From contig NZ_QARE02000004.1 in assembly GCF_003052515.2 (NCBI RefSeq), forward strand, positions 186,001-250,000: 64,000 bases of DNA, read 5' to 3'. A program made the translations under genes and the position numbers. How positions within the stretch are numbered: position 1 is the first letter of the stretch; each line of letters starts with the position of its first letter. Source of the DNA: Pseudomonas sp. RIT409 (lineage in GTDB: Bacteria > Pseudomonadota > Gammaproteobacteria > Pseudomonadales > Pseudomonadaceae). The notes under the pieces are model-generated. The model had not been told where the DNA came from. It made no database searches and saw only the letters and a list, made by a program, of their open reading frames with translations. Positions 1 through 64,000 of this stretch are shown piece by piece.

Positions 1-420
1 ATTCGAATGACCTCAGCCTTGATCGACCATCTGAAGGCCCAGCCTCGTTCGGTGATCATCAATAACACGTCAGTACTGGCCTATGTCCCGCTCGCGGGCA
101 ATGCGGTCTACTCAGCCACCAAGGCGGCATTGCATTCCTACAGCCTGTCCCAGCGCTTCATGCTGCGCGACACCTCGGTGACGGTTCAGGAAATCGCGCC
201 ACCGTGGGTCAATACCGACCTGATCCACAAGGGCGACGATCCGCGCGCCATGCCGCTCGATGCCTTCATCGAGGAAACGATGGCAGGCCTGGCCACCGAT
301 GCGCACGAGGTGGTCGTGGAGGCCATTCGTCCACTCAGGGACAATCCGGGGTCCAAGGAACACGCCCTTATCCACGGTTTCAACCAGTCAGTGGTCGACA
401 ATCCCATCCCTGTCGGCTGA
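1..420 (+). CDS. SDR-family oxidoreductase, 5'-truncated
   Basis: C-terminal part of a short-chain dehydrogenase/reductase; the frame is open from base 1, so the Rossmann N-terminus lies upstream of the window. The visible part carries the catalytic serine strand (IINNTSVLAYVP) and the Tyr-x3-Lys pair (YSATK), followed by a substrate-loop region containing APPWVNTDL. The C-terminal part resembles the DltE-like SDRs common in Pseudomonas. The ATG at base 7 cannot be the true start because the cofactor-binding glycine motif would be missing. The gene converges on the LysR gene and ends just before a shared hairpin. The substrate is unknown. Confidence 0.85.
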   Translation: MRMTSALIDHLKAQPRSVIINNTSVLAYVPLAGNAVYSATKAALHSYSLSQRFMLRDTSVTVQEIAPPWVNTDLIHKGDDPRAMPLDAFIEETMAGLATDAHEVVVEAIRPLRDNPGSKEHALIHGFNQSVVDNPIPVG

Positions 421-438
421 TCCCTCTGCGTGATACCG

Positions 439-465
439 AACGCCAGGCACATTGCCTGGCGTTTG
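439..465. terminator. Bidirectional intrinsic terminator
   Basis: Perfect 11-bp stem AACGCCAGGCA / TGCCTGGCGTT with a 3-nt loop, followed by a short T run on the + strand. It lies between two convergent genes (SDR and LysR), where a shared terminator is expected. Confidence 0.7.
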
Positions 466-501
466 CATTCATGCCTTGAGTCGATTCGCGGCCGCCCTGT
501 A

Positions 502-1434
502 TCAAACGGCCTGGTGTTTCGGGGCCGCCAACACCATCTCATCGCATCTGGCCGCCAAGTAGCTGCGCAGCTTGTGAATGGCCGGCGTCAGAAAGTGACG
601 GTGGGCACAGACCATCTGCAACGGCGCCGGCTGGCCGACTCCGGCCGGAAAAAGCTCCACGAGGTTTCCGGCCCTGAGATCGGCGGTGACATCGATCCTC
701 GATTTGTAGACGATCCCTGCCCCTGCCACGCCCCAGCGGCGGACGATATCCGCGTCATCGCTGATGCGGTCGCCGGTGACCGCCACCGTCTTGATGCCTT
801 CGGGCGTGTGGAAGGTCCAACGTTCGTATGTCTGTTCGCTCATCACGAACCGGAGGCAATTGTGGTTGGCCAGGTCCTCCAGCACTTCGGGCATGCCGTG
901 CCGGGCGATGTAATCGGGCGACGCACACACGGTGCGGGTGTTCAGCGGCGCCAGGGGCAGGGAAATCAGACTCGAATCGGCCAGTTGGCCGTAACGAATG
1001 CTGACGTCGATCTGGTCCGTGAAAAAGTCGGCCATCTGGTCGCTGATCCGCAACTGCAACTGGACCCCGGGATGAAGCTGCTGAAACTCGTTCAGCCATG
1101 GCAGCAGGACATTGCGGCCAAGGTCCGAGGGCATGGATAAACGGATCGGCCCTGCCAGGTCGTGCCGTCCCTCATCCAACACCGTTTCGCCGTTCGTCAG
1201 TGCGTTCAACGCCGCTTCAGCGTGTGGAAGGTAGCGTTCGCCATCGTCCGAAACGCGCAGTCGCCGCGTCGAACGGACGAACAGTCGAACGCCCAGACTC
1301 CCTTCCAGTCGTTGTATGGCTGCGCTGGCGAATGCCGGCGATGTGTCCAGAAACCGGGCGGCCGCTGAAAAGCTGCCCAACTTGACGGTGGTGACGAAAA
1401 CCTGAAGGTCATCCAGGCGCACGATTTTCTTCAT
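502..1434 (-). CDS. LysR-family transcriptional regulator
   Basis: LysR-type regulator of about 310 aa. The N-terminal winged helix-turn-helix begins LDDLQVFVTTVKLGSFSAAA and is followed by the usual co-inducer-binding domain. The frame is open 45 codons further upstream, but family alignment favours the ATG at 1434 (MKKIVRLDDLQVF). It is divergent from the leuC/leuD-like pair, the classical arrangement of a LysR activator and its target, so control of that pair by a pathway intermediate is a reasonable inference. Not a recognisable named regulator. Confidence 0.9.
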   Translation of the reverse strand: MKKIVRLDDLQVFVTTVKLGSFSAAARFLDTSPAFASAAIQRLEGSLGVRLFVRSTRRLRVSDDGERYLPHAEAALNALTNGETVLDEGRHDLAGPIRLSMPSDLGRNVLLPWLNEFQQLHPGVQLQLRISDQMADFFTDQIDVSIRYGQLADSSLISLPLAPLNTRTVCASPDYIARHGMPEVLEDLANHNCLRFVMSEQTYERWTFHTPEGIKTVAVTGDRISDDADIVRRWGVAGAGIVYKSRIDVTADLRAGNLVELFPAGVGQPAPLQMVCAHRHFLTPAIHKLRSYLAARCDEMVLAAPKHQAV

Positions 1435-1662
1435 GACAGCGAAAGAGGTTCGAGGTGAGGACTGATTTCGAGGGTATCCCATGCTGCCGAGGATTGCCTG
1501 GCCTTTTTCATAGCGCATCGCAGGTGCACTGAGGCGTTCTTCATCGACCACGAAACGTGGCTTGTGCAATCACTCGCCAGCCGTTGATGGGGTTTCGCTG
1601 CGACCTATCCTGTGGGCCTCAATCCGTGATTCTGCACCCCACAATGAGCACAGTGACCTGCG

Positions 1663-3084
1663 ATGACCTGCCCTCGGACCCTTTACCAGAAACACATCGA
1701 TAGCCACACCGTCTGCACACTGGACGATCAGGGGCATGTGTTGCTCTACATCGATCGCCAAGTGGCCAACGAATACACCAGCCCCCAGGCGTTCAGCGGC
1801 CTGCGGGAAGCCGGTCGAAGCGTGTGGCGCCCCGCTTCGACCCTTGCCGTGGTCGACCACGTCAACCCGACCGCACCTGACCGCGTTGCCGAGATGCCCG
1901 ATGCCGGCGGCGCGCTGCAGGTGTCCTATTTCGAAGAGAACTGCCGTGACTTCGGGATCGAGCTGTTCGACGTGTTGGACAAGCGCCAAGGCATCGAGCA
2001 TGTGGTCGCCCCTGAACAAGGTTTCATTCTTCCCGGCATGGTGGTCGCGGCGGGCGACAGCCACACCACGACCTATGGCGCCTTGGGCGCGTTTGGCTTC
2101 GGCATCGGGACGTCCGAAATCGAACACCTGCTCGCCACGCAGACGCTGGTCTACAAGCGCCTCAAAACGCTGCGCGTGACGGTGACAGGCAAGTTGGGTG
2201 ATGGGGTGACGTCAAAGGACGTCATCATGGCGCTGATTGAAAGGATTGGCGCATCCGGGGCGACCGGGTACGCCATGGAGTTCGCCGGTCCGGTCATCGA
2301 TGCCCTGAGCGTCGAGGCACGGATGACCCTGTGCAACATGGCGGTGGAAGCCGGCGCGCGAGGTGCGTTCATGGCACCTGATGAAAAGGTCTTTGCCTAC
2401 CTCAAGTCCCGCCCACGGGCTCCTCAAGGGGCCGTCTGGGAAGCCGCCGAAACGAAATGGCGGGAATTGTTCACTGATGAGGAGGCGGTGTTCGACCGCG
2501 AAGTGCAGATCGACGTCAGTGCCCTGACGCCCATGGTGACCTGGGGCACGAGCCCGGATCAGGCTGCGCCGGTGGGCGGTACCGTCCCCGATCCGGCCTC
2601 GGTCGAAGACCCGATCCTGCGCCAGGGTATGCAGCGCGCGCTGACCTATATGGGCCTGACAGCCGGGCAGCCCTTGAGCGAAGTGGAGATCAGCCATGCG
2701 TTCATCGGTTCATGCACCAATGCACGCATCGAGGACCTACGGGATGTCGCCCGCGTCGTGAGGGGCCGTAAAGTCGCGCCGACGGTGCGCGCGATGATCG
2801 TTCCGGGGTCGACCCTCGTCCGCACTCAGGCGGAAGAAGAAGGACTGGCACGCATCTTCATCGACGCAGGGTTCGAATGGCGCCAGTCGGGATGTTCGAT
2901 GTGCCTGGCGATGAACGACGACGTGCTTGCTCCAGGCGATCGCTGCGCATCGAGTACCAACCGGAATTTCGAAGGCCGCCAGGGCGCGGGCGCACGCACG
3001 CATCTGATGAGCCCTGCCATGGTCGCGGCCGCCGCCATCCGCGGTCGCTTGACCGACGTCCGTCTGCTCGCCGAGGAGGCCTGA
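1663..3084 (+). CDS. leuC: 3-isopropylmalate dehydratase large subunit-like (LeuC family)
   Basis: Aconitase-superfamily large subunit of 473 aa, full length for LeuC. The three 4Fe-4S cysteines are in place: C351 in GSCTNARIEDL and C411/C414 in GCSMCLAMN. The N-terminal YIDRQVANEYTSPQAF and the substrate loop GDSHTTTYGALGAFGFGIGT are also typical. The small subunit follows after 2 bases. Canonical Pseudomonas leuC sits with leuB; here leuB is absent and a LysR gene is divergent, so this is probably a second isopropylmalate/citramalate-type isomerase. Whether it acts in leucine synthesis or on another 2-alkylmalate cannot be told from sequence. Confidence 0.9.
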   Translation: MTCPRTLYQKHIDSHTVCTLDDQGHVLLYIDRQVANEYTSPQAFSGLREAGRSVWRPASTLAVVDHVNPTAPDRVAEMPDAGGALQVSYFEENCRDFGIELFDVLDKRQGIEHVVAPEQGFILPGMVVAAGDSHTTTYGALGAFGFGIGTSEIEHLLATQTLVYKRLKTLRVTVTGKLGDGVTSKDVIMALIERIGASGATGYAMEFAGPVIDALSVEARMTLCNMAVEAGARGAFMAPDEKVFAYLKSRPRAPQGAVWEAAETKWRELFTDEEAVFDREVQIDVSALTPMVTWGTSPDQAAPVGGTVPDPASVEDPILRQGMQRALTYMGLTAGQPLSEVEISHAFIGSCTNARIEDLRDVARVVRGRKVAPTVRAMIVPGSTLVRTQAEEEGLARIFIDAGFEWRQSGCSMCLAMNDDVLAPGDRCASSTNRNFEGRQGAGARTHLMSPAMVAAAAIRGRLTDVRLLAEEA

Positions 3085-3086
3085 AC

Positions 3087-3692
3087 ATGCAACCGTTTGA
3101 CACCGTCACTGGCGCCGCTGCCCCGCTGCTCGCCGCGAACATCGACACCGACGTGATCATGCCCAAGCAGTTTTTGAAAGGCATTGATCGCAGCGGCCTG
3201 GACAACGGGGTGTTCTTTGACATGCGGTTCTTGAAATCGGGTGCGCCGAACCCCGATTTCGTGCTCAACCAGCCGCAATGGCACGACGCCCGTTTCCTGG
3301 TAACCGGGCCGAACTTCGGCTGCGGCTCCAGCCGGGAGCATGCCGTATGGGGCTTGAAGCAATTGGGCATCCGTGCGCTCATCGGCACGCACTTCGCCGG
3401 CATCTTCTTCGACAACTGCCAGCGCAATGGAGTGCTGGCCATCGAGCTGCCAGAACGCGAGTGGCGCCAGCTCGCTGGCACCGTCAGCGAACAAAACCCG
3501 ACCATCAGCGTCGACCTGCCCCGTCAGCAGATACGACTAGGCGACGGCTCGCAGATCGACTTCACCATTGACGCCTTGCGCAAGCAGTCACTGATGCAAG
3601 GCCTGGATGCGATTGGAAGCACGCTGCAACGCGCGGCGCAGATTCGGGAATTCGAGGCGTCCTATCATGCCGCGCATCCATGGTTGAGGTAA
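3087..3692 (+). CDS. leuD: 3-isopropylmalate dehydratase small subunit-like (LeuD family)
   Basis: Swivelling-domain partner of the preceding large subunit, 201 aa. Motifs are NIDTDVIMPKQFLK near the start and NFGCGSSREHAVWGL in the middle, both diagnostic of LeuD. The start at 3087 has GAGGAGG about 8 bases upstream, inside the end of the leuC-like gene, so the two are translationally linked. The C-terminal extension (SYHAAHPWLR) resembles proteobacterial LeuD. No leuB follows: the next genes are on the opposite strand, so the operon ends here. Confidence 0.9.
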   Translation: MQPFDTVTGAAAPLLAANIDTDVIMPKQFLKGIDRSGLDNGVFFDMRFLKSGAPNPDFVLNQPQWHDARFLVTGPNFGCGSSREHAVWGLKQLGIRALIGTHFAGIFFDNCQRNGVLAIELPEREWRQLAGTVSEQNPTISVDLPRQQIRLGDGSQIDFTIDALRKQSLMQGLDAIGSTLQRAAQIREFEASYHAAHPWLR

Positions 3693-3722
3693 GGTCGAAG
3701 GCGGTTGGCTCTGAATCAGCCT

Positions 3723-3750
3723 GAAAAAAAGCCCGCGAACGAGGCGGGCT
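3723..3750 (-). terminator. Intrinsic terminator of the 63-aa/katN unit
   Basis: Stem AGCCCGC / GCGGGCT with a 7-nt loop. Read on the minus strand it is followed by seven T residues, so it ends minus-strand transcription from the 3830-4968 genes. There is no T run on the plus side. Confidence 0.8.
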
Positions 3751-3829
3751 AAAGGAGATGAATCAAGGTCGAGACGCGCGGGCCGGGGTCAGCTCAACGC
3801 CCGGAGACCGCTCATCCGCGCGACGCTAT

Positions 3830-4021
3830 CTAGTGGATATCCAACGCTCGTGGATTGATCTTGTGCAGCAGGCCTGCGCGAAACTGCTGAATGAATAACG
3901 CTGTTTTCATCCCTTTTCCCAACACCGCCGCTTCAGCTTCGAAACGCTGTACGTACTGGCTCAGCGTTTCCACAGGCGCAAGCGCTCCGCGCGGTGTCTG
4001 ATGACTCGATGATCGGCTCAT
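3830..4021 (-). CDS. Small hypothetical protein, 63 aa
   Basis: Short open frame with an AGGAGA ribosome site 6-7 bases before the ATG at 4021. The product is a soluble basic/amphipathic protein with a Ser/Arg-rich start (MSRSSSHQ) and a helical core (YVQRFEAEAAVLGKG). It lies 62 bases downstream of the manganese catalase gene on the same strand, and a strong terminator follows, so co-transcription with katN is likely. I do not recognise the family. The context suggests a small stress-induced protein, but no function can be given. Confidence 0.65.
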   Translation of the reverse strand: MSRSSSHQTPRGALAPVETLSQYVQRFEAEAAVLGKGMKTALFIQQFRAGLLHKINPRALDIH

Positions 4022-4083
4022 GTCTGTCTCCTGTTTCGGGTTCGATGAAGAGGCTTCCAGAAAGGAAGCCTCAAGGTCGCCTG

Positions 4084-4968
4084 TCACTCGGGTGTGCCCT
4101 GCGCCAAGCCCGAACCCAAGTCTGCACCGGTCACCGGGTCGACCGTCAGATCGGACTGTGTACGCTCTTTCATCATGGTCAGGGTGACCGAATCCTGCTC
4201 GTTGAGGGTCACCGAGGCAGTCCCGTCGCCGCCATCCACCGCAGGCGTCGGGTTCTCCACGTACTCGAACTCTTCGTCGCTGTTCCACGGGCCACGAACG
4301 TTCGGCTCGCCGCTGGACATGCTGTAGTAGGTGCGGCTGAATTCCGGCATGCCCGGCAATTTGCCCTGCGGGAAGTTAGGCTGGATCGAATGCAGGGCTT
4401 TTTCGAAGGAAATCTGATGCGCGATCTCTCGGGTCATCAGGAAGCCCAACGCGTCTTTCACCCCAGGGTCCGTGGTCACGTTCATCAGGCGCTCATAGAC
4501 GATCTTGGCCCGCGCCTCGGCAGCGATGTTCGAGCGAAAGTCCGCCGTGGGCTCGCCGATCGTGTCGATGTACGCTGCCGTCCAGGGCACCCCGGCAGAA
4601 TTAACCAGCGGTGCACCGCCGCCATACAGCAGGCTGGTGATGTGCGAATCGTTCCCTGCACCATTGATGTCCCTGTAAAGCTCGCCCTCCTCCTGAACGC
4701 CCTCGGCCACCTTGCCCTTCGCCCCTTTGTTGAGCATGACGATGATCGAACCGATGATCTCGAGGTGGCTCAATTCTTCGGTGGCGACATCCAGAAGCAG
4801 GTCCTTGCGCCCTGAATCTTCCTCGCTCAATGCCTGGGTGAAATAACGCGTAGCGGCAGCAAGTTCGCCTTGGGCACCCCCAAACTGCTCCAGTAGCAAA
4901 TTGGCCAACCCCGGATTCGGTTCAGCGACTCGAACGGTATATTGCAGACGTTTATTGTGCAGAAACAT
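4084..4968 (-). CDS. katN: Manganese catalase
   Basis: Non-haem dimanganese catalase that disproportionates hydrogen peroxide, 294 aa. The four-helix ferritin-like core carries the expected ligands: E35, the EELSHLE helix (E65/E66 and H68), E151 and the REIAH motif (E181, H184). The C-terminal tail with GPWNSDEEFEYVENPTPAVDGGDG is typical of the family. The start at 4968 (MFLHNKRLQYTV) has GGGAG about 9 bases upstream. It neighbours a YciF-like and a DUF4142 gene, a grouping seen in osmotic, desiccation and stationary-phase stress regions of Pseudomonas. The protein has no signal peptide and is presumably cytoplasmic. Confidence 0.95.
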   Translation of the reverse strand: MFLHNKRLQYTVRVAEPNPGLANLLLEQFGGAQGELAAATRYFTQALSEEDSGRKDLLLDVATEELSHLEIIGSIIVMLNKGAKGKVAEGVQEEGELYRDINGAGNDSHITSLLYGGGAPLVNSAGVPWTAAYIDTIGEPTADFRSNIAAEARAKIVYERLMNVTTDPGVKDALGFLMTREIAHQISFEKALHSIQPNFPQGKLPGMPEFSRTYYSMSSGEPNVRGPWNSDEEFEYVENPTPAVDGGDGTASVTLNEQDSVTLTMMKERTQSDLTVDPVTGADLGSGLAQGTPE

Positions 4969-5245
4969 AGTGTGACTCCCACTTCTGGCTATTTTTAGGC
5001 AACAGCAAGCCAAACCCTGCCATTACTCACGGTTTGCTTCGTTGGTAAGTTGCTGTTTACGCCAATACTTCACTGCAAGTTAGCGACTGGACCAAACTTT
5101 CCAGACAAATCCAATTGAATAGGCCTACTGAGCCAGCCATCATTCAAATGAATAAGCATCATTACGTTGGTCAGCGGCCCTTGTTACAGACGATCATTTA
5201 AATCCTGAACGGCGGCAAAAAAGGGATGTTCGAACAGGCGGCAAC

Positions 5246-5746
5246 TTATTTCTTGGCCAAGGTCGCGGCCTGGTTGCCCCCTTGCTCAGCGATTGCACTC
5301 AGCTTTTCGTCCGCGGACTTTTCCTCGGTCAGCGTTTGCGCCAGAAGGTCAGCGGCATCGGTCATTCCCAAGTGCTTGGCCATCGCGATCAGCGTGCCGT
5401 AGGCAGCGATCTCGTAGTGCTCTACCTTCTGGCAGGCCCCGATCAACGCGGCGTCCAGCACTTCGCCCTTCTCGATTTCATCGAGCAGCTCCTTGCTCTC
5501 TTCCACCAGCCCTTCCATGGCCACGCATTTCATCCGTTTGAGCTTCAACCCTGCTTGCTCCACCAATTGGTCGATGCGCTCGATCTGCCCCTGGGTTTCC
5601 TCCAGGTGAGCCGAGAATGCCTCGGCGAGTTTCGGATTGGTCGCAGCACGGGCCAGCCTTGGCAACGCCTTGGTAATTTGTTTTTCCGCACTGTAGACAT
5701 CGGAAAGTTCATGAATGAAAAGATCATCTACCGTTTTTCTGGCCAT
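5246..5746 (-). CDS. YciE/YciF-like ferritin-fold protein (DUF892)
   Basis: Protein of 166 aa beginning TVDDLFIHELSDVYSAEKQI, the hallmark of DUF892 (YciE/YciF) proteins. These form ferritin-like four-helix bundles, dimerise and are induced by osmotic and stationary-phase stress. Conserved acidic/His residues occur in HLEETQGQIERID, MEGLVEE and KVEHYEIAAYGTL. The AGGCGAGGA region before the ATG at 5746 supplies the ribosome site. It lies upstream of katN on the same strand, 277 bases away, and is divergent from the DUF4142 gene. The biochemical role is unknown even in characterised bacteria; iron or radical handling is inferred from the fold. Confidence 0.9.
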   Translation of the reverse strand: MARKTVDDLFIHELSDVYSAEKQITKALPRLARAATNPKLAEAFSAHLEETQGQIERIDQLVEQAGLKLKRMKCVAMEGLVEESKELLDEIEKGEVLDAALIGACQKVEHYEIAAYGTLIAMAKHLGMTDAADLLAQTLTEEKSADEKLSAIAEQGGNQAATLAKK

Positions 5747-5910
5747 GTTTCTAATCCTCGCCTCGTGGCGTCCGGTTGATAAAAGCAGTGGGTAATGCGC
5801 GTTGCTATGTACTCGACCGGGTGCAGGCGGCGACGGTTCTTCCCGATCTGCAAGCCGCCCGACAGGTGGTAGCGCTCCGCGTTTTAAATGACCAACTGGC
5901 CAATATCATT

Positions 5911-5937
5911 GAACGTTTCTCAAGGCGCTATTTCGTA
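5911..5937 (+). promoter_or_regulatory. Candidate AlgU (sigma-22)-type promoter
   Basis: GAACGT, a 16-base spacer, then TCGTA matches the Pseudomonas ECF sigma AlgU pattern (GAACTT, 16-17 bases, TCtgA) at the key positions. It lies about 45 bases upstream of the DUF4142 start. A TTGGGC / GCCCAA hairpin (5942-5959) follows in the presumed leader. Found by eye, without statistical support. Confidence 0.4.
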
Positions 5938-5982
5938 TAGGTTGGGCGCTAATGCCCAATTGAAAATAATGAGGAAATGGAT

Positions 5983-6498
5983 ATGGCCAAGTTCGTTAAC
6001 GTATGTGCACTGAGTCTGCTTGTGGGATTGGGCGCGCAAGGCGCTTTTGCAGCACAGGACAACGACGACTTTGTGGAAGATGCCTCGGCGAAAGGCGTTG
6101 CCGAAGTCGAAGCCGGTAAGCTCGCCCAGGAAAAGGGCACGGCCGCGGATGTGAAAAGCTTTGCTGACATGATGGTCAAAGACCATACCGCTGCGAACGC
6201 CAAACTCAAATCCATCGCAGACGCCAAGAAATTGGAGGTCTCCGACAGCGCCGAACTGCTGGACAAGGCCAAATCGATGATTCTTGAACTGCGCAGCGCC
6301 AAATCCTTCGACCAGGCCTACGCCAACAATCAGGTGAAGGCGCACGAAGCCACTATTGAACTGTTCGAGAAGGAAGCCACCGACGGCAAGGACGCGGAGC
6401 TCAAGGCGCTTGCCCAGGAAACCTTGCCCAAACTGAAAGCGCATCTGGAGCAGGCCAAAGCCTTGGCCAAAGCCCATGGTGGTGACGCCGCCAATTGA
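5983..6498 (+). CDS. Exported DUF4142 protein
   Basis: Protein of 171 aa with a cleavable Sec signal peptide (MAKFVNVCALSLLVGLGAQGAFA-A) followed by a helical DUF4142 domain. The domain has the usual FVEDASAKGVAEVEAGKLA start, the DMMVKDHTAANAKL helix (ferritin-like Asp/His pattern) and a Lys/Ala-rich end. GAGGA is only 1-2 bases from the ATG at 5977 but about 7 bases from the ATG at 5983, so the second ATG is preferred. DUF4142 proteins are predicted periplasmic or outer-membrane-associated helical bundles with a ferritin-like profile. The function is unknown; the context suggests envelope stress. Confidence 0.9.
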   Translation: MAKFVNVCALSLLVGLGAQGAFAAQDNDDFVEDASAKGVAEVEAGKLAQEKGTAADVKSFADMMVKDHTAANAKLKSIADAKKLEVSDSAELLDKAKSMILELRSAKSFDQAYANNQVKAHEATIELFEKEATDGKDAELKALAQETLPKLKAHLEQAKALAKAHGGDAAN

Positions 6499-6548
6499 TG
6501 CATGGGCTGGCCGCTGCTGGAAACTCGGGCCGCCCGGCCGCCGATACC

Positions 6549-6573
6549 ACCCGTCGCCATGGCGACGGGTTTT
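6549..6573 (+). terminator. Intrinsic terminator after DUF4142 gene
   Basis: A perfect 22-base palindrome (ACCCGTCGCC... and its complement) followed by TTTT. It lies 50 bases after the DUF4142 stop and before the next + strand gene. Confidence 0.75.
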
Positions 6574-6707
6574 GCGGGCCATCCATCGGCGCCCGCACGG
6601 GTATCGTGAACCGCCGGAGGTCACTTATCCGACGCAGCGCAATTAGGTTGAATTTATCCCGCTCGGCCCGCCTCTCACCTGCATAACCAAGAATATGTAG
6701 GCTGCCC

Positions 6708-8048
6708 ATGACCTCTCTGCGAAACCTTACCGACCGCCTGACTCCCGACCAGCCCCTCGTCACCGACGCCGCCTCGTTGTATCGAGCGTTATTGCATGCG
6801 CCCGATCAAGTCGATCGCGATCAACTTCGCCGCTTTCTCATTGAACGTCTGAAGCAGGCCAGCACGGTGCAGGTCGATCTTCCAGAAAATCTGAACGATC
6901 TTGCCGACTGGATCGAGCGCAACGCGAGCACGGTTGCGGGAGCCTATCGGGCGTATCTGGAACAGCGCCGCGCCGGGGCCGGAAGGCGTTTCTTCAGCAG
7001 CAAGGCCCATGCGCTGAACTTTTTGCAGCAGGTCTCTCCGACCAAGCTGGTTGACGGCGCCTGGCTATACGGAGCGCTGAACCACGTGGGTGACTGGCGC
7101 TACCACCACCTTATTCGCACGTATTTGGAGGAATTGGGCGACGGTGATCCCACGCTCAACCACGTGGTGCTCTACCAACAACTGCTGGCGGATCACGACT
7201 GCGCGCCCACCGAACAGCTTGAAGACGCGCTGTACGTCCAAGGTGCGATTCAGTTGACGCTCGGCTGCATGGCTGACGAATTTCTTCCCGAGCTGCTCGG
7301 CTACAACCTCGGTTACGAACAGCTCCCGCTGCATCTGCTTATCACCGCGTTCGAACTCAACGAGCTGCGCATCGATCCCTATTACTTCACGCTCCATGTG
7401 ACCGTAGACAACGCCAGTAGCGGGCATGCGCACAAGGCGGTTGAGACCGTGCTGAACCTCATGCCAAAGGACGCCTCCCGCGCTGAGTTCATCGAACGCG
7501 TCAAGGCTGGCTACCGGCTGAACGAATTGGGCAAAGGCACTCAGGCAGTGATTGCGGATTTCGATCTGGAAAAAGCCGTCGTCGCCATGCTCGAGCGCAA
7601 ACGTACGTTCGGCCAATACATGCACTCCGACTACTGCCGCCTCGAAGGTCTGACCGTCAACGAGTGGCTCAGCGAACCGGGCCGCAGCAAGGACTTCCTG
7701 ACCGCCCTAGAAAACCGGGGTTGGATCAAGCGCAATCACCCTCCTGAAGAAAGCCGGTTCTGGCAGCTCATCGCTGGCCCCAAGGCCGTCATGTTCGGCG
7801 TGTTCAGCGGCTACGAAATGCAGCTGCTCGGGGACTGGATCGCGGGTGACTGGCAATCGGGAGAAACGCACGACCCTTTCCGGGCGCATTTTCGCAGGCG
7901 CACCGCAGCCGCGACTGTGCCCACGGACAGCAATGGACCCGTCGCGGGCGAGCACCTCATCGCGCTGTTGTCGCCTGCGCTGCATGCCACGCCTGAAGGC
8001 CTGAAGGCCACCCGACTCTTTTCCCGTCAACTCGTAAAAGGATTTTAA
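6708..8048 (+). CDS. Haem-oxygenase-like iron-containing redox enzyme (HDO superfamily)
   Basis: Protein of 446 aa with a central helical domain (about residues 110-275) of the iron-containing redox enzyme / haem-oxygenase-like diiron oxidase type, the fold of UndA, BesC and SznF. Candidate ligands are E141/E142, H152, E195 and the HVTVDNASSGH stretch (H230, D234, H240). The last corresponds to the HxxxD...H helix of characterised members. N-terminal (1-100) and C-terminal (290-446) extensions make it nearly twice the length of UndA. It is followed after 5 bases by a methyltransferase gene, so the two proteins probably act together. The substrate is unknown; an N- or C-oxygenation or C-C cleavage of a small molecule would fit the superfamily. 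Confidence 0.8.
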   Translation: MTSLRNLTDRLTPDQPLVTDAASLYRALLHAPDQVDRDQLRRFLIERLKQASTVQVDLPENLNDLADWIERNASTVAGAYRAYLEQRRAGAGRRFFSSKAHALNFLQQVSPTKLVDGAWLYGALNHVGDWRYHHLIRTYLEELGDGDPTLNHVVLYQQLLADHDCAPTEQLEDALYVQGAIQLTLGCMADEFLPELLGYNLGYEQLPLHLLITAFELNELRIDPYYFTLHVTVDNASSGHAHKAVETVLNLMPKDASRAEFIERVKAGYRLNELGKGTQAVIADFDLEKAVVAMLERKRTFGQYMHSDYCRLEGLTVNEWLSEPGRSKDFLTALENRGWIKRNHPPEESRFWQLIAGPKAVMFGVFSGYEMQLLGDWIAGDWQSGETHDPFRAHFRRRTAAATVPTDSNGPVAGEHLIALLSPALHATPEGLKATRLFSRQLVKGF

Positions 8049-8053
8049 GTCCG

Positions 8054-9040
8054 ATGAGCCAAGCCACTCTTCCTTCTCGGCCGATTGAAACGGTCAACCC
8101 TGACGATCGGACCCATGACCTGGCTCTCGTGCAGTTGGGCAGGCGCCTTCAGGCGGATCAGTATCAATTCACCACCGTCACGCCCCTCACCCACCAGCGC
8201 AACAATGCGCGCGAGCGAAACCATCAGGCCCAGAGCTTGCGAGATATCTTTGGCTGGAATCGGCCCTTCGCCAGCGACCTGCTTCCCGAAGCCGAACTTC
8301 AGGCGCTGCTTTCCCACGCCATCATCCGCGCCCATGCCGGGCTGTGGATCAGCGAAGTGCGGTGGTCCAGCCTGCATGACCATCTGTTCGTGCATTCCGC
8401 GTTTCCCACTGTGTCAAACGACTCGGTGTTCTTCGGTCCTGATACGTATCGGTTTGCTCAAGCCATTGAAGAACATCTGCGCACCTCGACCCATCCGATT
8501 CGGACGGCCGTCGACATCGGTTGTGGCAGTGGCGCGGGGGCCATCCTGATTGCCAAGGCGCGACATGATGCGCAGGTCCTGGCACTCGATATCAATCCCA
8601 CTGCCCTGCGATTCACCGCCGTCAATGCCGCGCTGGCCGAAGTGGATAACGTGTCGGCATGGCACAGCGACCTGCTTGCCAGTGCCTCTGGCGAGTTCGA
8701 CCTGATCGTCGCCAACCCGCCTTACATGCAAGACACCCAGAAGCGCGCCTATCGCCACGGCGGTGAGCGACTGGGTTCGGAACTGTCGGTGCGGATCGTC
8801 GAGCAGGCCATCGGACGTCTCACAGTGGGCGGGAGCCTGGTGCTCTATACCGGTTCGCCGTGGGTCGAAGGCGTCGACCTGTTCCTCGAACACGCGCGGC
8901 CACTGGTAGACAAGCCTGGGTTGAGTTGGTCCTACCGCGAAATGGACCCCGACGTATTCGGCGAGGAACTGGATACCGAAACCTATGTCAGCGCCGAGCG
9001 CATCGCCGCTGTGGTGCTTACGGTCACTCGAACCTCATGA
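8054..9040 (+). CDS. HemK/PrmC-like SAM-dependent methyltransferase
   Basis: Class I methyltransferase of 328 aa. An N-terminal helical region (1-145) precedes the SAM-binding motif VDIGCGSGAG (153-162), the acidic motif II LALDIN (176-181) and the NPPY catalytic tetrad (221-224). NPPY is typical of N5-glutamine and N6-adenine methyltransferases. It is not PrmC itself: the N-terminal region and the neighbours differ, with no prfA nearby. It lies in an operon with the iron enzyme upstream and overlaps the membrane protein by ATGA. The target could be a metabolite made by the iron enzyme or a protein; the sequence does not decide. Confidence 0.85.
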   Translation: MSQATLPSRPIETVNPDDRTHDLALVQLGRRLQADQYQFTTVTPLTHQRNNARERNHQAQSLRDIFGWNRPFASDLLPEAELQALLSHAIIRAHAGLWISEVRWSSLHDHLFVHSAFPTVSNDSVFFGPDTYRFAQAIEEHLRTSTHPIRTAVDIGCGSGAGAILIAKARHDAQVLALDINPTALRFTAVNAALAEVDNVSAWHSDLLASASGEFDLIVANPPYMQDTQKRAYRHGGERLGSELSVRIVEQAIGRLTVGGSLVLYTGSPWVEGVDLFLEHARPLVDKPGLSWSYREMDPDVFGEELDTETYVSAERIAAVVLTVTRTS

Positions 9041-9573
9041 CCACTATCATCACCCAGCGCTCTGATATCGATGCGCAGAACGCTGCTGATGCGATCATGT
9101 TCGGGTCGCTCAAGGACCGACTGGATTTCTATCGCAAGGAAATCCAGTACGAAACGACCATGCTGTCGAACCGGACCAACGCCTACTTGGGTGCCCAGTC
9201 GTTTCTGGTGATCGCGTACGCGTCTTCCATGGCCAACGTCAACCCGGACTGGGGTAGCCTGTTTTCCCTGGTCGTTTCGGTGCTGCTCTCCGTGCTGGGG
9301 CTGATCACCTCGCTGCACGCCTGGTCGGGCATCAAGGCCGCTTATGAAATCATCGATCACTGGTACCTGAAACAAAGCCACCTGTTGCAGAGCCAGCCGC
9401 GAATGGGCGACGTGTACGACGATTCTCCGCTGTTCGCCAAGCGGGAATCCAATCAGCGCGGGTACCGCGACGCACTTAAGTTTTCCATGCGTTCGCCGTG
9501 GATCTTTTCAACCCTGTGGATCATCCTCGGGGGCTTTTCGGCGCTCATCCACCTGGTGCCGTTCAAACACTGA
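9037..9573 (+). CDS. Small membrane protein, third gene of iron-enzyme operon
   Basis: Protein of 178 aa; its ATG overlaps the methyltransferase stop codon (ATGA), indicating translational coupling. After a soluble N-terminal segment (about 1-45, containing LKDRLDFYRKEIQYE) there are two hydrophobic helices close together (about 50-90) and a third at the C-terminus (SPWIFSTLWIILGGFSALIHL). The cytoplasmic loop between holds Tyr/Trp-rich IIDHWYLKQSHLL. The layout resembles small RipX/SLATT-like helical membrane modules but I cannot assign a family. It may anchor or export the product of the two upstream enzymes. Confidence 0.75.
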   Translation: MTTIITQRSDIDAQNAADAIMFGSLKDRLDFYRKEIQYETTMLSNRTNAYLGAQSFLVIAYASSMANVNPDWGSLFSLVVSVLLSVLGLITSLHAWSGIKAAYEIIDHWYLKQSHLLQSQPRMGDVYDDSPLFAKRESNQRGYRDALKFSMRSPWIFSTLWIILGGFSALIHLVPFKH

Positions 9574-9620
9574 AGCCGCCGAGTGGGGAGCATCAAGCGC
9601 CGAATGCGGGAACTGGCGCT

Positions 9621-10118
9621 TCAGGCGGTCTCGCCTGCAAGCACACGCCGATGAAACACCGGTAAATGCTCCAGTGCGTGGAGCGCAGCATCCTGTTGCA
9701 TGGCGGTGCGGTCGCCGAAGAACCGGTGCCGTCGGGTGAATACGCTCAACTGTCCATCGTTCATGAAGGCCCACGCGAAACACACTGTCCCTGCCGGAAT
9801 GCCGTCCATATCCTCGTTACCACACAAGCCCGTGGTGGCAATCGCAACCTTGGCCGGACTGTCCCGGAGCGCGCCGATGGCCATTTCTCTGGCAACCTCG
9901 ACGCTGGTCAGATTGAAGGTCTTGATCGTCGTTGAACGTACCCCGAGCAATCGCTGCTTCGCCTCCGGGGAATACACCACGTACCCGCATTCGACCAATG
10001 CGCCGCTTCCCGGAATCTCGGCGAGCAGTGCGACGATACGGCCGGCCGTGCAGGACTCGGCCGTAGTCACGACCAATGCGTGCTCGTTCAAATACTCCAC
10101 CGTCTCTTCAACGATCAT
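9621..10118 (-). CDS. Stand-alone CinA C-terminal-type amidohydrolase
   Basis: Protein of 165 aa with the CinA/PncC fold: TAESCTAGRIVALLAEIPGSG near the N-terminus and GYVVYSPEAKQRLLGV. PncC hydrolyses nicotinamide mononucleotide to NaMN in NAD salvage. Here the usual GIAGPxGG active-site loop is replaced by GLCGNEDMDG, so the substrate may differ. The ATG at 10118 is chosen because AGGTG lies about 7 bases upstream; upstream ATGs lack this. The canonical Pseudomonas cinA/pncC is beside recA, so this is a paralogue. It is divergent from the zinc dehydrogenase gene. Confidence 0.8.
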   Translation of the reverse strand: MIVEETVEYLNEHALVVTTAESCTAGRIVALLAEIPGSGALVECGYVVYSPEAKQRLLGVRSTTIKTFNLTSVEVAREMAIGALRDSPAKVAIATTGLCGNEDMDGIPAGTVCFAWAFMNDGQLSVFTRRHRFFGDRTAMQQDAALHALEHLPVFHRRVLAGETA

Positions 10119-10311
10119 CGGGCACCTCATCCCATAGGTTTCGTGATTGTGGGTATGACAGAACCGGATTGCGTTCCTCTCGGATTTCATCGCCCATGCA
10201 GCATGAAAGGCGCGTTGCCCACCGCTTGTCCCCGCTGCGGACAATGCCCTGAACTAACGTCTGCCGCAGGGGCTCCGCTGTGTACACCCCCTAAAGCAGC
10301 GGAGATATTTC

Positions 10312-11532
10312 ATGCGAGCACTCACTTATCACGGCGCCCACAACGTCAAGGTGGATACGGTTCCCGACCCGGTGATCGAACAGCCTGACGACATCGTTCT
10401 GCGGGTCACTGCGACGGCCATCTGTGGCTCGGACTTGCACCTCTACCGCGGCAAGATCCCAACTGTGGAACACGGTGACATCTTCGGGCATGAGTTCATG
10501 GGCATCGTCGAAGAAACCGGCTCGGCAGTGACGGCCGTGCAGCCGGGGGATCGCGTTGTGATTCCTTTCGTGATCGCCTGTGGGCAGTGTTTTTTCTGCC
10601 ACCAGGATCTCTTTGCCGCGTGCGAGACGACCAACACCGGGCGTGGCGCCATTCTCAATAAGAAGGCCATTCCGCCAGGCGCCGCGCTGTTCGGTTTCAG
10701 CCATCTGTACGGCGGTGTGCCGGGCGGACAGGCCGAATACGTCAGGGTGCCGAAGGCCAACACAGGCCCGTTCAAAGTGCCAGGCACGCTCGCCGATGAG
10801 AAGGTGCTCTTCCTCTCTGACATCCTGCCCACTGCCTATCAGGCAGTCACCAACACCGGTATCGGACAAGGGTCGAGTATCGCCATCTATGGCGCAGGCC
10901 CGGTCGGTCTACTGTGCGCGGCGGTGGCGCGGATGCTGGGCGCCGAGCGTGTCTTCATGGTCGATCACCATCCCTACCGCCTCGCCTACGCACAAGCGAC
11001 CTACGGCGTGATACCGATCAACTTCGATGAGGATGATGATCCGGCCGACACCATCATCCGGCAGACACCGGGGATGCGTGGGGTCGACGGCGTGGTGGAC
11101 GCGGTAGGTTTCGAAGCCAAGGGCAGCACCACCGAAACCGTGCTCGCCACGTTGAAACTGGAGGGCAGCAGCGGCAAGGCGCTGCGTCAGTGCATCGCCG
11201 CCGTCCGGCGTGGGGGCACGGTGAGCGTGCCAGGGGTGTATGCCGGTTTCATCCATGGCTTCATGTTTGGCGATGCCTTCGACAAAGGGTTGACGTTCAA
11301 GATGGGCCAGACCCATGTGCAGCGCTTTCTTCCTGAACTGCTCGAGCACATCGAAGCCGGCCGCCTTGCCCCGGAGGCGATCATCACGCATCGAATGTCG
11401 CTGGAGCAGGCGGCCGAAGGCTACAAGATCTTCGACAAAAAACAGGAGGATTGCCGAAAGGTCATTCTGACACCCGGCACCAGTGCGATCCCGCTCACGG
11501 AACCTGACGATTCAGTGAGCGTGCCCGCGTAA
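10312..11532 (+). CDS. Zinc-dependent alcohol dehydrogenase, formaldehyde-dehydrogenase-like branch
   Basis: Medium-chain dehydrogenase of 406 aa. Catalytic zinc site: [10 protein letters not shown] with GHEFMG. The structural zinc lobe is partly altered: CGQCFFC holds three cysteines and a fourth follows in FAACETTN. The Rossmann motif is [12 protein letters not shown], followed by the acidic VDHHPYR, indicating NAD(H). The 30-residue insertion and the [14 protein letters not shown] segment place it in the glutathione-independent formaldehyde dehydrogenase-like group (FdhA/YjmD-like). GGAG precedes the ATG by 8 bases. The gene stands alone, and the real substrate is uncertain. Confidence 0.85.
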
Positions 11533-11629
11533 CGACCCTCACCCCTGCAGGCCGTTCAGGGCGCGCTGCGCAGCGCTGAACCGGCCTTGCACTGCGGCAA
11601 CAATGAGAGGGCACTTTGCTCTCTCTGCA

Positions 11630-12022
11630 TCAAGGGCGTTTTGAATCGAGGGCCAGCCGGATCTGTCGGACCACGGCCGGTGTATCGAAGGGTTTCAAGA
11701 ACACGGCGGTAAACAGGTCAGGCCGGGCAATGCCCAAATGCGCTTGAGCGCCGCTCATAAGCATCATCGGGGTCCTCTCGAAGCCCGGAGTGGATTTGAC
11801 CTTCTCCGCGAATTCGACGCCCGTCATCCCAGGCATCATGAAATCCGTGATGATGAGGTCAGGCCTTTCCCGTTCAAGGATATCCAGCGCCCTCAACGCG
11901 CTTGCCGCAGTGACCGGCAGGAAACCCTCCTCTTCCAGCGCGAAGCTCAGGATGTCTGCAATCAGGTATTCGTCGTCGACGATCAAGACGGTCTTCATAG
12001 CCGACGAGCGCTCAAAGGCCAT
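11630..12022 (-). CDS. Receiver-only response regulator downstream of KaiC-like gene
   Basis: Single CheY-like receiver of about 122-130 aa with VLIVDDE (acidic pair), the phospho-acceptor Asp in LIITDFMMPG, the Ser of LMSGA and the Lys of FLKPFD. There is no output domain. The ATG at 12022 has GGAAAG 5 bases upstream and is preferred; an internal ATG at 11998 (MKTVLIVDDE) fits family alignments but lacks a ribosome site. It lies 54 bases downstream of the KaiC-like ATPase on the same strand and is probably co-transcribed, suggesting phosphorelay to or from that ATPase. Confidence 0.9.
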   Translation of the reverse strand: MAFERSSAMKTVLIVDDEYLIADILSFALEEEGFLPVTAASALRALDILERERPDLIITDFMMPGMTGVEFAEKVKSTPGFERTPMMLMSGAQAHLGIARPDLFTAVFLKPFDTPAVVRQIRLALDSKRP

Positions 12023-12076
12023 GGAAACTTTCCGAATAGCGCTGAAGGCCCGTTCATTGTTATTACCCGCATTTCT

Positions 12077-13465
12077 TCACACCCTTTTAACCTCGATCCC
12101 GTCCCGGGACATCACCACCTCTAGCAGCGAGGGGTCGAACGCGCTGTCTCTGACCTTGAGAATTCTCAGTTGCCGTTGGAGTTCAGCCTGGCTGCGGCTG
12201 ATCTCGACGAGCAGCAGGTTATCTGCAGTACTCGCGAAATCCGGAGTCAGGTAGTGAGGGCCGGTGACTGCCATGTGGCTGAGTTCATAGCTGGCCAGAA
12301 CGGTCACCCCTTGGGCCCGAAGGGCTTCGAGCAAGGCCACGGTAACGCCTTGCACCCGGCCAGGATCAGCCGAGACTTTGCCTAACCCGCGCAAGCTGTC
12401 CAGAAAGACGCGCTTGATACCGTGACGCTCGACTGCTTCCAGTAACTCGTAGGCGACTCGATCAATAATCGCCGGCGCAGACGGGCGCCAAAGCATATGC
12501 AACGCGCCTCGGGATTCGAGCTGATCAGACGCGAGGCCCAACGCAGTCGCCTTCATCCGGAGGCGGTATGGGGACTCATGAAACCCGAAATGCAAGCCAG
12601 GCTCATCAGGTGTGCTGGCGGACAGAAACTGAAGCCCCAACGACGTCTTGCCAGCACCCGACGGCCCAATCAGTAGCGAGATGGACGACTCCATCAAGCC
12701 GCCACCCAGGCTGACATCGAGCGCGGCACTGCCAGACGTGACACGCCCAAGCGGCACCTCAGCTGCCACTGATGACGTTGCCGCCTGGCTGTCCAGACGT
12801 GGGTAGATCGCTATTCCCTTATCGGTGATTTCGAATTCGTGTGCCCCGGCAATGGCACCACTGCCGCGGGTCTTTCTGAGTTTTAAGCGCCTGATGGGCA
12901 CCGCGCTGATGCTCTCCTCACTCATCTCGATGACGCCATCGACCATGGTGTGCTCAGGGCTGCCCTCGTCGAGCTGCGAGCTGGTAAGAAAGAGCACGGT
13001 GCAGCCCGCGAAAGCCGCATGCCCCTGCAACGCGGCGATGAATTTCTTGGTATCGATCGGGGCCTCGGCTTTGGAGCGAGCGTTCAAGAGCCCGTCGAGG
13101 ATCAACAGGGATGACTTCTGGCGCGAAATTTCTCGGCGCAACAACTTGACCACTTCGTCCAGCCCGTCATTCTCCAAGGTATCGAAGGCGCTGACGAATT
13201 GGATGCTGTCGCCCAATGCGCAACTGTCGAAAAACGTCAACGTGGACAAGAACTGAAAGAGACGGTCATGAGGCTCGGCGAGCAGAGAGGCGAACAGCAT
13301 ACGCCCACCGCGCTTCACATGGTTGAAGCCAATCTGGTTGGCGAGGATGGTTTTCCCTGACCCAGGTCGCCCCTGAATGATGTAGGAGGCCCCCGAAATG
13401 AGCCCTCCCTTGAGCAACGTATCAAGACCAGGAACTCCCGTTTCTAGACGTTCAAGCTGTTTCAC
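12077..13465 (-). CDS. KaiC-like double-domain RecA-fold ATPase
   Basis: Protein of 462 aa with two KaiC/RadA-type domains: Walker A GRPGSGKT (32-39) and GPSGAGKT (267-274), with Walker B-like SSLLILDGLL and VFLDSLRGL. Starts and linkers (ETGVPGLDTLLKGGLISG) are KaiC-like. The end of domain 2 (FASTADNLLLVE, QLRILKVRDSAFD) aligns with the KaiC phosphorylation region, but only part of the cyanobacterial Ser-Thr dyad is kept. GTG start at 13465 with GAGGAAACGAAAC in front. No kaiA or kaiB is present in the window. Flanked by two receiver proteins, so a signalling rather than clock role is inferred, as for other proteobacterial KaiC homologues. Confidence 0.9.
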   Translation of the reverse strand: MKQLERLETGVPGLDTLLKGGLISGASYIIQGRPGSGKTILANQIGFNHVKRGGRMLFASLLAEPHDRLFQFLSTLTFFDSCALGDSIQFVSAFDTLENDGLDEVVKLLRREISRQKSSLLILDGLLNARSKAEAPIDTKKFIAALQGHAAFAGCTVLFLTSSQLDEGSPEHTMVDGVIEMSEESISAVPIRRLKLRKTRGSGAIAGAHEFEITDKGIAIYPRLDSQAATSSVAAEVPLGRVTSGSAALDVSLGGGLMESSISLLIGPSGAGKTSLGLQFLSASTPDEPGLHFGFHESPYRLRMKATALGLASDQLESRGALHMLWRPSAPAIIDRVAYELLEAVERHGIKRVFLDSLRGLGKVSADPGRVQGVTVALLEALRAQGVTVLASYELSHMAVTGPHYLTPDFASTADNLLLVEISRSQAELQRQLRILKVRDSAFDPSLLEVVMSRDGIEVKRV

Positions 13466-13660
13466 GTTTCGTTTCCTCGTACGGCATCACAGCCATTCAT
13501 TCGGCTCGGAAAACACCGAGGGGCAGTCGGTATCAGCTGAGGATGACCTCATCCGTCGCAGGGCGCCTGCCCTCGCGCTCTCAAGGACCTGCCCCCAACA
13601 TGACCACTCTTTCTATCCGCCAGGGCAGCGTTTCTACGGCGCTTTCCCGGCATGAGAGGT

Positions 13661-14020
13661 TCAACGCTTCAAATGTGAACCAACGACCTGATGCAGATCA
13701 TCGAGCGACCAGGGTTTGCGTAGAAATGAGGCGTTGTCGGGGAGATGGCTATCGAGAACGATGCGATTACCGGAAGAAAGAATCACCGGCAAGTTCGGCC
13801 ATTTCGCCCATATGGTCCGGGCCAGCTCAAGACCATCGCATGCGCCTGGCATGCAGATGTCCGTAATCACTAGGTTGAAAGCATGGGGCTGACCGAGCAG
13901 GCGCAGCGCGTCGTCAGCACTGACGCACTCGACCGTTTCAACTTCGATCAGCGTCAGCGCTTCGGTAATGAGCGTCCGGAGTGCCTCTTCGTCTTCGACC
14001 AGCAGAGCAGTAATGGCCAT
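13661..14020 (-). CDS. Receiver-only response regulator upstream of KaiC-like gene
   Basis: Single receiver domain of 119 aa: LLVEDEEALRTL, phosphorylatable Asp in LVITDICMPG, and the Lys in FLRKPWSLDDL. There is no DNA-binding domain. It precedes the KaiC-like gene by 195 bases on the same strand. It is closer to the FixJ/CheY-like receivers attached to hybrid kinases than to the second receiver downstream of the ATPase, so the two are not a recent duplication. The cognate kinase is not in the window. The ribosome site is weak. Confidence 0.9.
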   Translation of the reverse strand: MAITALLVEDEEALRTLITEALTLIEVETVECVSADDALRLLGQPHAFNLVITDICMPGACDGLELARTIWAKWPNLPVILSSGNRIVLDSHLPDNASFLRKPWSLDDLHQVVGSHLKR

Positions 14021-14199
14021 CGTTCAAATCCGCAGCGATATGCATGCTTAGTAACGGTCAGGGATGGCCCGTTTCGTCGACCGGACAAATGGTGCTTTGC
14101 CGTTCCATCGAGCTGTTTCGCCCGCAGAAAGAGCGAACTCGATGGGGCGCGGGCTCTCCAATCTTGAAATCACCGGCGTTAAACCCATGGAGGTCCGAA

Positions 14200-14433
14200 A
14201 TGAACGATGATCATAAGACTCACGCGAGCACGCCCCCTGCCAATGCACCTGTCAAAGATGCAGCGGGCAAGCCTGTCGATGTCGTGGAAAGAGACCTGGC
14301 AGATCGCGCGGGTAAGACGCGTGGCATCGACGAGACGGTGACGCCGTCGTCAATCCGCACAAAAGAGCAGGAAGCGGAAGAGCTCCAGCGCGCGACGGAT
14401 GAGATCGAAAGAAAGGTTGCCGACGGCAACTGA
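14200..14433 (+). CDS. Small hydrophilic hypothetical protein, 77 aa
   Basis: The start at 14200 is supported by ATGGAGG about 8 bases upstream. The product is highly charged, with few hydrophobic residues and no transmembrane or signal segment. The N-terminus is Pro/Ala-rich and probably disordered (THASTPPANAPVKDAAGKP), followed by a charged helix (EQEAEELQRATDEIERKVA). It is divergent from the first receiver gene. I do not recognise the family; it looks like the small disordered stress proteins common near such loci in Pseudomonas. Confidence 0.6.
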   Translation: MNDDHKTHASTPPANAPVKDAAGKPVDVVERDLADRAGKTRGIDETVTPSSIRTKEQEAEELQRATDEIERKVADGN

Positions 14434-14542
14434 ACCTTGAAGCACTGCGCTGACGCTGAACAGCGTCGAGAATAAGCTCCATGCTGCCACGGCCCCCCGT
14501 GGGCCGCGGCACCATGGGCGCTCGGGGCAACTGAAAGCTCGT

Positions 14543-14585
14543 TGCTCCTTCAACTCGGGCTCCTTCAATTCGTAGCCCCTTCAAA
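14543..14585. repeat. Short tandem direct repeat at the 3' end of dsbS
   Basis: Three near-copies of a unit of about 15-17 bases on the minus strand: TTTGAAGGGGC, TTGAAGGAGC and TTGAAGGAGC, each followed by a variable CGA-containing tail. The first copy overlaps the stop region of the sensor kinase gene. No known function; not long enough to be a mobile element. Confidence 0.5.
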
Positions 14586-15909
14586 CCCTAGGCCGGAGCG
14601 GCATGCTCAGGTCCACTTTTAAGCCGTCGTCCAGGCTGTCGAATGTCAGCGAACAGCCGCAGCGTTGCACGATCGCTTGAACGATCGCCAGCCCCAGTCC
14701 CGCGCCAGGGCTCTTGCCGTTGCGCCAGAAACGCTGGGTGAGCTTGTCCAGATCGGCGTGCGCGATGCCTGGCCCGTGATCCCGCACGCAAAAACGAGCA
14801 TGTCCGTCGACCGTGGCGACACTCAGTTCCACCTGTGTTCCGGCCTGCGTATGCCGCAGGGCGTTGTCCAGAAGGTTACGCAACGCTGCCACGGCCAGCG
14901 CCGCAGGCATTGCCACAGGTGCCGCGGACAACGGCGCGGCCAACTTCAACTCGATCCGGTGTTCTTCGCCATGACTGGCATCGTGGATGGCCAGGCGAGC
15001 AACTTTCTGCGCGTCACATTGCACCCCATCATCGAACGACAGGCTGCCTTCCACGCGCGCAAGCAGCAAAAGCTGTTCAAGGGTCCGGTGCATCCGATCA
15101 GCCCCTTCCTCGGCATGGGCCAGCGCCCGGTCACGCTTGTCGCCCTCGGTCATGCGCGCGACTTGCAGGTGAGTCTTGATGGCGGTCAATGGGCTGCGCA
15201 ACTCATGGGCCGCATCGCCGGTCAGCCGACGCTCGCGCTCCAGGGTTTGAGCGATGCGCCCAAACAGCTGGTTCTGGCTGATCAGCAGCGGCTGCAGTTC
15301 GCTGGGGAGATTGGGCACGTCCAGCGGCTCGACCGAATCGGCGCTGTGCCTGTTCAGCGCATCACGCATCCGGTTCAGCGGCGCCAAGCCGCGACCGATC
15401 CCGAACCAGACAAGGATCAGGCTGCCGAACAATGCAACCAGCACCGGCACGGACGCCGCCAACAATACCGACTGCCCTAGCAGATCGCGTTCGATCTGCC
15501 GATCAGCGGTACTCACCCGCACACTGCCGTGCATCATGGTGTACACACGCCAGTGCTCGCCGTTGATCATCTGATCGACGAAGCCGCTGGAGTCCGCTTT
15601 CAACGGCTCGGCAGGCGAACTTTCGGTGCGCGCCAAGACCTGCCCGCGCGATGAACTGAGTTGGCAAGCCATGCCATTGGGAATGCCCAGGTCCGCAGCC
15701 CTGAGCGGCTGGCCTTCGCCCTGGCGCTCGGGCATCTGCATCTGCTCCAGCAGGCCGGCGACCATGCGCGCCGATGCTTCCAGACGCTGATCGAGCGATT
15801 GCATCATCTGGGTGCGCAAGTCGCGCAGCATCCAGGCCGCCGCCAATACCCAGATCACGATGAAGGCCGAACCCAGGATCAGACTCAGGCGGGTTCGAAG
15901 ACTCATCAT
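14581..15909 (-). CDS. dsbS: Sensor histidine kinase, DsbS-like
   Basis: Inner-membrane kinase of 442 aa: TM1 (about 9-29), periplasmic sensor (about 30-143), TM2 (about 146-172), HAMP, HisKA with the phospho-acceptor DAAHELRSPLTAI, and HATPase_c with N-box NLLDNALRHT, RDHGPGI and GAGLGLAIVQ. Neighbouring dsbG identifies it with the P. aeruginosa PA2480 (DsbS) type. The single periplasmic cysteine falls at residue 82, the position I recall being reported as essential for copper sensing by DsbS. ATGA overlap with dsbR ensures coupled translation. Ligand specificity here is inferred, not shown. Confidence 0.85.
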   Translation of the reverse strand: MMSLRTRLSLILGSAFIVIWVLAAAWMLRDLRTQMMQSLDQRLEASARMVAGLLEQMQMPERQGEGQPLRAADLGIPNGMACQLSSSRGQVLARTESSPAEPLKADSSGFVDQMINGEHWRVYTMMHGSVRVSTADRQIERDLLGQSVLLAASVPVLVALFGSLILVWFGIGRGLAPLNRMRDALNRHSADSVEPLDVPNLPSELQPLLISQNQLFGRIAQTLERERRLTGDAAHELRSPLTAIKTHLQVARMTEGDKRDRALAHAEEGADRMHRTLEQLLLLARVEGSLSFDDGVQCDAQKVARLAIHDASHGEEHRIELKLAAPLSAAPVAMPAALAVAALRNLLDNALRHTQAGTQVELSVATVDGHARFCVRDHGPGIAHADLDKLTQRFWRNGKSPGAGLGLAIVQAIVQRCGCSLTFDSLDDGLKVDLSMPLRPRV

Positions 15910-16589
15910 GGGCGACGCTCCAACGCCTCGCCTGCCGGCCCCAGGCGATAGCCAAGCCCGCGCACGGTTTCAATGATTCGCCCGCCGAGCTTGCGGCGCA
16001 GGTGGTGAATATGGACATTCAACGCGTTGCTTTCCACTTCGTCCCCGAAGCCGTACACGCAATCCTTGAGCTGTTCGCTGGAGAGCACCCGTCCCTGATT
16101 GTTCAGCAATGCCTGGAGCAGGGCCTGCTCGCGTCGTGACAGATCGACCGGCTGCCCGGCCAGGCGGGTTTCGCGGCTGCTCGGATCATAGGTGAGCAGA
16201 CCATGCTCGATGACATTGACACTGCGCCCGGCCATGCGCCGGACCAATGTGTGCAGACGGGCGCTGAGCTCACGCAGGTCAAAGGGTTTGAGCAGGTAAT
16301 CGTCGGCCCCGGCCTGCAGCCCGTCGACGCGATCGGTGACGGTGTCGCGCGCCGTCAGGATGAGCACGGGGATGTCATGCCCCTGTTGACGCAGTTGCCT
16401 CAGGAGCTTCAGGCCGTCTTCGTCAGGCAGCCCCAGGTCGAGCACCATGACATCGAAGTGCGCTGCCGACAGCATCGCGCGGGCAGCCGACGCCGTGGCC
16501 ACCCGGTCCACGGTCAGCCCCTGCGCGTCCAGCCCGGCAACGATGCCGCTGGCGATCAGGTCGTCGTCTTCACAAACCAGTACGTGCAT
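15906..16589 (-). CDS. dsbR: OmpR-family response regulator, DsbR-like
   Basis: Protein of 227 aa with a receiver (VLVCEDDDLIASGI, Asp in VMVLDLGLPDEDG, Lys in LLKPFDLREL) and an OmpR winged helix (LSRREQALLQALL, NALNVHIHHLRRKLGG). It is in the TctD/QseB/PmrA subfamily. The start at 16589 (MHVLVCEDD) fits the family; an upstream ATG would add a non-family stretch. First gene of the dsbR-dsbS operon, divergent from dsbG. The two TTAATC-type boxes in the divergent region are the likely binding sites, implying autoregulation and control of dsbG. Confidence 0.88.
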   Translation of the reverse strand: MHVLVCEDDDLIASGIVAGLDAQGLTVDRVATASAARAMLSAAHFDVMVLDLGLPDEDGLKLLRQLRQQGHDIPVLILTARDTVTDRVDGLQAGADDYLLKPFDLRELSARLHTLVRRMAGRSVNVIEHGLLTYDPSSRETRLAGQPVDLSRREQALLQALLNNQGRVLSSEQLKDCVYGFGDEVESNALNVHIHHLRRKLGGRIIETVRGLGYRLGPAGEALERRP

Positions 16590-16627
16590 GGGGCGGCCCC
16601 GAAAAAAAGGCAATTGAAGCAATGCGG

Positions 16628-16644
16628 GATTAAGGCGCGATTAT
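16628..16644 (-). promoter_or_regulatory. Candidate DsbR box upstream of dsbRS
   Basis: Read toward dsbR on the minus strand, the site is ATAATC-GCGCC-TTAATC: two half-sites at an 11-bp period, as bound head-to-tail by OmpR/PmrA-type regulators. It ends 39 bases before the dsbR start. Confidence 0.5.
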
Positions 16645-16678
16645 GCACAGACTCCACCCGGCGAGGTACTGAAGGCGG

Positions 16679-16695
16679 TTAATCAGGCCTTAATC
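16679..16695 (+). promoter_or_regulatory. Candidate DsbR box upstream of dsbG
   Basis: TTAATC-AGGCC-TTAATC on the plus strand: a perfect 6-bp direct repeat at an 11-bp period, mirroring the box on the dsbRS side. A TTATGC element (16719-16724) lies downstream where a -10 hexamer would sit. Confidence 0.55.
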
Positions 16696-16843
16696 GCCTC
16701 ACGTCACGCTCGAGCCTCTTATGCAAAGGACGGTCTTCGACAGGTGATCCACGTCTTTCACCGGCCGGCCTTGCTGCTCATCCAGGCGGCTACGCCATGG
16801 CTGCCGAGGTATCGTGGGCCGATTCATACTCAAGGAGCATTCA

Positions 16844-17611
16844 ATGAGTTTCACGCGCTTTTCCATGTTCCCGGTGGCAGGTCTGCTGACCCTGAGCAGC
16901 GCGCTCGCCTTGGCTGAAGACCTGCCCGCGCCGATCAAGGCGCTGGAAGCCAAGGGTGCAACCATTCGTGGAGCCTTCGATGCCCCCGGTGGGCTCAAAG
17001 GCTACGCCGCCGAGTATCAGAAGCAGGGCATGGCGCTCTACCTCACTCCCGATGGCAAGCATGTGCTGGCAGGTAACCTGTTCGACGAAAAGGGCGAAGA
17101 CCTCAGCGAAGCGCCGCTGCAAAAGCTCGTCTATGAACCCATGACCCAAGCCATGTGGAGCCAGATGGAGAACAGCACCTGGATCCCCGATGGCGCCAAG
17201 ACCGCACCCCGGGTCATCTATCTGTTCAGCGACGCCAATTGCCCTTACTGCAACCTGTTCTGGGAGCAGGCCCGGCCGTGGGTCAAAGCAGGCAAAGTGC
17301 AGTTGCGCCACATCATGGTCGGCGTCATCCGTGAAGACAGCGCCGCCAAAGCCGCCACGCTGCTGAGCGACGCCAATCCCGAGGTCGCCCTGCAGAAACA
17401 CGAACAGGCAGGCAAAAGCAGCACGCTCAAGGCCATGGCCACAATTCCGAAGGACATCCAGGCCAAACTCGATGCCAACATGAAACTCATGGACGACATG
17501 GGACTGTCGGCCACGCCCTCGATTTTCTACAAGGACGTGAACGGTCATGTGAAGCAACAACAGGGTGCGCCCAGGCCGGATGTGCTGGCGAAAATGATGG
17601 GTCCCAAGTAA
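16844..17611 (+). CDS. dsbG: Periplasmic thiol:disulfide interchange protein DsbG
   Basis: Protein of 255 aa with a signal peptide (about 1-24, ending SALALA), an N-terminal dimerisation region and a C-terminal thioredoxin fold. The active site is CPYC in SDANCPYCNLFWEQA and the cis-Pro loop is LSATPSIFY. DsbG/DsbC-type isomerases protect or repair periplasmic cysteines. AAGGAG precedes the ATG by 8 bases. It is divergent from dsbRS and likely activated by it; copper-induced disulfide stress is the inferred signal. The dsbD/dsbE partners that accompany dsbG in P. aeruginosa are not seen here. Confidence 0.93.
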   Translation: MSFTRFSMFPVAGLLTLSSALALAEDLPAPIKALEAKGATIRGAFDAPGGLKGYAAEYQKQGMALYLTPDGKHVLAGNLFDEKGEDLSEAPLQKLVYEPMTQAMWSQMENSTWIPDGAKTAPRVIYLFSDANCPYCNLFWEQARPWVKAGKVQLRHIMVGVIREDSAAKAATLLSDANPEVALQKHEQAGKSSTLKAMATIPKDIQAKLDANMKLMDDMGLSATPSIFYKDVNGHVKQQQGAPRPDVLAKMMGPK

Positions 17612-17734
17612 GCGACGCACCTGTGACGTTCTGACCGATGGCAACCTTGCTCCAAACGTGGATACTGCACAGTCGTGTCATCCATGTAAGAATGTCGACT
17701 ACCATTTCAAGAGCCAAGTCGGGAGGCTCGTTCA

Positions 17735-18304
17735 ATGCGTTACGCCGAAGATCACAAAGCCCAGACCCATCAGCGCATCCTTCACGAGGCGGCCGCTCGC
17801 TTCCGCCGTGACGGCATTGGCGCGACCGGTTTGCAGCCACTGATGAAGGCACTGGGCCTGACCCATGGCGGGTTCTATGCCCATTTCAAATCCAAGGACG
17901 ATCTGGTCGAAAAGGCGCTGCGTTGCGCGGCGGATCAGTCGGCTGCCGTTGAGAAGGCTCCCCTTCCGGCAGAAACGTTCATCGAGAAATACCTGTCCGC
18001 GGGGCACTGCGCGGCCCCTGAAAACGGCTGCCCTCTGCCGACGATGTCCTCGGAGCTGGGCCAGCGTGGTCAGCCCAGCGAGATCACCGACGAAGTGATT
18101 CACCGCATGTTGGCCAAGCTGGAGGCTGGCCTGCCCGCTGGACGCCAGACCAGCGAACAGCAAGATCGCGACATGTGCGTGATGATCATGTCCAGCCTGG
18201 TGGGGGCGATCACCCTCGCCCGCAGCACAAAGGATCCCGCACTGGCTGAACGTATTCTGGAGACCACCTGCGCACAGCTCAAACAGCAAATCGCGCTTGT
18301 CTGA
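17735..18304 (+). CDS. TetR-family transcriptional regulator
   Basis: Protein of 189 aa with an N-terminal TetR helix-turn-helix (ILHEAAARFRRDGIGATGLQ, ALGLTHGGFYAHFKSKDDLV) and a variable ligand domain. The GCPLPTMSSELGQRG region is typical of the NemR/AcuR-like branch that senses electrophiles. GGGAGG precedes the ATG by 7 bases. It converges on the fabF-SDR pair and is a candidate repressor of the palindrome-rich promoter at 20521-20572; this is inferred only from proximity. Confidence 0.9.
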   Translation: MRYAEDHKAQTHQRILHEAAARFRRDGIGATGLQPLMKALGLTHGGFYAHFKSKDDLVEKALRCAADQSAAVEKAPLPAETFIEKYLSAGHCAAPENGCPLPTMSSELGQRGQPSEITDEVIHRMLAKLEAGLPAGRQTSEQQDRDMCVMIMSSLVGAITLARSTKDPALAERILETTCAQLKQQIALV

Positions 18305-18327
18305 TACGCCTGCGCCCGTCTGAAATG

Positions 18328-18355
18328 AAACGCCCTTGACGTCAGGGGCGTTTTC
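18328..18355. terminator. Bidirectional intrinsic terminator
   Basis: Stem AACGCCCTTGA / TCAGGGGCGTT (one G-T pair) flanked by AAA and TTTT, between the convergent TetR and fabF genes. Confidence 0.8.
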
Positions 18356-18358
18356 GTA

Positions 18359-19633
18359 TCATGCCTGCCAGCGACGGAAGATGATGCTGGCGTTAACCCC
18401 TCCAAACCCGAAACCGTTGGATAACGCGTAATCGATCGTCATCGGCCGGGGCTGACCGCGAACGAGATCGATGCCTTCGGCAGCCTCATCGGGATGTTCC
18501 AGGTTCAACGTCGCGGGCGCGATCTGGTCGCGGATCGCCAACGCAGTGAAGATGGCCTCGATCCCGCCTGCTGCGCCCAACAAATGACCCGTAGCCGATT
18601 TGGTCGCCGTGACGGCCACCCTGTTTTGATCGCCAAACACCGTCTTGATCGCCGCCATTTCGCCTTTGTCCCCGACAGGGGTCGAGGTCGCATGAGCATT
18701 CAAGTGCTGAATGTCCGAGGGCTCGATCCCGGCCTGCCGAATCGCTGCCTGCATCGCACGACGGGCACCGCTGCCGTCTTCCGGTCCTGCCGTCAGGTGA
18801 TAGGCATCGGCGCTGGTGCCGTAGCCCACCAGTTCGACGATGGGCGTCGCGCCTCGCGCAAGGGCATGCTCCAGGGTTTCGATCACGACGATACCGGCCC
18901 CTTCCCCCATCACGAAACCGTCACGATCCCGATCGAACGGACGGGAAGCCCGCTCAGGCGTTTCGTTGAAGCCGCTGGACAACGCCCGAGCGGCGGCAAA
19001 ACCGCCCAACGAAACACGGTCCACACAGGCCTCCGCGCCACCACAGATGGCAATATCGGCTTCACCGGCGCGAATCAGTCGCGCGGCATCACCGATGGCT
19101 TGCACCCCCGCCGCACACGCCGTGACCGGCGCGCCGAGTGGGCCCTTGAAGCCATGCTGAATCGACACATGGCCCGAGGCGAGATTGACCAGAAAGGCCG
19201 GCACCGTGAAAGGCGAAAGCCTGCGCGGGCCGCGGCTATCCGTGGTGCGCACCGCATCGGCAATGGTCACAAAACCGCCGATTCCCGAACCAATGATCGT
19301 CGCCGTGCGCTCGCGCTGCTCCTCGGTGGATGGCGCCCAACCCGCCTGGGCGATCGCTTGCTGGGCGGCCGCGAGCGCGAACAGGATGAAGCGGTCCATC
19401 TTCTTCTGCTCTTTGGGTGGTGCCGCCAGATCGGCATCGAAGCCCGCCTCCGGGTCGTCGGCCAATAAAGGGACCAAGCCGCCGACCTTGCCCGGCAGAT
19501 CGGCGACGGTATCTTCGGGCAATTGCACGATACCCGAGCGGCCCTGCAGCAGACGCTGCCAGACCGCCTCGACACCGGTGCCCAGTGGCGTTACCAAACC
19601 CATCCCCGTCACCACAATGCGACGTTCGCTCAT
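18359..19633 (-). CDS. Beta-ketoacyl-ACP synthase II paralogue (FabF2-like)
   Basis: Condensing enzyme of 424 aa with the KAS II triad: Cys173 in VTACAAGVQAI, His314 in NAHATSTPVGD and His350 in KSATGHLLGAAGG. It elongates acyl-ACP chains with malonyl-ACP. It is not in the fabD-fabG-acpP-fabF cluster, so it is the second FabF of Pseudomonas (PA1373-like) rather than the housekeeping copy. AAAGGTG precedes the ATG by about 7 bases. It lies 40 bases downstream of an SDR gene on the same strand and may be co-transcribed with it. The substrate is unknown. Confidence 0.9.
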   Translation of the reverse strand: MSERRIVVTGMGLVTPLGTGVEAVWQRLLQGRSGIVQLPEDTVADLPGKVGGLVPLLADDPEAGFDADLAAPPKEQKKMDRFILFALAAAQQAIAQAGWAPSTEEQRERTATIIGSGIGGFVTIADAVRTTDSRGPRRLSPFTVPAFLVNLASGHVSIQHGFKGPLGAPVTACAAGVQAIGDAARLIRAGEADIAICGGAEACVDRVSLGGFAAARALSSGFNETPERASRPFDRDRDGFVMGEGAGIVVIETLEHALARGATPIVELVGYGTSADAYHLTAGPEDGSGARRAMQAAIRQAGIEPSDIQHLNAHATSTPVGDKGEMAAIKTVFGDQNRVAVTATKSATGHLLGAAGGIEAIFTALAIRDQIAPATLNLEHPDEAAEGIDLVRGQPRPMTIDYALSNGFGFGGVNASIIFRRWQA

Positions 19634-19673
19634 GCCTTCACCTTTCCACTTTCCGGACTGTCACGCGCACCGC

Positions 19674-20480
19674 TCAGGCGCCCGTGGTCTTGTAACGCGC
19701 TGCCGCATGCTGCAATGAAAGATTCGGCCCCAGTGCCAGACGCGCGTCGACGAAAGCCTGCCAATCCGCGGCATTGGGCAGCGACGGAATGGTCACTTGC
19801 TCTTTCTGGTCGAAACCGCTCAGCGCGGCGTCCACCATCTCGTTCACGTCCATGACCATCTCCGGCGGGAAGGCAGCGATGTCAATGCCTGAGCGCTCCC
19901 AGATCTCGGTGCGAGTGGCGCCTGGCATCACCGCCTGGATCTGCACGCCCTTCTCGCCGACTTCGGCGCTAAGCGATTGCGTCAGGCTAAGTACATAGGC
20001 CTTGCTGGCCGTGTACACCGCATTGAAGCGTTCCGGAAGCATCGGCACGACCGAAGCGATGTTCACAATGGCGCCATTCCCTCGGGCCACGAACGCCGCG
20101 GCGCCGGCCGACGCAAGGTGGGTCAATGCCACGATGTTCAGTTGGATCAGCCGATCGACCTCGCCCAGGTTCGCTTCCGACAGTGGCGTGCTGAGGGCCA
20201 CCCCTGCGTTATTGACCAATAATGTGATCGACGCGTCGTCACGCAGGCGCTTCTCCAGCGATGAAACGTCCGATGCCACGGTCAGATCCGCCTTCACCAC
20301 TTCGATCTTGACCGATGTCTTCCCACGCAAGTCAGCCGCGATCGTTTCCAGTCGCGCCTGATCCCGCGCCACCAGAAGCAGGTCATAGCCGCGCTTGGCC
20401 AGGCGGTCGGCATACGTGGCGCCGATACCAGACGAAGCCCCGGTGATAAGGGCGGTACCGAGGGTGTGGGTGGTGCTCAT
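19674..20480 (-). CDS. SDR-family oxidoreductase
   Basis: Classical-to-extended SDR of 268 aa: cofactor motif TGASSGIGATYA near residue 12, NNAGVAL, the catalytic Ser in VNIASVVPMLPE, and YTASK (Tyr-x3-Lys). The start at 20480 (MSTTHTLGTALITG) has GGAG about 9 bases upstream. The family includes ketoacyl reductases, so a pair with the downstream FabF paralogue makes chemical sense, but that is inference. Its promoter holds three overlapping inverted repeats. Confidence 0.9.
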   Translation of the reverse strand: MSTTHTLGTALITGASSGIGATYADRLAKRGYDLLLVARDQARLETIAADLRGKTSVKIEVVKADLTVASDVSSLEKRLRDDASITLLVNNAGVALSTPLSEANLGEVDRLIQLNIVALTHLASAGAAAFVARGNGAIVNIASVVPMLPERFNAVYTASKAYVLSLTQSLSAEVGEKGVQIQAVMPGATRTEIWERSGIDIAAFPPEMVMDVNEMVDAALSGFDQKEQVTIPSLPNAADWQAFVDARLALGPNLSLQHAAARYKTTGA

Positions 20481-20520
20481 GAGGCAGTTCTCCGAGGACA
20501 ATGAAAGAAGCGAGACAAGG

Positions 20521-20572
20521 TATTACAAGCGTAATATATTCATTATATGTCGACTGACATTTTTTATGTCAA
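20521..20572 (-). promoter_or_regulatory. SDR promoter with nested operators
   Basis: Minus-strand TTGACA (20572-20567) and TATAAT (20547-20542) are both perfect consensus, with a 19-base spacer. Three inverted repeats overlap them: TGACAT-N5-ATGTCA (20555-20571), ATGTC-N4-GACAT (20547-20560) and TATTAC-N4-GTAATA (20521-20536). The long spacer and tight palindromes suggest a repressible promoter. Confidence 0.6.
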
Positions 20573-20608
20573 GCGGAGAAATCAGGTGAAGGGCGAGGCG
20601 AAGGGTTC

Positions 20609-20642
20609 AAAAAAAAGACCGATCAGGTGATCGGTCTTTTTT
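20609..20642. terminator. Bidirectional intrinsic terminator
   Basis: AAAAAAGACCGATCA, loop GG, TGATCGGTCTTTTTT: a perfect stem with A and T runs on either side. It ends comEA transcription on the minus strand. Confidence 0.9.
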
Positions 20643-20657
20643 GGGCTCCTTGAGTCG

Positions 20658-20984
20658 TTAATCCAATGCAAGCTTGTCGCGGTTCTTGTCCAACAGCGCC
20701 TTTCCGATGCCCTTGACCTCAATCAATTCGTCTACTGATGTAAAAGCTCCGTTCTCTTCGCGATAGGCAACGATCGCGGCAGCTTTGGAGGCGCCGATCC
20801 CGGAGAGTTCTTTCTGCAGCGTTTCGGCATTAGCGCTGTTGAGGTTGACCTTACCGGACTGCTCGGCAGCGGTGGTGGCGGCGGCAGGCGGTTGTGACGG
20901 AACGGCCGCGGGGGCGGCGGTGGCAGCGATCGACGTACTTGCGATAAGGGCAAACAGCAAAGATGAGAGGTAAGGCATACGCAT
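20658..20984 (-). CDS. ComEA-like helix-hairpin-helix protein
   Basis: Protein of 108 aa with a signal peptide (MRMPYLSSLLFALIASTSIAATAA), a Pro/Ala linker and one C-terminal HhH domain: VNLNSANAETLQKELSGIGAS and IEVKGIGKALLDKN. Such ComEA-type proteins bind DNA non-specifically in the periplasm; whether this species takes up DNA is not known. The ATG at 20984 has GGAG 9 bases upstream and gives the expected signal peptide; longer starts do not. It lies downstream of wbpM, as in other Pseudomonas. Confidence 0.9.
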   Translation of the reverse strand: MRMPYLSSLLFALIASTSIAATAAPAAVPSQPPAAATTAAEQSGKVNLNSANAETLQKELSGIGASKAAAIVAYREENGAFTSVDELIEVKGIGKALLDKNRDKLALD

Positions 20985-21182
20985 CGATTCATGCTCCATG
21001 ACATCGTGGATTTGGAAAGCAGCATTCCTGAGCTGCTTCCCAAACCTAGACGATGGAGATGCCGCGTCAATCAAGGCTTCGGTGACAGCATGTGTACCGA
21101 TCCGGATCGCGCCTAATCGAGGGGCTTACGCCCGCGGAATCGACTGTCGAAACTCCGTAAGCGGACATTGCAGCCTGGACAA

Positions 21183-23177
21183 TCAAGGTTCCTGACGGCG
21201 CTGTTGATGTATCCAATCCACGATATCGCCATCGGGGGCATAGCCGCTGACAGTGTCACCGAGAATCTGGCGCACCTTGTCGTAGTCGTCCTCAGCCAGT
21301 GCTTTGAGCAGCCGGGACAGGCTGTGTTTGAACGCATCCCAGCTCAGGCAGTCTTCCTGCGCGCTCATGATCATCGGGTGGCGGGTTTCGGAGACGTTAT
21401 CGCCGATCAACAATTCCTCGTAGAGCTTTTCGCCCGGGCGCAACCCGGTGAACTCGATGGAAATATCGCCGTGAGGGTTCTTTTCCGAGCGAATGCTCAG
21501 GCCGGACAGATGCACCATCTTCTCCGCCAATTCGATGATGCGGACCGGCTCGCCCATATCCAGTACGAAGACGTCCCCCCCCTGCCCCATGGAACCGGCC
21601 TGGATGACCAGTTGAGCGGCTTCAGGAATGGTCATGAAATAACGGGTGATCTTCGGGTGCGTGACGGTCAGCGGTCCACCGGACTTGATCTGCTGGTGAA
21701 ACAGCGGAATCACCGAACCGGACGACCCCAGGACGTTCCCGAAACGCACCATGATGAAGCGGGTTTTGTTGACCTGATGCACGTTGGCGCGATCGCCGAA
21801 CATCACAGGTGCGGTTTCGCGACTCAGCGCCTGCAGGATCAGCTCCGCAAGGCGTTTGGTGCTGCCCATGACATTGGTCGGGCGCACGGCCTTGTCCGTT
21901 GAAATCAGCACAAAGTTGGCCACACCCGCCTGCAGCGCCGCCTGAGCGGCATGGAGGGTGCCCATCACGTTGTTGATGACGCCTTCCTCGATGTTGTGCT
22001 CAACCATCGGCACGTGCTTGTACGCTGCTGCGTGGTAAACCGTATCGACCCGCCATGTCTTCATCACGTCGAGCAATTTTCCGTGATCACGCACCGACCC
22101 CAGAATGGGCAGTACTTTCACTTTCAGCGACTCACGGGCGACTCGCCGCTCGAGCTCGGTGAGAATGGTGTAGAGGTTGAATTCGCTGTGGTCCAGCAAC
22201 AGCAGCGTGGTGGGCTTGAGCAAGACGATTTGCCGGCACAGCTCGGAACCGATTGACCCACCCGCACCGGTCACCAATACGCATTGGTTCTTGATGCACC
22301 GCTCGAGCAATTCGTCTTGCGCCGGCACAGGGTCCCGCCCGAGGAGGTCGGCGATATCGACTTCCTGAAGGTCGTCGACTTTCACCCGCCCGGCGGCCAG
22401 ATCCGAAAAGTTCGGCACGCTGCGCACGTGCAGGGGGAACCCCTCCAGGAACCCGAGAATTTCGCGGCGCCGCGCTCGGGCAGACGAGGGTATCGCCAGG
22501 AGGATTTCCTGAGCCCCCGTGACATCGATCATCTGCTGGATGTGCTTGGGTTTGTAGACCTGCAAGCCGGAGATCACCCGGTTGGAAATCGAGTCATCGT
22601 CATCGATGAACGCCACCGGCCGCATTGCGCGGCCCATTCTCAGTGCCGCGACCAATTGATTGCCCGCCGCCCCAGCGCCGTAGATCGCGACTTTCGGCAA
22701 GCCGTCATCACGGGCGGCAAATGGCATGTGCTGTGCCGCGGAAAACCAGTCACCGAGAAAGTATTGACGCATCGCCAGGCGCAGGCCACCGATCATGACC
22801 AGGCTGAGCCACCAGTAATTGAACATGACCGAGCGGGGCACGACATGCTGGTGATTGCTGTAAAGGTAAACGACAACGCCCAGAATCAGCGCGGAGAGGC
22901 TGACCGCCTTGATGATGGCAATCAGTGCGTCGTTGCCGAAATAACGCATGACCGCGCGGTACATGCCAATACGGATGAACAAAGGGATCGCAACGATAGG
23001 CGCGCTGATGAACAGCCACGTATGCACTTCCAACGGGTTGATGAGGTCATCGATCCCCAGCCGGACAACGAACGCCATCCACAGCGCGAGCCACACCAGG
23101 CAAATGTCTGTGGCGACTTGTATGACCCGCTTTCTGCGGCGCGGCAGCCCCAGCAGCAATGCGCGCAATCTGTCCAT
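21183..23177 (-). CDS. wbpM: WbpM-type UDP-GlcNAc 4,6-dehydratase
   Basis: Protein of 664 aa, the usual WbpM length. The N-terminal half has four transmembrane helices (about 20-130), a first Rossmann region (IYGAGAAGNQLVAALR), then the catalytic CapD/FlaA1 domain with VTGAGGSIGSELCRQI, YHAAAYKHVPMVE and the SMK-type catalytic NVMGSTKR. It dehydrates UDP-GlcNAc to a 4-keto-6-deoxy sugar used for B-band O-antigen. The ATG at 23177 has GAGGGAAAC in front; the open frame further upstream has no family similarity. Last gene of the O-antigen locus. Confidence 0.95.
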   Translation of the reverse strand: MDRLRALLLGLPRRRKRVIQVATDICLVWLALWMAFVVRLGIDDLINPLEVHTWLFISAPIVAIPLFIRIGMYRAVMRYFGNDALIAIIKAVSLSALILGVVVYLYSNHQHVVPRSVMFNYWWLSLVMIGGLRLAMRQYFLGDWFSAAQHMPFAARDDGLPKVAIYGAGAAGNQLVAALRMGRAMRPVAFIDDDDSISNRVISGLQVYKPKHIQQMIDVTGAQEILLAIPSSARARRREILGFLEGFPLHVRSVPNFSDLAAGRVKVDDLQEVDIADLLGRDPVPAQDELLERCIKNQCVLVTGAGGSIGSELCRQIVLLKPTTLLLLDHSEFNLYTILTELERRVARESLKVKVLPILGSVRDHGKLLDVMKTWRVDTVYHAAAYKHVPMVEHNIEEGVINNVMGTLHAAQAALQAGVANFVLISTDKAVRPTNVMGSTKRLAELILQALSRETAPVMFGDRANVHQVNKTRFIMVRFGNVLGSSGSVIPLFHQQIKSGGPLTVTHPKITRYFMTIPEAAQLVIQAGSMGQGGDVFVLDMGEPVRIIELAEKMVHLSGLSIRSEKNPHGDISIEFTGLRPGEKLYEELLIGDNVSETRHPMIMSAQEDCLSWDAFKHSLSRLLKALAEDDYDKVRQILGDTVSGYAPDGDIVDWIHQQRRQEP

Positions 23178-23280
23178 GTTTCCCTCGAACACGCGTTCAA
23201 AACTCCCTTCTATCGACCAGCAGCCCGCCGGTTCATTCCCGAACGCCGCGAAAAGCCGATCACTTGCCCAAACCCGATAG

Positions 23281-24306
23281 TCAGGCCTGGACCCGTTCCA
23301 ACTGACCTGCGTTGAACCTGATGGCAAGAAGGACCAACGGCACATATGCAATGACCACGCCGATCGCGCCATCCAACCCGAAACGGATGACGCAGAGCGC
23401 TACTGGCAGAAGCCAGCACAGATTGATTACACCGACTGCAGACGTCACAGGGAGATGCCGACCGAACCTTCGAGAGGCATATTGGTAGGCGTGACTCCTG
23501 TGAGCCTCATAGACCTTGTCGCCTCGAACGAGCCGACGAATGAGGGTAACGGTAGCGTCAACGATGAAAACGCCTAGAAGAATAAGCCAAGCCCACAACA
23601 ACTGCGAGGAAATCCACGCAGCCTGAAGCGACAGCAACCCCAGAACGATGCCTAGAAAGCCACTGCCTGCATCACCCATGAAGATTTTCGCGGGAGGGAA
23701 ATTCCATAACAGAAACCCCGCCACCGCAGCGGCCAGTAGGACCAATAGCCAAATAGGCCCGAACGCGCCTTCAACTGCGTACAGCACCGAGGCCCCGAAG
23801 CAAACGGTGATCGCCTCGACGCTGGCAATCCCGTCGATGCCATCCATGAAGTTGTAGAGATTGAGCAGCCACACCAGATAAAACACGGCGAGCACATTGC
23901 CCACCATGCCCAGATCCATCGTCATTCCCCATACGGAGACCGCTGGAAAACCACCCAGCCAGTAGAGTCCCCATCCAGCCGCAACAAAATGCCCTAACAA
24001 GCGCCAACGTGCGGCGATGTGACCATGATCGTCGAGAAAACCCAAGCCTGCGATAAACGAGCCCGCGCCAAACAGCCCCAAGAACGTGGAGAACGGCAAC
24101 GCGTCCACCCCGAATGCCACGGCCAGAACCACCAAGTAACCAACGACGACCGCCACCCCGCCCCCGCGGGGTGTTGGGACCGTATGCGAACTTCTGCCGT
24201 TTGGAATATCGAGCAGACTTTTATGCAATGCGTATCGGCGCAGACCGTAGGTCAGAACGAATGAAAAGCCGATTAATAGAGGCGCAGCCAACCACCAGTG
24301 ATTCAT
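23281..24306 (-). CDS. wbpL: WbpL-type undecaprenyl-phosphate sugar-1-phosphate transferase
   Basis: Polytopic inner-membrane protein of 341 aa (about 10-11 helices) of the MraY/WecA/WbpL family. It keeps the cytoplasmic metal/substrate motifs NFMDGIDG, KIFMGDAGSGFLG and the C-terminal AHRSHAYQYASRR. WbpL starts O-antigen synthesis by transferring a Fuc/QuiNAc-1-phosphate to undecaprenyl phosphate. ATGA overlap with the upstream epimerase gene links the two enzymes that make and load the first sugar. The downstream wbpM provides the 4-keto precursor. Initiating-sugar identity cannot be read from sequence. Confidence 0.93.
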   Translation of the reverse strand: MNHWWLAAPLLIGFSFVLTYGLRRYALHKSLLDIPNGRSSHTVPTPRGGGVAVVVGYLVVLAVAFGVDALPFSTFLGLFGAGSFIAGLGFLDDHGHIAARWRLLGHFVAAGWGLYWLGGFPAVSVWGMTMDLGMVGNVLAVFYLVWLLNLYNFMDGIDGIASVEAITVCFGASVLYAVEGAFGPIWLLVLLAAAVAGFLLWNFPPAKIFMGDAGSGFLGIVLGLLSLQAAWISSQLLWAWLILLGVFIVDATVTLIRRLVRGDKVYEAHRSHAYQYASRRFGRHLPVTSAVGVINLCWLLPVALCVIRFGLDGAIGVVIAYVPLVLLAIRFNAGQLERVQA

Positions 24307-25271
24307 TTTCGATCCATAGCTAAAAAATGGTCGACGGTTTTTTTAAGGCCAGCTTCGACCGTTACAGGGGGCAGCCAGCGCAATAAAGCCTGGTTTTTTG
24401 AAATATCCACCTGCAGGGACCCCAGTACACGCTGAGCCGCCGCCCGCCGGTTCAACAGTGCAGCTCCTACTCGAAGTACCACCGACGGAACGGGTATCAG
24501 CCATCCAGACGAGGGCATGTGGGCCCTCAACCCTTTGATCAGGTCGGTGGTGGACAAATCCCGGCCGTCGCTGACCAGAAAGACTTCATTGGCCGCTGCC
24601 GGATGGTCGATGCAGACGCGAATGAAGTCGACGAGATTATCCAGCGACACCAGGCTGCGGGCGTTGGCGATGGCGCCTAACGGCAGGGGAACGCCTCGAT
24701 GCACCCACCGCATCAATTGGGCAAAGTTAGCCTTCACCCCCGGCCCGTAAACCAACACGGGACGAATGATGACGACCTCCATGCCACCTTGCCTTGCGAG
24801 CGCCAGCAACCCCTGCTCCGCCTCATGTTTTGAAAGGGCGTACGGATCGGTGGGATTGGGTTCGGCATCCGGCGTGAACGCACGGCCTTTTTCGGTTGAC
24901 TCCCCGTTGACCTTGATCGAACTGAGGAAGACAAACCGCCGAACGCCAGCTTCCGCGGCCTGCCTGGCGAGATTGAGCGTCCCGGCAGTATTGACCTCTC
25001 GGAACAAGGCGAGCGGGTTTTCTGCCGTTTCCTGCATGACATGCACTCGAGCGGCCGCATGAACGACGCAGTCGATGTTCTGAAGCAGGGGTTGCCACGG
25101 CGTATCGGCACCGATGTCCCCCACGAAGCCTTGATCCACATGGACCGTAGGAGGCGTGCCGCGGTTTCTAGAGACCGCAACGACACGAGTGTGGGGCAGA
25201 TCCGCCAGCGCCTCGACGAGCGCGCGACCGACCCACCCGGCACTTCCTGTCACCAGGATCTTTCTGGTCAT
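24303..25271 (-). CDS. wbpV: NAD-dependent sugar epimerase/reductase, WbpV-like
   Basis: Extended SDR of 322 aa: NAD motif VTGSAGWVGRALVEAL, catalytic Ser in VFLSSIKVNG and YALSK (Tyr-x3-Lys). In Pseudomonas the partner of WbpL/WbpM at this position is WbpV or Fnl-type, which reduces the 4-keto sugar to UDP-QuiNAc or UDP-FucNAc. The ATG at 25271 is preferred on family length with GGATGG before it; an in-frame ATG 27 bases upstream is possible. Overlaps wbpL by 4 bases. Confidence 0.88.
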   Translation of the reverse strand: MTRKILVTGSAGWVGRALVEALADLPHTRVVAVSRNRGTPPTVHVDQGFVGDIGADTPWQPLLQNIDCVVHAAARVHVMQETAENPLALFREVNTAGTLNLARQAAEAGVRRFVFLSSIKVNGESTEKGRAFTPDAEPNPTDPYALSKHEAEQGLLALARQGGMEVVIIRPVLVYGPGVKANFAQLMRWVHRGVPLPLGAIANARSLVSLDNLVDFIRVCIDHPAAANEVFLVSDGRDLSTTDLIKGLRAHMPSSGWLIPVPSVVLRVGAALLNRRAAAQRVLGSLQVDISKNQALLRWLPPVTVEAGLKKTVDHFLAMDRK

Positions 25272-25284
25272 AGTCCATCCATTC

Positions 25285-25326
25285 AACAAAAAGCACACGG
25301 CCCTGAGTGAAGCACTCAGGGCCGTG
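25285..25326 (-). terminator. Intrinsic terminator after cpsG
   Basis: A 14-bp perfect stem CACGGCCCTGAGTG / CACTCAGGGCCGTG with a 3-nt AAG loop. On the minus strand it is followed by GCTTTTTGTT. It separates cpsG from the wbpV-wbpL-wbpM unit. Confidence 0.9.
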
Positions 25327-25339
25327 CCGTCAGAAGCGA

Positions 25340-26713
25340 TTACTGGTTGTTGAGCAATGCTTCGATTTCCCTGACTTTCGACGCCACCAGTTCAGGATCA
25401 CGCCGACTCTCGACATTCAAACGCAACAACGGCTCGGTGTTCGAACCGCGCAAGTTGAAACGCCATTGATCGAACTCAAGGCTGATGCCATCGGTTTTAT
25501 CGATGTTAGAGCAGGATGGGGAGTAGTGCTCCAGCACCCTGTTCAAGACAGCTTTGACGTCATTCACTTTGTAGTTGATTTCACCACTGCATGGATAGGC
25601 GGCCATGCGCTCATCGACCAATTGGGAGAATGACTTGCCGGAGACAGACATCAGGGCAGTCACGAGCAGCCATGGAATCATGCCGCTGTCGCAATAGGCG
25701 AAATCGCGGAAATAATGGTGGGCGCTCATCTCTCCACCGTACACCGCGTCTTCTTTGCGCATGCGTTCTTTGATGAAGGCATGGCCCGTCTTGCACAGTA
25801 CGGGGGTACCGCCCGCCAGACGCACTTGGTCGATGGTATTCCAGGTCAGCCGTGGGTCATGAATGATCTTGGAGCCTGGGTGCTGCTTGAGCAGCATCTC
25901 TGCCAGAAGCCCGACCAGGTAATAGCCTTCGACGAAACGCCCTTTCTCGTCGAAAAAGAAGCAACGGTCGAAGTCGCCGTCCCACGCCAGCCCCAGATCG
26001 CAACCATGCTTGATCAGCGCGTCACGCGTGATGGTGCGGTTTTCGGGGAGCAGCGGATTTGGGACGCCATTAGGGAAATTGCCGTCTGGCTCGCCATTGA
26101 TGATGACCCACTCGAACGGCAAACGGGATTTGATCGCTTCCAGTGCAGGGCCGACAGCGCCGTTGCCAGGATCGGCGAGAATTTTCAGTGGGCGAAGGTC
26201 GGCCCCTTTTACGTAGCCCAGCAGATGCTCGATGTAGGCACACTTGTCGGGTGCCTGTTTGACACTGCCCGGTTGCGCGGCGGGGCTGCCGAAATCACCT
26301 GCATCCACGCGCTGACGAATCGCGTCGAGCCCCGTGTCACCGCTGATCGGCCGCGACTCGCGCTGGACCAGCTTCATGCCATTGTAACCCTTGGGGTTGT
26401 GGCTGGCTGTCACCATCACCCCCCCGGAGGCCCCATAGTGGCTGGTCGCGAAATAGACTTCTTCGGTGCCGCACAGGCCGATGTCGATGACATCCGCACC
26501 GGCATCCTGAATACCTTGAATCAGCGCTTGAGCCAAGGACGGGCTTTCGAGACGCATGTCTCTGCCGACCACGATATTGGTTGCGCTCAGCTCGACCACC
26601 ATCGCCCGCCCAATGCGGTAGGCGATGTCGGCATCCAGATCGACAGGAACCTGACCACGGATGTCATAAGCCTTGAAGCAGCGTGTCTGAATAGCGGGAT
26701 AGACGGAATTCAT
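25340..26713 (-). CDS. cpsG: Phosphomannomutase, CpsG/ManB type
   Basis: Phosphohexomutase of 457 aa that interconverts mannose-6-P and mannose-1-P on the way to GDP-mannose/GDP-rhamnose. Active Ser104 lies in TASHNPKGYNGMKLV, the metal loop is DGDFDRCFFFDEKG, the sugar loop is GGEMSAHHYFRD and the phosphate-binding end is NLRGSNTEPLLRLN. These match enteric CpsG closely and differ from AlgC (463 aa). The ATG at 26713 (MNSVYPAIQTRCFKAYDIRG) fits the family; the ribosome site is weak. Probably supplies D-rhamnose or mannose for the O-polysaccharide. It lies in the ihfB-wbpM interval. Confidence 0.93.
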   Translation of the reverse strand: MNSVYPAIQTRCFKAYDIRGQVPVDLDADIAYRIGRAMVVELSATNIVVGRDMRLESPSLAQALIQGIQDAGADVIDIGLCGTEEVYFATSHYGASGGVMVTASHNPKGYNGMKLVQRESRPISGDTGLDAIRQRVDAGDFGSPAAQPGSVKQAPDKCAYIEHLLGYVKGADLRPLKILADPGNGAVGPALEAIKSRLPFEWVIINGEPDGNFPNGVPNPLLPENRTITRDALIKHGCDLGLAWDGDFDRCFFFDEKGRFVEGYYLVGLLAEMLLKQHPGSKIIHDPRLTWNTIDQVRLAGGTPVLCKTGHAFIKERMRKEDAVYGGEMSAHHYFRDFAYCDSGMIPWLLVTALMSVSGKSFSQLVDERMAAYPCSGEINYKVNDVKAVLNRVLEHYSPSCSNIDKTDGISLEFDQWRFNLRGSNTEPLLRLNVESRRDPELVASKVREIEALLNNQ

Positions 26714-27018
26714 GTGTAGAAACCTATGCGACGAAAGAAATCCAGGGATTTCCTTGCTCAGAATGAAGCAACCTGCCATCAGGCTGCGCGCACCCTCGCG
26801 TAAAGCTGAGGCGAGGGTTTAGGCAGTGAAAACGAAGATTAGTTAACCGCGCGCCCATAAAAATTCTTCGTCTTCCGGATCCCTGTTCATCCGGTCAACG
26901 AAGGCCTTGGGAATTGCGGGATGATACCAAAAAGACGGCGGCCTCACGCAGGGATACTGCGAGCCAGAGCGCTCCCGGCTTAGCGCGTGCGATGGGCCGA
27001 ACAACGGAGCGCCTCTGT
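26714..27018. other. Intergenic region between cpsG and the beta-CASP gene
   Basis: 305 bases without a supportable gene; open frames here are shadows of the neighbouring genes. It holds the cpsG leader, an inverted repeat GAAATCC-AG-GGATTTC (26737-26752) just upstream of the cpsG start, and an ACCCTCGC / GCGAGGGT stem (26792-26818) without a T run. The repeat could be an operator for cpsG. Confidence 0.5.
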
Positions 27019-28458
27019 TTATTCGATGTTCACTGTTTTCGATTGTGCGCGGTATTGCCTCTCCAGTACCTGCCCCAGCTTTTTCCTCGCCTCGCTCTCC
27101 CCATGAACCAGCCGAATGCGCGCTGGCCACTGCGCCATGCCTGTGACGAACTTCACCAACTCGTGCTGATCGGCGTGTGCCGAATAGCCGCCAAGGGTCT
27201 CGATGCCCGCCTTGATGGGATAGCGCTCCTTGTCGAGCTCTACGTAACCGCCAACAGCGCCATATTTCTGAATGGCGGCGCCTGGCGTCCCCTTCGCCTG
27301 GTAGCCGACGAACACCACATTGTGTCGAGGGTCCCCCAGCATCGCTTTGAGGTAATTGACCACGCGGCCGCCCGCGCACATACCGTGGCCGGCGATGACG
27401 ATGGCGGGTCGCCCGGTGCTCGCGAGATAATTCACGACCTGAAGGTGCTTGGCATGGGTGTCCACTGTGATCAATTGTCTGAAGCCCAGAGGTTTGCGCC
27501 CCTCCTTCACGCGCGCCGCACCCTCCTCATCCCACAGCTCGTCGAAAGCCTGGTAGATGCGGGTCAACTGCTCGGCCAACGGTGAGTCCAGAATGACCGG
27601 GAGCTGAGGCCAGTTGACCGGAAGTGACGCGTCGCAGCCGTCTTCGACGCGGCAGGACAAGGCTCTTTGATGGAGGATATCTTCGATCTCGTACAGCAAC
27701 TCCTGGGTTCGGCCAATGCTGAAGGCGGGAATCAGCACCGTGCCGTGATCGAGCAAAGCCCTGTCAATGACGGCCTCGAGACGTGCCTGTCGCGTGGCCC
27801 GATCCTCGTGCAATCGATCCCCATAGGTGCTTTCCAATACCAGAAGATCTGCTCTCTCGGGCGACCGCGGCTCGGGTAGGATGGGCATGTGGGAAGACCC
27901 CAGATCCCCCGAAAAGACGACGCGATAAGGGGCCTCGGCGTGTGTGTAAATCAAATCGCACTCGACATAGGCCGAGCCCAGCACATGACCGGCGCGTTGC
28001 AGGCGGACTCGACAACGGGCTTCGGGCGCCTTGATGACGTCGAACCAGGTGTCGAACGGCAGTGCGATGACCCGTCGCTCGACTTGCTTGAGGCAGCGCT
28101 CAATGGACTGACTGTCGTAACGGGGATTGAGTCTCAGCGAATCCTCGAGCATGACCGGCAGCAATTTGGCAGAGGGCTCACTGCACAGGATCGGCCCCTT
28201 GAATCCGGATGCCAGCAATTCGGGGATACGACCGATATGATCGGCATGGACATGGGTGATGATCAGCAGCTTGAGAAGCGATACATCGAAATCGATTGCG
28301 CTGGCGGATCCACCCAAGCGCCCTATCAACGCCGCTTCCTCGCCTTGAAACACGCCACAGTCGATCAGCAGACGATGGTCGGCGCAAACGCGCAGTTCGT
28401 GACAGGATCCAGTGACGCCATCCCCGGCGCCATGATGGATGACTTCTGGATATTTCAT
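27019..28458 (-). CDS. MBL-fold beta-CASP nuclease-type protein
   Basis: Protein of 479 aa of the CPSF/integrator-like metallo-beta-lactamase family. Zn motif HVHADHIG follows LLIITHVHADH; a second histidine is in RAGHVLGSAYVE and an Asp in FSGDLGSS. The beta-CASP insert covers about 215-400 with STYGDRLH and AGHGMCAGGRVVNYL. The C-terminal motif is SAHADQHELVKFV. Family members are RNA endonucleases or exonucleases. GAGGGAACCTC precedes the ATG at 28458. No RNA target is predicted. It sits inside the O-antigen locus interval without obvious functional link. Confidence 0.9.
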   Translation of the reverse strand: MKYPEVIHHGAGDGVTGSCHELRVCADHRLLIDCGVFQGEEAALIGRLGGSASAIDFDVSLLKLLIITHVHADHIGRIPELLASGFKGPILCSEPSAKLLPVMLEDSLRLNPRYDSQSIERCLKQVERRVIALPFDTWFDVIKAPEARCRVRLQRAGHVLGSAYVECDLIYTHAEAPYRVVFSGDLGSSHMPILPEPRSPERADLLVLESTYGDRLHEDRATRQARLEAVIDRALLDHGTVLIPAFSIGRTQELLYEIEDILHQRALSCRVEDGCDASLPVNWPQLPVILDSPLAEQLTRIYQAFDELWDEEGAARVKEGRKPLGFRQLITVDTHAKHLQVVNYLASTGRPAIVIAGHGMCAGGRVVNYLKAMLGDPRHNVVFVGYQAKGTPGAAIQKYGAVGGYVELDKERYPIKAGIETLGGYSAHADQHELVKFVTGMAQWPARIRLVHGESEARKKLGQVLERQYRAQSKTVNIE

Positions 28459-28598
28459 GAGGTTCCCTCTCGACCACTTTCTGAAAGCGGCGCAGCTTAA
28501 CCGGAGTGAACAGTGCGTTCAGCCGTTAAGTTTTTCGAGATCTTTCGGAAACACTCGGGGACATTTTTCTTCCAGCGGCCAGCTGGAAAAGGCGTTGA

Positions 28599-28838
28599 TC
28601 ACACTACGCGCGATGGTTTTGTTTTTTTGCGCGAGCGTGTAAACAGAGCCAACACAGGACCGATGGCCAAACCCACCAGTAAAGCCAGAATCACCGGCAC
28701 GGCCACGGGGAGCTCGGGGGCCGACCAGCCAAACAGCACCAAGGTAGCGGGCTGCTGATTTTCCAGCATGAAGACTACCGTCGCCGAAGCGATCAGCACG
28801 ACGACGACAAAAAACAGCAGACGTTTCAGATTACGCAT
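28599..28838 (-). CDS. lapA: LapA-domain small membrane protein
   Basis: Protein of 79 aa with two transmembrane helices (about 6-25 and 44-66), the N-terminal KRLLFFVVVVLIASATVVFMLEN and a basic tail (RSRKKTKPSRVV). This is the LapA/DUF1049 family; in enterics LapA works with LapB to regulate LpxC and lipopolysaccharide amount. GAGGAG lies 7 bases upstream. It follows ihfB directly, as is common in gamma-proteobacteria. The LapB partner is not seen downstream here. (Not the large adhesin also called LapA in P. fluorescens.). Confidence 0.85.
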   Translation of the reverse strand: MRNLKRLLFFVVVVLIASATVVFMLENQQPATLVLFGWSAPELPVAVPVILALLVGLAIGPVLALFTRSRKKTKPSRVV

Positions 28839-28856
28839 CGGGTTCTCCTCGGACGG

Positions 28857-29156
28857 CTATTGGAGCCCGTGCTCCTCCTCTTCGTTCACTCGGTCACGAA
28901 GCTCTTTACCCGGTTTGAAGTGAGGCACGAATTTACCATCGAGACTGACGGATTGCCCGGTTTTGGGGTTGCGCCCGACACGTGGAGCGCGATAGTGCAG
29001 AGAAAAGCTGCCAAAGCCCCGAATTTCAATACGGTCGCCTGTGGCCAGGCATTGCGACATCTGTTCAAGCATGGTCTTGATGGCCAACTCCACATCCTTG
29101 GATGAGAGCAGTCCTTGATGGGTGACAATTCGTTCGATCAACTCCGACTTCGTCAT
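28857..29156 (-). CDS. ihfB: Integration host factor beta subunit
   Basis: HU/IHF-fold protein of 99 aa. It has [11 protein letters not shown], the [22 protein letters not shown] arm region and the [13 protein letters not shown] end. With IhfA it bends DNA at specific sites. AGAAGGG lies upstream of the ATG at 29156. Its position after rpsA and before lapA is the standard order and marks the left side of the O-antigen locus. The C-terminal EEEEHGLQ is a Pseudomonas-like extension. Confidence 0.97.
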
Positions 29157-29368
29157 ATTTTTCCCTTCTTTTTCAAGCAGCTAGGTTAAGCGCTTTGAAG
29201 GTTTTAGCACGCCGGAAGGTATTTGAACAGCCCGTATATGCACATATGTGAACGGGAAGTCCAGGCAAGAGGCCATTATTTTTTGCAGCCCAAGCCAGCC
29301 GGGGCTTACAGGCAACTGCACCGGCCGAATACGACGCCCAGCTTCCTTCTGACAAACCGAGCGCGCAC

Positions 29369-29395
29369 AAAAAAGGGCGACCGAAGTCGCCCTTC
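29369..29395 (-). terminator. Intrinsic terminator of rpsA
   Basis: Stem AGGGCGAC / GTCGCCCT with a CGAA (minus strand TTCG) tetraloop. On the minus strand it is followed by TTTTTT, about 20 bases after the rpsA stop. Confidence 0.9.
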
Positions 29396-29414
29396 TTCAA
29401 TGGTTAATCAGAAC

Positions 29415-31100
29415 TCAGTTCTGCTTTTCCATCTGCGCACGCAACAGGTCACCCAGCGTGGTAGGACCGGTGTTCTCAGCGGTGTCAGGCTTGCTACGCA
29501 GGCTCTGAATCGCTTCTTTCTCGTCTTCAACGTCTTTCGACTTGATGGACAAGCTGATCACGCGGCTCTTACGGTCAACGCTGATGATCTTCGCTTCGAT
29601 CTCTTCGCCTTCTTTCAACACGTTACGCGCGTCTTCAACGCGGTCACGGCTGATTTCGGAAGCTTTCAGAGTCGCTTCGATGTCGTCGGCCAGGGTGATG
29701 ATCGCGCCTTTGGCATCAACTTCTTTCACGGTACCGCGAACGACTGCGCCCTTGTCATTGACAGTGACGTACTCGGAGAACGGATCGCTTTCCAGTTGCT
29801 TGATGCCCAGGGAGATGCGCTCACGCTCTGGGTCAACAGAGAGGATGACGGTGTCCAGCTCGTCGCCCTTCTTGAAGCGACGTACGGCTTCTTCGCCGAC
29901 TTCGTTCCAAGAGATGTCCGACAGGTGAACCAGACCGTCGATGCCGCCGTCCAGACCGATGAAGATACCGAAATCGGTGATCGACTTGATGGTACCGGAG
30001 ATCTTGTCGCCCTTGTTGAACTGGCCAGAGAAGTCTTCCCATGGGTTCGACTTGCACTGTTTGATGCCCAGGGAGATACGACGACGCTCTTCGTCGATGT
30101 CCAAAACCATGACTTCCACTTCATCGCCAACCTGAACGACTTTCGATGGGTGGATGTTCTTGTTGGTCCAGTCCATTTCGGAAACGTGAACCAGACCTTC
30201 GACGCCTTCTTCCAGCTCAGCGAAGCAGCCGTAGTCGGTCAGGTTGGTGACACGCGCAGTCACGCGGGTACCTTCTGGGTAACGTGCCTTGATAGCGACC
30301 CATGGGTCTTCACCCAGTTGCTTCAGGCCCAGGGAAACACGGTTGCGCTCGCGATCGTATTTCAGGACTTTTACATCGATCTCATCGCCAACGTTGACGA
30401 TTTCCGATGGATGCTTGATGCGTTTCCAAGCCATGTCGGTGATGTGCAGCAGGCCATCGACGCCGCCCAGATCCACGAATGCACCGTAGTCGGTGAGGTT
30501 CTTGACGATACCCTTGACTTGCTGGCCTTCCTGCAGCGATTCCAGCAGCGCTTCGCGCTCGGCGCTGTTCTCGGCTTCCAGGACACTGCGACGGGAAACG
30601 ACAACGTTGTTGCGCTTCTGGTCCAGCTTGATGACCTTGAATTCCAGCTCTTTGCCTTCCAGGTGCGTGGTGTCGCGCACTGGACGGACGTCAACCAGAG
30701 AACCTGGCAGGAACGCACGGATGCCGTTAACGTCGACAGTGAAGCCGCCCTTAACCTTACCGTTGATAACGCCCTTGACCACTTCTTCGGCTGCGAAAGC
30801 GGCTTCCAGAACGATCCAGCACTCGGCGCGCTTGGCTTTTTCGCGGGACAGTTTGGTTTCGCCAAAGCCATCTTCGACCGCGTCCAGCGCAACGTGAACT
30901 TCGTCACCGACCTTGATGGTCAGCTCGCCAGCGTCGTTGTAGAACTGCTCGAGCGGGATGACGCCCTCGGACTTCAGGCCAGCGTGTACGGTAACCCAGT
31001 CGCCGTCGATGTCGACAACGATACCGGTGATGATAGCGCCCGGCTGAAGATTGAGGGTTTTCAGGCTTTCTTCAAAGAGTTCTGCAAAGCTTTCGCTCAT
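29415..31100 (-). CDS. rpsA: 30S ribosomal protein S1
   Basis: Protein of 561 aa with six S1/OB domains. The first two bind the ribosome and the last four bind mRNA. Repeated signatures are [36 protein letters not shown] and [28 protein letters not shown] precedes the ATG at 31100. It lies between cmk and ihfB as in other gamma-proteobacteria. The sequence around the gene is more AT-rich and uses optimal codons, as expected for a highly expressed gene. The long + strand frame across it is an artefact. Confidence 0.98.
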
Positions 31101-31222
31101 TTTAATTCCTGTTGATAAAGGCGAAGTATCCGCCTATCTGCCACGCTCCAGACAACGTGGGTTTCGTTCATATGAAAGAAAGCCTGCGGGACTTCGACTG
31201 GTCTTCCCACATGGCTTTCAAA

Positions 31223-31912
31223 TCACCCGGCGAGGTCGCGAAGCGCGACTTCACTCATGATGCGTTCCAACACCTGTTCGATGGACAATTCGGTGGAATC
31301 CAGCTGAATGGCGTCAGGCGCCGGCTTGAGCGGGGCAACCGCTCGCTGGGTGTCGCGCTCGTCGCGGACACGTATCTCATCTAGCAGACTCGACAGACTA
31401 ACATCGTCACCTTTGGCCTTCAACTGCAAATATCGGCGACGGGCCCGTTCCTCGGCGCTGGCGGTCAGGAAAATCTTCAATGGCGCGGCCGGGAACACGA
31501 CGGTGCCCATGTCCCGCCCATCGGCGATCAACCCCGGAAACTCCTGAAATGCCCGCTGCCGCTGCAGCAGGGCTTCACGGACGGCGGGCAGGGATGCGAC
31601 CTGCGACGCGCCGCTGCCGACCCGCTCATTGCGGATGGCCATCGTCACCTCTTCGCCTTCGAGAATGATGCGCTGACCGTGGTCATCGGTCGCCGCCTCG
31701 AACTGCACATCCAGATGCGCAGCCAGCAGCTTCAGCGACTCTTCGTTGGTCAGGTCGACACCATGGTTGCCCGCCGCGAAGGCAAGCAGTCGGTACAGCG
31801 CGCCCGAATCCAGCAGGCACCACCCCAGACGCTTGGCCAGCAAACCGGCTACCGTCCCCTTTCCGGAACCGCTTGGTCCGTCGATCGTAATGACCGGAGC
31901 TTGAGCTTTCAC
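31223..31912 (-). CDS. cmk: Cytidylate kinase
   Basis: Protein of 229 aa that phosphorylates CMP and dCMP. P-loop [13 protein letters not shown], the lid and CMP-binding residues in SGALYRLLA and [13 protein letters not shown], and [13 protein letters not shown]. The start is GTG at 31912 with AAGAGGGG in front. It overlaps the stop of the tyrA-aroA gene as GTGA, so translation is coupled. The ATG-like start further upstream lies inside aroA and is out of keeping with the family. Followed by rpsA after 122 bases. Confidence 0.95.
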
Positions 31913-34152
31913 GATTGCCCCTCTTGCGCTACACGAATACCCGCCTGGCCACACAGCGCCAGGAAATTGGGAAAAGATGTCGCCACATTGGCGCAGTCCC
32001 GAATACGAATCGGGGCTGCCGCGCGCAGCGACGCGATACTGAACGCCATGGCGATGCGATGATCGCCGTGACTGTCGACTTCACCACCACTGAGGCTTGC
32101 GCCTTCAATAATGAGGCCATCGGCACTGGCTTCAACCGGTACGCCCAACGTTGTCAGACCGTCGGCCATGGCCTGAATGCGATCGGACTCCTTGACGCGC
32201 AACGCCTGCGCCCCTCGCAGCACCGTCCGCCCCTCGGCACAGGCTGCCGCGACAAACAGCACCGGAAATTCGTCGATGGCCAGCGGCACGAGTGCTTCTG
32301 GAATGACGACGCCCTTGAGCCGGGCGTGACGAACCCGCAAGTCAGCGACCGGTTCGCCGCCCACTTCCCGGAGGTTCTGCACCGAGATATCTGCACCCAT
32401 TAGACGCAGGATGTCGATGACTCCCGTTCGCGTCGGGTTGACGCCGACATGTTCGAGCAGCAGATCCGAACCCTCCGCGAGCGACGCGGCGACCAGGAAA
32501 AAGGCAGCCGAGGAAATGTCCGCCGGGACTTCGATGCGGGTAGCCTTGAGAGAACCACCCGGCTGGACCGACGCCGTGGCGCCGTTGCCGGAGACCGGGT
32601 AACCGAATCCGCGCAGCATACGCTCGGTGTGATCGCGCGTGGGCGCAGGCTCGGTCACGGTTGTAGTTCCTTGGGCATACAGCCCCGCCAGCAGCAGGCT
32701 GGACTTCACCTGGGCGCTGGCCATGGGCAGGACATAACCGATGCCCTTGAGTGACTGCCCGCCGCGGATCGTCAATGGCGGCCGACCGTCGGCAGCGGTT
32801 TCGATGACCGCCCCCATCTCACGCAGAGGTTCGATGACTCGCCCCATCGATCGCCTGGATAGCGACGCGTCGCCGGTCAGGACACTGTCGAACCGTTGCG
32901 CCGCCAGCAAACCGGCCAACAAACGCATGGAGGTACCGGAGTTGCCGAGGTAGATCGGGCCTGGGGCGGGCTTGAGCCCGTGAAGACCCACGCCATGGAT
33001 GGACAGACGACCATGATGCGGACCCTCGATGACCACGCCCATGTCGCGAAACGCTTGCAAGGTCGCCAAAGCGTCTTCACCTTCCAGAAAGCCTTCCACT
33101 TCCGTCGTGCCATCTGCAAGCGACCCCAGCATGATCGCCCGATGAGACATCGATTTGTCGCCAGGCACGCGCAGCCGGCCGGTGACGCATCCGCCCGGCT
33201 GGGCAACGAATGTCACAGCCCCCGCAGCGGCTCTGTCGACATAAGCACGGCGGGCGAGAATCTTGCCGAAATGTTCCCGCGCGACACGGGCCCGGGTGAA
33301 GACACCGAGCAGTTGATGGCCGTCCCCAGCGTCCACGGCGTCACGCAGGGCATCCAGGTCGCTGCGAAAGGTATCGAGAGTACGTAAAACAGCCTCGCGG
33401 TTGGCGAGGAAGATGTCATGCCACATCACCGGATCACTGCCGGCGATGCGGGTGAAATCCCGGAAACCACCTGCCGCGTAGCGGAATATCTCGAGATTCT
33501 CGTTGCGTTTGGCCAGAGAATCCACCAGGCCGAACGCAAGCAGGTGGGGCAAGTGACTGGTGGCAGCCAGCACTTCGTCATGCCGCTCGACCTGCATATG
33601 CTCCACATCGGCACCCAGTTCGGACCACAGGCGGTCGACCACGGCCAGGGCAGCGGCATCCGTTTCCGGCAGGGGCGTGAGAATGACCTTATGACGGCGG
33701 AACAACTGGGCATTGGACGCTTCGACGCCGCTTTGCTCAGACCCGGCGATGGGGTGCCCCGGTACGAAACGCACGGGCACCGCGCCGAAGGCTTCGCGCG
33801 CCGCGCGCACGACGTTGCCCTTGGCGCTCCCCACATCCGTCAGCACGGCATTCCCAAGGTCGAGCGTCGAGAGCACGCCCAGCAATTTTTCCATGGCCAG
33901 GATCGGCACTGCCAACTGAATGACATCGGCACCGACACAGGCTGCAGCAATATCTTCTTCACAACGATCGACAACACCCAGTTCGACAGCCAGTCTGCGC
34001 GATTGCGGGTCGAGGTCGACACCGACCACTTCGCGGCAAAGACCGCTTTGCTTCAAACCCTTGGCGAACGAACCCCCGATCAGACCGAGGCCGACCACCA
34101 CCAGGCGGCCGATCATAGGTTCAATCGGTTGCACTGCTGTGACATCAACCAC
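31909..34152 (-). CDS. tyrA-aroA: Bifunctional prephenate dehydrogenase / EPSP synthase
   Basis: Fusion of 747 aa. Residues 1-300 are TyrA ([15 protein letters not shown]; catalytic-type His in [11 protein letters not shown]), the cyclohexadienyl/prephenate dehydrogenase of tyrosine synthesis. From about 320 it is Aro[25 protein letters not shown] and [17 protein letters not shown], making 5-enolpyruvylshikimate-3-phosphate. This fusion is a known Pseudomonas trait. The GTG at 34152 overlaps hisC by 8 bases and has AAGG upstream; an ATG at 34116 (735 aa) is the alternative start. Overlaps cmk by 4 bases at its end. Confidence 0.95.
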
Positions 34153-35257
34153 GCGCCAGGACCTTGCTCAATGCTTCGAGGAAGCGGTTGTTCTCCGAAG
34201 GCAGGCCGATGCTGACACGCAGGTGGTGAGGCATGCCGTAACCGCCGACCGGACGCACGATGACACCCTCACGCAGCAAGGCATCGTAAACCGCCCCTGC
34301 TTCACGTCCGACGTCGACTGCAATGAAGTTGGCCTTCGACGGGATCCAGCCCAAGCCCAGTGTACGCAAGCCCTCTTCCAGTTGCTGCATGCCGGCCTCG
34401 TTCAGGCGACGGCTTTCAGCTACGTATTCGGCATCGCCCAGCGCAGCGCAGGCCGCCGCCAACGCGAGGCTGTTGACGTTGAATGGCTGACGCACGCGGT
34501 TCAGCACATCGGCCACTGCGGGCGACGACAGGCCGTAACCCACACGCAACGATGCCAGGCCGTAGGCTTTGGAGAAGGTGCGCGACACCAGCAAATTCGG
34601 GTAAGTGTCGAGGAAGTCCAGGCCGTCCGGCAGATCGCTGCCTTCGGCGTATTCAATGTAGGCTTCGTCCAGCACCACCAATACGTCTTTCGGCACATCG
34701 GCGAGGAAATCAGCCAGTGCCTGCGGGCCGAACCAGGTGCCGGTCGGGTTGTTCGGGTTGGCGATGAATACCACGCGGGTATTGCTGTCGATGGCCGCGA
34801 GCATCGCGGGCAGGTCATGCCCCCATGCCTTCGCTTTGGCCACTCGCGCGTTGGCGCCAACGGCTTGCGTGACGATCGGGTAAATGGCGAACGCGTGCTC
34901 GCTGAAGACAGCATTCAGGCCCGGAGCCAGATAGGCCCGGGCGACGATTTCCAGAATGTCGTTGGAACCGTTGCCCAACGTCACTTGATTGGCTTGCACG
35001 CCGCATCGCTCGGCCAACGCCTGCTTGAGATCGAAGCCGTTGCCATCGGGATAGCGGGTCAACTCGGCCAGTGCATCGCGGATGGCCTGCAGTGCCTTGG
35101 GGCTTGCGCCCATCGGGTTCTCATTGCTGGCCAATTTGATGATGCTGGCCGGATCGATATTCAGCTCACGTGCCAGTTCGTCCACCGGCTTGCCGGGAAC
35201 GTAAGGCGAAAGTTTTTGCACGCCGGGCTGCGCCAGCGCGAGGAAGTCGCCGCTCAT
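34145..35257 (-). CDS. hisC: Histidinol-phosphate / aromatic aminotransferase
   Basis: PLP class I/II aminotransferase of 370 aa. PLP Lys230 lies in SRTFSKAYGLASLR, with IANPNNPTG and VVLDEAYIEYA as the cofactor pocket, and the N-terminal LASNENPMGASP. In this operon the enzyme (HisC2) probably serves histidinol phosphate and aromatic amino acids, as it lies between pheA and tyrA-aroA. GAGG is about 11 bases before the ATG. It overlaps the next gene by 8 bases. Confidence 0.95.
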   Translation of the reverse strand: MSGDFLALAQPGVQKLSPYVPGKPVDELARELNIDPASIIKLASNENPMGASPKALQAIRDALAELTRYPDGNGFDLKQALAERCGVQANQVTLGNGSNDILEIVARAYLAPGLNAVFSEHAFAIYPIVTQAVGANARVAKAKAWGHDLPAMLAAIDSNTRVVFIANPNNPTGTWFGPQALADFLADVPKDVLVVLDEAYIEYAEGSDLPDGLDFLDTYPNLLVSRTFSKAYGLASLRVGYGLSSPAVADVLNRVRQPFNVNSLALAAACAALGDAEYVAESRRLNEAGMQQLEEGLRTLGLGWIPSKANFIAVDVGREAGAVYDALLREGVIVRPVGGYGMPHHLRVSIGLPSENNRFLEALSKVLARG

Positions 35258-35431
35258 TTACCGCTGTACCTCATGAAAAATTGACTCAGTTCGTCGCCGT
35301 GAGCGTGTCAGGGTGCGCTCGCGATCGCAGTGTGTCAGCCACCCGCTGGGAGGCCGGTCTGACGCAGCGCGAGCACATCACTCCCATAGGTTTCGATCCA
35401 GATGCCCCGACCTGTCGAACGACACCCGAGA

Positions 35432-36526
35432 TCAGAGGACCGCTTTGGGATAGGAGCCCAATACCTTCAGGGCAACAGCTTCCTGGCTGATACGCTCCAA
35501 CACGGCCTTGATCAACGGGTCACGGTGGTGGCCGACGAAATCGATGAAGAATACGTAGGTCCATTTCCCACTGCGCGAGGGACGCGTCTCGATGCGGGTC
35601 AGGTCGATTCCATTCTCATGGAAAGGCACCAACAGTTCATGCAACGCCCCCGGCTTGTTGCTCATCGATACGATGATCGACGTCTTGTCATCGCCGGTCG
35701 GAGGCACTTCCTGATTGCCGATCATCAAGAAGCGAGTCGAGTTGTCGGGGCGGTCTTCGATCTTCTCGGCAATACGGGTCAGACCGTAGAGACTGGCCGA
35801 CATGTCACCCGCGATCGCCGCAGAGTTCCATTCGCCCTTGACCCGCTTCGCGGCCTCGGCGTTGCTCGACACCGCTACGCGCTCCACGTTGGGGTAATGC
35901 GCGTCCAGCCACTTGCGGCATTGGGCCAGCGACTGGGCGTGGGAGTAAATTCGACTGATGCTGTCAGTCTTGGTGTTTTCGCCCACCAGCAAGTGATGGT
36001 GAATACGCAGCTCGACTTCGCCACAGATGACCATGTCATGCTCGAGGAAGCTGTCCAGCGTGTGGTTGACCGCACCTTCAGTGGAGTTTTCCACCGGGAC
36101 CACACCGAAATTGACCGCCCCCGCTGCCACTTCGCGGAAGACTTCATCGATCGCCGCCATCGGTTTGCTGATCACGGCATGACCAAAGTGTTTCAGCGCA
36201 GCGGCCTGGGTGAAGGTGCCTTCCGGACCGAGATACGCAACCTTCAACGGCTGCTCCAGCGCCAGGCATGACGACATGATCTCGCGGAACAAGCGCGCCA
36301 TTTCCTCATTGCTCAATGGGCCGCGATTGCGCTCCATGACCCGCTTGAGCACCGCCGCTTCACGTTCGGGGCGATAAAACACAGGCTCTTCACCTTCTGC
36401 GAGGCCGGCCATCTTGACCCGAGCCACTTCCTGGGCGCAGCGAGCGCGTTCGCTGATCAGTTCCAGAACCTTTTCGTCCAGGCTGTCGATGCGCACCCGC
36501 AGCGCTTTGAGTTCCTGCTCGGACAT
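35432..36526 (-). CDS. pheA: Bifunctional chorismate mutase / prephenate dehydratase
   Basis: P-protein of 364 aa for phenylalanine synthesis. The chorismate mutase helix is at 1-90 (LRVRIDSLDEKVLELISERA), prephenate dehydratase about 95-275 (YLGPEGTFTQAAAL; the essential TRF in NSTRFLMIG) and the ACT domain about 280-364 (PGALHELLVPF, IETRPSR) for Phe feedback. AAGGAG precedes the ATG. It shares a base with the serC stop (TGATG). The 174-base gap to hisC holds no recognisable terminator. Confidence 0.96.
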   Translation of the reverse strand: MSEQELKALRVRIDSLDEKVLELISERARCAQEVARVKMAGLAEGEEPVFYRPEREAAVLKRVMERNRGPLSNEEMARLFREIMSSCLALEQPLKVAYLGPEGTFTQAAALKHFGHAVISKPMAAIDEVFREVAAGAVNFGVVPVENSTEGAVNHTLDSFLEHDMVICGEVELRIHHHLLVGENTKTDSISRIYSHAQSLAQCRKWLDAHYPNVERVAVSSNAEAAKRVKGEWNSAAIAGDMSASLYGLTRIAEKIEDRPDNSTRFLMIGNQEVPPTGDDKTSIIVSMSNKPGALHELLVPFHENGIDLTRIETRPSRSGKWTYVFFIDFVGHHRDPLIKAVLERISQEAVALKVLGSYPKAVL

Positions 36527-37611
36527 CAGCCGTGCTCCTTCTCGAATTCAGCCATGTAGGCCACCAGCGCCTCTACGGCGTCCAGGCCCAAAGCGTTGTA
36601 GATCGACGCGCGCATGCCGCCGACCGAGCGGTGACCCTTGAGATTGAGCAGATCGCGGGCCTCGGCACCGGCCAGGAACGGCTTGTCCAATCGCTCGTCC
36701 GCCAGACGGAATGGCACGTTCATCCAGGACCGGGCGTTAGGGCTGATCGGGTTGGTGTAAAAGTCGCTGCCGTCAATGAACCCGTAGAGGCGGTCTTTCT
36801 TGGCTCGATTGCGTTTCTCCATCGCTTCGACACCGCCCTGCTCTTTCAGCCACTCGAACACTAGGCCCGAGAGGTACCACGAATAGGTGGCGGGGGTGTT
36901 GTACATCGAGCCGTTGTCGGCGGAGATCTTGTAGTCGAGCATGGTCGGGCAACTGCTGCGGGCTCGCCCTAGCAGGTCTTCGCGCACGATGACCACCACC
37001 AGACCGCTCGGACCGATGTTTTTCTGCGCGCCCGCATAGATCAGCCCGAATTGAGAGACGTCGATAGGGCGTGACAGGATGTCCGAAGACATGTCGACGA
37101 CCAACGGAACATCACCCGTCTCGGGGACCCAGTCGAATTGCAAGCCACCGATGGTTTCATTGGAGGCGTAGTGGACGTAGGCAGCGTTTTGGGTCAGTTG
37201 CCATTCGTTCTGGCCAGGAATCGCCAGGTAATCGTAGGGCTTGGCGCTGGCGGCCACGTTGACGTTACCGAATCGGCGAGCTTCCTCGATGGCCTTTTTC
37301 GACCAGATGCCGGTTTCGATGTAATCCGCCGTGCCGTTTTCCGGCAGCAGGTTGAGCGGGATTTCGGCGAACTGCTGGCTCGCCCCCCCTTGCAGGAAGA
37401 GAATCCGGTAGTTGGAGGGAACGGACAGCAGCTCGCGCAGATCCTGCTCGGCCTTCACGGCGATGGCGGTGTAATCGTCGCTGCGATGACTCATCTCCAT
37501 CACTGACAAGCCCTTGCCATGCCAATCCAGCATCTCGGCCTGGGCGCGCTGCAGGACGGCGTCAGGAAGCGCGGCAGGGCCGGCACAGAAGTTAAAGGCT
37601 CGCTTGCTCAT
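36526..37611 (-). CDS. serC: Phosphoserine aminotransferase
   Basis: PLP class V aminotransferase of 361 aa that converts 3-phosphohydroxypyruvate to phosphoserine, also used in pyridoxine synthesis. Features are FNFCAGPAALP, HRSDDY, LQGGASQQFAEIP, the PLP-lysine region in YAGAQKNIGPSGLVVV and the C-terminal HRSVGGMRASIYNAL. The start at 37611 (MSKRAFNF) agrees with the family. The frame runs 37 codons further upstream without similarity. First gene of the serC-pheA-hisC-tyrA/aroA-cmk-rpsA run, separated from gyrA by a hairpin. Confidence 0.96.
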   Translation of the reverse strand: MSKRAFNFCAGPAALPDAVLQRAQAEMLDWHGKGLSVMEMSHRSDDYTAIAVKAEQDLRELLSVPSNYRILFLQGGASQQFAEIPLNLLPENGTADYIETGIWSKKAIEEARRFGNVNVAASAKPYDYLAIPGQNEWQLTQNAAYVHYASNETIGGLQFDWVPETGDVPLVVDMSSDILSRPIDVSQFGLIYAGAQKNIGPSGLVVVIVREDLLGRARSSCPTMLDYKISADNGSMYNTPATYSWYLSGLVFEWLKEQGGVEAMEKRNRAKKDRLYGFIDGSDFYTNPISPNARSWMNVPFRLADERLDKPFLAGAEARDLLNLKGHRSVGGMRASIYNALGLDAVEALVAYMAEFEKEHG

Positions 37612-37689
37612 ATCCACTCTCGTCAACTCGTTGAATTCGAAACGGCTGCAGCCTGGGCCTTCACGGCGCGGCGGCAGCTCTGGCCAAAG

Positions 37690-37715
37690 CCAAGAGGGCC
37701 CGCGAAGGGCCCTCT
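37690..37715 (-). terminator. Probable terminator after gyrA
   Basis: Stem AGAGGGCCC / GGGCCCTCT with a 5-nt loop, 14 bases beyond the gyrA stop on the minus strand. The T run after it is poor, so some readthrough into serC is possible. Confidence 0.6.
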
Positions 37716-37728
37716 CATACAACGTCTA

Positions 37729-40524
37729 TCAGTCCTGCGACTCTTCTTCGTCGGCGGCGCCATCGGCTTGGAGATCACCACCGGCCTCGTCGGCGTCGGC
37801 CAGGTCGATCGCCTCACCTTCCAGCGTCTCGCCATCGATGCCTTCGCCATCCAGCTCATCGCCCTCGACTTCCGACGGCTCCTGAACCCGCTCCAGCCCC
37901 ACCAGCGTTTCATCTTTGGCCAGCTTGATCAGGGTCACGCCTTGAGTGTTACGCCCCAGGCTCGACACTTCGCCGACACGGGTACGGACCAACGTGCCCT
38001 GATCGGAAATCAGCATGATCTCCTCACCGTCCTGCACCTGAACCGCGCCGACCAGACGACCGTTACGCTCATTGCTGACCATGGCGATCACGCCCTGTCC
38101 GCCACGCTTGTACTCAGGGAACTCGGTGATCGCCGTGCGCTTGCCGTAGCCACGCTCAGAGGCGGTAAGGATCTGGCTGCCCTCTTCCGGAATCAACATG
38201 GAGATCAGCTTCTGGCCTTCCTGGAGACGCATGCCGCGCACGCCGCGGGCGGTACGCCCCATGGCCCGCACTTCGGATTCCTTGAAGCGCGTCACCTTGC
38301 CGCCGTCGGAGAACAGCATGATTTCCTGCTCGCCATCGGTGATGGCGGCGGAAATCAGAATATCGCCTTCGTCCAGCTCCAGCGCGATCAGGCCCGAGCT
38401 GCGCTGACGGCTGAAGGCCACCAGCGGCGTCTTCTTGACGGTGCCGTTGGCGGTGGACATGAAGATGAACGGCGCCTTCTTCTTGTCCGCGGCCTTGAGA
38501 CGCGCCTTGCGTTCCTCTTCACTCTCGTTGGCGTTCTCGATGTCTTCGACATCCACGTCCACGCCTTCAGCCTCTTCCTCGTCAGCCCGCTTGCGCATGG
38601 CTTCGAGATCGACCGGCAGCATGGTGGTGATGTACTCACCTTCGGTCAGCGGCAACAGGTTGACCAGCGGACGACCGCGGGCGGCGCGTGACGCCTCCGG
38701 AATCTCGTAGGTCTTGAGCCAATACACCTTGCCCTTGCTGGAGAACATCAACAGCGTGGTATGGCTGTTGGCGACCAGCAGATGGGCGATGTAGTCCTCG
38801 TCCTTGATACCGGTGGCCGACTTGCCTTTGCCGCCACGGCGCTGGGCCTGATAGACGGCCAGCGGCTGAGTCTTGGCGTAGCCCCCGTGGGAGATGGTCA
38901 CGACGCGCTCTTCTTCCGGGATCATGTCGCCGAGGGTCAGGTCCAGGCGCGCATCGAGGATTTCGGTGCGGCGGGCGTCGCCGTATTCGGCACGGATCAG
39001 TTCCAGCTCCTCGCGGATGACTTCCATCAGGCGCGTGGAACTGTTGAGGATGCGGATCAGCTCGCCGATCTGGGTCAAGATTTCCTGATATTCGGTCAGC
39101 AGCTTCTCGTGTTCCAGCCCGGTCAGGCGGTGCAGTCGCAGCTCCAGAATCGCCTGAGCCTGCTCAGGTGAAAGGAAATACTTGCCGTCACGCAGGCCGT
39201 ATTGCGGGTCGAGGTTTTCCGGACGGGACGATTCGGCGCCAGCGCGCTCGATCATCTCGACCACCGCGCTCGACTCCCAAGGCGTATTGATCAGCCCTTC
39301 CTTGGCTTCGGCCGGGGTCGGCGAGGCCTTGATCAGCTCGATCACCGGATCGATGTTAGACAGGGCCACCGCCTGACCTTCGAGAATATGCGCACGCTCA
39401 CGCGCCTTGCGCAGTTCGAACACGGTCCGGCGGGTGACGACTTCACGGCGATGGCGAATGAAGGCTTCCAGCAGATCCTTCAGGTTCAGGATGCGCGGGC
39501 GACCATCGATCAACGCGACGATGTTGATGCCGAAGACGCTTTGCAGCTGGGTCTGAGCGTAGAGGTTGTTGAGGATGACCTCAGGCACTTCGCCTCGACG
39601 CAACTCGATCACCACGCGCATGCCGTCCTTGTCGGACTCATCGCGCAGTTCGGTGATGCCTTCGAGCTTCTTCTCTTTGACCAGTTCGGCGATCTTCTCG
39701 ATCAGCCGCGCCTTGTTCAACTGGTACGGCAGCTCGGTGACGACAATCTGCTGGCGGCCACCGACCTTATCGATGTCCTCGACGACGGAGCGGGCACGCA
39801 TATAGATGCGGCCACGACCGGTCTTGTAGGCTTCGACGATCCCCGCGCGGCCGTTGATGATGCCGGCGGTCGGGAAATCAGGACCGGGGATGTATTGCAT
39901 CAACTCATCGACGGTCAGGTTGTTGTTGTCGATGAGGGCCAGGCAACCATCGATGACTTCACCGAGGTTGTGCGGCGGAATGTTGGTCGCCATGCCCACG
40001 GCGATACCGCTGGAACCGTTGACCAGCAGGTTGGGAATACGGGTCGGCATGACTGCCGGAATCTGTTCGGTGCCATCGTAGTTGGGCACCCAGTCGACGG
40101 TTTCTTTATGCAGATCCGAGAGCAGTTCGTGAGCCAGCTTGGTCATGCGCACTTCGGTGTATCGCATGGCGGCGGCGTTGTCGCCATCCACCGAACCGAA
40201 GTTGCCCTGACCGTCTACCAGCAGGTAGCGCAGGGAGAAAGGCTGGGCCATACGCACGATGGTGTCGTAGACCGCAGTGTCACCGTGGGGGTGGTATTTA
40301 CCGATGACGTCACCGACCACACGGGCGGATTTCTTGTACGGCTTGTTCCAGTCGTTACCCAGTTCGCTCATCGCGTAGAGGACACGCCGGTGCACGGGCT
40401 TCAAGCCGTCGCGCGCATCGGGCAGAGCACGTCCGACGATGACGCTCATCGCGTAGTCGAGGTAGGACTGCTTCAGCTCGTCTTCGATATTGACCGGGAG
40501 GATTTCTTTGGCCAGTTCGCCCAT
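37729..40524 (-). CDS. gyrA: DNA gyrase subunit A
   Basis: Topoisomerase II subunit of 931 aa. The breakage-reunion domain has catalytic Tyr122 in [11 protein letters not shown], and the C-terminal beta-pinwheel has the GyrA box QRRGGKG. The quinolone-resistance region reads [13 protein letters not shown], giving Thr83 and Asp87. These are the unmutated residues in P. aeruginosa, so no resistance mutation is visible here. An acidic insert of about 40 residues ([19 protein letters not shown]) and an acidic tail are typical of Pseudomonas GyrA. The start at 40524 ([10 protein letters not shown]) fits all homologues. Confidence 0.98.
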
Positions 40525-40828
40525 GAGAAGCCTGATTCCTTTTTCTGGTGAAACCTCGCCCTCCCCTCCGGGATGAACGAAGCTCGCCGCTGCCGACAAT
40601 TGCCTGGCAGCGACTTACGACAAATCAGCGAGTTAAGCCATGGATTTGCGCAGTGAAGGGAGCCGCAACGCGCCCCCTTGGAAACCGCCGGATGTTACCA
40701 CAACCGTGGTCAGGCACGAAGCGTTTGAGCACGTCGAAAACGCGCCATTTCGCCAGCAGGGGCCTGAGAGGCGCCTACAGGGCGCGCCCGCCATTGCCCG
40801 GCACACCGTAGCGCCCGTGCCGAAATGC
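40525..40828 (-). other. Intergenic region upstream of gyrA
   Basis: 304 bases between mtnA and gyrA, both on the minus strand, with no supportable gene. An extended -10-like element, TGGTAACAT on the minus strand (40700-40692), is the only promoter candidate for gyrA seen. GC-rich palindromes such as GGGCGCGCCC lie nearer mtnA, but no T run marks a clear mtnA terminator. Confidence 0.4.
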
Positions 40829-41905
40829 TCAATGGAGGCGTTTACGGCACATCAACTGCGCGATTTTGGCCGTATCGGGTCGCTCGACGACGCCCTTTTC
40901 GGTCACGATGACATCGATCAGGTCGGCCGGCGTCACGTCGAAGACCGGATTGATGGTGTCAACCTCCGCACCAAGACGCTGACCGCCGAGGGACAGGAGT
41001 TCGGCGCCAGCCCGCTCTGGCACAGAGATGTCCTCGCCACTGGCCAGGTTCAGGTCGATGGTAGAACTCGGTGCCACGACCATGAACCGCACACCATGGT
41101 GCATCGCTGCGACCGCCAGTTGGTAGGTACCGATCTTGCCGGCCACGTCACCATTGGCCGTGATGTGATCGGCTCCGACCACGACCCAGGTGATGCCCTT
41201 GGTCTTCATCAGGTGCGCGGCAGCCGAGTCGGCGCTGACAGTCACCGGAATCCCCTCGTTGGCCAGCTCCCAGGCCGTCAATCGCGAACCGTTCAGCCAG
41301 GGTCGGGTCTCTCCGGCGTAGACTCGCTCGATCATGCCTTCTATATAAGCGGCACGAATCACCCCCAGCGCGGTGCCGAAACCGCCTGTGGCGAGGGCAC
41401 CGGCGCTGCTGTGAGTGAGGACGGTCTGCAGGTTGCCCTGCTGCTTGCGAATCAGCTCGGCGCCCAGTTGCGCCATGGTCAGGTTGGCCTCGCGGTCGCT
41501 TTCGTGAATGGCCATCGCCTCGGCCTCCATCACCGCGACCGGGTCCTCATGCGGCTTGATCCGGTAAAGCCGCTCGCGCATGCGGTTGAGCGCCCAGAAA
41601 AGGTTGGCCGCCGGGGACCAGGCATTGGCCAGCCTGTCGAAATCCTCTTCCAGTGCCATCTGCCAGTCACCGCCGGCCGCGATACGGTCCACCACCGCCA
41701 GCACCAGACCATAGGCCGCAGCGATACCAATGGCGGGCGCACCGCGCACCACCATCGCCTGAATGGCCGCGGCCACCTCATCTGCCGTGTCGTAGCGCAG
41801 CCAGGTCTCCTCGAAGGGCAAGGCCCGCTGGTCCAGCAGATACAACGCGCGGTCCCGCCAATCGATGGCTTTCACCTTCTCCGCAGCCAATAGTCGATCG
41901 CGCAT
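40829..41905 (-). CDS. mtnA: S-methyl-5-thioribose-1-phosphate isomerase
   Basis: Protein of 358 aa of the methionine salvage pathway, converting methylthioribose-1-P to methylthioribulose-1-P. It keeps the [13 protein letters not shown] substrate loop, the catalytic-region [13 protein letters not shown] and [18 protein letters not shown]. The start at 41905 ([16 protein letters not shown]) agrees with Pseudomonas homologues. It is divergent from the methylthioadenosine deaminase gene, and the two together form the start of methylthioadenosine recycling in pseudomonads. Confidence 0.96.
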
Positions 41906-42132
41906 TGCACACCCCACATAAAGAATTACCAAAGTCAGAGCGTTCGGACCGCTCGTACCTCAAGCGATCACCGAACCTCAGCTTTCGCGCGCCACCTGGC
42001 TCGCACCATTTCACATGGCGCCTCGGATCAAATGGCCAGCGGCCAAAAAAGCCGCCGATTATAACGAGCCGCGAGTCAAGGTGCTCGGGTATACTTCGCC
42101 CTCCGCGTATTGCGCCACTGGAAGCCCGCGCC

Positions 42133-43461
42133 ATGCCTCGTTCCGACGCCCCGCTTGACCTCCTCCTGTTGCCGGACTGGCTGGTGCCGGTCGAGCCCGC
42201 AGGTGTCGTCCTGCAACAGCACGGAATCGGCATTCGCAATGGCCTCGTCGCTTATATCGGCCCCAAGGCCGAAGCCTTGCGTCAGAACGCCGTCGAGGTT
42301 CGTGAGCTGCCAGGCATGCTGCTCGCTCCGGGCCTGATCAACGCCCATGGCCATGCGGCGATGACGCTGTTTCGCGGCCTTGCCGATGACCTGCCACTGA
42401 TGACCTGGTTGCAGGATCACATCTGGCCTGCCGAGGGCAAATGGGTGGACGAAGACTTCGTTCGTGACGGCACCGACATTGCCATCGTCGAGCAGCTCAA
42501 AGGCGGCATCACCTGTTTTTCTGACATGTATTTCTTTCCAAAGGTCGCCTGCGACCGGGTGCACAACAGTGGCATTCGCGCACAGATCACCGTGCCCGTG
42601 CTCGACTTTCCGATACCAGGTGCTCGGAACGCCGACGAAGCGCTGCACATCGGCGTCGAACTGTTCAACGATCTGGCCCACCACGACCGCATCAAAGTCG
42701 CCATGGGGCCTCATGCGCCCTACACCGTCAGCGATGAGAACCTGGAGAAGATCCGGGTCATCGCGGACGAGCTGGATGCCGCGATCCACATGCACGTGCA
42801 CGAAACGGCGTTCGAGGTGAACGAAGCCGTCAAGCAGCGCGGCGAACGCCCGCTGGCACGCCTCAAGCGCCTGGGCCTGCTGGGGCCGCGCTTTCAGGCA
42901 GTGCACATGACCCAGATCAGCGACGAAGATCTGGCGATGCTCGTCGAGAGCAACACCAGCGTGATTCATTGCCCTGAATCGAACATGAAGCTGGCCAGCG
43001 GATTCTGCCCGGTCGAACGGCTGTGGCAGGCCGGGGTCAATGTCGCCATCGGCACCGATGGCGCAGCCAGCAACAATGATCTGGATCTGCTGGGCGAAAC
43101 CCGTACCGCCGCCCTGCTGGCCAAGGCGGTTTCCGGTTCGGCCACTGCGCTGGACGCCCATCGCGCACTGCGCATGGCAACGCTCAACGGGGCTCGGGCA
43201 CTGGGCATCGAGGACCACACTGGCTCACTGGAGCTTGGCAAGGCTGCCGACATGGTCGCCTTTGACCTTACCGGGCTCGCGCAGCAACCGATCTACGATC
43301 CGGTCTCCCAACTGGTCTATGCCAGTGGCCGCGATTGCGTCACCCATGTCTGGGTCGCGGGCAAGGCGCTGCTGCAAGACAAGCGGCTGACCCGCATGGA
43401 CGAGTCCGCGCTGATACGCACCGCCAAGGCCTGGGGCAACCGGATTGCCGCCAAGGGCTGA
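42133..43461 (+). CDS. mtaD: TRZ/ATZ amidohydrolase, 5'-methylthioadenosine deaminase type
   Basis: Metal-dependent amidohydrolase of 442 aa. Metal ligands: HGH in [15 protein letters not shown], His in [11 protein letters not shown] and Asp in [16 protein letters not shown]. It matches the PA3170 family shown to deaminate methylthioadenosine to methylthioinosine, the Pseudomonas route replacing direct MTA phosphorolysis. The start at 42133 ([15 protein letters not shown]) is chosen because the upstream frame lies opposite mtnA. It is the first gene before ubiG and mupP on the same strand, but the pathway link is with mtnA. Confidence 0.92.
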
Positions 43462-43529
43462 ACCGATTTTCAACGTCACGGCACTGGCCGTGGCCTGACA
43501 CCGAATCAAACGTTTCAGAGGGATCACAC

Positions 43530-44228
43530 ATGAGCAACGTCGACCACGCCGAAATCGCCAAATTCGAAGCACTGGCCCATCGCTGGTGGGACCGCAACAG
43601 CGAATTCAAACCGTTGCACGACATCAACCCGCTGCGGGTGAACTGGATCGACGAACGGGTCAGCCTGGCGGGCAAGAAGGTGCTCGACGTGGGTTGCGGC
43701 GGCGGCATTCTGAGCGAGGCGATGGCCCTGCGGGGCGCGACCGTGACCGGGATCGACATGGGCGAAGCGCCGCTGGCCGTCGCGCAGCTGCATCAATTGG
43801 AGTCAGGCGTGAACGTCGAGTACCGCCAGATCACCGCCGAGGCCCTGGCCGAGGAAATGCCCGAGCAGTTCGATGTGGTGACCTGCCTCGAAATGCTCGA
43901 ACACGTACCGGATCCTTCTTCGGTCATCCGTGCGTGCCACAAAATGGTCAAGCCGGGCGGGCAGGTGTTTTTTTCCACGATCAACCGCAATCCGAAGGCT
44001 TACCTGTTCGCGATCATCGGCGCCGAGTACATCATGAACCTGCTGCCGCGCGGCACCCATGACTTCAAGAAATTCATCCGCCCATCCGAGTTGGGCGCCT
44101 GGAGCCGCAGCACGGGCCTGACCGTCAAGGACATCATCGGACTGACCTACAACCCGCTGACCAAGCACTACAAACTGGCCGCCGACGTCGACGTCAACTA
44201 CATGATCCAGACGCTGAGAGAGGGCTGA
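43530..44228 (+). CDS. ubiG: Ubiquinone biosynthesis O-methyltransferase
   Basis: SAM-dependent methyltransferase of 232 aa performing both O-methylations of ubiquinone synthesis. SAM motif [17 protein letters not shown]-terminal [19 protein letters not shown], the [15 protein letters not shown] segment, and the membrane-association loop [26 protein letters not shown] precedes the ATG by about 7 bases. mupP follows after 3 bases, as in other Pseudomonas. Confidence 0.97.
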
Positions 44229-44231
44229 TCC

Positions 44232-44903
44232 ATGCGTTTGAGAGCAGTTCTTTTCGACATGGACGGCACGCTGCTCGACACCGCGCCGGACTTCATCGCG
44301 ATCTGTCAGGGGATGCTGGCGGACCGAGGTTTTCCGGCGGTGGCGGACAAGTTGATTCGGGACGAAATTTCCGGCGGGGCAAAGGCCATGGTGTCGGCCG
44401 CCTTCGCGATGTCGCCCAACGAACCGGAATTCGAGGCGCTGCGCCTGGAATTCCTCGAGCGTTACCAGCAAGACTGCGCGGTGCACACAGCCCTGTTCGA
44501 AGGGATGCCCGAGTTGCTGGCCGATCTCGAAAAGGCCAGGTTGATCTGGGGGGTGGTCACCAACAAACCGGTACGCTTCGCTCAACCGATCATGGAGCGG
44601 CTGGGCCTGGATCAACGCTCGGCAGTCTTGATCTGTCCAGACCACGTGTCCAAGAGCAAGCCGGACCCCGAGCCGCTGTTACTGGCGTGCAAGATGCTCG
44701 ATCTCGACCCGGCCAGCGTACTGTTCGTCGGTGACGACCTTCGCGATATCGAATCCGGCCGCGACGCCGGGACCAAGACCGCCGCCGTGCGCTACGGCTA
44801 CATCCATCCCCACGACAACCCCGATCACTGGGGGGCAGACGTGGTCGTGGACCATCCGCTGGAGCTGCGCCGCGTGCTCGACAACGCACTGTGTAGCTGC
44901 TGA
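44232..44903 (+). CDS. mupP: N-acetylmuramic acid 6-phosphate phosphatase
   Basis: HAD-family phosphatase of 223 aa: motif [10 protein letters not shown], motif II in VVTNKP, motif III Lys in [11 protein letters not shown] and motif [13 protein letters not shown]. It is GphII-like in sequence. Its place directly after ubiG identifies it with MupP of the pseudomonad peptidoglycan-recycling route (MupP-AmgK-MurU), which bypasses fosfomycin-sensitive MurA. Likely co-transcribed with ubiG. Confidence 0.92.
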
Positions 44904-44913
44904 GAAGCCTGAT

Positions 44914-44943
44914 CTGCCTCCGGCCCGAAGGGGCAGGAGGCAG
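44914..44943 (+). other. Intercistronic hairpin between mupP and yciK
   Basis: CTGCCTCC / GGAGGCAG stem with an inner GCCC / GGGC stem and a GAAG loop. There is no T run. It is 10 bases after the mupP stop and could act as an RNA-stability or attenuation element, separating yciK expression from mupP. Confidence 0.5.
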
Positions 44944-44976
44944 AGGCACACCGGCTATCCATTCAAGGACCCTCCC

Positions 44977-45726
44977 ATGTTCAACTACTCCGCCCGCCCC
45001 GATCTGCTCAAGGACCGCATCATTCTGGTCACCGGCGCAGGCCGTGGGATCGGTGCCGCAGCAGCCAGGACGTACGCCGCCCACGGCGCAACCGTGCTGT
45101 TGCTGGGCAAGACCGAATCGAACCTGACAACCGTCTACGACGAAATCGAAGCGGCCGGCCACCCGCAGCCGGTCGTCATCCCCTTCAATCTGGAAACCGC
45201 GCTGTCTTACCAGTACGACGAACTGGCCGCCATGATCGAAGCCCAATTCGGGCGCCTGGACGGGCTGCTGCATAACGCGTCGATCATCGGCCCTCGGACC
45301 CCGGTCGAGCAGTTATCCGGCGAGCACTTCATGCGCGTGATGCACGTCAACGTCAATGCGATGTTCATGCTGACCGCGGCGTTGTTACCGCTGCTGAAAC
45401 TGTCGCAAGACGCTTCGGTGGTCTTCACGTCCAGCAGCGTGGGACGCAAGGGTCGCGCTTATTGGGGCGCGTATGGCGTGTCCAAATTCGCCACCGAAGG
45501 GTTGATGCAAACCCTGGCCGATGAACTGGAAGACGTGGCCTCGGTTCGCGCCAACAGCATCAACCCCGGAGGCACTCGCACCGAAATGCGCGCCCAGGCG
45601 TACCCGGCGGAAAACCCACTGAACAACCCGCCCCCCGAAGCGATCATGCCGGTCTACCTGTACCTGATGGGCCCCGATAGCAAAGGCGTCAACGGCCAGG
45701 CGTTCGACGCGCAGAAAAAGACATGA
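44977..45726 (+). CDS. yciK: YciK-family SDR oxidoreductase
   Basis: Classical SDR of 249 aa: cofactor motif VTGAGRGIGAAAAR, HNASIIGPRTP (in place of NNAG), Ser in FTSSSVGRKGRA, YGVSK (Tyr-x3-Lys). The start at 44977 (MFNYSARPDLLKDRII) is typical of YciK. The E. coli gene has no established substrate. Always found next to the ubiG-mupP pair in Pseudomonas, so a link with quinone or envelope metabolism is possible. Separated from mupP by a hairpin rather than a terminator. Confidence 0.92.
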   Translation: MFNYSARPDLLKDRIILVTGAGRGIGAAAARTYAAHGATVLLLGKTESNLTTVYDEIEAAGHPQPVVIPFNLETALSYQYDELAAMIEAQFGRLDGLLHNASIIGPRTPVEQLSGEHFMRVMHVNVNAMFMLTAALLPLLKLSQDASVVFTSSSVGRKGRAYWGAYGVSKFATEGLMQTLADELEDVASVRANSINPGGTRTEMRAQAYPAENPLNNPPPEAIMPVYLYLMGPDSKGVNGQAFDAQKKT

Positions 45727-45969
45727 TCTGCTGCGCGTCCCGCCCGGGCGCCAGCACCTTTCATCCGCTCGACGGTTTTCCGTCGCTTCGCCGTAGTGGC
45801 TGGGTCACAGACCGGTTACGTTAGTCAACTCCAAGGCGCCGGAAATGTTCCTTGCCACTGTGAATGACGCTAACCCATTGATCTACATGACCGCTTTCGA
45901 AAGCAGGCAAACTGGCATGACTTTCGCTCCGTGCTCGTCAAGCCCTATTAAAGGTGCAGGAGCGAAAAC

Positions 45970-46896
45970 ATGAGTTTTCCACCCCCGACGAACGCCATCG
46001 ATTTCGACAGCGCACGGCTTCAGCGCCTGGGCCTGGTCAGCGTCAACAGCACCGTGCAGCCACCGCTGGATGAAGAGCAATTGCGACGCAAACTGGCCCT
46101 GCAACTGCAGAGCAGTCTGGAAGCGGACAAGATCCTTTCGATGTTCTTTGACAGTGTTCAGCCCTTGATCCCGCTCGGCGCGCTGATTTACCAGCACGGG
46201 GACACCGATCTGCGCCTTGAGCTCGGCGAGCGCGGGCGGCATAGCGCCAGCTACCGCATGAGTTTCGAGGGCGAGCCTCTGGGAGAATTCGGCTTTCAAC
46301 GAGACCGACGCTTCAACGAGCCGGAACTGGCGCAACTGGAGTCCCTGCTGGGCAGCCTGCTGTACCCGCTTCGCAACGCTTTGCTGTACCGCCATGCCAG
46401 CCTCAGCGCCCTGCGCGACCCGTTGACCGGGGCAGGCAATCGCATTGCCATGGAGCAATCGCTGACACGGGAAATAGAAATTGCGCGCCGCCAGCAGCAA
46501 CCGCTGTCGGTGTTAATGCTGGATATCGATCATTTCAAGACCATCAACGACACCTATGGCCATGCCACGGGGGATGGGGTTTTGAAAGTTGTCACCCGCA
46601 CCATCAAGGATCGTCTGCGCAATATCGATCAGGTGTTCAGGTTTGGCGGAGAAGAATTTCTGATCGTGCTGACCAATACCGGTCGTGAGTCGGCTGCGCT
46701 GGTCGGCGAACGCCTGCGTCACGCGGCTCTGCAGCTTACCCTTTCCGTCGAGGGTTCTCCGATCGAGTTGACCGTCAGCCTGGGTTGCTCGACGCTGCTG
46801 CCGGGAGAGTCTCCCGACAGCCTGTTGCGTCGCGCCGACAGCGCCCTTTATGCGGCCAAGCGTCAGGGCCGGAACCGTCTTGAAATGGCAGGTTAA
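45970..46896 (+). CDS. Diguanylate cyclase (GGDEF), soluble
   Basis: Protein of 308 aa with a GAF-like N-terminal region (about 40-140) and a GGDEF domain (about 148-305). It is probably active: it carries GGEEF (226-230) in RFGGEEFLIVL, and the inhibitory I-site RNID (217-220) exactly five residues before it. No membrane segment. It makes c-di-GMP in the cytosol, with product inhibition expected. GCAGGAGC precedes the ATG. It corresponds by position to PA3177 of P. aeruginosa. It is convergent with undA, with only 6 bases between stops. Confidence 0.93.
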   Translation: MSFPPPTNAIDFDSARLQRLGLVSVNSTVQPPLDEEQLRRKLALQLQSSLEADKILSMFFDSVQPLIPLGALIYQHGDTDLRLELGERGRHSASYRMSFEGEPLGEFGFQRDRRFNEPELAQLESLLGSLLYPLRNALLYRHASLSALRDPLTGAGNRIAMEQSLTREIEIARRQQQPLSVLMLDIDHFKTINDTYGHATGDGVLKVVTRTIKDRLRNIDQVFRFGGEEFLIVLTNTGRESAALVGERLRHAALQLTLSVEGSPIELTVSLGCSTLLPGESPDSLLRRADSALYAAKRQGRNRLEMAG

Positions 46897-46902
46897 GCGG
46901 GT

Positions 46903-47697
46903 TCAGGCACGCGCGAAACGACGCTCTCGCAACGCCCCGCTCGCTTCCTGCGGGCGTTCCAGAACCATGCAGCGCTCCAGAAACAAGTACATGTACTCAT
47001 AACTTTTGCAGATTGCCATTCTCAGGTCGGCCTGCAATTGCTCGCTGGGGTTGTTGCCCACCAACGTACAAATGATCTCCAGGGCTTCCCAAGGGTGCGA
47101 ATCGTCATACTGCGCGTGCATCTTCAGCCATTTCATGGCGCGCTTGCGGATCTCCGGCGGGAACAAATCTGCGTAGGTTTCTTGTGAACATACGACAGCA
47201 GACCACTCACCGGTAGCGCCCTCGATGGCGTAGTTGGTGGCTGCGATGGCAACGACCAGCGGCTCCGACGAACAACTGTGCCAGCACCAGTGATTGAGTG
47301 CGTGCAGCTCGGACGGAACCCGTTGCGCTTGCAGGTCTTGCAGGGTGACCCCGTGGGCCGCGCTCCAATTTACCCAGTAATCGGCATGGTTGAGCTCGAC
47401 CCTGATATTGCGCATCAACCAGCGACGCGCCATGTCTTCTCCCGGATGCCGGGCGAAACGGGTTTTGGTCAGGTTCTGAGCCATATAGACCGCAAACTGT
47501 TCGACAACAGGCCAACCACCAATCAGGTATTGGCGCATGGTCCTCGAACTGAGCTGACCATCTCGCATGCGTTGATAAAGTTCATGCCCTACCACGCGAG
47601 CCTTGGCTTCACTGCAATCTTCGATCAATTGCTGTGCCCAAGCGGGGTAACTGCTGGCATCCATCAGCGGACCGGTTCTAATGAACATATCGATCAC
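46903..47697 (-). CDS. undA: UndA-type fatty acid decarboxylase (1-undecene synthase)
   Basis: Non-haem iron oxidase of 264 aa in the TenA/haem-oxygenase-like fold; UndA converts lauric acid to 1-undecene and CO2. The start is GTG at 47697, with AGGAG 8 bases upstream. From there numbering falls exactly on the known ligands: E101, H104, E159 and H194, plus D198 and H201 for the second iron. Flanking motifs IRVELNHADYW, TNYAIEGATGEWS and MHAQYDDSHPWEALE are nearly identical to the P. fluorescens enzyme as I recall it. It follows the GGDEF-EAL gene by 35 bases and is probably co-transcribed. PqqC-like or TenA annotations would be wrong here. Confidence 0.92.
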   Translation of the reverse strand: MIDMFIRTGPLMDASSYPAWAQQLIEDCSEAKARVVGHELYQRMRDGQLSSRTMRQYLIGGWPVVEQFAVYMAQNLTKTRFARHPGEDMARRWLMRNIRVELNHADYWVNWSAAHGVTLQDLQAQRVPSELHALNHWCWHSCSSEPLVVAIAATNYAIEGATGEWSAVVCSQETYADLFPPEIRKRAMKWLKMHAQYDDSHPWEALEIICTLVGNNPSEQLQADLRMAICKSYEYMYLFLERCMVLERPQEASGALRERRFARA

Positions 47698-47732
47698 TGT
47701 GTAGCTCCTAGTTTTATGTTGCATGGGGTCGC

Positions 47733-50210
47733 TCAGCGAAAAGTCCCAGGTGCGCTGAACAACATGGGGGTCTGCCTCGCGGGCCGTGCGTGCAGACATT
47801 CACAGGTGAATAATTGCGGCCGCTCAATAACATACCCCTGAGCGTAGTCCACCCCGATTTCCAATAACGCCTGCTCTATCTGAGGGCTCTCGACGAACTC
47901 GGCGATCGTCTGTTTGCCCATCACGTGCCCGATATGGTTAATCACTTCCACCATCGCCCGGTTGACCGGATCGTCGAGCATGTCTTTTACGAAACTGCCA
48001 TCAATCTTGAGAAAATCCACAGGCAAATGTTTCAAGTAAGCGAATGACGACATGCCTGCACAGAAGTCATCCAAGGAAAACCGACATCCCAGACTTTTGA
48101 GCTCGTTAATGAACCGAATGGCGCTGCCCAAATTGGCGATCGCACTGGTTTCGGTGATCTCGAAACAGATAAGTTCAGGAGGAATTGCGTAAATCTGGAA
48201 CTGCTGTCGCAAATATTCGAGAAAAGCGTCATCGCCGATGCTGGAGCCGGACAAGTTGATGGCGCATACCGCCATCGGCCCTTGCCGGTGATTGTCCTGC
48301 AAACAGTCGGCGATCACCTTGAACACGTTCTGCACCACCCAGCGATCCAGCGTTGTCATCATGCCGTATCGCTCGGCGGCAGGAATGAAACTGTCCGGCA
48401 GGATCAGGCGGCCGGATTCATCCTTGAGCCGCAGCAAAATCTCGACATGGCCGCTGTCCGCGTGACTATCCAACGCCCCACGGTTACCCAGGTAGGCGAT
48501 TTCCTGAGAGTAGAGACAGAAGCGGTTGTCCTCTAGGGCCATATGAAGACGCTGAATCCACGCCATTTCGCCAAAGCGGGTCGACAGCTCCGAGTCGTCA
48601 TCGTGATAAACCTGCACGCGGTTGCGACCTTTTTCCTTGGCCATGTAGCAGGCCATGTCCGCCGCGCGTAGGGACGCCTCAAGGGTGGTGGGTGAGTTCG
48701 ATACATGAACCAGACCGATACTGACCGTGGTCATGAACGGTCGGCCCTTCCACACAAAGTGCAGGCTTTCGACGGTCTGTCGCAGACCTTCAGCGATTTT
48801 CTCCGCCGCATCCGGCGCGCAATGCTCCAGCAGGATCCCGAACTCGTCGCCCCCCAGCCTGGCCAGGGTGTCCCCGTCACGGATGCCTTGCTGCAGCAAA
48901 GCACAGATATGCCGGAGTAATTCGTCGCCCGCCGCGTGGCCGCAGGTGTCGTTGACCAGCTTGAACTGGTCCAGGTCAAGGAACATCACCGCATGGTGCC
49001 CCGGCTGATGGGCCAAACCGTTCAAGGCCAGTTCGAGCCGGTATTCGAATTCACGACGGTTGGCCAGCCCGGTCAATGCATCGTGGGTCGCTTGCCAGGA
49101 CAGATTGGCGATGTATTGCCGCTCCTGGGTCATGTCATGGAGCACCAACACTGCCCCGCTGACGTTGCCGTCGGTGCGGATTGGAGAGCCCACCAAGGCA
49201 ACGGAAACCGTGCTGCCATCCAGCCGCTGAATGAGTTTGGAGTTTTCGCTGCCGCCAGCCAGTTTTCCACTCAAAATGTGCTCAATCAGCGTGGAGCTGT
49301 CTTTCTGGTCGTTTTCATCGAGCAGGTTGAACAACGCAGCGAGGGGCAGCCCGGTTGCCTGGTCGCTTTTCCAATGGGTCAGCAGTTCAGCCGCAGGATT
49401 AAGGTAGGTGATGCCGCCATTGACGTCTGTTGTGATGACCCCGTCGCCAATGGATTCCAAGGTGATCTGCGCCCGCTCCTTCTCGACCTGCAAGGCCGCA
49501 GCGAAGGCATGACGCTGCTCCAGCAATTTATGGGTCCGCAACAGCGCGAGAATGATCAGCAGCACGGCAGTGGTGAGATTGACCACCACCAGGATCCGCA
49601 AGATGAGGCGTGAGCCTTCCCCCAGCGCATCGCTGAAGGCCATCGCCGCGGGTGTAACACCTTCATTGATCGCGTTGATGCGCTGTCGCCAAGCCAGCAC
49701 ATCGGCATTGGTGGCGCTGCCATCGACGATGCGCCCGTGCATTTGCCGAGCGACTTCATCCAGCTCCACGAGGTAGTTGTCACCGATCTTCCACAGGTCG
49801 ATGGCTTTTTCCAAATAGCTGAAATGCCGGAAATTGAGGTAGAGCCAAATGATGCCTCGGGCATCGTCGGGATGGTTACCACCCTGCAGAATGCCTGCAT
49901 TGGCGCGCGCGATGTCGGGAACCGGCTGATCCATGGCCACCCGCAGGTCGTGCCCGCCCTGAGGAATGGCAATGGCCTTCTGATATTTCAGGTAATCGAT
50001 CTCATCGCGACTGTTGGCGTAGAGATTCAAATAATAAATGGCATCTTTTTGGCCCTTCGACCAGAGGCTCTCTCCCCCCACATAACTGCGCACAGCCGAC
50101 ATCATGTACAGGCTGATGCAACCCAGGAGTGCCTGTAACAGCACCACTGCGATGAATGGCCAGACGATGCCCAGAAGACGGGGCTTCTCGAGAATCCGCT
50201 TTTGCTTCAT
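47733..50210 (-). CDS. Membrane PAS-GGDEF-EAL c-di-GMP enzyme
   Basis: Protein of 825 aa: TM1 (about 13-36), a periplasmic domain (about 40-200), TM2 (about 203-224), PAS (about 245-360), GGDEF (about 370-535) with GGDEF at 453-457 and I-site RDGD (444-447), and EAL (about 555-805). The EAL motif is EIL (590-592), with EITETSAI, DDFCAG, KIDGSFVKD and YAQGY; the metal and catalytic residues look kept, so both activities are possible. It lies directly upstream of undA. GAAAGGGAC precedes the ATG. Confidence 0.92.
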   Translation of the reverse strand: MKQKRILEKPRLLGIVWPFIAVVLLQALLGCISLYMMSAVRSYVGGESLWSKGQKDAIYYLNLYANSRDEIDYLKYQKAIAIPQGGHDLRVAMDQPVPDIARANAGILQGGNHPDDARGIIWLYLNFRHFSYLEKAIDLWKIGDNYLVELDEVARQMHGRIVDGSATNADVLAWRQRINAINEGVTPAAMAFSDALGEGSRLILRILVVVNLTTAVLLIILALLRTHKLLEQRHAFAAALQVEKERAQITLESIGDGVITTDVNGGITYLNPAAELLTHWKSDQATGLPLAALFNLLDENDQKDSSTLIEHILSGKLAGGSENSKLIQRLDGSTVSVALVGSPIRTDGNVSGAVLVLHDMTQERQYIANLSWQATHDALTGLANRREFEYRLELALNGLAHQPGHHAVMFLDLDQFKLVNDTCGHAAGDELLRHICALLQQGIRDGDTLARLGGDEFGILLEHCAPDAAEKIAEGLRQTVESLHFVWKGRPFMTTVSIGLVHVSNSPTTLEASLRAADMACYMAKEKGRNRVQVYHDDDSELSTRFGEMAWIQRLHMALEDNRFCLYSQEIAYLGNRGALDSHADSGHVEILLRLKDESGRLILPDSFIPAAERYGMMTTLDRWVVQNVFKVIADCLQDNHRQGPMAVCAINLSGSSIGDDAFLEYLRQQFQIYAIPPELICFEITETSAIANLGSAIRFINELKSLGCRFSLDDFCAGMSSFAYLKHLPVDFLKIDGSFVKDMLDDPVNRAMVEVINHIGHVMGKQTIAEFVESPQIEQALLEIGVDYAQGYVIERPQLFTCECLHARPARQTPMLFSAPGTFR

Positions 50211-50482
50211 GGTGTCCCTTTCATCAGCACTGCCAGATACTCACTTCCCCGACTCAGGCGACCTCCTGAGAACCCGGGACTCGGCTAATTTCCACGATGC
50301 AGCGGCTTGCCTCTAATCGCCACCCGAATGAGCCGATGCCACCACTCAAGGGGATAGAGACGTAAATATGACGCTTTTTACACTTTCATTGAATACAGCG
50401 CTCAAGCATAGCCCAAGAATTGACGTGTTCCACTGGCGATACGCCATTTGAGAGAAGGATTGAAAAAAACCGACAGGCTGTA

Positions 50483-52324
50483 TCACACCTGTTGCAGGTG
50501 ACCGTACAAGCGAGCGTAGAGACCGCCTTCGGCGATGAGCTGTTGATGATCACCGTCTTCGGCAATTCGACCGCCGTCGAATACCAACACCCGATCGGCT
50601 TGCTTCACGGCGGACAGACGGTGCGCGATGATCAATGTCGTGCGCCCCATGAGAAAGCGGTTGAGCGCTTGATGCAGGTTGTACTCGGTGGCCGCATCCA
50701 GCGCCGAGGTGGCCTCATCGAGGATCACCACTTTTGGATCGGCAAGCACCATGCGCGCAATGGCCAGCCGCTGCCGCTGGCCGCCGGAGAGGCGCACCCC
50801 GGAACGGCCAACCACGCTGTCCAACCCTTGCGGCAGCGCCCGAATCGTGTCATCCAGTTGAGCAATTTCCAAGGCTTGCCAGCAGGCCTCGTCGCTGCGC
50901 TCGCGTCCCATCGACAGGTTGGCACGCACGGTGTCGTTGAACAGCGCCGGGTGTTGCAGCACCACGGCGACATGCTCGCGAACCGTTTCCAGGCCAATCT
51001 CTTCCAGGGTCGCGCCGCCGAAGCGGATACTGCCCGCCCGAGCGCTGTACAAGCCAAGCAGCAATTGGACCAGCGTGCTCTTGCCGCCGCCACTGGCGCC
51101 GACGATGGCGACCTTCTCCCCTGCTGTGATGCTGAGGTCGAGGTGGTCGAGCACCGGCTCTTCGTGGTAGCCGAAGCACAGGCCTCGCACATCGATGCCC
51201 ACCGTCTTGCGACCGAGAAAAGGGTTGATGCGAGCTTCATATCGCGGCTCATCGGCGCGGGCCAACAGCTCGTTGATGCGCGTCAGTGCGCCGCCCGCCG
51301 CATAGAAGGCGTATTGCAAGTTCAGCAGTTGCTCGACCGGCCCGATCATGAACCACAGGTAGCTGAACACAGCCAGCATGTGGCCGATGGAGAGGTCCGA
51401 GAACAGGACGGTCAACATCGCCGCTGCGCGAAAGATGTCGATGCCGAACTGGAACAGCAGCCCACTGGCCCGGCCTGACGCATCGCTTTTCCATTGCGAA
51501 GACACCGCGTAGTCGCGGACTTCCCTGGCGCGCCCGCCCAACAGCCCCAGGAAATAGCCCTGCCGATTTCCGGCACGGATCTCCTGAATGGCGTCGAGGG
51601 TTTCGGTGAGCGCCTGGGTGAAGCGCGACGTGCTGTCATTCTCAAGCTTCTTGAGGTGTTTGACGCGCTTGCCCAGCTTGACGGTGGCGTAAATCACCAA
51701 CGGGTTGAACAGCAGGATGAGCAGGGCCAGTTGCCAGTGCATCCACACCAGGATCGCCGCCGTGCCCGTCAGCGTCAGCATCGCCACGAGGAACTTGCTC
51801 AGGGTTTCGCCAACGAATTTGTCCAGCGTGTCCAGGTCAGTCACCAGATGCGCTGTCACCGTACCGCTGCCCAGGCTTTCATATTCTCCCAGGGAAATCC
51901 GTTTGAGCCGCTCGATCAGGCGGACACGAATCCGATAGACAATGTCTTTGGACAGGCCCGCGAACAGCCGGGCCTGAATGACGTTGAACAGCAACGCCCC
52001 CAAACGCAGGCACAAGGTGGTCAACAGCATCAAGCCGATATAGCCCACCGGCTTGTGCAGGCTTTCCGGCAAAAAGTGATTCATGAACAACAGGGCGCCA
52101 TTACCTTTGCCCAGCAGCACTTCATCGACCAACAGCGGCAGCAGCAGAGGGATCGGCACCGAGCACAGCACCGCCAGAACCGCGACGCCGTTGGCGATCC
52201 ATAGGGCTTTCTTGTGGGTCAGGGCCAGGCGGCGAATCTGCGCCCAGTCAAGGCGATCGCCCCGCCCAGCGCCACCCTCTACGACCGCTCTGTCCGAAGT
52301 CTCGATGTCGGAAGCGTCACGCAC
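50483..52324 (-). CDS. ABC exporter, fused permease and ATPase
   Basis: Type IV exporter half-transporter of 613 aa. Six transmembrane helices (about 40-310) precede an ATPase: Walker A GASGGGKSTL, Q-loop VLQHPALF, signature LSGGQRQRLAIARM, Walker B VVILDEATSALD and His-loop IIAHRLS. It acts as a homodimer or with a partner; the substrate is unknown (lipid A/MsbA- or drug-type). The GTG at 52324 has GGAG about 10 bases before it and overlaps the end of the DsbA-like gene. The frame is open upstream to 52387, but that part shadows the neighbour. Confidence 0.9.
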   Translation of the reverse strand: MRDASDIETSDRAVVEGGAGRGDRLDWAQIRRLALTHKKALWIANGVAVLAVLCSVPIPLLLPLLVDEVLLGKGNGALLFMNHFLPESLHKPVGYIGLMLLTTLCLRLGALLFNVIQARLFAGLSKDIVYRIRVRLIERLKRISLGEYESLGSGTVTAHLVTDLDTLDKFVGETLSKFLVAMLTLTGTAAILVWMHWQLALLILLFNPLVIYATVKLGKRVKHLKKLENDSTSRFTQALTETLDAIQEIRAGNRQGYFLGLLGGRAREVRDYAVSSQWKSDASGRASGLLFQFGIDIFRAAAMLTVLFSDLSIGHMLAVFSYLWFMIGPVEQLLNLQYAFYAAGGALTRINELLARADEPRYEARINPFLGRKTVGIDVRGLCFGYHEEPVLDHLDLSITAGEKVAIVGASGGGKSTLVQLLLGLYSARAGSIRFGGATLEEIGLETVREHVAVVLQHPALFNDTVRANLSMGRERSDEACWQALEIAQLDDTIRALPQGLDSVVGRSGVRLSGGQRQRLAIARMVLADPKVVILDEATSALDAATEYNLHQALNRFLMGRTTLIIAHRLSAVKQADRVLVFDGGRIAEDGDHQQLIAEGGLYARLYGHLQQV

Positions 52325-52952
52325 AGGCCGCGCGCTCCAGCCACCGACCGAGCAACGGCGCCAACGCTTCCAGAGGCTGGTAGCCATTGGTCAGCAAGGC
52401 CAACTGGCCGTCGCGCTCGGCCAGCAAGGTCGGGAAACCGGCAATGCCCAGGTCTTGCACCCAAGCGAAATCCGACGCGGTGGCGGCGTGCTGCTCGGCA
52501 CTGTCGAACGCTGCGGCGAACTCGATCCGCGGCAGCCCCGCCCGTTCGGCCAGCTCGGCCAGCACCGAGGCCTTGGTAGTGTCCCGCCCCTGGAGGTAGA
52601 ACGCCCGCTGGATTTGCCCGACCAGTTTCCAGGCGATGTCCGGCGCCAGGCTGCGAGCAGCAACGATGGCGCGGCAGGCCGGTTCTGTGTCATAGACAAA
52701 ACCGTCAGGCAAAGCGTCTTCGAATTTGAACGACTGACCCGTCGTTTCCTGAACGGCACGCCAGTGTTCCAGGATGTAGCGTTTGGTCGTGGGTTCCAGG
52801 GCTGCCCCACTGCCGGTGCGCAAACCGCCCAGCACCAGGTGCAACGGCACGCCAGCCGCATCCGCCTGCTCGACCAGTGCTTCGGCGACCGGCGCGAAGC
52901 CCCAGCACCATGAACACATCGGGTCCATCACATAAAGCAGGCGAGCGGGCAT
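52317..52952 (-). CDS. DsbA/FrnE-like thiol oxidoreductase
   Basis: Cytoplasmic thioredoxin-fold protein of 211 aa without signal peptide. Redox motif CSWC at 13-16 in DPMCSWCWGFAP and cis-Pro in GIAGFPTLL. The helical insertion is of the FrnE/SpxH type. Related proteins protect against oxidative stress or act as protease adaptors. GAGGC precedes the ATG. The trhO gene lies 3 bases upstream and the ABC gene overlaps its end, so the three form one unit. Confidence 0.9.
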   Translation of the reverse strand: MPARLLYVMDPMCSWCWGFAPVAEALVEQADAAGVPLHLVLGGLRTGSGAALEPTTKRYILEHWRAVQETTGQSFKFEDALPDGFVYDTEPACRAIVAARSLAPDIAWKLVGQIQRAFYLQGRDTTKASVLAELAERAGLPRIEFAAAFDSAEQHAATASDFAWVQDLGIAGFPTLLAERDGQLALLTNGYQPLEALAPLLGRWLERAACA

Positions 52953-52955
52953 GGT

Positions 52956-53927
52956 TCAAGCCTCGTGGGTCTGTTTTTCTTCCGTTTGAGCATCCAGCAA
53001 GCGGTAGTTGCGACCGATGGGGTGCGGCTGATTGCGTGCCTTGGCCAGTTCGATCTGCTTCTGCCGGTCGATGGCGCTGCGACGGGTCTTCTCGCTCAGC
53101 GTATCCCAGCAGTGCGGGCAACTGACGCCCGGCGAATAATGCTCGCTGGCACGGTCTTCGGCGCTGATCGGCGTGCGGCAGGCGTGGCATTGATCGTAGT
53201 CACCCTCGCTCAGATCGTGGCGCACGGTCACGCGGTTGTCGAACACGAAGCAGTCGCCGCGCCAGGCGCTTTCTTGCTGCGGGACTTCCTCGAGGTATTT
53301 GAGGATGCCGCCCTTGAGGTGATAGACCTCTTCGAAGCCCTCACCGAGCATATAGCTCGACGCCTTTTCACAGCGAATGCCGCCCGTGCAGAACATCGCG
53401 ACCTTCTTGTGCTTCGCCGGGTCGAAGTGCGCCTTGATGTAGTCCGGGAACTCGCGGAAGGTGGTGGTTTTCGGGTCGATGGCGCCTTCGAAGGTGCCGA
53501 TGGACACTTCGTAGTCGTTGCGGGTGTCGATCAGCAGGACTTCAGGGTCAGCGATCAGCGCGTTCCAGTCTCGCGGTTCGACGTAGGTGCCCACGGCCTT
53601 GTTCGGATCGACGCCGGGTACGCCCAACGTGACGATCTCTTTTTTCAGCTTCACCTTGGTGCGATAGAACGGCTGCTCGTCGCAGTAAGATTCCTTGTGG
53701 TCGACGTCGACCAGACGCGGATCGTTGCGCAACCAGGCCAGCAGACCATCAATGCCCTCGCGGGTACCGGACACTGTGCCATTGATGCCTTCTTCAGCCA
53801 GCAGCAAGGTGCCTTTGACGCCGTTGTCAACCAAGGTCTTGAGCAGGGGTTCACGCAGCTCGACGTAGTCAGTCAAGGTGACGAATTTGTACAGCGCCGC
53901 GACGACGATGGGTGCGGTTTGAGTCAT
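52956..53927 (-). CDS. trhO: tRNA uridine(34) hydroxylase (5-hydroxyuridine), rhodanese type
   Basis: Protein of 323 aa (former UPF0176): N-terminal acylphosphatase-like part ([12 protein letters not shown]), central rhodanese domain with catalytic-type Cys in [15 protein letters not shown] and a C-terminal zinc-ribbon-like pair of CxxC motifs (CHAC, CPHC). TrhO hydroxylates wobble uridine 34 of tRNAs using oxygen, leading to cmo5U. GGAG precedes the ATG at 53927. The frame continues upstream without similarity. Confidence 0.95.
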
Positions 53928-54095
53928 GTTGCATCTCCAGGTGGTGACCCTCGCAAAGGGCCTACCGGATGAAAATTCGATGGAAAGCGCGCTGATTGGG
54001 CAACGCGGCGCGGATTCTATCAAACATCGGCGACGAGCAGACAGGGTGGTGATCGATGGGGAGATTGACGCAAATCAATAGAGGAGAGAGCAGCG

Positions 54096-54187
54096 CACCG
54101 CAGGAGCGTGCTTGCCCGCGATGGCGTCGTGTCAGTCAACCGTCCGACACAGACGATAGCATTCGCGGGCAAGCACGCTCCTACAGG
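54096..54187. repeat. REP pair (BIME-like), Pseudomonas type
   Basis: Inverted repeats GCAGGAGCGTGCTTGCCCGC (54099-54118) and its near complement GCGGGCAAGCACGCTCCTAC (54165-54184), about 46 bases apart. The GGAGCGTGCTTGCCCGC core is the standard Pseudomonas REP. It lies between bolA and trhO and may stabilise or terminate the bolA transcript. This is the only REP noticed in the window. Confidence 0.85.
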
Positions 54188-54205
54188 ACTCAGCGCGACT
54201 GAGGC

Positions 54206-54502
54206 TCAGTCATGCCCCCCGGCACAGGTCGGCGAAGCGGGCGCAGCGCCCAGCTTCGCCCACTCTTGCGGGGTATAGGTGTGCAGCGCCAGGGCATGAA
54301 ACTCACCCATCAACCCCCCCAGCAGGCCATAGACCTTCTGGTGGCGCTTGACGGCATTGAGGCCAGCGAACTGTTCGCTGACCACCACGGCCTTGTAATG
54401 GGTGTCGGTGCCACGGCTGTGCATATGGCTTTCGTTGAGCACCTGCAGGTACTCAGGCTGAAAGACCGCCAACGCCGATTCGATACGCTGTTGCATGCTC
54501 AT
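54206..54502 (-). CDS. bolA: BolA-family protein
   Basis: Protein of 98 aa with the BolA fold: IESALAVFQPEYLQVLNESHMH, VVSEQFAGLNAVKRHQKVYGL and FHALALHTYTPQEW. BolA proteins bind monothiol glutaredoxins and Fe-S clusters and affect cell shape and stress genes. An in-frame ATG two codons in is an alternative start; neither has a strong ribosome site. It is 12 bases downstream of the DUF2059 gene, and both precede trhO as in P. aeruginosa. Confidence 0.93.
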   Translation of the reverse strand: MSMQQRIESALAVFQPEYLQVLNESHMHSRGTDTHYKAVVVSEQFAGLNAVKRHQKVYGLLGGLMGEFHALALHTYTPQEWAKLGAAPASPTCAGGHD

Positions 54503-54514
54503 GTGAGGTTTCGC

Positions 54515-55039
54515 TTATGGCTTCTTGGCCGGGGCGCCCTTGGCGGCTGCCGGGGTCAGCTCCTTGGTCATCGACTCCAGCAGACCGGTGACCACAGGCA
54601 CTGCCGGTTGCAGTTTGTCCTGAGTCAGCTGGAACGACTGCTGGCTGATCTGCGGCATCTTGGCCTGGACCTTCTTGCCCAGTGGCGATTCATAGAACGC
54701 AACCAGGTCCTTGAGCTCCTGCTCGGTGAAGTTGTCGGTGTACAGCTTGACCATGTCAGGCTGCAGCTTGTCCCAGCCAATGGCCTTGTCCAGTGCAGCG
54801 TTGGCCTGGGCCTGGTATTTCTCCAGCACGGCTTTCTTGGAATCCGGGGCTTTGGTTTCGGCGAAGCGCTGAGCGAACATTTGCTGCGCTTGCATGTAGA
54901 TAGGCGCACCCAACTGGTCGGCGTGAGCCAGTTTGAGGAACGCTACGGCACTGGCCTCATGGCTGGCGGTGGCAGCAAAAGCCTGGCCGCTGGCACATAC
55001 CAGAGCGACCGCAGCACAGAGAGCGCGAAGACGGGTCAT
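54515..55039 (-). CDS. Exported DUF2059 protein
   Basis: Protein of 174 aa with a signal peptide (about 1-22, ending SGQAFA) and a helical DUF2059 domain: AQQMFAQRFAETKAP, DMVKLYTDNFTEQELKDLVAFYESPLGKKVQAKMP (a family signature), and a Lys/Ala/Pro tail. Function unknown; likely periplasmic. AAGGAAACTCG precedes the ATG. It is transcribed toward bolA and divergent from fumC. Confidence 0.92.
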   Translation of the reverse strand: MTRLRALCAAVALVCASGQAFAATASHEASAVAFLKLAHADQLGAPIYMQAQQMFAQRFAETKAPDSKKAVLEKYQAQANAALDKAIGWDKLQPDMVKLYTDNFTEQELKDLVAFYESPLGKKVQAKMPQISQQSFQLTQDKLQPAVPVVTGLLESMTKELTPAAAKGAPAKKP

Positions 55040-55277
55040 CGAGTTTCCTTATCTAGCAGGCGAGGCTGAACCCCAAGGGCCGACATTCTGCGCCCCTTTT
55101 CCCCCCGCGCTCAACCCCCGCCGCTACGAGCGGTCGTGCCATCGCCGGATCCACTACAGTTCATCGCTGCATGAACCGCTTTTTCGCACACCCGTGCTAC
55201 CGCGCAGCCGCCGATGGGAACCGAACCGGCCTGCGGGGTACTAAACTGCGCTATTTCGACCCCAAGGAGTGATTCCA

Positions 55278-56664
<1,387 letters not shown>

Positions 56665-56672
<8 letters not shown>

Positions 56673-57279
56673 CCCGATCAGCGGTGCCACTCCCCTGGAG
56701 GGCTATGGCAAACGCATTCTGATGGTCATTGGCTCGCCGAAGACCATCAGTCTCTGCCACGCGCTGGGCGACGCCTACGCCCAGGGCGCGCGCAGTCAGG
56801 GCCATGTGGTGCGCGTGCTCAAACTGGAGGAGCTGCAATTCGACCCCACGCTGCACAACGGCTATGCGTCGAGCCAGACGCTGGAGCACGACCTGCTCGA
56901 AGCCCAGCGAGAAATCCACTGGGCCCAGCATCTGGTTTTCGTCTATCCGGTATGGTGGGGCGGGCTGCCCAGCCTGCTCAGCGGGTTCTTCGAACGGGTG
57001 CTGATGCCCGGTTTCGCATTCAAGGCCCACGGGCGTCATCACCCCAGCAATGAATTGCTCAAAGGCCGGACTGCGGAAATGCTGGTCACACTGGACACGC
57101 CTTCACGCTATTTCCGTTGGGTGTTCAAAGCGCCCGCCCACCGGCAGATCAAACACGCGATCCTCGAGTTCTGCGGCATCAAGACCACTCGACTGACAGA
57201 ATTTTCCCCGGTCAGAACGTCGTCGGAAGAACAACGCCAGCAGTGGATTCACCAGGCGGAGGCTCTGGGCAGGCGTTGA
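56665..57279 (+). CDS. NAD(P)H quinone reductase-like flavodoxin-fold protein
   Basis: Protein of 204 aa of the NQO/YwrO/KefF family. FMN-binding start [44 protein letters not shown] and the GGLP loop are typical. It likely reduces quinones or electrophiles with two electrons. GAGGCGGG precedes the ATG, which lies inside the end of fumC (8-base overlap), so it is co-translated. The N-terminal [11 protein letters not shown] extension is not part of the family core. Confidence 0.88.
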
Positions 57280-57438
57280 CGCATGGCCACCACAGGCCAG
57301 TACGCAGGCCTGCACAAACGGAGTAGAGTAGCCATCAGCCAGCTGAGCGATCCGTGTCACGCTGTGGATTGCTCATCGCACTGCCCGTTCAGGTCGACCC
57401 GGCCTGATCGCCCCTTCAACGCCATGCCGGAGCAGGCC

Positions 57439-57660
57439 ATGTTGAACAAGCGTGAGCAAGACCCCACCCCTGCCGTGCACTTTCGCACTGACCGCGTCTC
57501 TCGCGTCAATGGCCTGTATTTCTTCAGCACCCGTGAAAATACCCTGGAAGGGCCGTTTTTCACCAAGGAAGACGCCGAACGCGAAACTGACGCTTACATT
57601 CGCCGGATGCAGGCCCAAAAGGGCAGGCCGTTCGACCCGCCCTCCTCTCTCAATGGCTGA
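57439..57660 (+). CDS. Small hypothetical protein, 73 aa
   Basis: The ATG at 57439 has GGAG 8 bases upstream; an ATG at 57424 has none. The product has a compact core (FRTDRVSRVNGLYFFSTREN, GPFFTKEDAERETDAYIRRM) resembling the small DUF6316-type Pseudomonas proteins with an FFSTRE motif. Soluble, no signal peptide. It ends 3 bases before the stop of the convergent tapT gene. Function unknown. Confidence 0.75.
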   Translation: MLNKREQDPTPAVHFRTDRVSRVNGLYFFSTRENTLEGPFFTKEDAERETDAYIRRMQAQKGRPFDPPSSLNG

Positions 57661-57663
57661 CGC

Positions 57664-58254
57664 TCAGGCGTGATTACGGCGAAACGTGTCCTCGCCCATC
57701 GCCTCGATCTGCCCTTCGATCAACGCATCGAACGGGCGCAACAGCGCGTCGAATGCCCTTTCAGGTTCGAGCGTGTGCAGCGCGTGGACGATGGCTTCCA
57801 GTGTCGACAAGGCGTCAGGCCCCGGCGCCTTGCGCAGCCGATAGCGTGACGCCGGAGCGCTGTCGAGGGTGACGCGCGGCAATGCGGCCAGCGACGGATT
57901 GAGGTGCAAGAGTTTGCGCGCCTTGCGCCAAGTGCCATCCGGCACGACCAACAGTACGGGGCTGCCATCACCACCCCCTGCCTCCAGCGGCGCCGCACCC
58001 TCCCCCGGAAACAGCAGGCGGGCCTGATAACCCGCCACGTTGAGCCACTGGTCGAGGTGATCGAACACTTCCCCAACTTCATACTGCACGTTGGTCAGGC
58101 CCAGGGCTGCGAAACGGGCCGTGTTCAGGGCGTGGTTGACTTCGCTGGGGTGCTGCAGAATCAACACGCGGGTTTGGCTGTCCAGCCGTGGAATCAATGG
58201 ACAGAGGCAGTGCGTAGCAGGGCGATGGCAGCGTTCACAGCGGGCGCGGGACAT
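57664..58254 (-). CDS. tapT: tRNA-uridine aminocarboxypropyltransferase (DTW domain)
   Basis: Protein of 196 aa. N-terminal zinc-type cysteines CxxC (CERCHRPATHCLCP), then HPSEVNHALNTARFA and the DTW-like signature PDGTWRKARKL. TapT adds the acp group to uridine 47 of tRNAs. Here the DTW triplet reads GTW. CTGAGGAG precedes the ATG. It lies just downstream of the LysR gene on the same strand, probably by chance rather than function. Confidence 0.9.
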   Translation of the reverse strand: MSRARCERCHRPATHCLCPLIPRLDSQTRVLILQHPSEVNHALNTARFAALGLTNVQYEVGEVFDHLDQWLNVAGYQARLLFPGEGAAPLEAGGGDGSPVLLVVPDGTWRKARKLLHLNPSLAALPRVTLDSAPASRYRLRKAPGPDALSTLEAIVHALHTLEPERAFDALLRPFDALIEGQIEAMGEDTFRRNHA

Positions 58255-58267
58255 GATTGAAGTCTCC

Positions 58268-59161
58268 TCAGAGCGGGTTGAGCTGAGCCTTGAGCAGATC
58301 GCGGAACGTCTGAATCAACGGCTCACGGCTGCGTCCGCGCCGCAGGATCATTGAGAACGGGGCCTGATAGCCGAACGTGGCGGGCAGCAAGACGCGCAGG
58401 TGCCCCGAATCCACCCAGGACTGCGCGTAGTGTTCGGGCAGGTAACCGATGTAGGCGCCGGACAGCACCAGAATCAACTGCGCCTCCATACTTTCCACGG
58501 TGGCCGCGCTGTGCTTGAACCCGTGCCGCGCAAGCTCCGCCTGACTCCAGTAACCGCGACCGACCATGCGTTGCTGAGTGATGACCGGCTCCGGAATCCG
58601 CCGCTCATTGAACAACGGATGCCGATTACTGCAGTACAACCAGTGCTGCTCGCGATACAACGGTTGATAAAGCAGACCGTTCATCCGGGTCGAAAAGGAA
58701 CCGATGGCCAGGTCGAGGCGGTTGTCCAGCACCCCCAATTGCAGCTCATAGGGGCTCATGACCGAGAGGTGCAGGTGCACCGCCGGGTGCTCTTCGCTAT
58801 AGGCGCCGATCACTTCGGCAAACGGCAGTGCCCGGTCGCTGACGGTCGAATCGAGAACCCCCAGGTTCAGCGTTCCCCGTAGCTCACCCTTCAGTGCGGC
58901 GGCGTACAGTTCGAACCCTTCCAGTTCCCCCAGCAGGCGGAGCGTCTCCTGATGAAACAGCTCACCTTTGCTGGTCAGGCTGAAACCACCGCGTCCGCGA
59001 TGACACAGCACGATGCCCAGCGTCGCTTCCAACTGACTCATGTACGTACTGATGGCCGAGGTGGACAGGTTCAATTCCTGCTGAGCGCTGGCAAAGCCTT
59101 GATGGCGCACGACACAGGTGAAAATACGCAGCAATTTGAGGTCGGGTAGTGCGCTGGCCAT
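58268..59161 (-). CDS. gbuR: LysR-family regulator of guanidinobutyrase, GbuR-like
   Basis: LysR-type regulator of 297 aa: wHTH PDLKLLRIFTCVVRHQGFASAQQELNLS with STSAISTYMSQLE, and a co-inducer domain. It is divergent from gbuA as gbuR is in P. aeruginosa, where it activates gbuA in response to 4-guanidinobutyrate. The 22-bp inverted repeat in the divergent region is a likely operator. The specific inducer in this species is inferred from synteny. Confidence 0.88.
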   Translation of the reverse strand: MASALPDLKLLRIFTCVVRHQGFASAQQELNLSTSAISTYMSQLEATLGIVLCHRGRGGFSLTSKGELFHQETLRLLGELEGFELYAAALKGELRGTLNLGVLDSTVSDRALPFAEVIGAYSEEHPAVHLHLSVMSPYELQLGVLDNRLDLAIGSFSTRMNGLLYQPLYREQHWLYCSNRHPLFNERRIPEPVITQQRMVGRGYWSQAELARHGFKHSAATVESMEAQLILVLSGAYIGYLPEHYAQSWVDSGHLRVLLPATFGYQAPFSMILRRGRSREPLIQTFRDLLKAQLNPL

Positions 59162-59302
59162 GGAAGTACCGAGAATCAGAGTGTGCCAAATCGTCCGAGT
59201 GGCGATCCTTGCCCTCGAAGTGATCGCGGCTGACGACGCGACGGCCCCGCTCCATGGGGTCGAGCAAGCATTGCGGGCGGCAGCTTAACCTGAATTTCAC
59301 GA

Positions 59303-59324
59303 TAGTTCAGAAATCTCTGAACTA
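59303..59324 (+). promoter_or_regulatory. Candidate GbuR operator
   Basis: Perfect inverted repeat with 9-base arms TAGTTCAGA / TCTGAACTA and a 4-base spacer (AATC), midway between gbuR and gbuA. LysR regulators bind such dyads in divergent promoters. Confidence 0.6.
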
Positions 59325-59417
59325 AGTATTTTGCCTGACCGATTGTTCACCGCCTGCCGGATTCGCAGAATCCCCTCAGACCTATAACGTTCCATTACCC
59401 ACCGATGAGGCAATCCC

Positions 59418-60368
59418 GTGGACAAGATTTTTCACCAACCACTGGGCGGCAACGAGATGCCGCGCTTCGCCGGCATCGCCACCATGATGCGTCTGCCCCA
59501 CCTGCAAACGGCCGCTGGCCTGGACGCTGCCTTCATCGGCGTGCCTCTGGACATCGGCACGTCGTTGCGGTCCGGTACCCGTTTCGGTCCTCGGGAAATC
59601 CGTGCCGAGTCGGTGATGATCCGCCCGTACAACATGGCCACGGGAGCAGCCCCGTTCGATTCCCTCTCGGTCGCTGACATCGGCGACGTCGCCATCAACA
59701 CCTTCAACATGCTCGAAGCGGTGCGCATCATCGAAGAGGCCTACGATGGCTACCTCGAGCACGGCATCATCCCTCTGACACTGGGCGGCGACCACACCAT
59801 CACCCTGCCGATCCTGCGCGCCATGCACAAGAAACACGGCAAGGTCGGGCTGGTTCACATCGACGCCCATGCGGACGTCAACGACCACATGTTCGGCGAG
59901 AAGATCGCCCACGGCACGACCTTCCGCCGCGCGGTGGAGGAAGGCCTGCTGGATTGCGACCGCGTGGTGCAGATCGGTTTGCGCGCCCAGGGCTACACGG
60001 CAGAGGACTTCAACTGGAGCCGCAAACAAGGGTTCCGCGTCGTGCAGGCCGAAGAGTGCTGGCACAAATCGCTGGTGCCGCTGATGGCCGAAGTCCGCGA
60101 GAAAGTCGGGGGCGGCCCGGTTTACCTGAGCTTTGACATTGACGGTATCGACCCGGCGTGGGCACCGGGCACGGGCACCCCCGAGATCGGCGGCCTGACC
60201 ACCATTCAAGCCATTGAAATCATCCGCGGCTGCCAGGGCCTGGACTTGATCGGCTGCGACCTGGTGGAAGTCTCGCCACCTTACGACACCACCGGCAACA
60301 CGTCGCTGCTGGGCGCCAACTTGTTGTACGAAATGCTGTGTGTGCTGCCAGGCGTGGCTCACCGCTGA
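59418..60368 (+). CDS. gbuA: Guanidinobutyrase (ureohydrolase)
   Basis: Arginase/agmatinase-family enzyme of 316 aa that hydrolyses 4-guanidinobutyrate to GABA and urea. Mn ligands: His in LGGDHTITLP, Asp/His/Asp in IDAHADVNDH, and Asp-x-Asp in SFDIDGIDP. The start (DKIFHQPLGGNEMPRFAGI) and the RPYNMATGAAPFDSL segment match GbuA rather than SpeB or GpuA as I recall. GTG start at 59418 with GAGG upstream. It supports arginine catabolism via the dehydrogenase/transaminase route. Confidence 0.92.
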   Translation: MDKIFHQPLGGNEMPRFAGIATMMRLPHLQTAAGLDAAFIGVPLDIGTSLRSGTRFGPREIRAESVMIRPYNMATGAAPFDSLSVADIGDVAINTFNMLEAVRIIEEAYDGYLEHGIIPLTLGGDHTITLPILRAMHKKHGKVGLVHIDAHADVNDHMFGEKIAHGTTFRRAVEEGLLDCDRVVQIGLRAQGYTAEDFNWSRKQGFRVVQAEECWHKSLVPLMAEVREKVGGGPVYLSFDIDGIDPAWAPGTGTPEIGGLTTIQAIEIIRGCQGLDLIGCDLVEVSPPYDTTGNTSLLGANLLYEMLCVLPGVAHR

Positions 60369-60603
60369 TTGGCTTGCGCCCGATTCAATAACGGCTCGCT
60401 AACATCACTGGCCCCTGGGATTGAGCGTGTTCGCGACAAGGGTCAGTCCGCAGCGGGCATGTTGGCTGACAGAGTGCAATCCCCGGCAGGCACACGCCCA
60501 TAGCACACCGTTCACCACACAACGACCTTCCGCGCTGGTAGCCTGCGTGATGCCAGCCGGATGAGTCGCGTTTCACTATAAAAACAATGACTGGAGACAC
60601 TCC

Positions 60604-61983
60604 ATGGCTTTAGATATTTTCGTCGTGCTGATCTACGCGGCCGGCATGTTGATTCTGGGCTGGTACGGCATGCGCAAGGCCCGCACCCATGAAGACTACC
60701 TCGTCGCAGGGCGCAACCTGGGCCCGAGCCTGTACATGGGCACCATGGCCGCTACCGTCCTGGGCGGCGCGTCCACCGTCGGTACCGTGCGCTTGGGTTA
60801 TGTCCACGGCCTATCAGGCTTCTGGCTCTGCGCCGCGTTGGGCGCCGGCATCATCGCGCTGAACCTGTTTCTCGCCAAACCGCTGCTCAAGCTGCGGGTC
60901 TATACCGTCACTCAGATCCTCGAGAAGCGCTACAACCCCATGGCACGTCAAGCCAGCGCGGTGATCATGCTTGCCTATGCGCTGATGATCGGGGTCACCT
61001 CGATCCTGGCGATCGGCACCGTCATGCAGGTGCTGTTCGACCTGCCCTTCTGGGTGTCGGTGGTCTTGGGCGGTGGCGTGGTCGTGGTGTACTCGACCAT
61101 CGGTGGCATGTGGTCGCTGACCCTGACGGACATCGTGCAATTCATCATCAAGACGGTGGGACTGATGTTCATCCTGTTGCCGATCTGCCTCTATCGCGTG
61201 GGCGGCTGGGACGATCTGGTGGCCAGGCTGCCGGCTTCGAGCTTCCAGTGGACCACCATCGGCTGGGACACCATCATCACGTACTTCCTGATCTACTTTT
61301 TCGGCATCCTGATCGGCCAGGACATCTGGCAGCGCGTGTTCACCGCACGCACCGAAAAAGTCGCCCGGTATGCGGGATCGGTCGCCGGTGTCTATTGCAT
61401 CCTCTATGGCCTGGCCTGCGCACTGATCGGCATGGCCGCGCACGTCTTGCTGCCGGATCTGGAAAACGTCAATACGGCGTTTGCCGCGATCGTCAAGGCG
61501 TCGTTGCCTGATGGGATTCGCGGCTTGGTCATCGCTGCAGCGCTTGCCGCCATGATGTCCACCGCCAGCGCAGGGCTGCTGGCCGCATCCACGACCCTGA
61601 CCGAGGACCTGCTGCCGAAATTGCGTGGCGGCAGACAATCGAGCCTGGCGATCAATCGACTGTTCACCGCGCTGACCGGCCTGCTGGTGTTGGGTATCGC
61701 CCTGGTGGTCAATGACGTGCTCAGCGCCTTGACCTTGGCCTACAACCTGTTGGTGGGTGGGATGCTCGTCCCGCTGATAGGCGCCATCTTCTGGAAGCGA
61801 GCGACCACTGCCGGGGCCCTCACCAGCATGGGCCTGGGCTTCGTCACCGCCTTGGTGTTCATGCTCAAGGACGGTCTGGACGCAAATACGCCGATTTACT
61901 ACAGCTTGGCCGTAGGCTTGGTGAGTTTTGTGGTCGTCAGCCTGGCATCGCCCCGGCAGGTCGCGGTTGCACGCACCGCCTGA
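60604..61983 (+). CDS. Sodium:solute symporter
   Basis: SSS-family transporter of 459 aa with about 13 transmembrane helices. Family marks are the first loop AGRNLGPSLYMGTMAATVLGGASTVGT, the helix-rich core with VVYSTIGGMWSLTLTDIVQF, and ISAASLAAMMS-like LVIAAALAAMMSTASAGLL. It follows gbuA by 235 bases on the same strand. Synteny with P. aeruginosa gbu and gpu loci makes guanidino-acid uptake a good guess. GGAG precedes the ATG. Confidence 0.9.
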   Translation: MALDIFVVLIYAAGMLILGWYGMRKARTHEDYLVAGRNLGPSLYMGTMAATVLGGASTVGTVRLGYVHGLSGFWLCAALGAGIIALNLFLAKPLLKLRVYTVTQILEKRYNPMARQASAVIMLAYALMIGVTSILAIGTVMQVLFDLPFWVSVVLGGGVVVVYSTIGGMWSLTLTDIVQFIIKTVGLMFILLPICLYRVGGWDDLVARLPASSFQWTTIGWDTIITYFLIYFFGILIGQDIWQRVFTARTEKVARYAGSVAGVYCILYGLACALIGMAAHVLLPDLENVNTAFAAIVKASLPDGIRGLVIAAALAAMMSTASAGLLAASTTLTEDLLPKLRGGRQSSLAINRLFTALTGLLVLGIALVVNDVLSALTLAYNLLVGGMLVPLIGAIFWKRATTAGALTSMGLGFVTALVFMLKDGLDANTPIYYSLAVGLVSFVVVSLASPRQVAVARTA

Positions 61984-62008
61984 ACCGCACCTGTGCTGCC
62001 CTTCACAG

Positions 62009-62033
62009 AGAGCGCCTTCGGGCGCTCTTTTTC
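62009..62033 (+). terminator. Intrinsic terminator after the symporter gene
   Basis: Stem AGAGCGCC / GGCGCTCT with a UUCG loop followed by TTTTT, 26 bases beyond the symporter stop. Confidence 0.95.
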
Positions 62034-62217
62034 ATTCGCGGTAACACTTCGTCCGCTGCCGTGTGTTCCGCTGAGGCGGCGAAGTTGAACTAGCCTTAAC
62101 CATGACAGCGCACCGCATAGATGAACACTCATCGCGCATAGCGGTCATGGCTGTCCAGCGACAGCCTCTGTTCATGGAGTCGGGGGAATTTTGGGCACGT
62201 CAATGCAGAGGCTTCCC

Positions 62218-62502
62218 ATGGACCGACGCGAAATCCAGCAGCACGTCTTCGACACCCTCGGGATCATTCTGGTCGACAAAGACCCGATCCAGGACGATGC
62301 CTTGCTCGCCGACCTGGAGCTGGACGAAGAAGACTTCGCGGAGTTCTTCAGCCACTTGCAGGCCGATTTCGGCATCGTCATGCCGATCAAGGTGAAATCG
62401 CAAATCGCCCACCTGCCAGAGCATTCACCTTACCGCCAACTGACACTGCAGGGTTTGGTTGACCTCATTCTTGTGCAGATGAGCGACCGCACACGCCCGT
62501 AG
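62218..62502 (+). CDS. Acyl carrier protein-fold protein lacking the carrier serine
   Basis: Acidic helical protein of 94 aa with an ACP/PCP-like profile: DTLGIILVDKDPIQDDALL, ADLELDEEDFAEFFSHLQADFGI and TLQGLVDLIL. At the position of the DSL phosphopantetheine serine it has a charged residue (LELDEED). It therefore cannot carry an acyl group in the normal way. The ATG at 62218 has GAGG 7 bases upstream. A hypothetical gene occupies the same place in the P. aeruginosa gbu region (PA1420). Role unknown, possibly as a protein-interaction module. Confidence 0.7.
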   Translation: MDRREIQQHVFDTLGIILVDKDPIQDDALLADLELDEEDFAEFFSHLQADFGIVMPIKVKSQIAHLPEHSPYRQLTLQGLVDLILVQMSDRTRP

Positions 62503-62649
62503 TGACGGCACACGGGACAGCGTTTCGCAGATGACAGTACAGGGTGAGTGATGCGGTTGCGGCGAAGGGCGCACGCAATGCGTCGTGCGAAGGCACGGGC
62601 GGGCTATCGGACGATAGCGCCGCTGTGATGATTGACCCCAGATCAGGAT

Positions 62650-62775
62650 TCAGCGGCGAGGGCGACGGCGCTCGTCATCGTCGGTCCTGACGGGAATGGG
62701 TTGCAGTTTCGGGCGCTCGATCAGGCCCAGTGCAACGCCGACATCGTGAAGCCACTCTTGCAATTTGCTGTTCAT
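62650..62775 (-). CDS. PA1414-family micro-protein, 41 aa
   Basis: Short gene with GGGGGGCG ahead of the ATG at 62775. The product has an amphipathic helix (LQEWLHDVGVALGLIE) and an Arg-rich tail (RTDDDERRRPRR). It resembles the PA1414 family, whose P. aeruginosa locus gives the oxygen-responsive SicX RNA as I recall. Nearby gbu genes make the position comparable. A weak Anr-like site lies upstream. Whether a regulatory RNA is made here is not known. Confidence 0.7.
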   Translation of the reverse strand: MNSKLQEWLHDVGVALGLIERPKLQPIPVRTDDDERRRPRR

Positions 62776-62842
62776 GTGTACGCCCCCCTTCAGGGAATGC
62801 TGGCAGCTGACTGTTCGTAAAACCCGGGTCCGCATAAAGCAG

Positions 62843-62856
62843 ATCATAGTGCTCAA
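62843..62856 (-). promoter_or_regulatory. Possible Anr/Dnr site upstream of the PA1414-like gene
   Basis: Minus-strand TTGAGCACTATGAT matches the TTGAT-N4-ATCAA pattern at 7 of 10 positions. A TTTTAC element about 30 bases downstream could be the -10. Weak; found by eye. Confidence 0.3.
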
Positions 62857-62981
62857 TGACACTTTACGCCTGCTACGAAGTGTCGCGGCAGGAAATTTTC
62901 CCTCCCCTTACGTTTTAACGTCGCCATCCCGCAAACCCTGAGTGGCGCTCGACCAGCGGCAGTGCCACTGGTCGTCCAGCT

Positions 62982-64000
62982 CTAGCCTGCGGCCACTGGG
63001 CTTAGCGCGGTCCCTTCGTGGGCCTGACTGCGTCGCGCAAAGAGGAAAAACAGCACGCCGCCCGGGAAACATCCTGTAAACCATGCGAAATTCGCCATCG
63101 GTTGCAGAGCGGGGATGAAGGTAATCGCAATGCCCGCCAACGTCGCGAGGATCAGCGCCTTGACGGCCGTGTAATTGACACCGCCGTTGTACCAGTACCG
63201 TCCCGAAGGACCATCGTTGAACAGGGCATCGACATCGATCTGCTGTTTCTTGATCAAGTAATAGTCCACCAGCAGGATGCCGAACAGCGGACCGATGAAC
63301 GCGGCCAGTACATCGAGGGTGTAGTGGATCACCTGCGGGTTGTTGAACAGGTTCCAGGGCGTGATGAAGATCGAGGCCACGGCGGCAATCATGCCCCCCA
63401 CGCGCCAACTGATCTTGCTTGGTGCGACGTTGGCGAAATCGAACGCCGGAGAAACGAAATTGGCCACGATGTTGATGCCGATAGTCGCCGTGACGAACGC
63501 GAATGCCCCCAGCAATACCGCCACATCGTTGTCGATGCGCGCCACTGTCGCGATCGGGTCATGCAGCATTTCGCCGAACACCGGCAGGGTTCCGGAGACG
63601 ATCACGACCGTCACCAGCGAAAAAGCCAGGAAGTTGACCGGCAAGCCCCAGAAGTTGCCACGGCGCACTTCAGCCATGCTGCGGCAATAGCGGCTGAAGT
63701 CACCGAAATTGAGCGTGGGCCCGGAAAAGTACGACACCACCAGAGCCGTGGCCATGATCACTTGGGACACCGCCTCCCAACCGCTCAACGATTTTTCTGA
63801 CAGAGTGAAACTGATGTTCGCCCAACCAGCCTTCCAGACGATCCAGCCTGCCAGCAGAAACATGACGGCGTATACCACAGGACCGGCCCAGTCGATGAAC
63901 CGACGAATCGAATCCATCCCGGTCCAGAACACGGCGGCCTGTACCAACCACAGCACCAGGAAACCGAACCAGCCCAGGTAGGACAAGCCAGCGAAATGAG
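62982..64000 (-). CDS. NCS1-family nucleobase/allantoin transporter, truncated
   Basis: C-terminal 339 aa of an NCS1 permease; the frame is open to the window edge, so the N-terminus is missing. Visible are about nine transmembrane helices, the FGDFSRYCRS motif (substrate and cation site region) and NIVANFVSPAFDFANVAP with the following FxNPPxV-like helix. NCS1 members carry hydantoins, allantoin, purines or pyrimidines. Its neighbour in P. aeruginosa (PA1419) is also a transporter in the gbu region. Substrate unknown. Confidence 0.9.
   Translation of the reverse strand, partial: HFAGLSYLGWFGFLVLWLVQAAVFWTGMDSIRRFIDWAGPVVYAVMFLLAGWIVWKAGWANISFTLSEKSLSGWEAVSQVIMATALVVSYFSGPTLNFGDFSRYCRSMAEVRRGNFWGLPVNFLAFSLVTVVIVSGTLPVFGEMLHDPIATVARIDNDVAVLLGAFAFVTATIGINIVANFVSPAFDFANVAPSKISWRVGGMIAAVASIFITPWNLFNNPQVIHYTLDVLAAFIGPLFGILLVDYYLIKKQQIDVDALFNDGPSGRYWYNGGVNYTAVKALILATLAGIAITFIPALQPMANFAWFTGCFPGGVLFFLFARRSQAHEGTALSPVAAG

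What the first reader, a model, noticed from the sequence alone, without database searches (positions are those of the whole stretch)
6708..9573. Uncharacterised operon: iron oxidase + HemK-like methyltransferase + membrane protein
Three genes separated by 5 bases and an ATGA overlap couple an oversized haem-oxygenase-like diiron-type enzyme (446 aa), a NPPY-motif methyltransferase and a small three-helix membrane protein. HDO enzymes tend to do unusual chemistry (alkene formation, N-oxygenation, C-C cleavage), and a dedicated methyltransferase suggests a modified small metabolite or tailored protein. I know of no described pathway with this trio. Hypothesis: oxidation then methylation, with the membrane protein serving anchoring or export.
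Basis: partly seen in the sequence, partly recalled or inferred. Interest (0 to 1): 0.7.

Follow-up and report, generated by a model that had tools for sequence, protein, structure and literature searches.

The report
Stress-protection oxidase with partner methyltransferase
In this Pseudomonas genome, a relative of DtpC, a predicted iron oxidase that helps dried Acinetobacter cells survive, sits in a conserved gene pair with a predicted methyltransferase, and the two likely work on one pathway to a small molecule that would protect cells from oxidative stress.

Summary
The three genes are as described, but only the first two form a conserved unit. HDO and methyltransferase (MT) genes adjoin in 73 of 73 loci and occur in the same 22 of 57 relative genomes. 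The membrane gene follows in 2 of 73. The oxidase is a homologue of Acinetobacter DtpC (PMC13232832), an HDO that suffices for desiccation survival and limits peroxide; its mutated residues E143/H153/H232 align with E142/H152/H230. The A. baumannii record searched has no full-length MT. The MT is not the genome's PrmC; its model fits the N-methyltransferases AerE and GenN nearly end to end. Three associations suggest biosynthesis: a YbdK-type ligase seen only in HDO-positive relatives (10 of 22 against 0 of 35); a HrmI-type HDO beside MT homologues elsewhere; cyanophycin genes or an arginine-deiminase-like fusion in some. Best reading, inferred: oxygenation plus N-methylation of an amino-acid-derived protectant. 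DtpC's authors listed small-molecule synthesis as one option; I saw the MT partner in none of the listings from my paper searches.

The parts
6708..8048 (+). DtpC-type haem-oxygenase-like diiron oxidase (HDO), 446 aa; metal content predicted
7053..7427 (+). codons 116-240: candidate ligands E142, H152, E195, H230, D234, H240, and D116 as a weaker guess
   Evidence: Invariant in 77 of 77 MT-linked and 6 of 6 MT-unlinked homologues; spacing 10-43-35-4-6 against SznF 10-56-30-4-3; convergence not measured on coordinates
8054..9040 (+). HemK-like predicted N-methyltransferase (MT), 328 aa, NPPY motif
9037..9573 (+). 8xMP-family predicted membrane protein, 178 aa; accessory neighbour, not part of the conserved pair
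   Evidence: PF24838 33.7 bits, cut-off 30; behind the pair in 2 of 73 loci; mostly unlinked elsewhere
4084..4968 (-). manganese catalase, stress-gene neighbour
   Evidence: PF05067 E 1.1e-94
5246..5746 (-). DUF892 neighbour
   Evidence: PF05974 E 4.3e-58
5977..6498 (+). DUF4142 neighbour
   Evidence: PF13628 E 1.4e-41
9621..10127 (-). stand-alone CinA domain, neighbour
   Evidence: PF02464 E 2.2e-38; this family also in 4 of the 51 other long loci
10312..11532 (+). Zn-dependent alcohol dehydrogenase, neighbour
   Evidence: PF08240 E 5.3e-25; family in 14 of 52 long loci, the window counted

Best explanation
Genes 1 and 2 are a conserved pair encoding a homologue of the Acinetobacter desiccation-protection oxidase DtpC and a HemK-like predicted methyltransferase, which likely work on one pathway, one oxygenating and the other N-methylating an amino-acid-derived small molecule that would protect dried or peroxide-stressed cells; the third gene follows the pair in 2 of 73 loci and is likely only a neighbour. 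Shown here: pairing, co-occurrence, ligand conservation, stress-gene context, and folds by prediction. Shown by others for the homologue: DtpC suffices for desiccation survival in a strain without KatE, limits hydrogen peroxide and needs E143, H153 and H232. Inferred: that the oxidase binds two irons and oxygenates nitrogen (closest folds are the N-oxygenases RohS, HrmI and SznF); that the methyltransferase acts on an amide, guanidine or amine nitrogen (closest folds AerE and GenN); that in some lineages an amide ligase (YbdK-type or cyanophycin synthetase) supplies or extends the substrate. The nearest mechanistic model is SznE/SznF, an arginine methyltransferase and an HDO that work together on arginine.
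For: HDO-MT adjacency 73 of 73 and identical presence in 57 genomes. In 398 phylum genomes 17 of 18 MT genomes have a DtpC-type or HrmI-type HDO. MT homologues lie beside a different, HrmI-type HDO (tested against HrmI for two: E 4e-29 and 6e-29) in Sphingobium, Sphingomonas, Komagataeibacter, Variovorax, Legionella and G346, as if a chemistry is kept while the oxidase is swapped. YbdK-type ligase in 10 of 22 HDO-positive and 0 of 35 HDO-negative genomes, 7 of 10 linked. Cyanophycin genes beside the HDO or the pair in L123, L146 and L108; arginine-deiminase-like domain fused to MT in L125. DtpC phenotype and mutants: PMC13232832 (abstract, sections 3, 5, 6 and 10 read). SznE/SznF: PMC11705231 (passages). 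Acinetobacter DtpC groups with an MT-linked HDO (L100) at 98/95, so a lost partner is plausible there.
Against: No metabolite, substrate or activity is known for either protein. A. baumannii DtpC protects although the one A. baumannii record searched holds no full-length MT; 5 of 22 genomes with either HDO type lack MT at the threshold used, and 4 of 14 examined plasmid records with the HrmI-type HDO have none beside it. Cyanophycin synthetase presence is not significantly linked to HDO presence (4 of 22 against 24 of 376, p 0.06), and the window's genome has no match at 1e-100. The window's genome lacks the ligase. H240 sits three residues further from D234 than the counterparts in SznF and the HrmI-type HDO. 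RpoS- and AlgU-like motifs were not enriched upstream. Several forks of the tree are open and the tool flags both Acinetobacter rows for odd composition.
Confidence: 0.45

Rival explanations
1. The HDO protects directly, by consuming peroxide or oxygen or by holding iron, and makes no diffusible product; the methyltransferase has a separate stress task.
For: DtpC can stand in for KatE and limits hydrogen peroxide; its authors list iron sequestration and scavenging as options (PMC13232832, sections 5, 6 and 10). HDOs occur without MT: the A. baumannii record, G249 and G260, and the HrmI-type in G208, G294 and G404. Stress neighbours such as Mn-catalase.
Against: Does not explain why MT is almost never found without an HDO (17 of 18 have one), nor adjacency in 73 of 73 loci, nor the swap of HDO type beside the same MT family. 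DtpC did not protect against acute hydrogen peroxide (PMC13232832 discussion).
Confidence: 0.3
2. The MT methylates a protein, perhaps the HDO itself or a translation factor, as HemK-family enzymes do.
For: HemK-like sequence and fold, NPPY motif; MT nearly always with an HDO while an HDO can be alone.
Against: No Asn, Gln, Lys, Arg or His is conserved at 93% or more in 77 MT-linked HDOs and kept in 2 or fewer of 6 unlinked ones (a residue kept in both sets would escape this test). Far below the PrmC and PrmB cut-offs, and the genome has two other hits over the PrmC cut-off.
Confidence: 0.12
3. The genes belong to a specialised metabolite cluster (antibiotic, toxin or metallophore) with the membrane protein as exporter.
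For: Characterised HDOs act mostly on small molecules in natural-product pathways (PMC13108848, section 4).
Against: The recurrent neighbour families that I labelled are stress, repair or general ones (Ku, LigD, Zn-ADH, DUF421, CinA, DUF4142). Labels are partly by eye, not all families were labelled, and no domain scan for NRPS or PKS was run on the neighbours. Membrane gene not conserved.
Confidence: 0.08

Closest known systems
DtpC of Acinetobacter baumannii (PMC13232832)
   Same: Homologous HDO, 35.8% identity over 438 aligned columns; the candidate ligands and the three mutated residues align; stress-gene surroundings with a catalase near by.
   Different: The Acinetobacter gene is co-transcribed with katE and the A. 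baumannii record searched has no full-length MT; here the HDO is followed by an MT and the nearby catalase is a manganese catalase on the other strand. No KatE in 51 other long loci.
SznE/SznF of streptozotocin biosynthesis (PMC11705231, passages)
   Different: No cupin match was returned for the window HDO; the partner MT is HemK-like; substrate unknown; the context is stress genes.
HrmI and RohS (HDO N-oxygenases)
   Same: Closest solved folds to the window HDO; the HDO paired with MT homologues elsewhere is a sequence relative of HrmI.
   Different: Window HDO is 446 aa with about 150 residues beyond the matched fold, and an H-x3-D-x5-H motif where HrmI has H-x3-D-x2-H (alignment; RohS not seen there).
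AerE and GenN N-methyltransferases; PrmC/HemK
   Same: Nearly full-length fold match to AerE and GenN, match of the catalytic part to PrmC and HEMK2.
   Different: 18-23% identity to AerE and GenN in those alignments; below PrmC and PrmB curated cut-offs.

Membership tests
Haem-oxygenase-like dimetal oxidases (HDO) | Haem-oxygenase fold / PF14518 | tested here: met
Haem-oxygenase-like dimetal oxidases (HDO) | Three His and three carboxylate ligands on core helices | tested here: met
   E142, H152, E195, H230, D234, H240 invariant in 83 of 83; by sequence only, spatial convergence not measured
Haem-oxygenase-like dimetal oxidases (HDO) | Binds two metals and activates oxygen | not testable with these tools
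   needs purified protein
DtpC desiccation-tolerance proteins | E143, H153, H232, required for protection in A. baumannii | tested here: met
   Present as E142, H152, H230
DtpC desiccation-tolerance proteins | Operon with katE | tested here: not met
   KatE in 0 of 51 long loci; described for Acinetobacter only and may not define the wider family
DtpC desiccation-tolerance proteins | Protects dried cells and limits peroxide | not testable with these tools
   needs deletion strains
PrmC/PrmB glutamine methyltransferases | Curated equivalog score | tested here: not met
   TIGR03534 80.8 against 199.1; TIGR03533 57.1 against 229.7
PrmC/PrmB glutamine methyltransferases | Is the genome's best PrmC candidate | tested here: not met
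   Other places reach 299.2 and 201.8 bits, both over the cut-off; MT 80.9
AerE/GenN-like N-methyltransferases | Fold match including the N-terminal part | tested here: met
AerE/GenN-like N-methyltransferases | Methylates nitrogen | not testable with these tools
   needs assay
SznE/SznF-type arginine pathway | Arginine substrate | tested here: inconclusive
   Only indirect: cyanophycin genes and an ADI-like fusion in other lineages
SznE/SznF-type arginine pathway | C-terminal cupin domain on the HDO | tested here: inconclusive
   No cupin family returned at E 1 or better; fold matches cover residues about 15-296 only

The most novel reading that the evidence does not exclude
Bacteria make an unrecognised N-methylated, N-oxygenated arginine or aspartyl-arginine derivative as a stress protectant, through an exchangeable HDO (DtpC-type or HrmI-type) plus one conserved N-methyltransferase, with an amide ligase (YbdK-type or cyanophycin synthetase) or an arginine-deiminase-like enzyme added in some lineages; Acinetobacter DtpC is a stripped-down branch of this pathway.
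Probability: 0.22. Interest if true: 0.88.

Novelty: new variant of a known kind. Interest (0 to 1): 0.62.

Why it matters
DtpC was reported in 2026 as the first HDO tied to desiccation and oxidative-stress survival, with its mechanism left open between iron binding, scavenging and small-molecule synthesis (PMC13232832). A conserved methyltransferase partner, an optional amide ligase and a parallel HrmI-type pairing make the small-molecule option directly testable by comparing metabolomes of two single-gene deletions. If right, it would put HDO chemistry into general stress physiology in Pseudomonas and its relatives, outside antibiotic clusters.

Tried and rejected
Trio as a unit: rejected (membrane gene in 2 of 73 loci; mostly unlinked). 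MT as a PrmC substitute: rejected. MT modifying a particular HDO residue: no MT-specific conserved Asn/Gln/Lys/Arg/His. RpoS or AlgU motifs within 200 bases upstream of 73 HDO genes: fewer than in shuffles (0 against 2.7, 3 against 18.7, 0 against 0.1, 0 against 2.2; simple mononucleotide shuffles). KatE linkage in Pseudomonas: 0 of 51; Mn-catalase in 2 of 51 besides the window (E 1e-15). Cyanophycin synthetase as a general co-occurring gene: not significant; only its adjacency is notable. A weak MarR-like match of the HDO C-terminal part (E 0.12) was not pursued. The best PADLOC hit for MT (mad2, E 4.4e-21) covers MT residues 131-275 only and I did not take it as defence. Paper searches aimed at the pair or its homologues were made; searches had other aims (67 brought the DtpC paper). 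I saw listings only, capped or shortened (20 of 26; 17 of 19; 10 of 479; 10 of 429; 3 of 5), and the library is open-licence PMC only, so absence from print is not shown. The RohS structure paper is not held. Limits: loci may overlap in species; one search finds close relatives only and its peptide patterns come from the window protein; the phylum searches scored at most 2-5 candidates per genome, so absences there are soft; Fisher tests ignore kinship.
Full report
WHAT IS THERE. The window carries HDO 6708-8048 (446 aa), MT 8054-9040 (328 aa) and a 178-aa frame 9037-9573 overlapping by ATGA. Pfam gives PF14518 for HDO, PF05175 for MT and PF24838 (8xMP, 33.7 bits against 30) for the third. NCBIfam gives nothing for HDO or the third protein; MT stays under the cut-off of each of the 25 families shown of 64, PrmC 80.8 against 199.1. 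The nearest database HDO, 98% identical, is named Pseudomonas sp. GD03842.

THE CONSERVED UNIT IS A PAIR. I took 22 HDO loci from 57 relative genomes, the window's included, and 51 from named genomes (a close-relative search). In all 73 an MT homologue adjoins the HDO: 72 on the same strand, 71 of these with a gap of 25 bases or less and 35 touching or overlapping, one with 103 bases, and one (L069) divergent. MT (E 1e-20 or better) occurs in 22 of the same 57 genomes, exactly the HDO-positive ones (same-genus Fisher p 2.6e-10, kinship ignored). The membrane gene follows the pair in 2 of 73 loci; it is in 21 of 57 genomes (17 of 22 HDO-positive, 4 of 35 HDO-negative; same-genus p 0.006), directly behind the pair in the window, within 2 kb of the HDO in G010 and G035, and farther away in the other HDO-positive genomes. 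It looks like another stress-island gene, not a subunit.

A THIRD PARTNER IN OTHER STRAINS. A YbdK-type carboxylate-amine ligase (NF010039 over cut-off in three of three tested; PF04107 in the one tested) was detected by the pair in 21 of 73 loci (22 of the 73 have short flanks; one of the 21, L035, is a remnant of about 70 codons). In relatives it is in 10 of 57 genomes, all HDO-positive, 7 linked and 3 unlinked (same-genus p 0.0027). The window's genome lacks it.

NEIGHBOURHOOD. Recurrent families in 51 long loci and the window include Zn-ADH, a CheB/CheR-type protein, Ku, LigD, DUF421, CinA and DUF4142 (several labels are mine by eye, many families were left unlabelled). Beside the window pair lie Mn-catalase, DUF892, DUF4142, CinA and Zn-ADH. 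An Acinetobacter plasmid homologue lies among catalase, alcohol dehydrogenase, DUF421 and trehalose synthesis genes. This is a stress and repair setting.

THE OXIDASE IS A DtpC HOMOLOGUE. A literature search led to PMC13232832 (abstract, introduction, two results sections and discussion read; passages). DtpC of A. baumannii is an HDO co-transcribed with katE; either gene suffices for desiccation survival; peroxide stays low in dried cells if either is present; E143A, H153A or H232A abolish protection. In an A. baumannii record the homologue lies just upstream of a KatE-type catalase, and with the second ATG as start its residues 143, 153 and 232 align with E142, H152 and H230 here. Identity is 35.8% over 438 columns. 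The authors noted uncharacterised Pseudomonas and Stutzerimonas relatives and named small-molecule synthesis as one of three options. A text search for methyltransferase in that paper's held main text gave 0.

BEYOND PSEUDOMONAS. In 398 genomes of the phylum, full-length HDO (E under 1e-100) is in 17, MT (E 1e-40 or better) in 18, both in 15. MT adjoins at 14 of 18 HDO places; of the other four, G347 has an unlinked MT, G249 and G260 have none at full length, and one is a second copy in G413. MT homologues on plasmids led to a second HDO type of about 300 aa: on a Sphingobium plasmid the order is cyanophycin synthetase, isoaspartyl peptidase, cyanophycinase, MT, HDO, dicarboxylate symporter; in Komagataeibacter MT-HDO; in Legionella sainthelensi an arginine-deiminase-like domain fused to MT, then HDO, with LigD and Ku near by. 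Other MT homologues had no HDO beside them (L126, L127, L129). Two of these HDOs were tested and match HrmI at E 4e-29 and 6e-29. Of 15 listed plasmid records with this HDO at 50% identity or more, MT adjoins in 10 (five Komagataeibacter records judged from coordinates), not in 4, one not examined. In the 398 genomes it is in 5: MT adjoins in G346, beside cyanophycin genes, lies on another contig in G312 and is not found in 3. Taking both HDO types, 17 of 18 MT genomes have one and 5 of 22 HDO genomes lack MT (p 1.5e-24, kinship ignored). In G347 a DtpC-type HDO lies directly upstream of a cyanophycin synthetase. Cyanophycin synthetase is in 28 of 398 genomes and in 4 of 22 HDO genomes (p 0.06), adjacent in 2 of those 4.

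INFERENCE. MT nearly always travels with an HDO, the HDO can be alone, and two different HDOs sit beside the same MT family. That fits an oxidase and a methyltransferase on one pathway better than two unrelated stress proteins, and amide ligases or arginine-type genes in several lineages suggest an amino-acid-derived substrate. SznE/SznF is a precedent for an arginine methyltransferase working with an HDO. Order, substrate and product are unknown. In a 28-row tree the two Acinetobacter DtpC rows group with MT-linked L100 (98/95) inside a mostly MT-linked tree, two or three changes of the label being needed; several forks are open, the root is for drawing only and the Acinetobacter rows are flagged for composition. 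So Acinetobacter may have lost the partner. Since its DtpC still protects, MT cannot be essential everywhere; that is the strongest point against the pathway reading and for direct protection by the HDO.

VERDICT. Observation confirmed, trio reduced to a pair, oxidase filed as a DtpC-type HDO on sequence and residues, methyltransferase as a non-PrmC, probable N-methyltransferase of unknown substrate. New variant of a known kind.

Noticed in passing
L125:6140-8913: Legionella sainthelensi plasmid: arginine-deiminase/DDAH-like domain fused to the MT, followed by a HrmI-type HDO, with LigD and Ku near by.
   Followed up: partly
L123:2571-10310: Sphingobium gene row cphA - isoaspartyl peptidase - cyanophycinase - MT - HDO - dicarboxylate symporter.
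   Followed up: partly
L108:4214-8444: In G347 the DtpC-type HDO lies just upstream of a cyanophycin synthetase; its MT is 0.7 Mb away.
   Followed up: partly
L107 (G413 second HDO copy): A second HDO paralogue whose counterparts of E141/E142, H152 and H240 are lost in my alignment, so probably not metal-binding in the same way.
   Followed up: no
L076:2976-6386: A Paraburkholderia protein annotated LodA/GoxA CTQ-dependent oxidase carries an HDO-like stretch in its C-terminal half.
   Followed up: no
L077:3351-5675; L078:3357-5660; L103-L106: Larger proteins (open frames of about 740-820 aa) with a C-terminal HDO-like domain and a related H-x3-D-x5-H motif; in L077 and L078 an acyl-CoA dehydrogenase gene follows.
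   Followed up: no
window 11630-14020: KaiC-like two-domain ATPase flanked by two single-domain response regulators.
   Followed up: no
L145:2390-7475: In G204 an MT homologue without any HDO found lies about 3 kb from a probable manganese catalase, recognised by eye.
   Followed up: no
L120 (NZ_CP104448.1): An A. baumannii record labelled plasmid in PLSDB is 4.09 Mb, the size of a chromosome.
   Followed up: no
L035:7239-7445: Only the C-terminal end of the carboxylate-amine ligase matches behind MT, a probable remnant.
   Followed up: no
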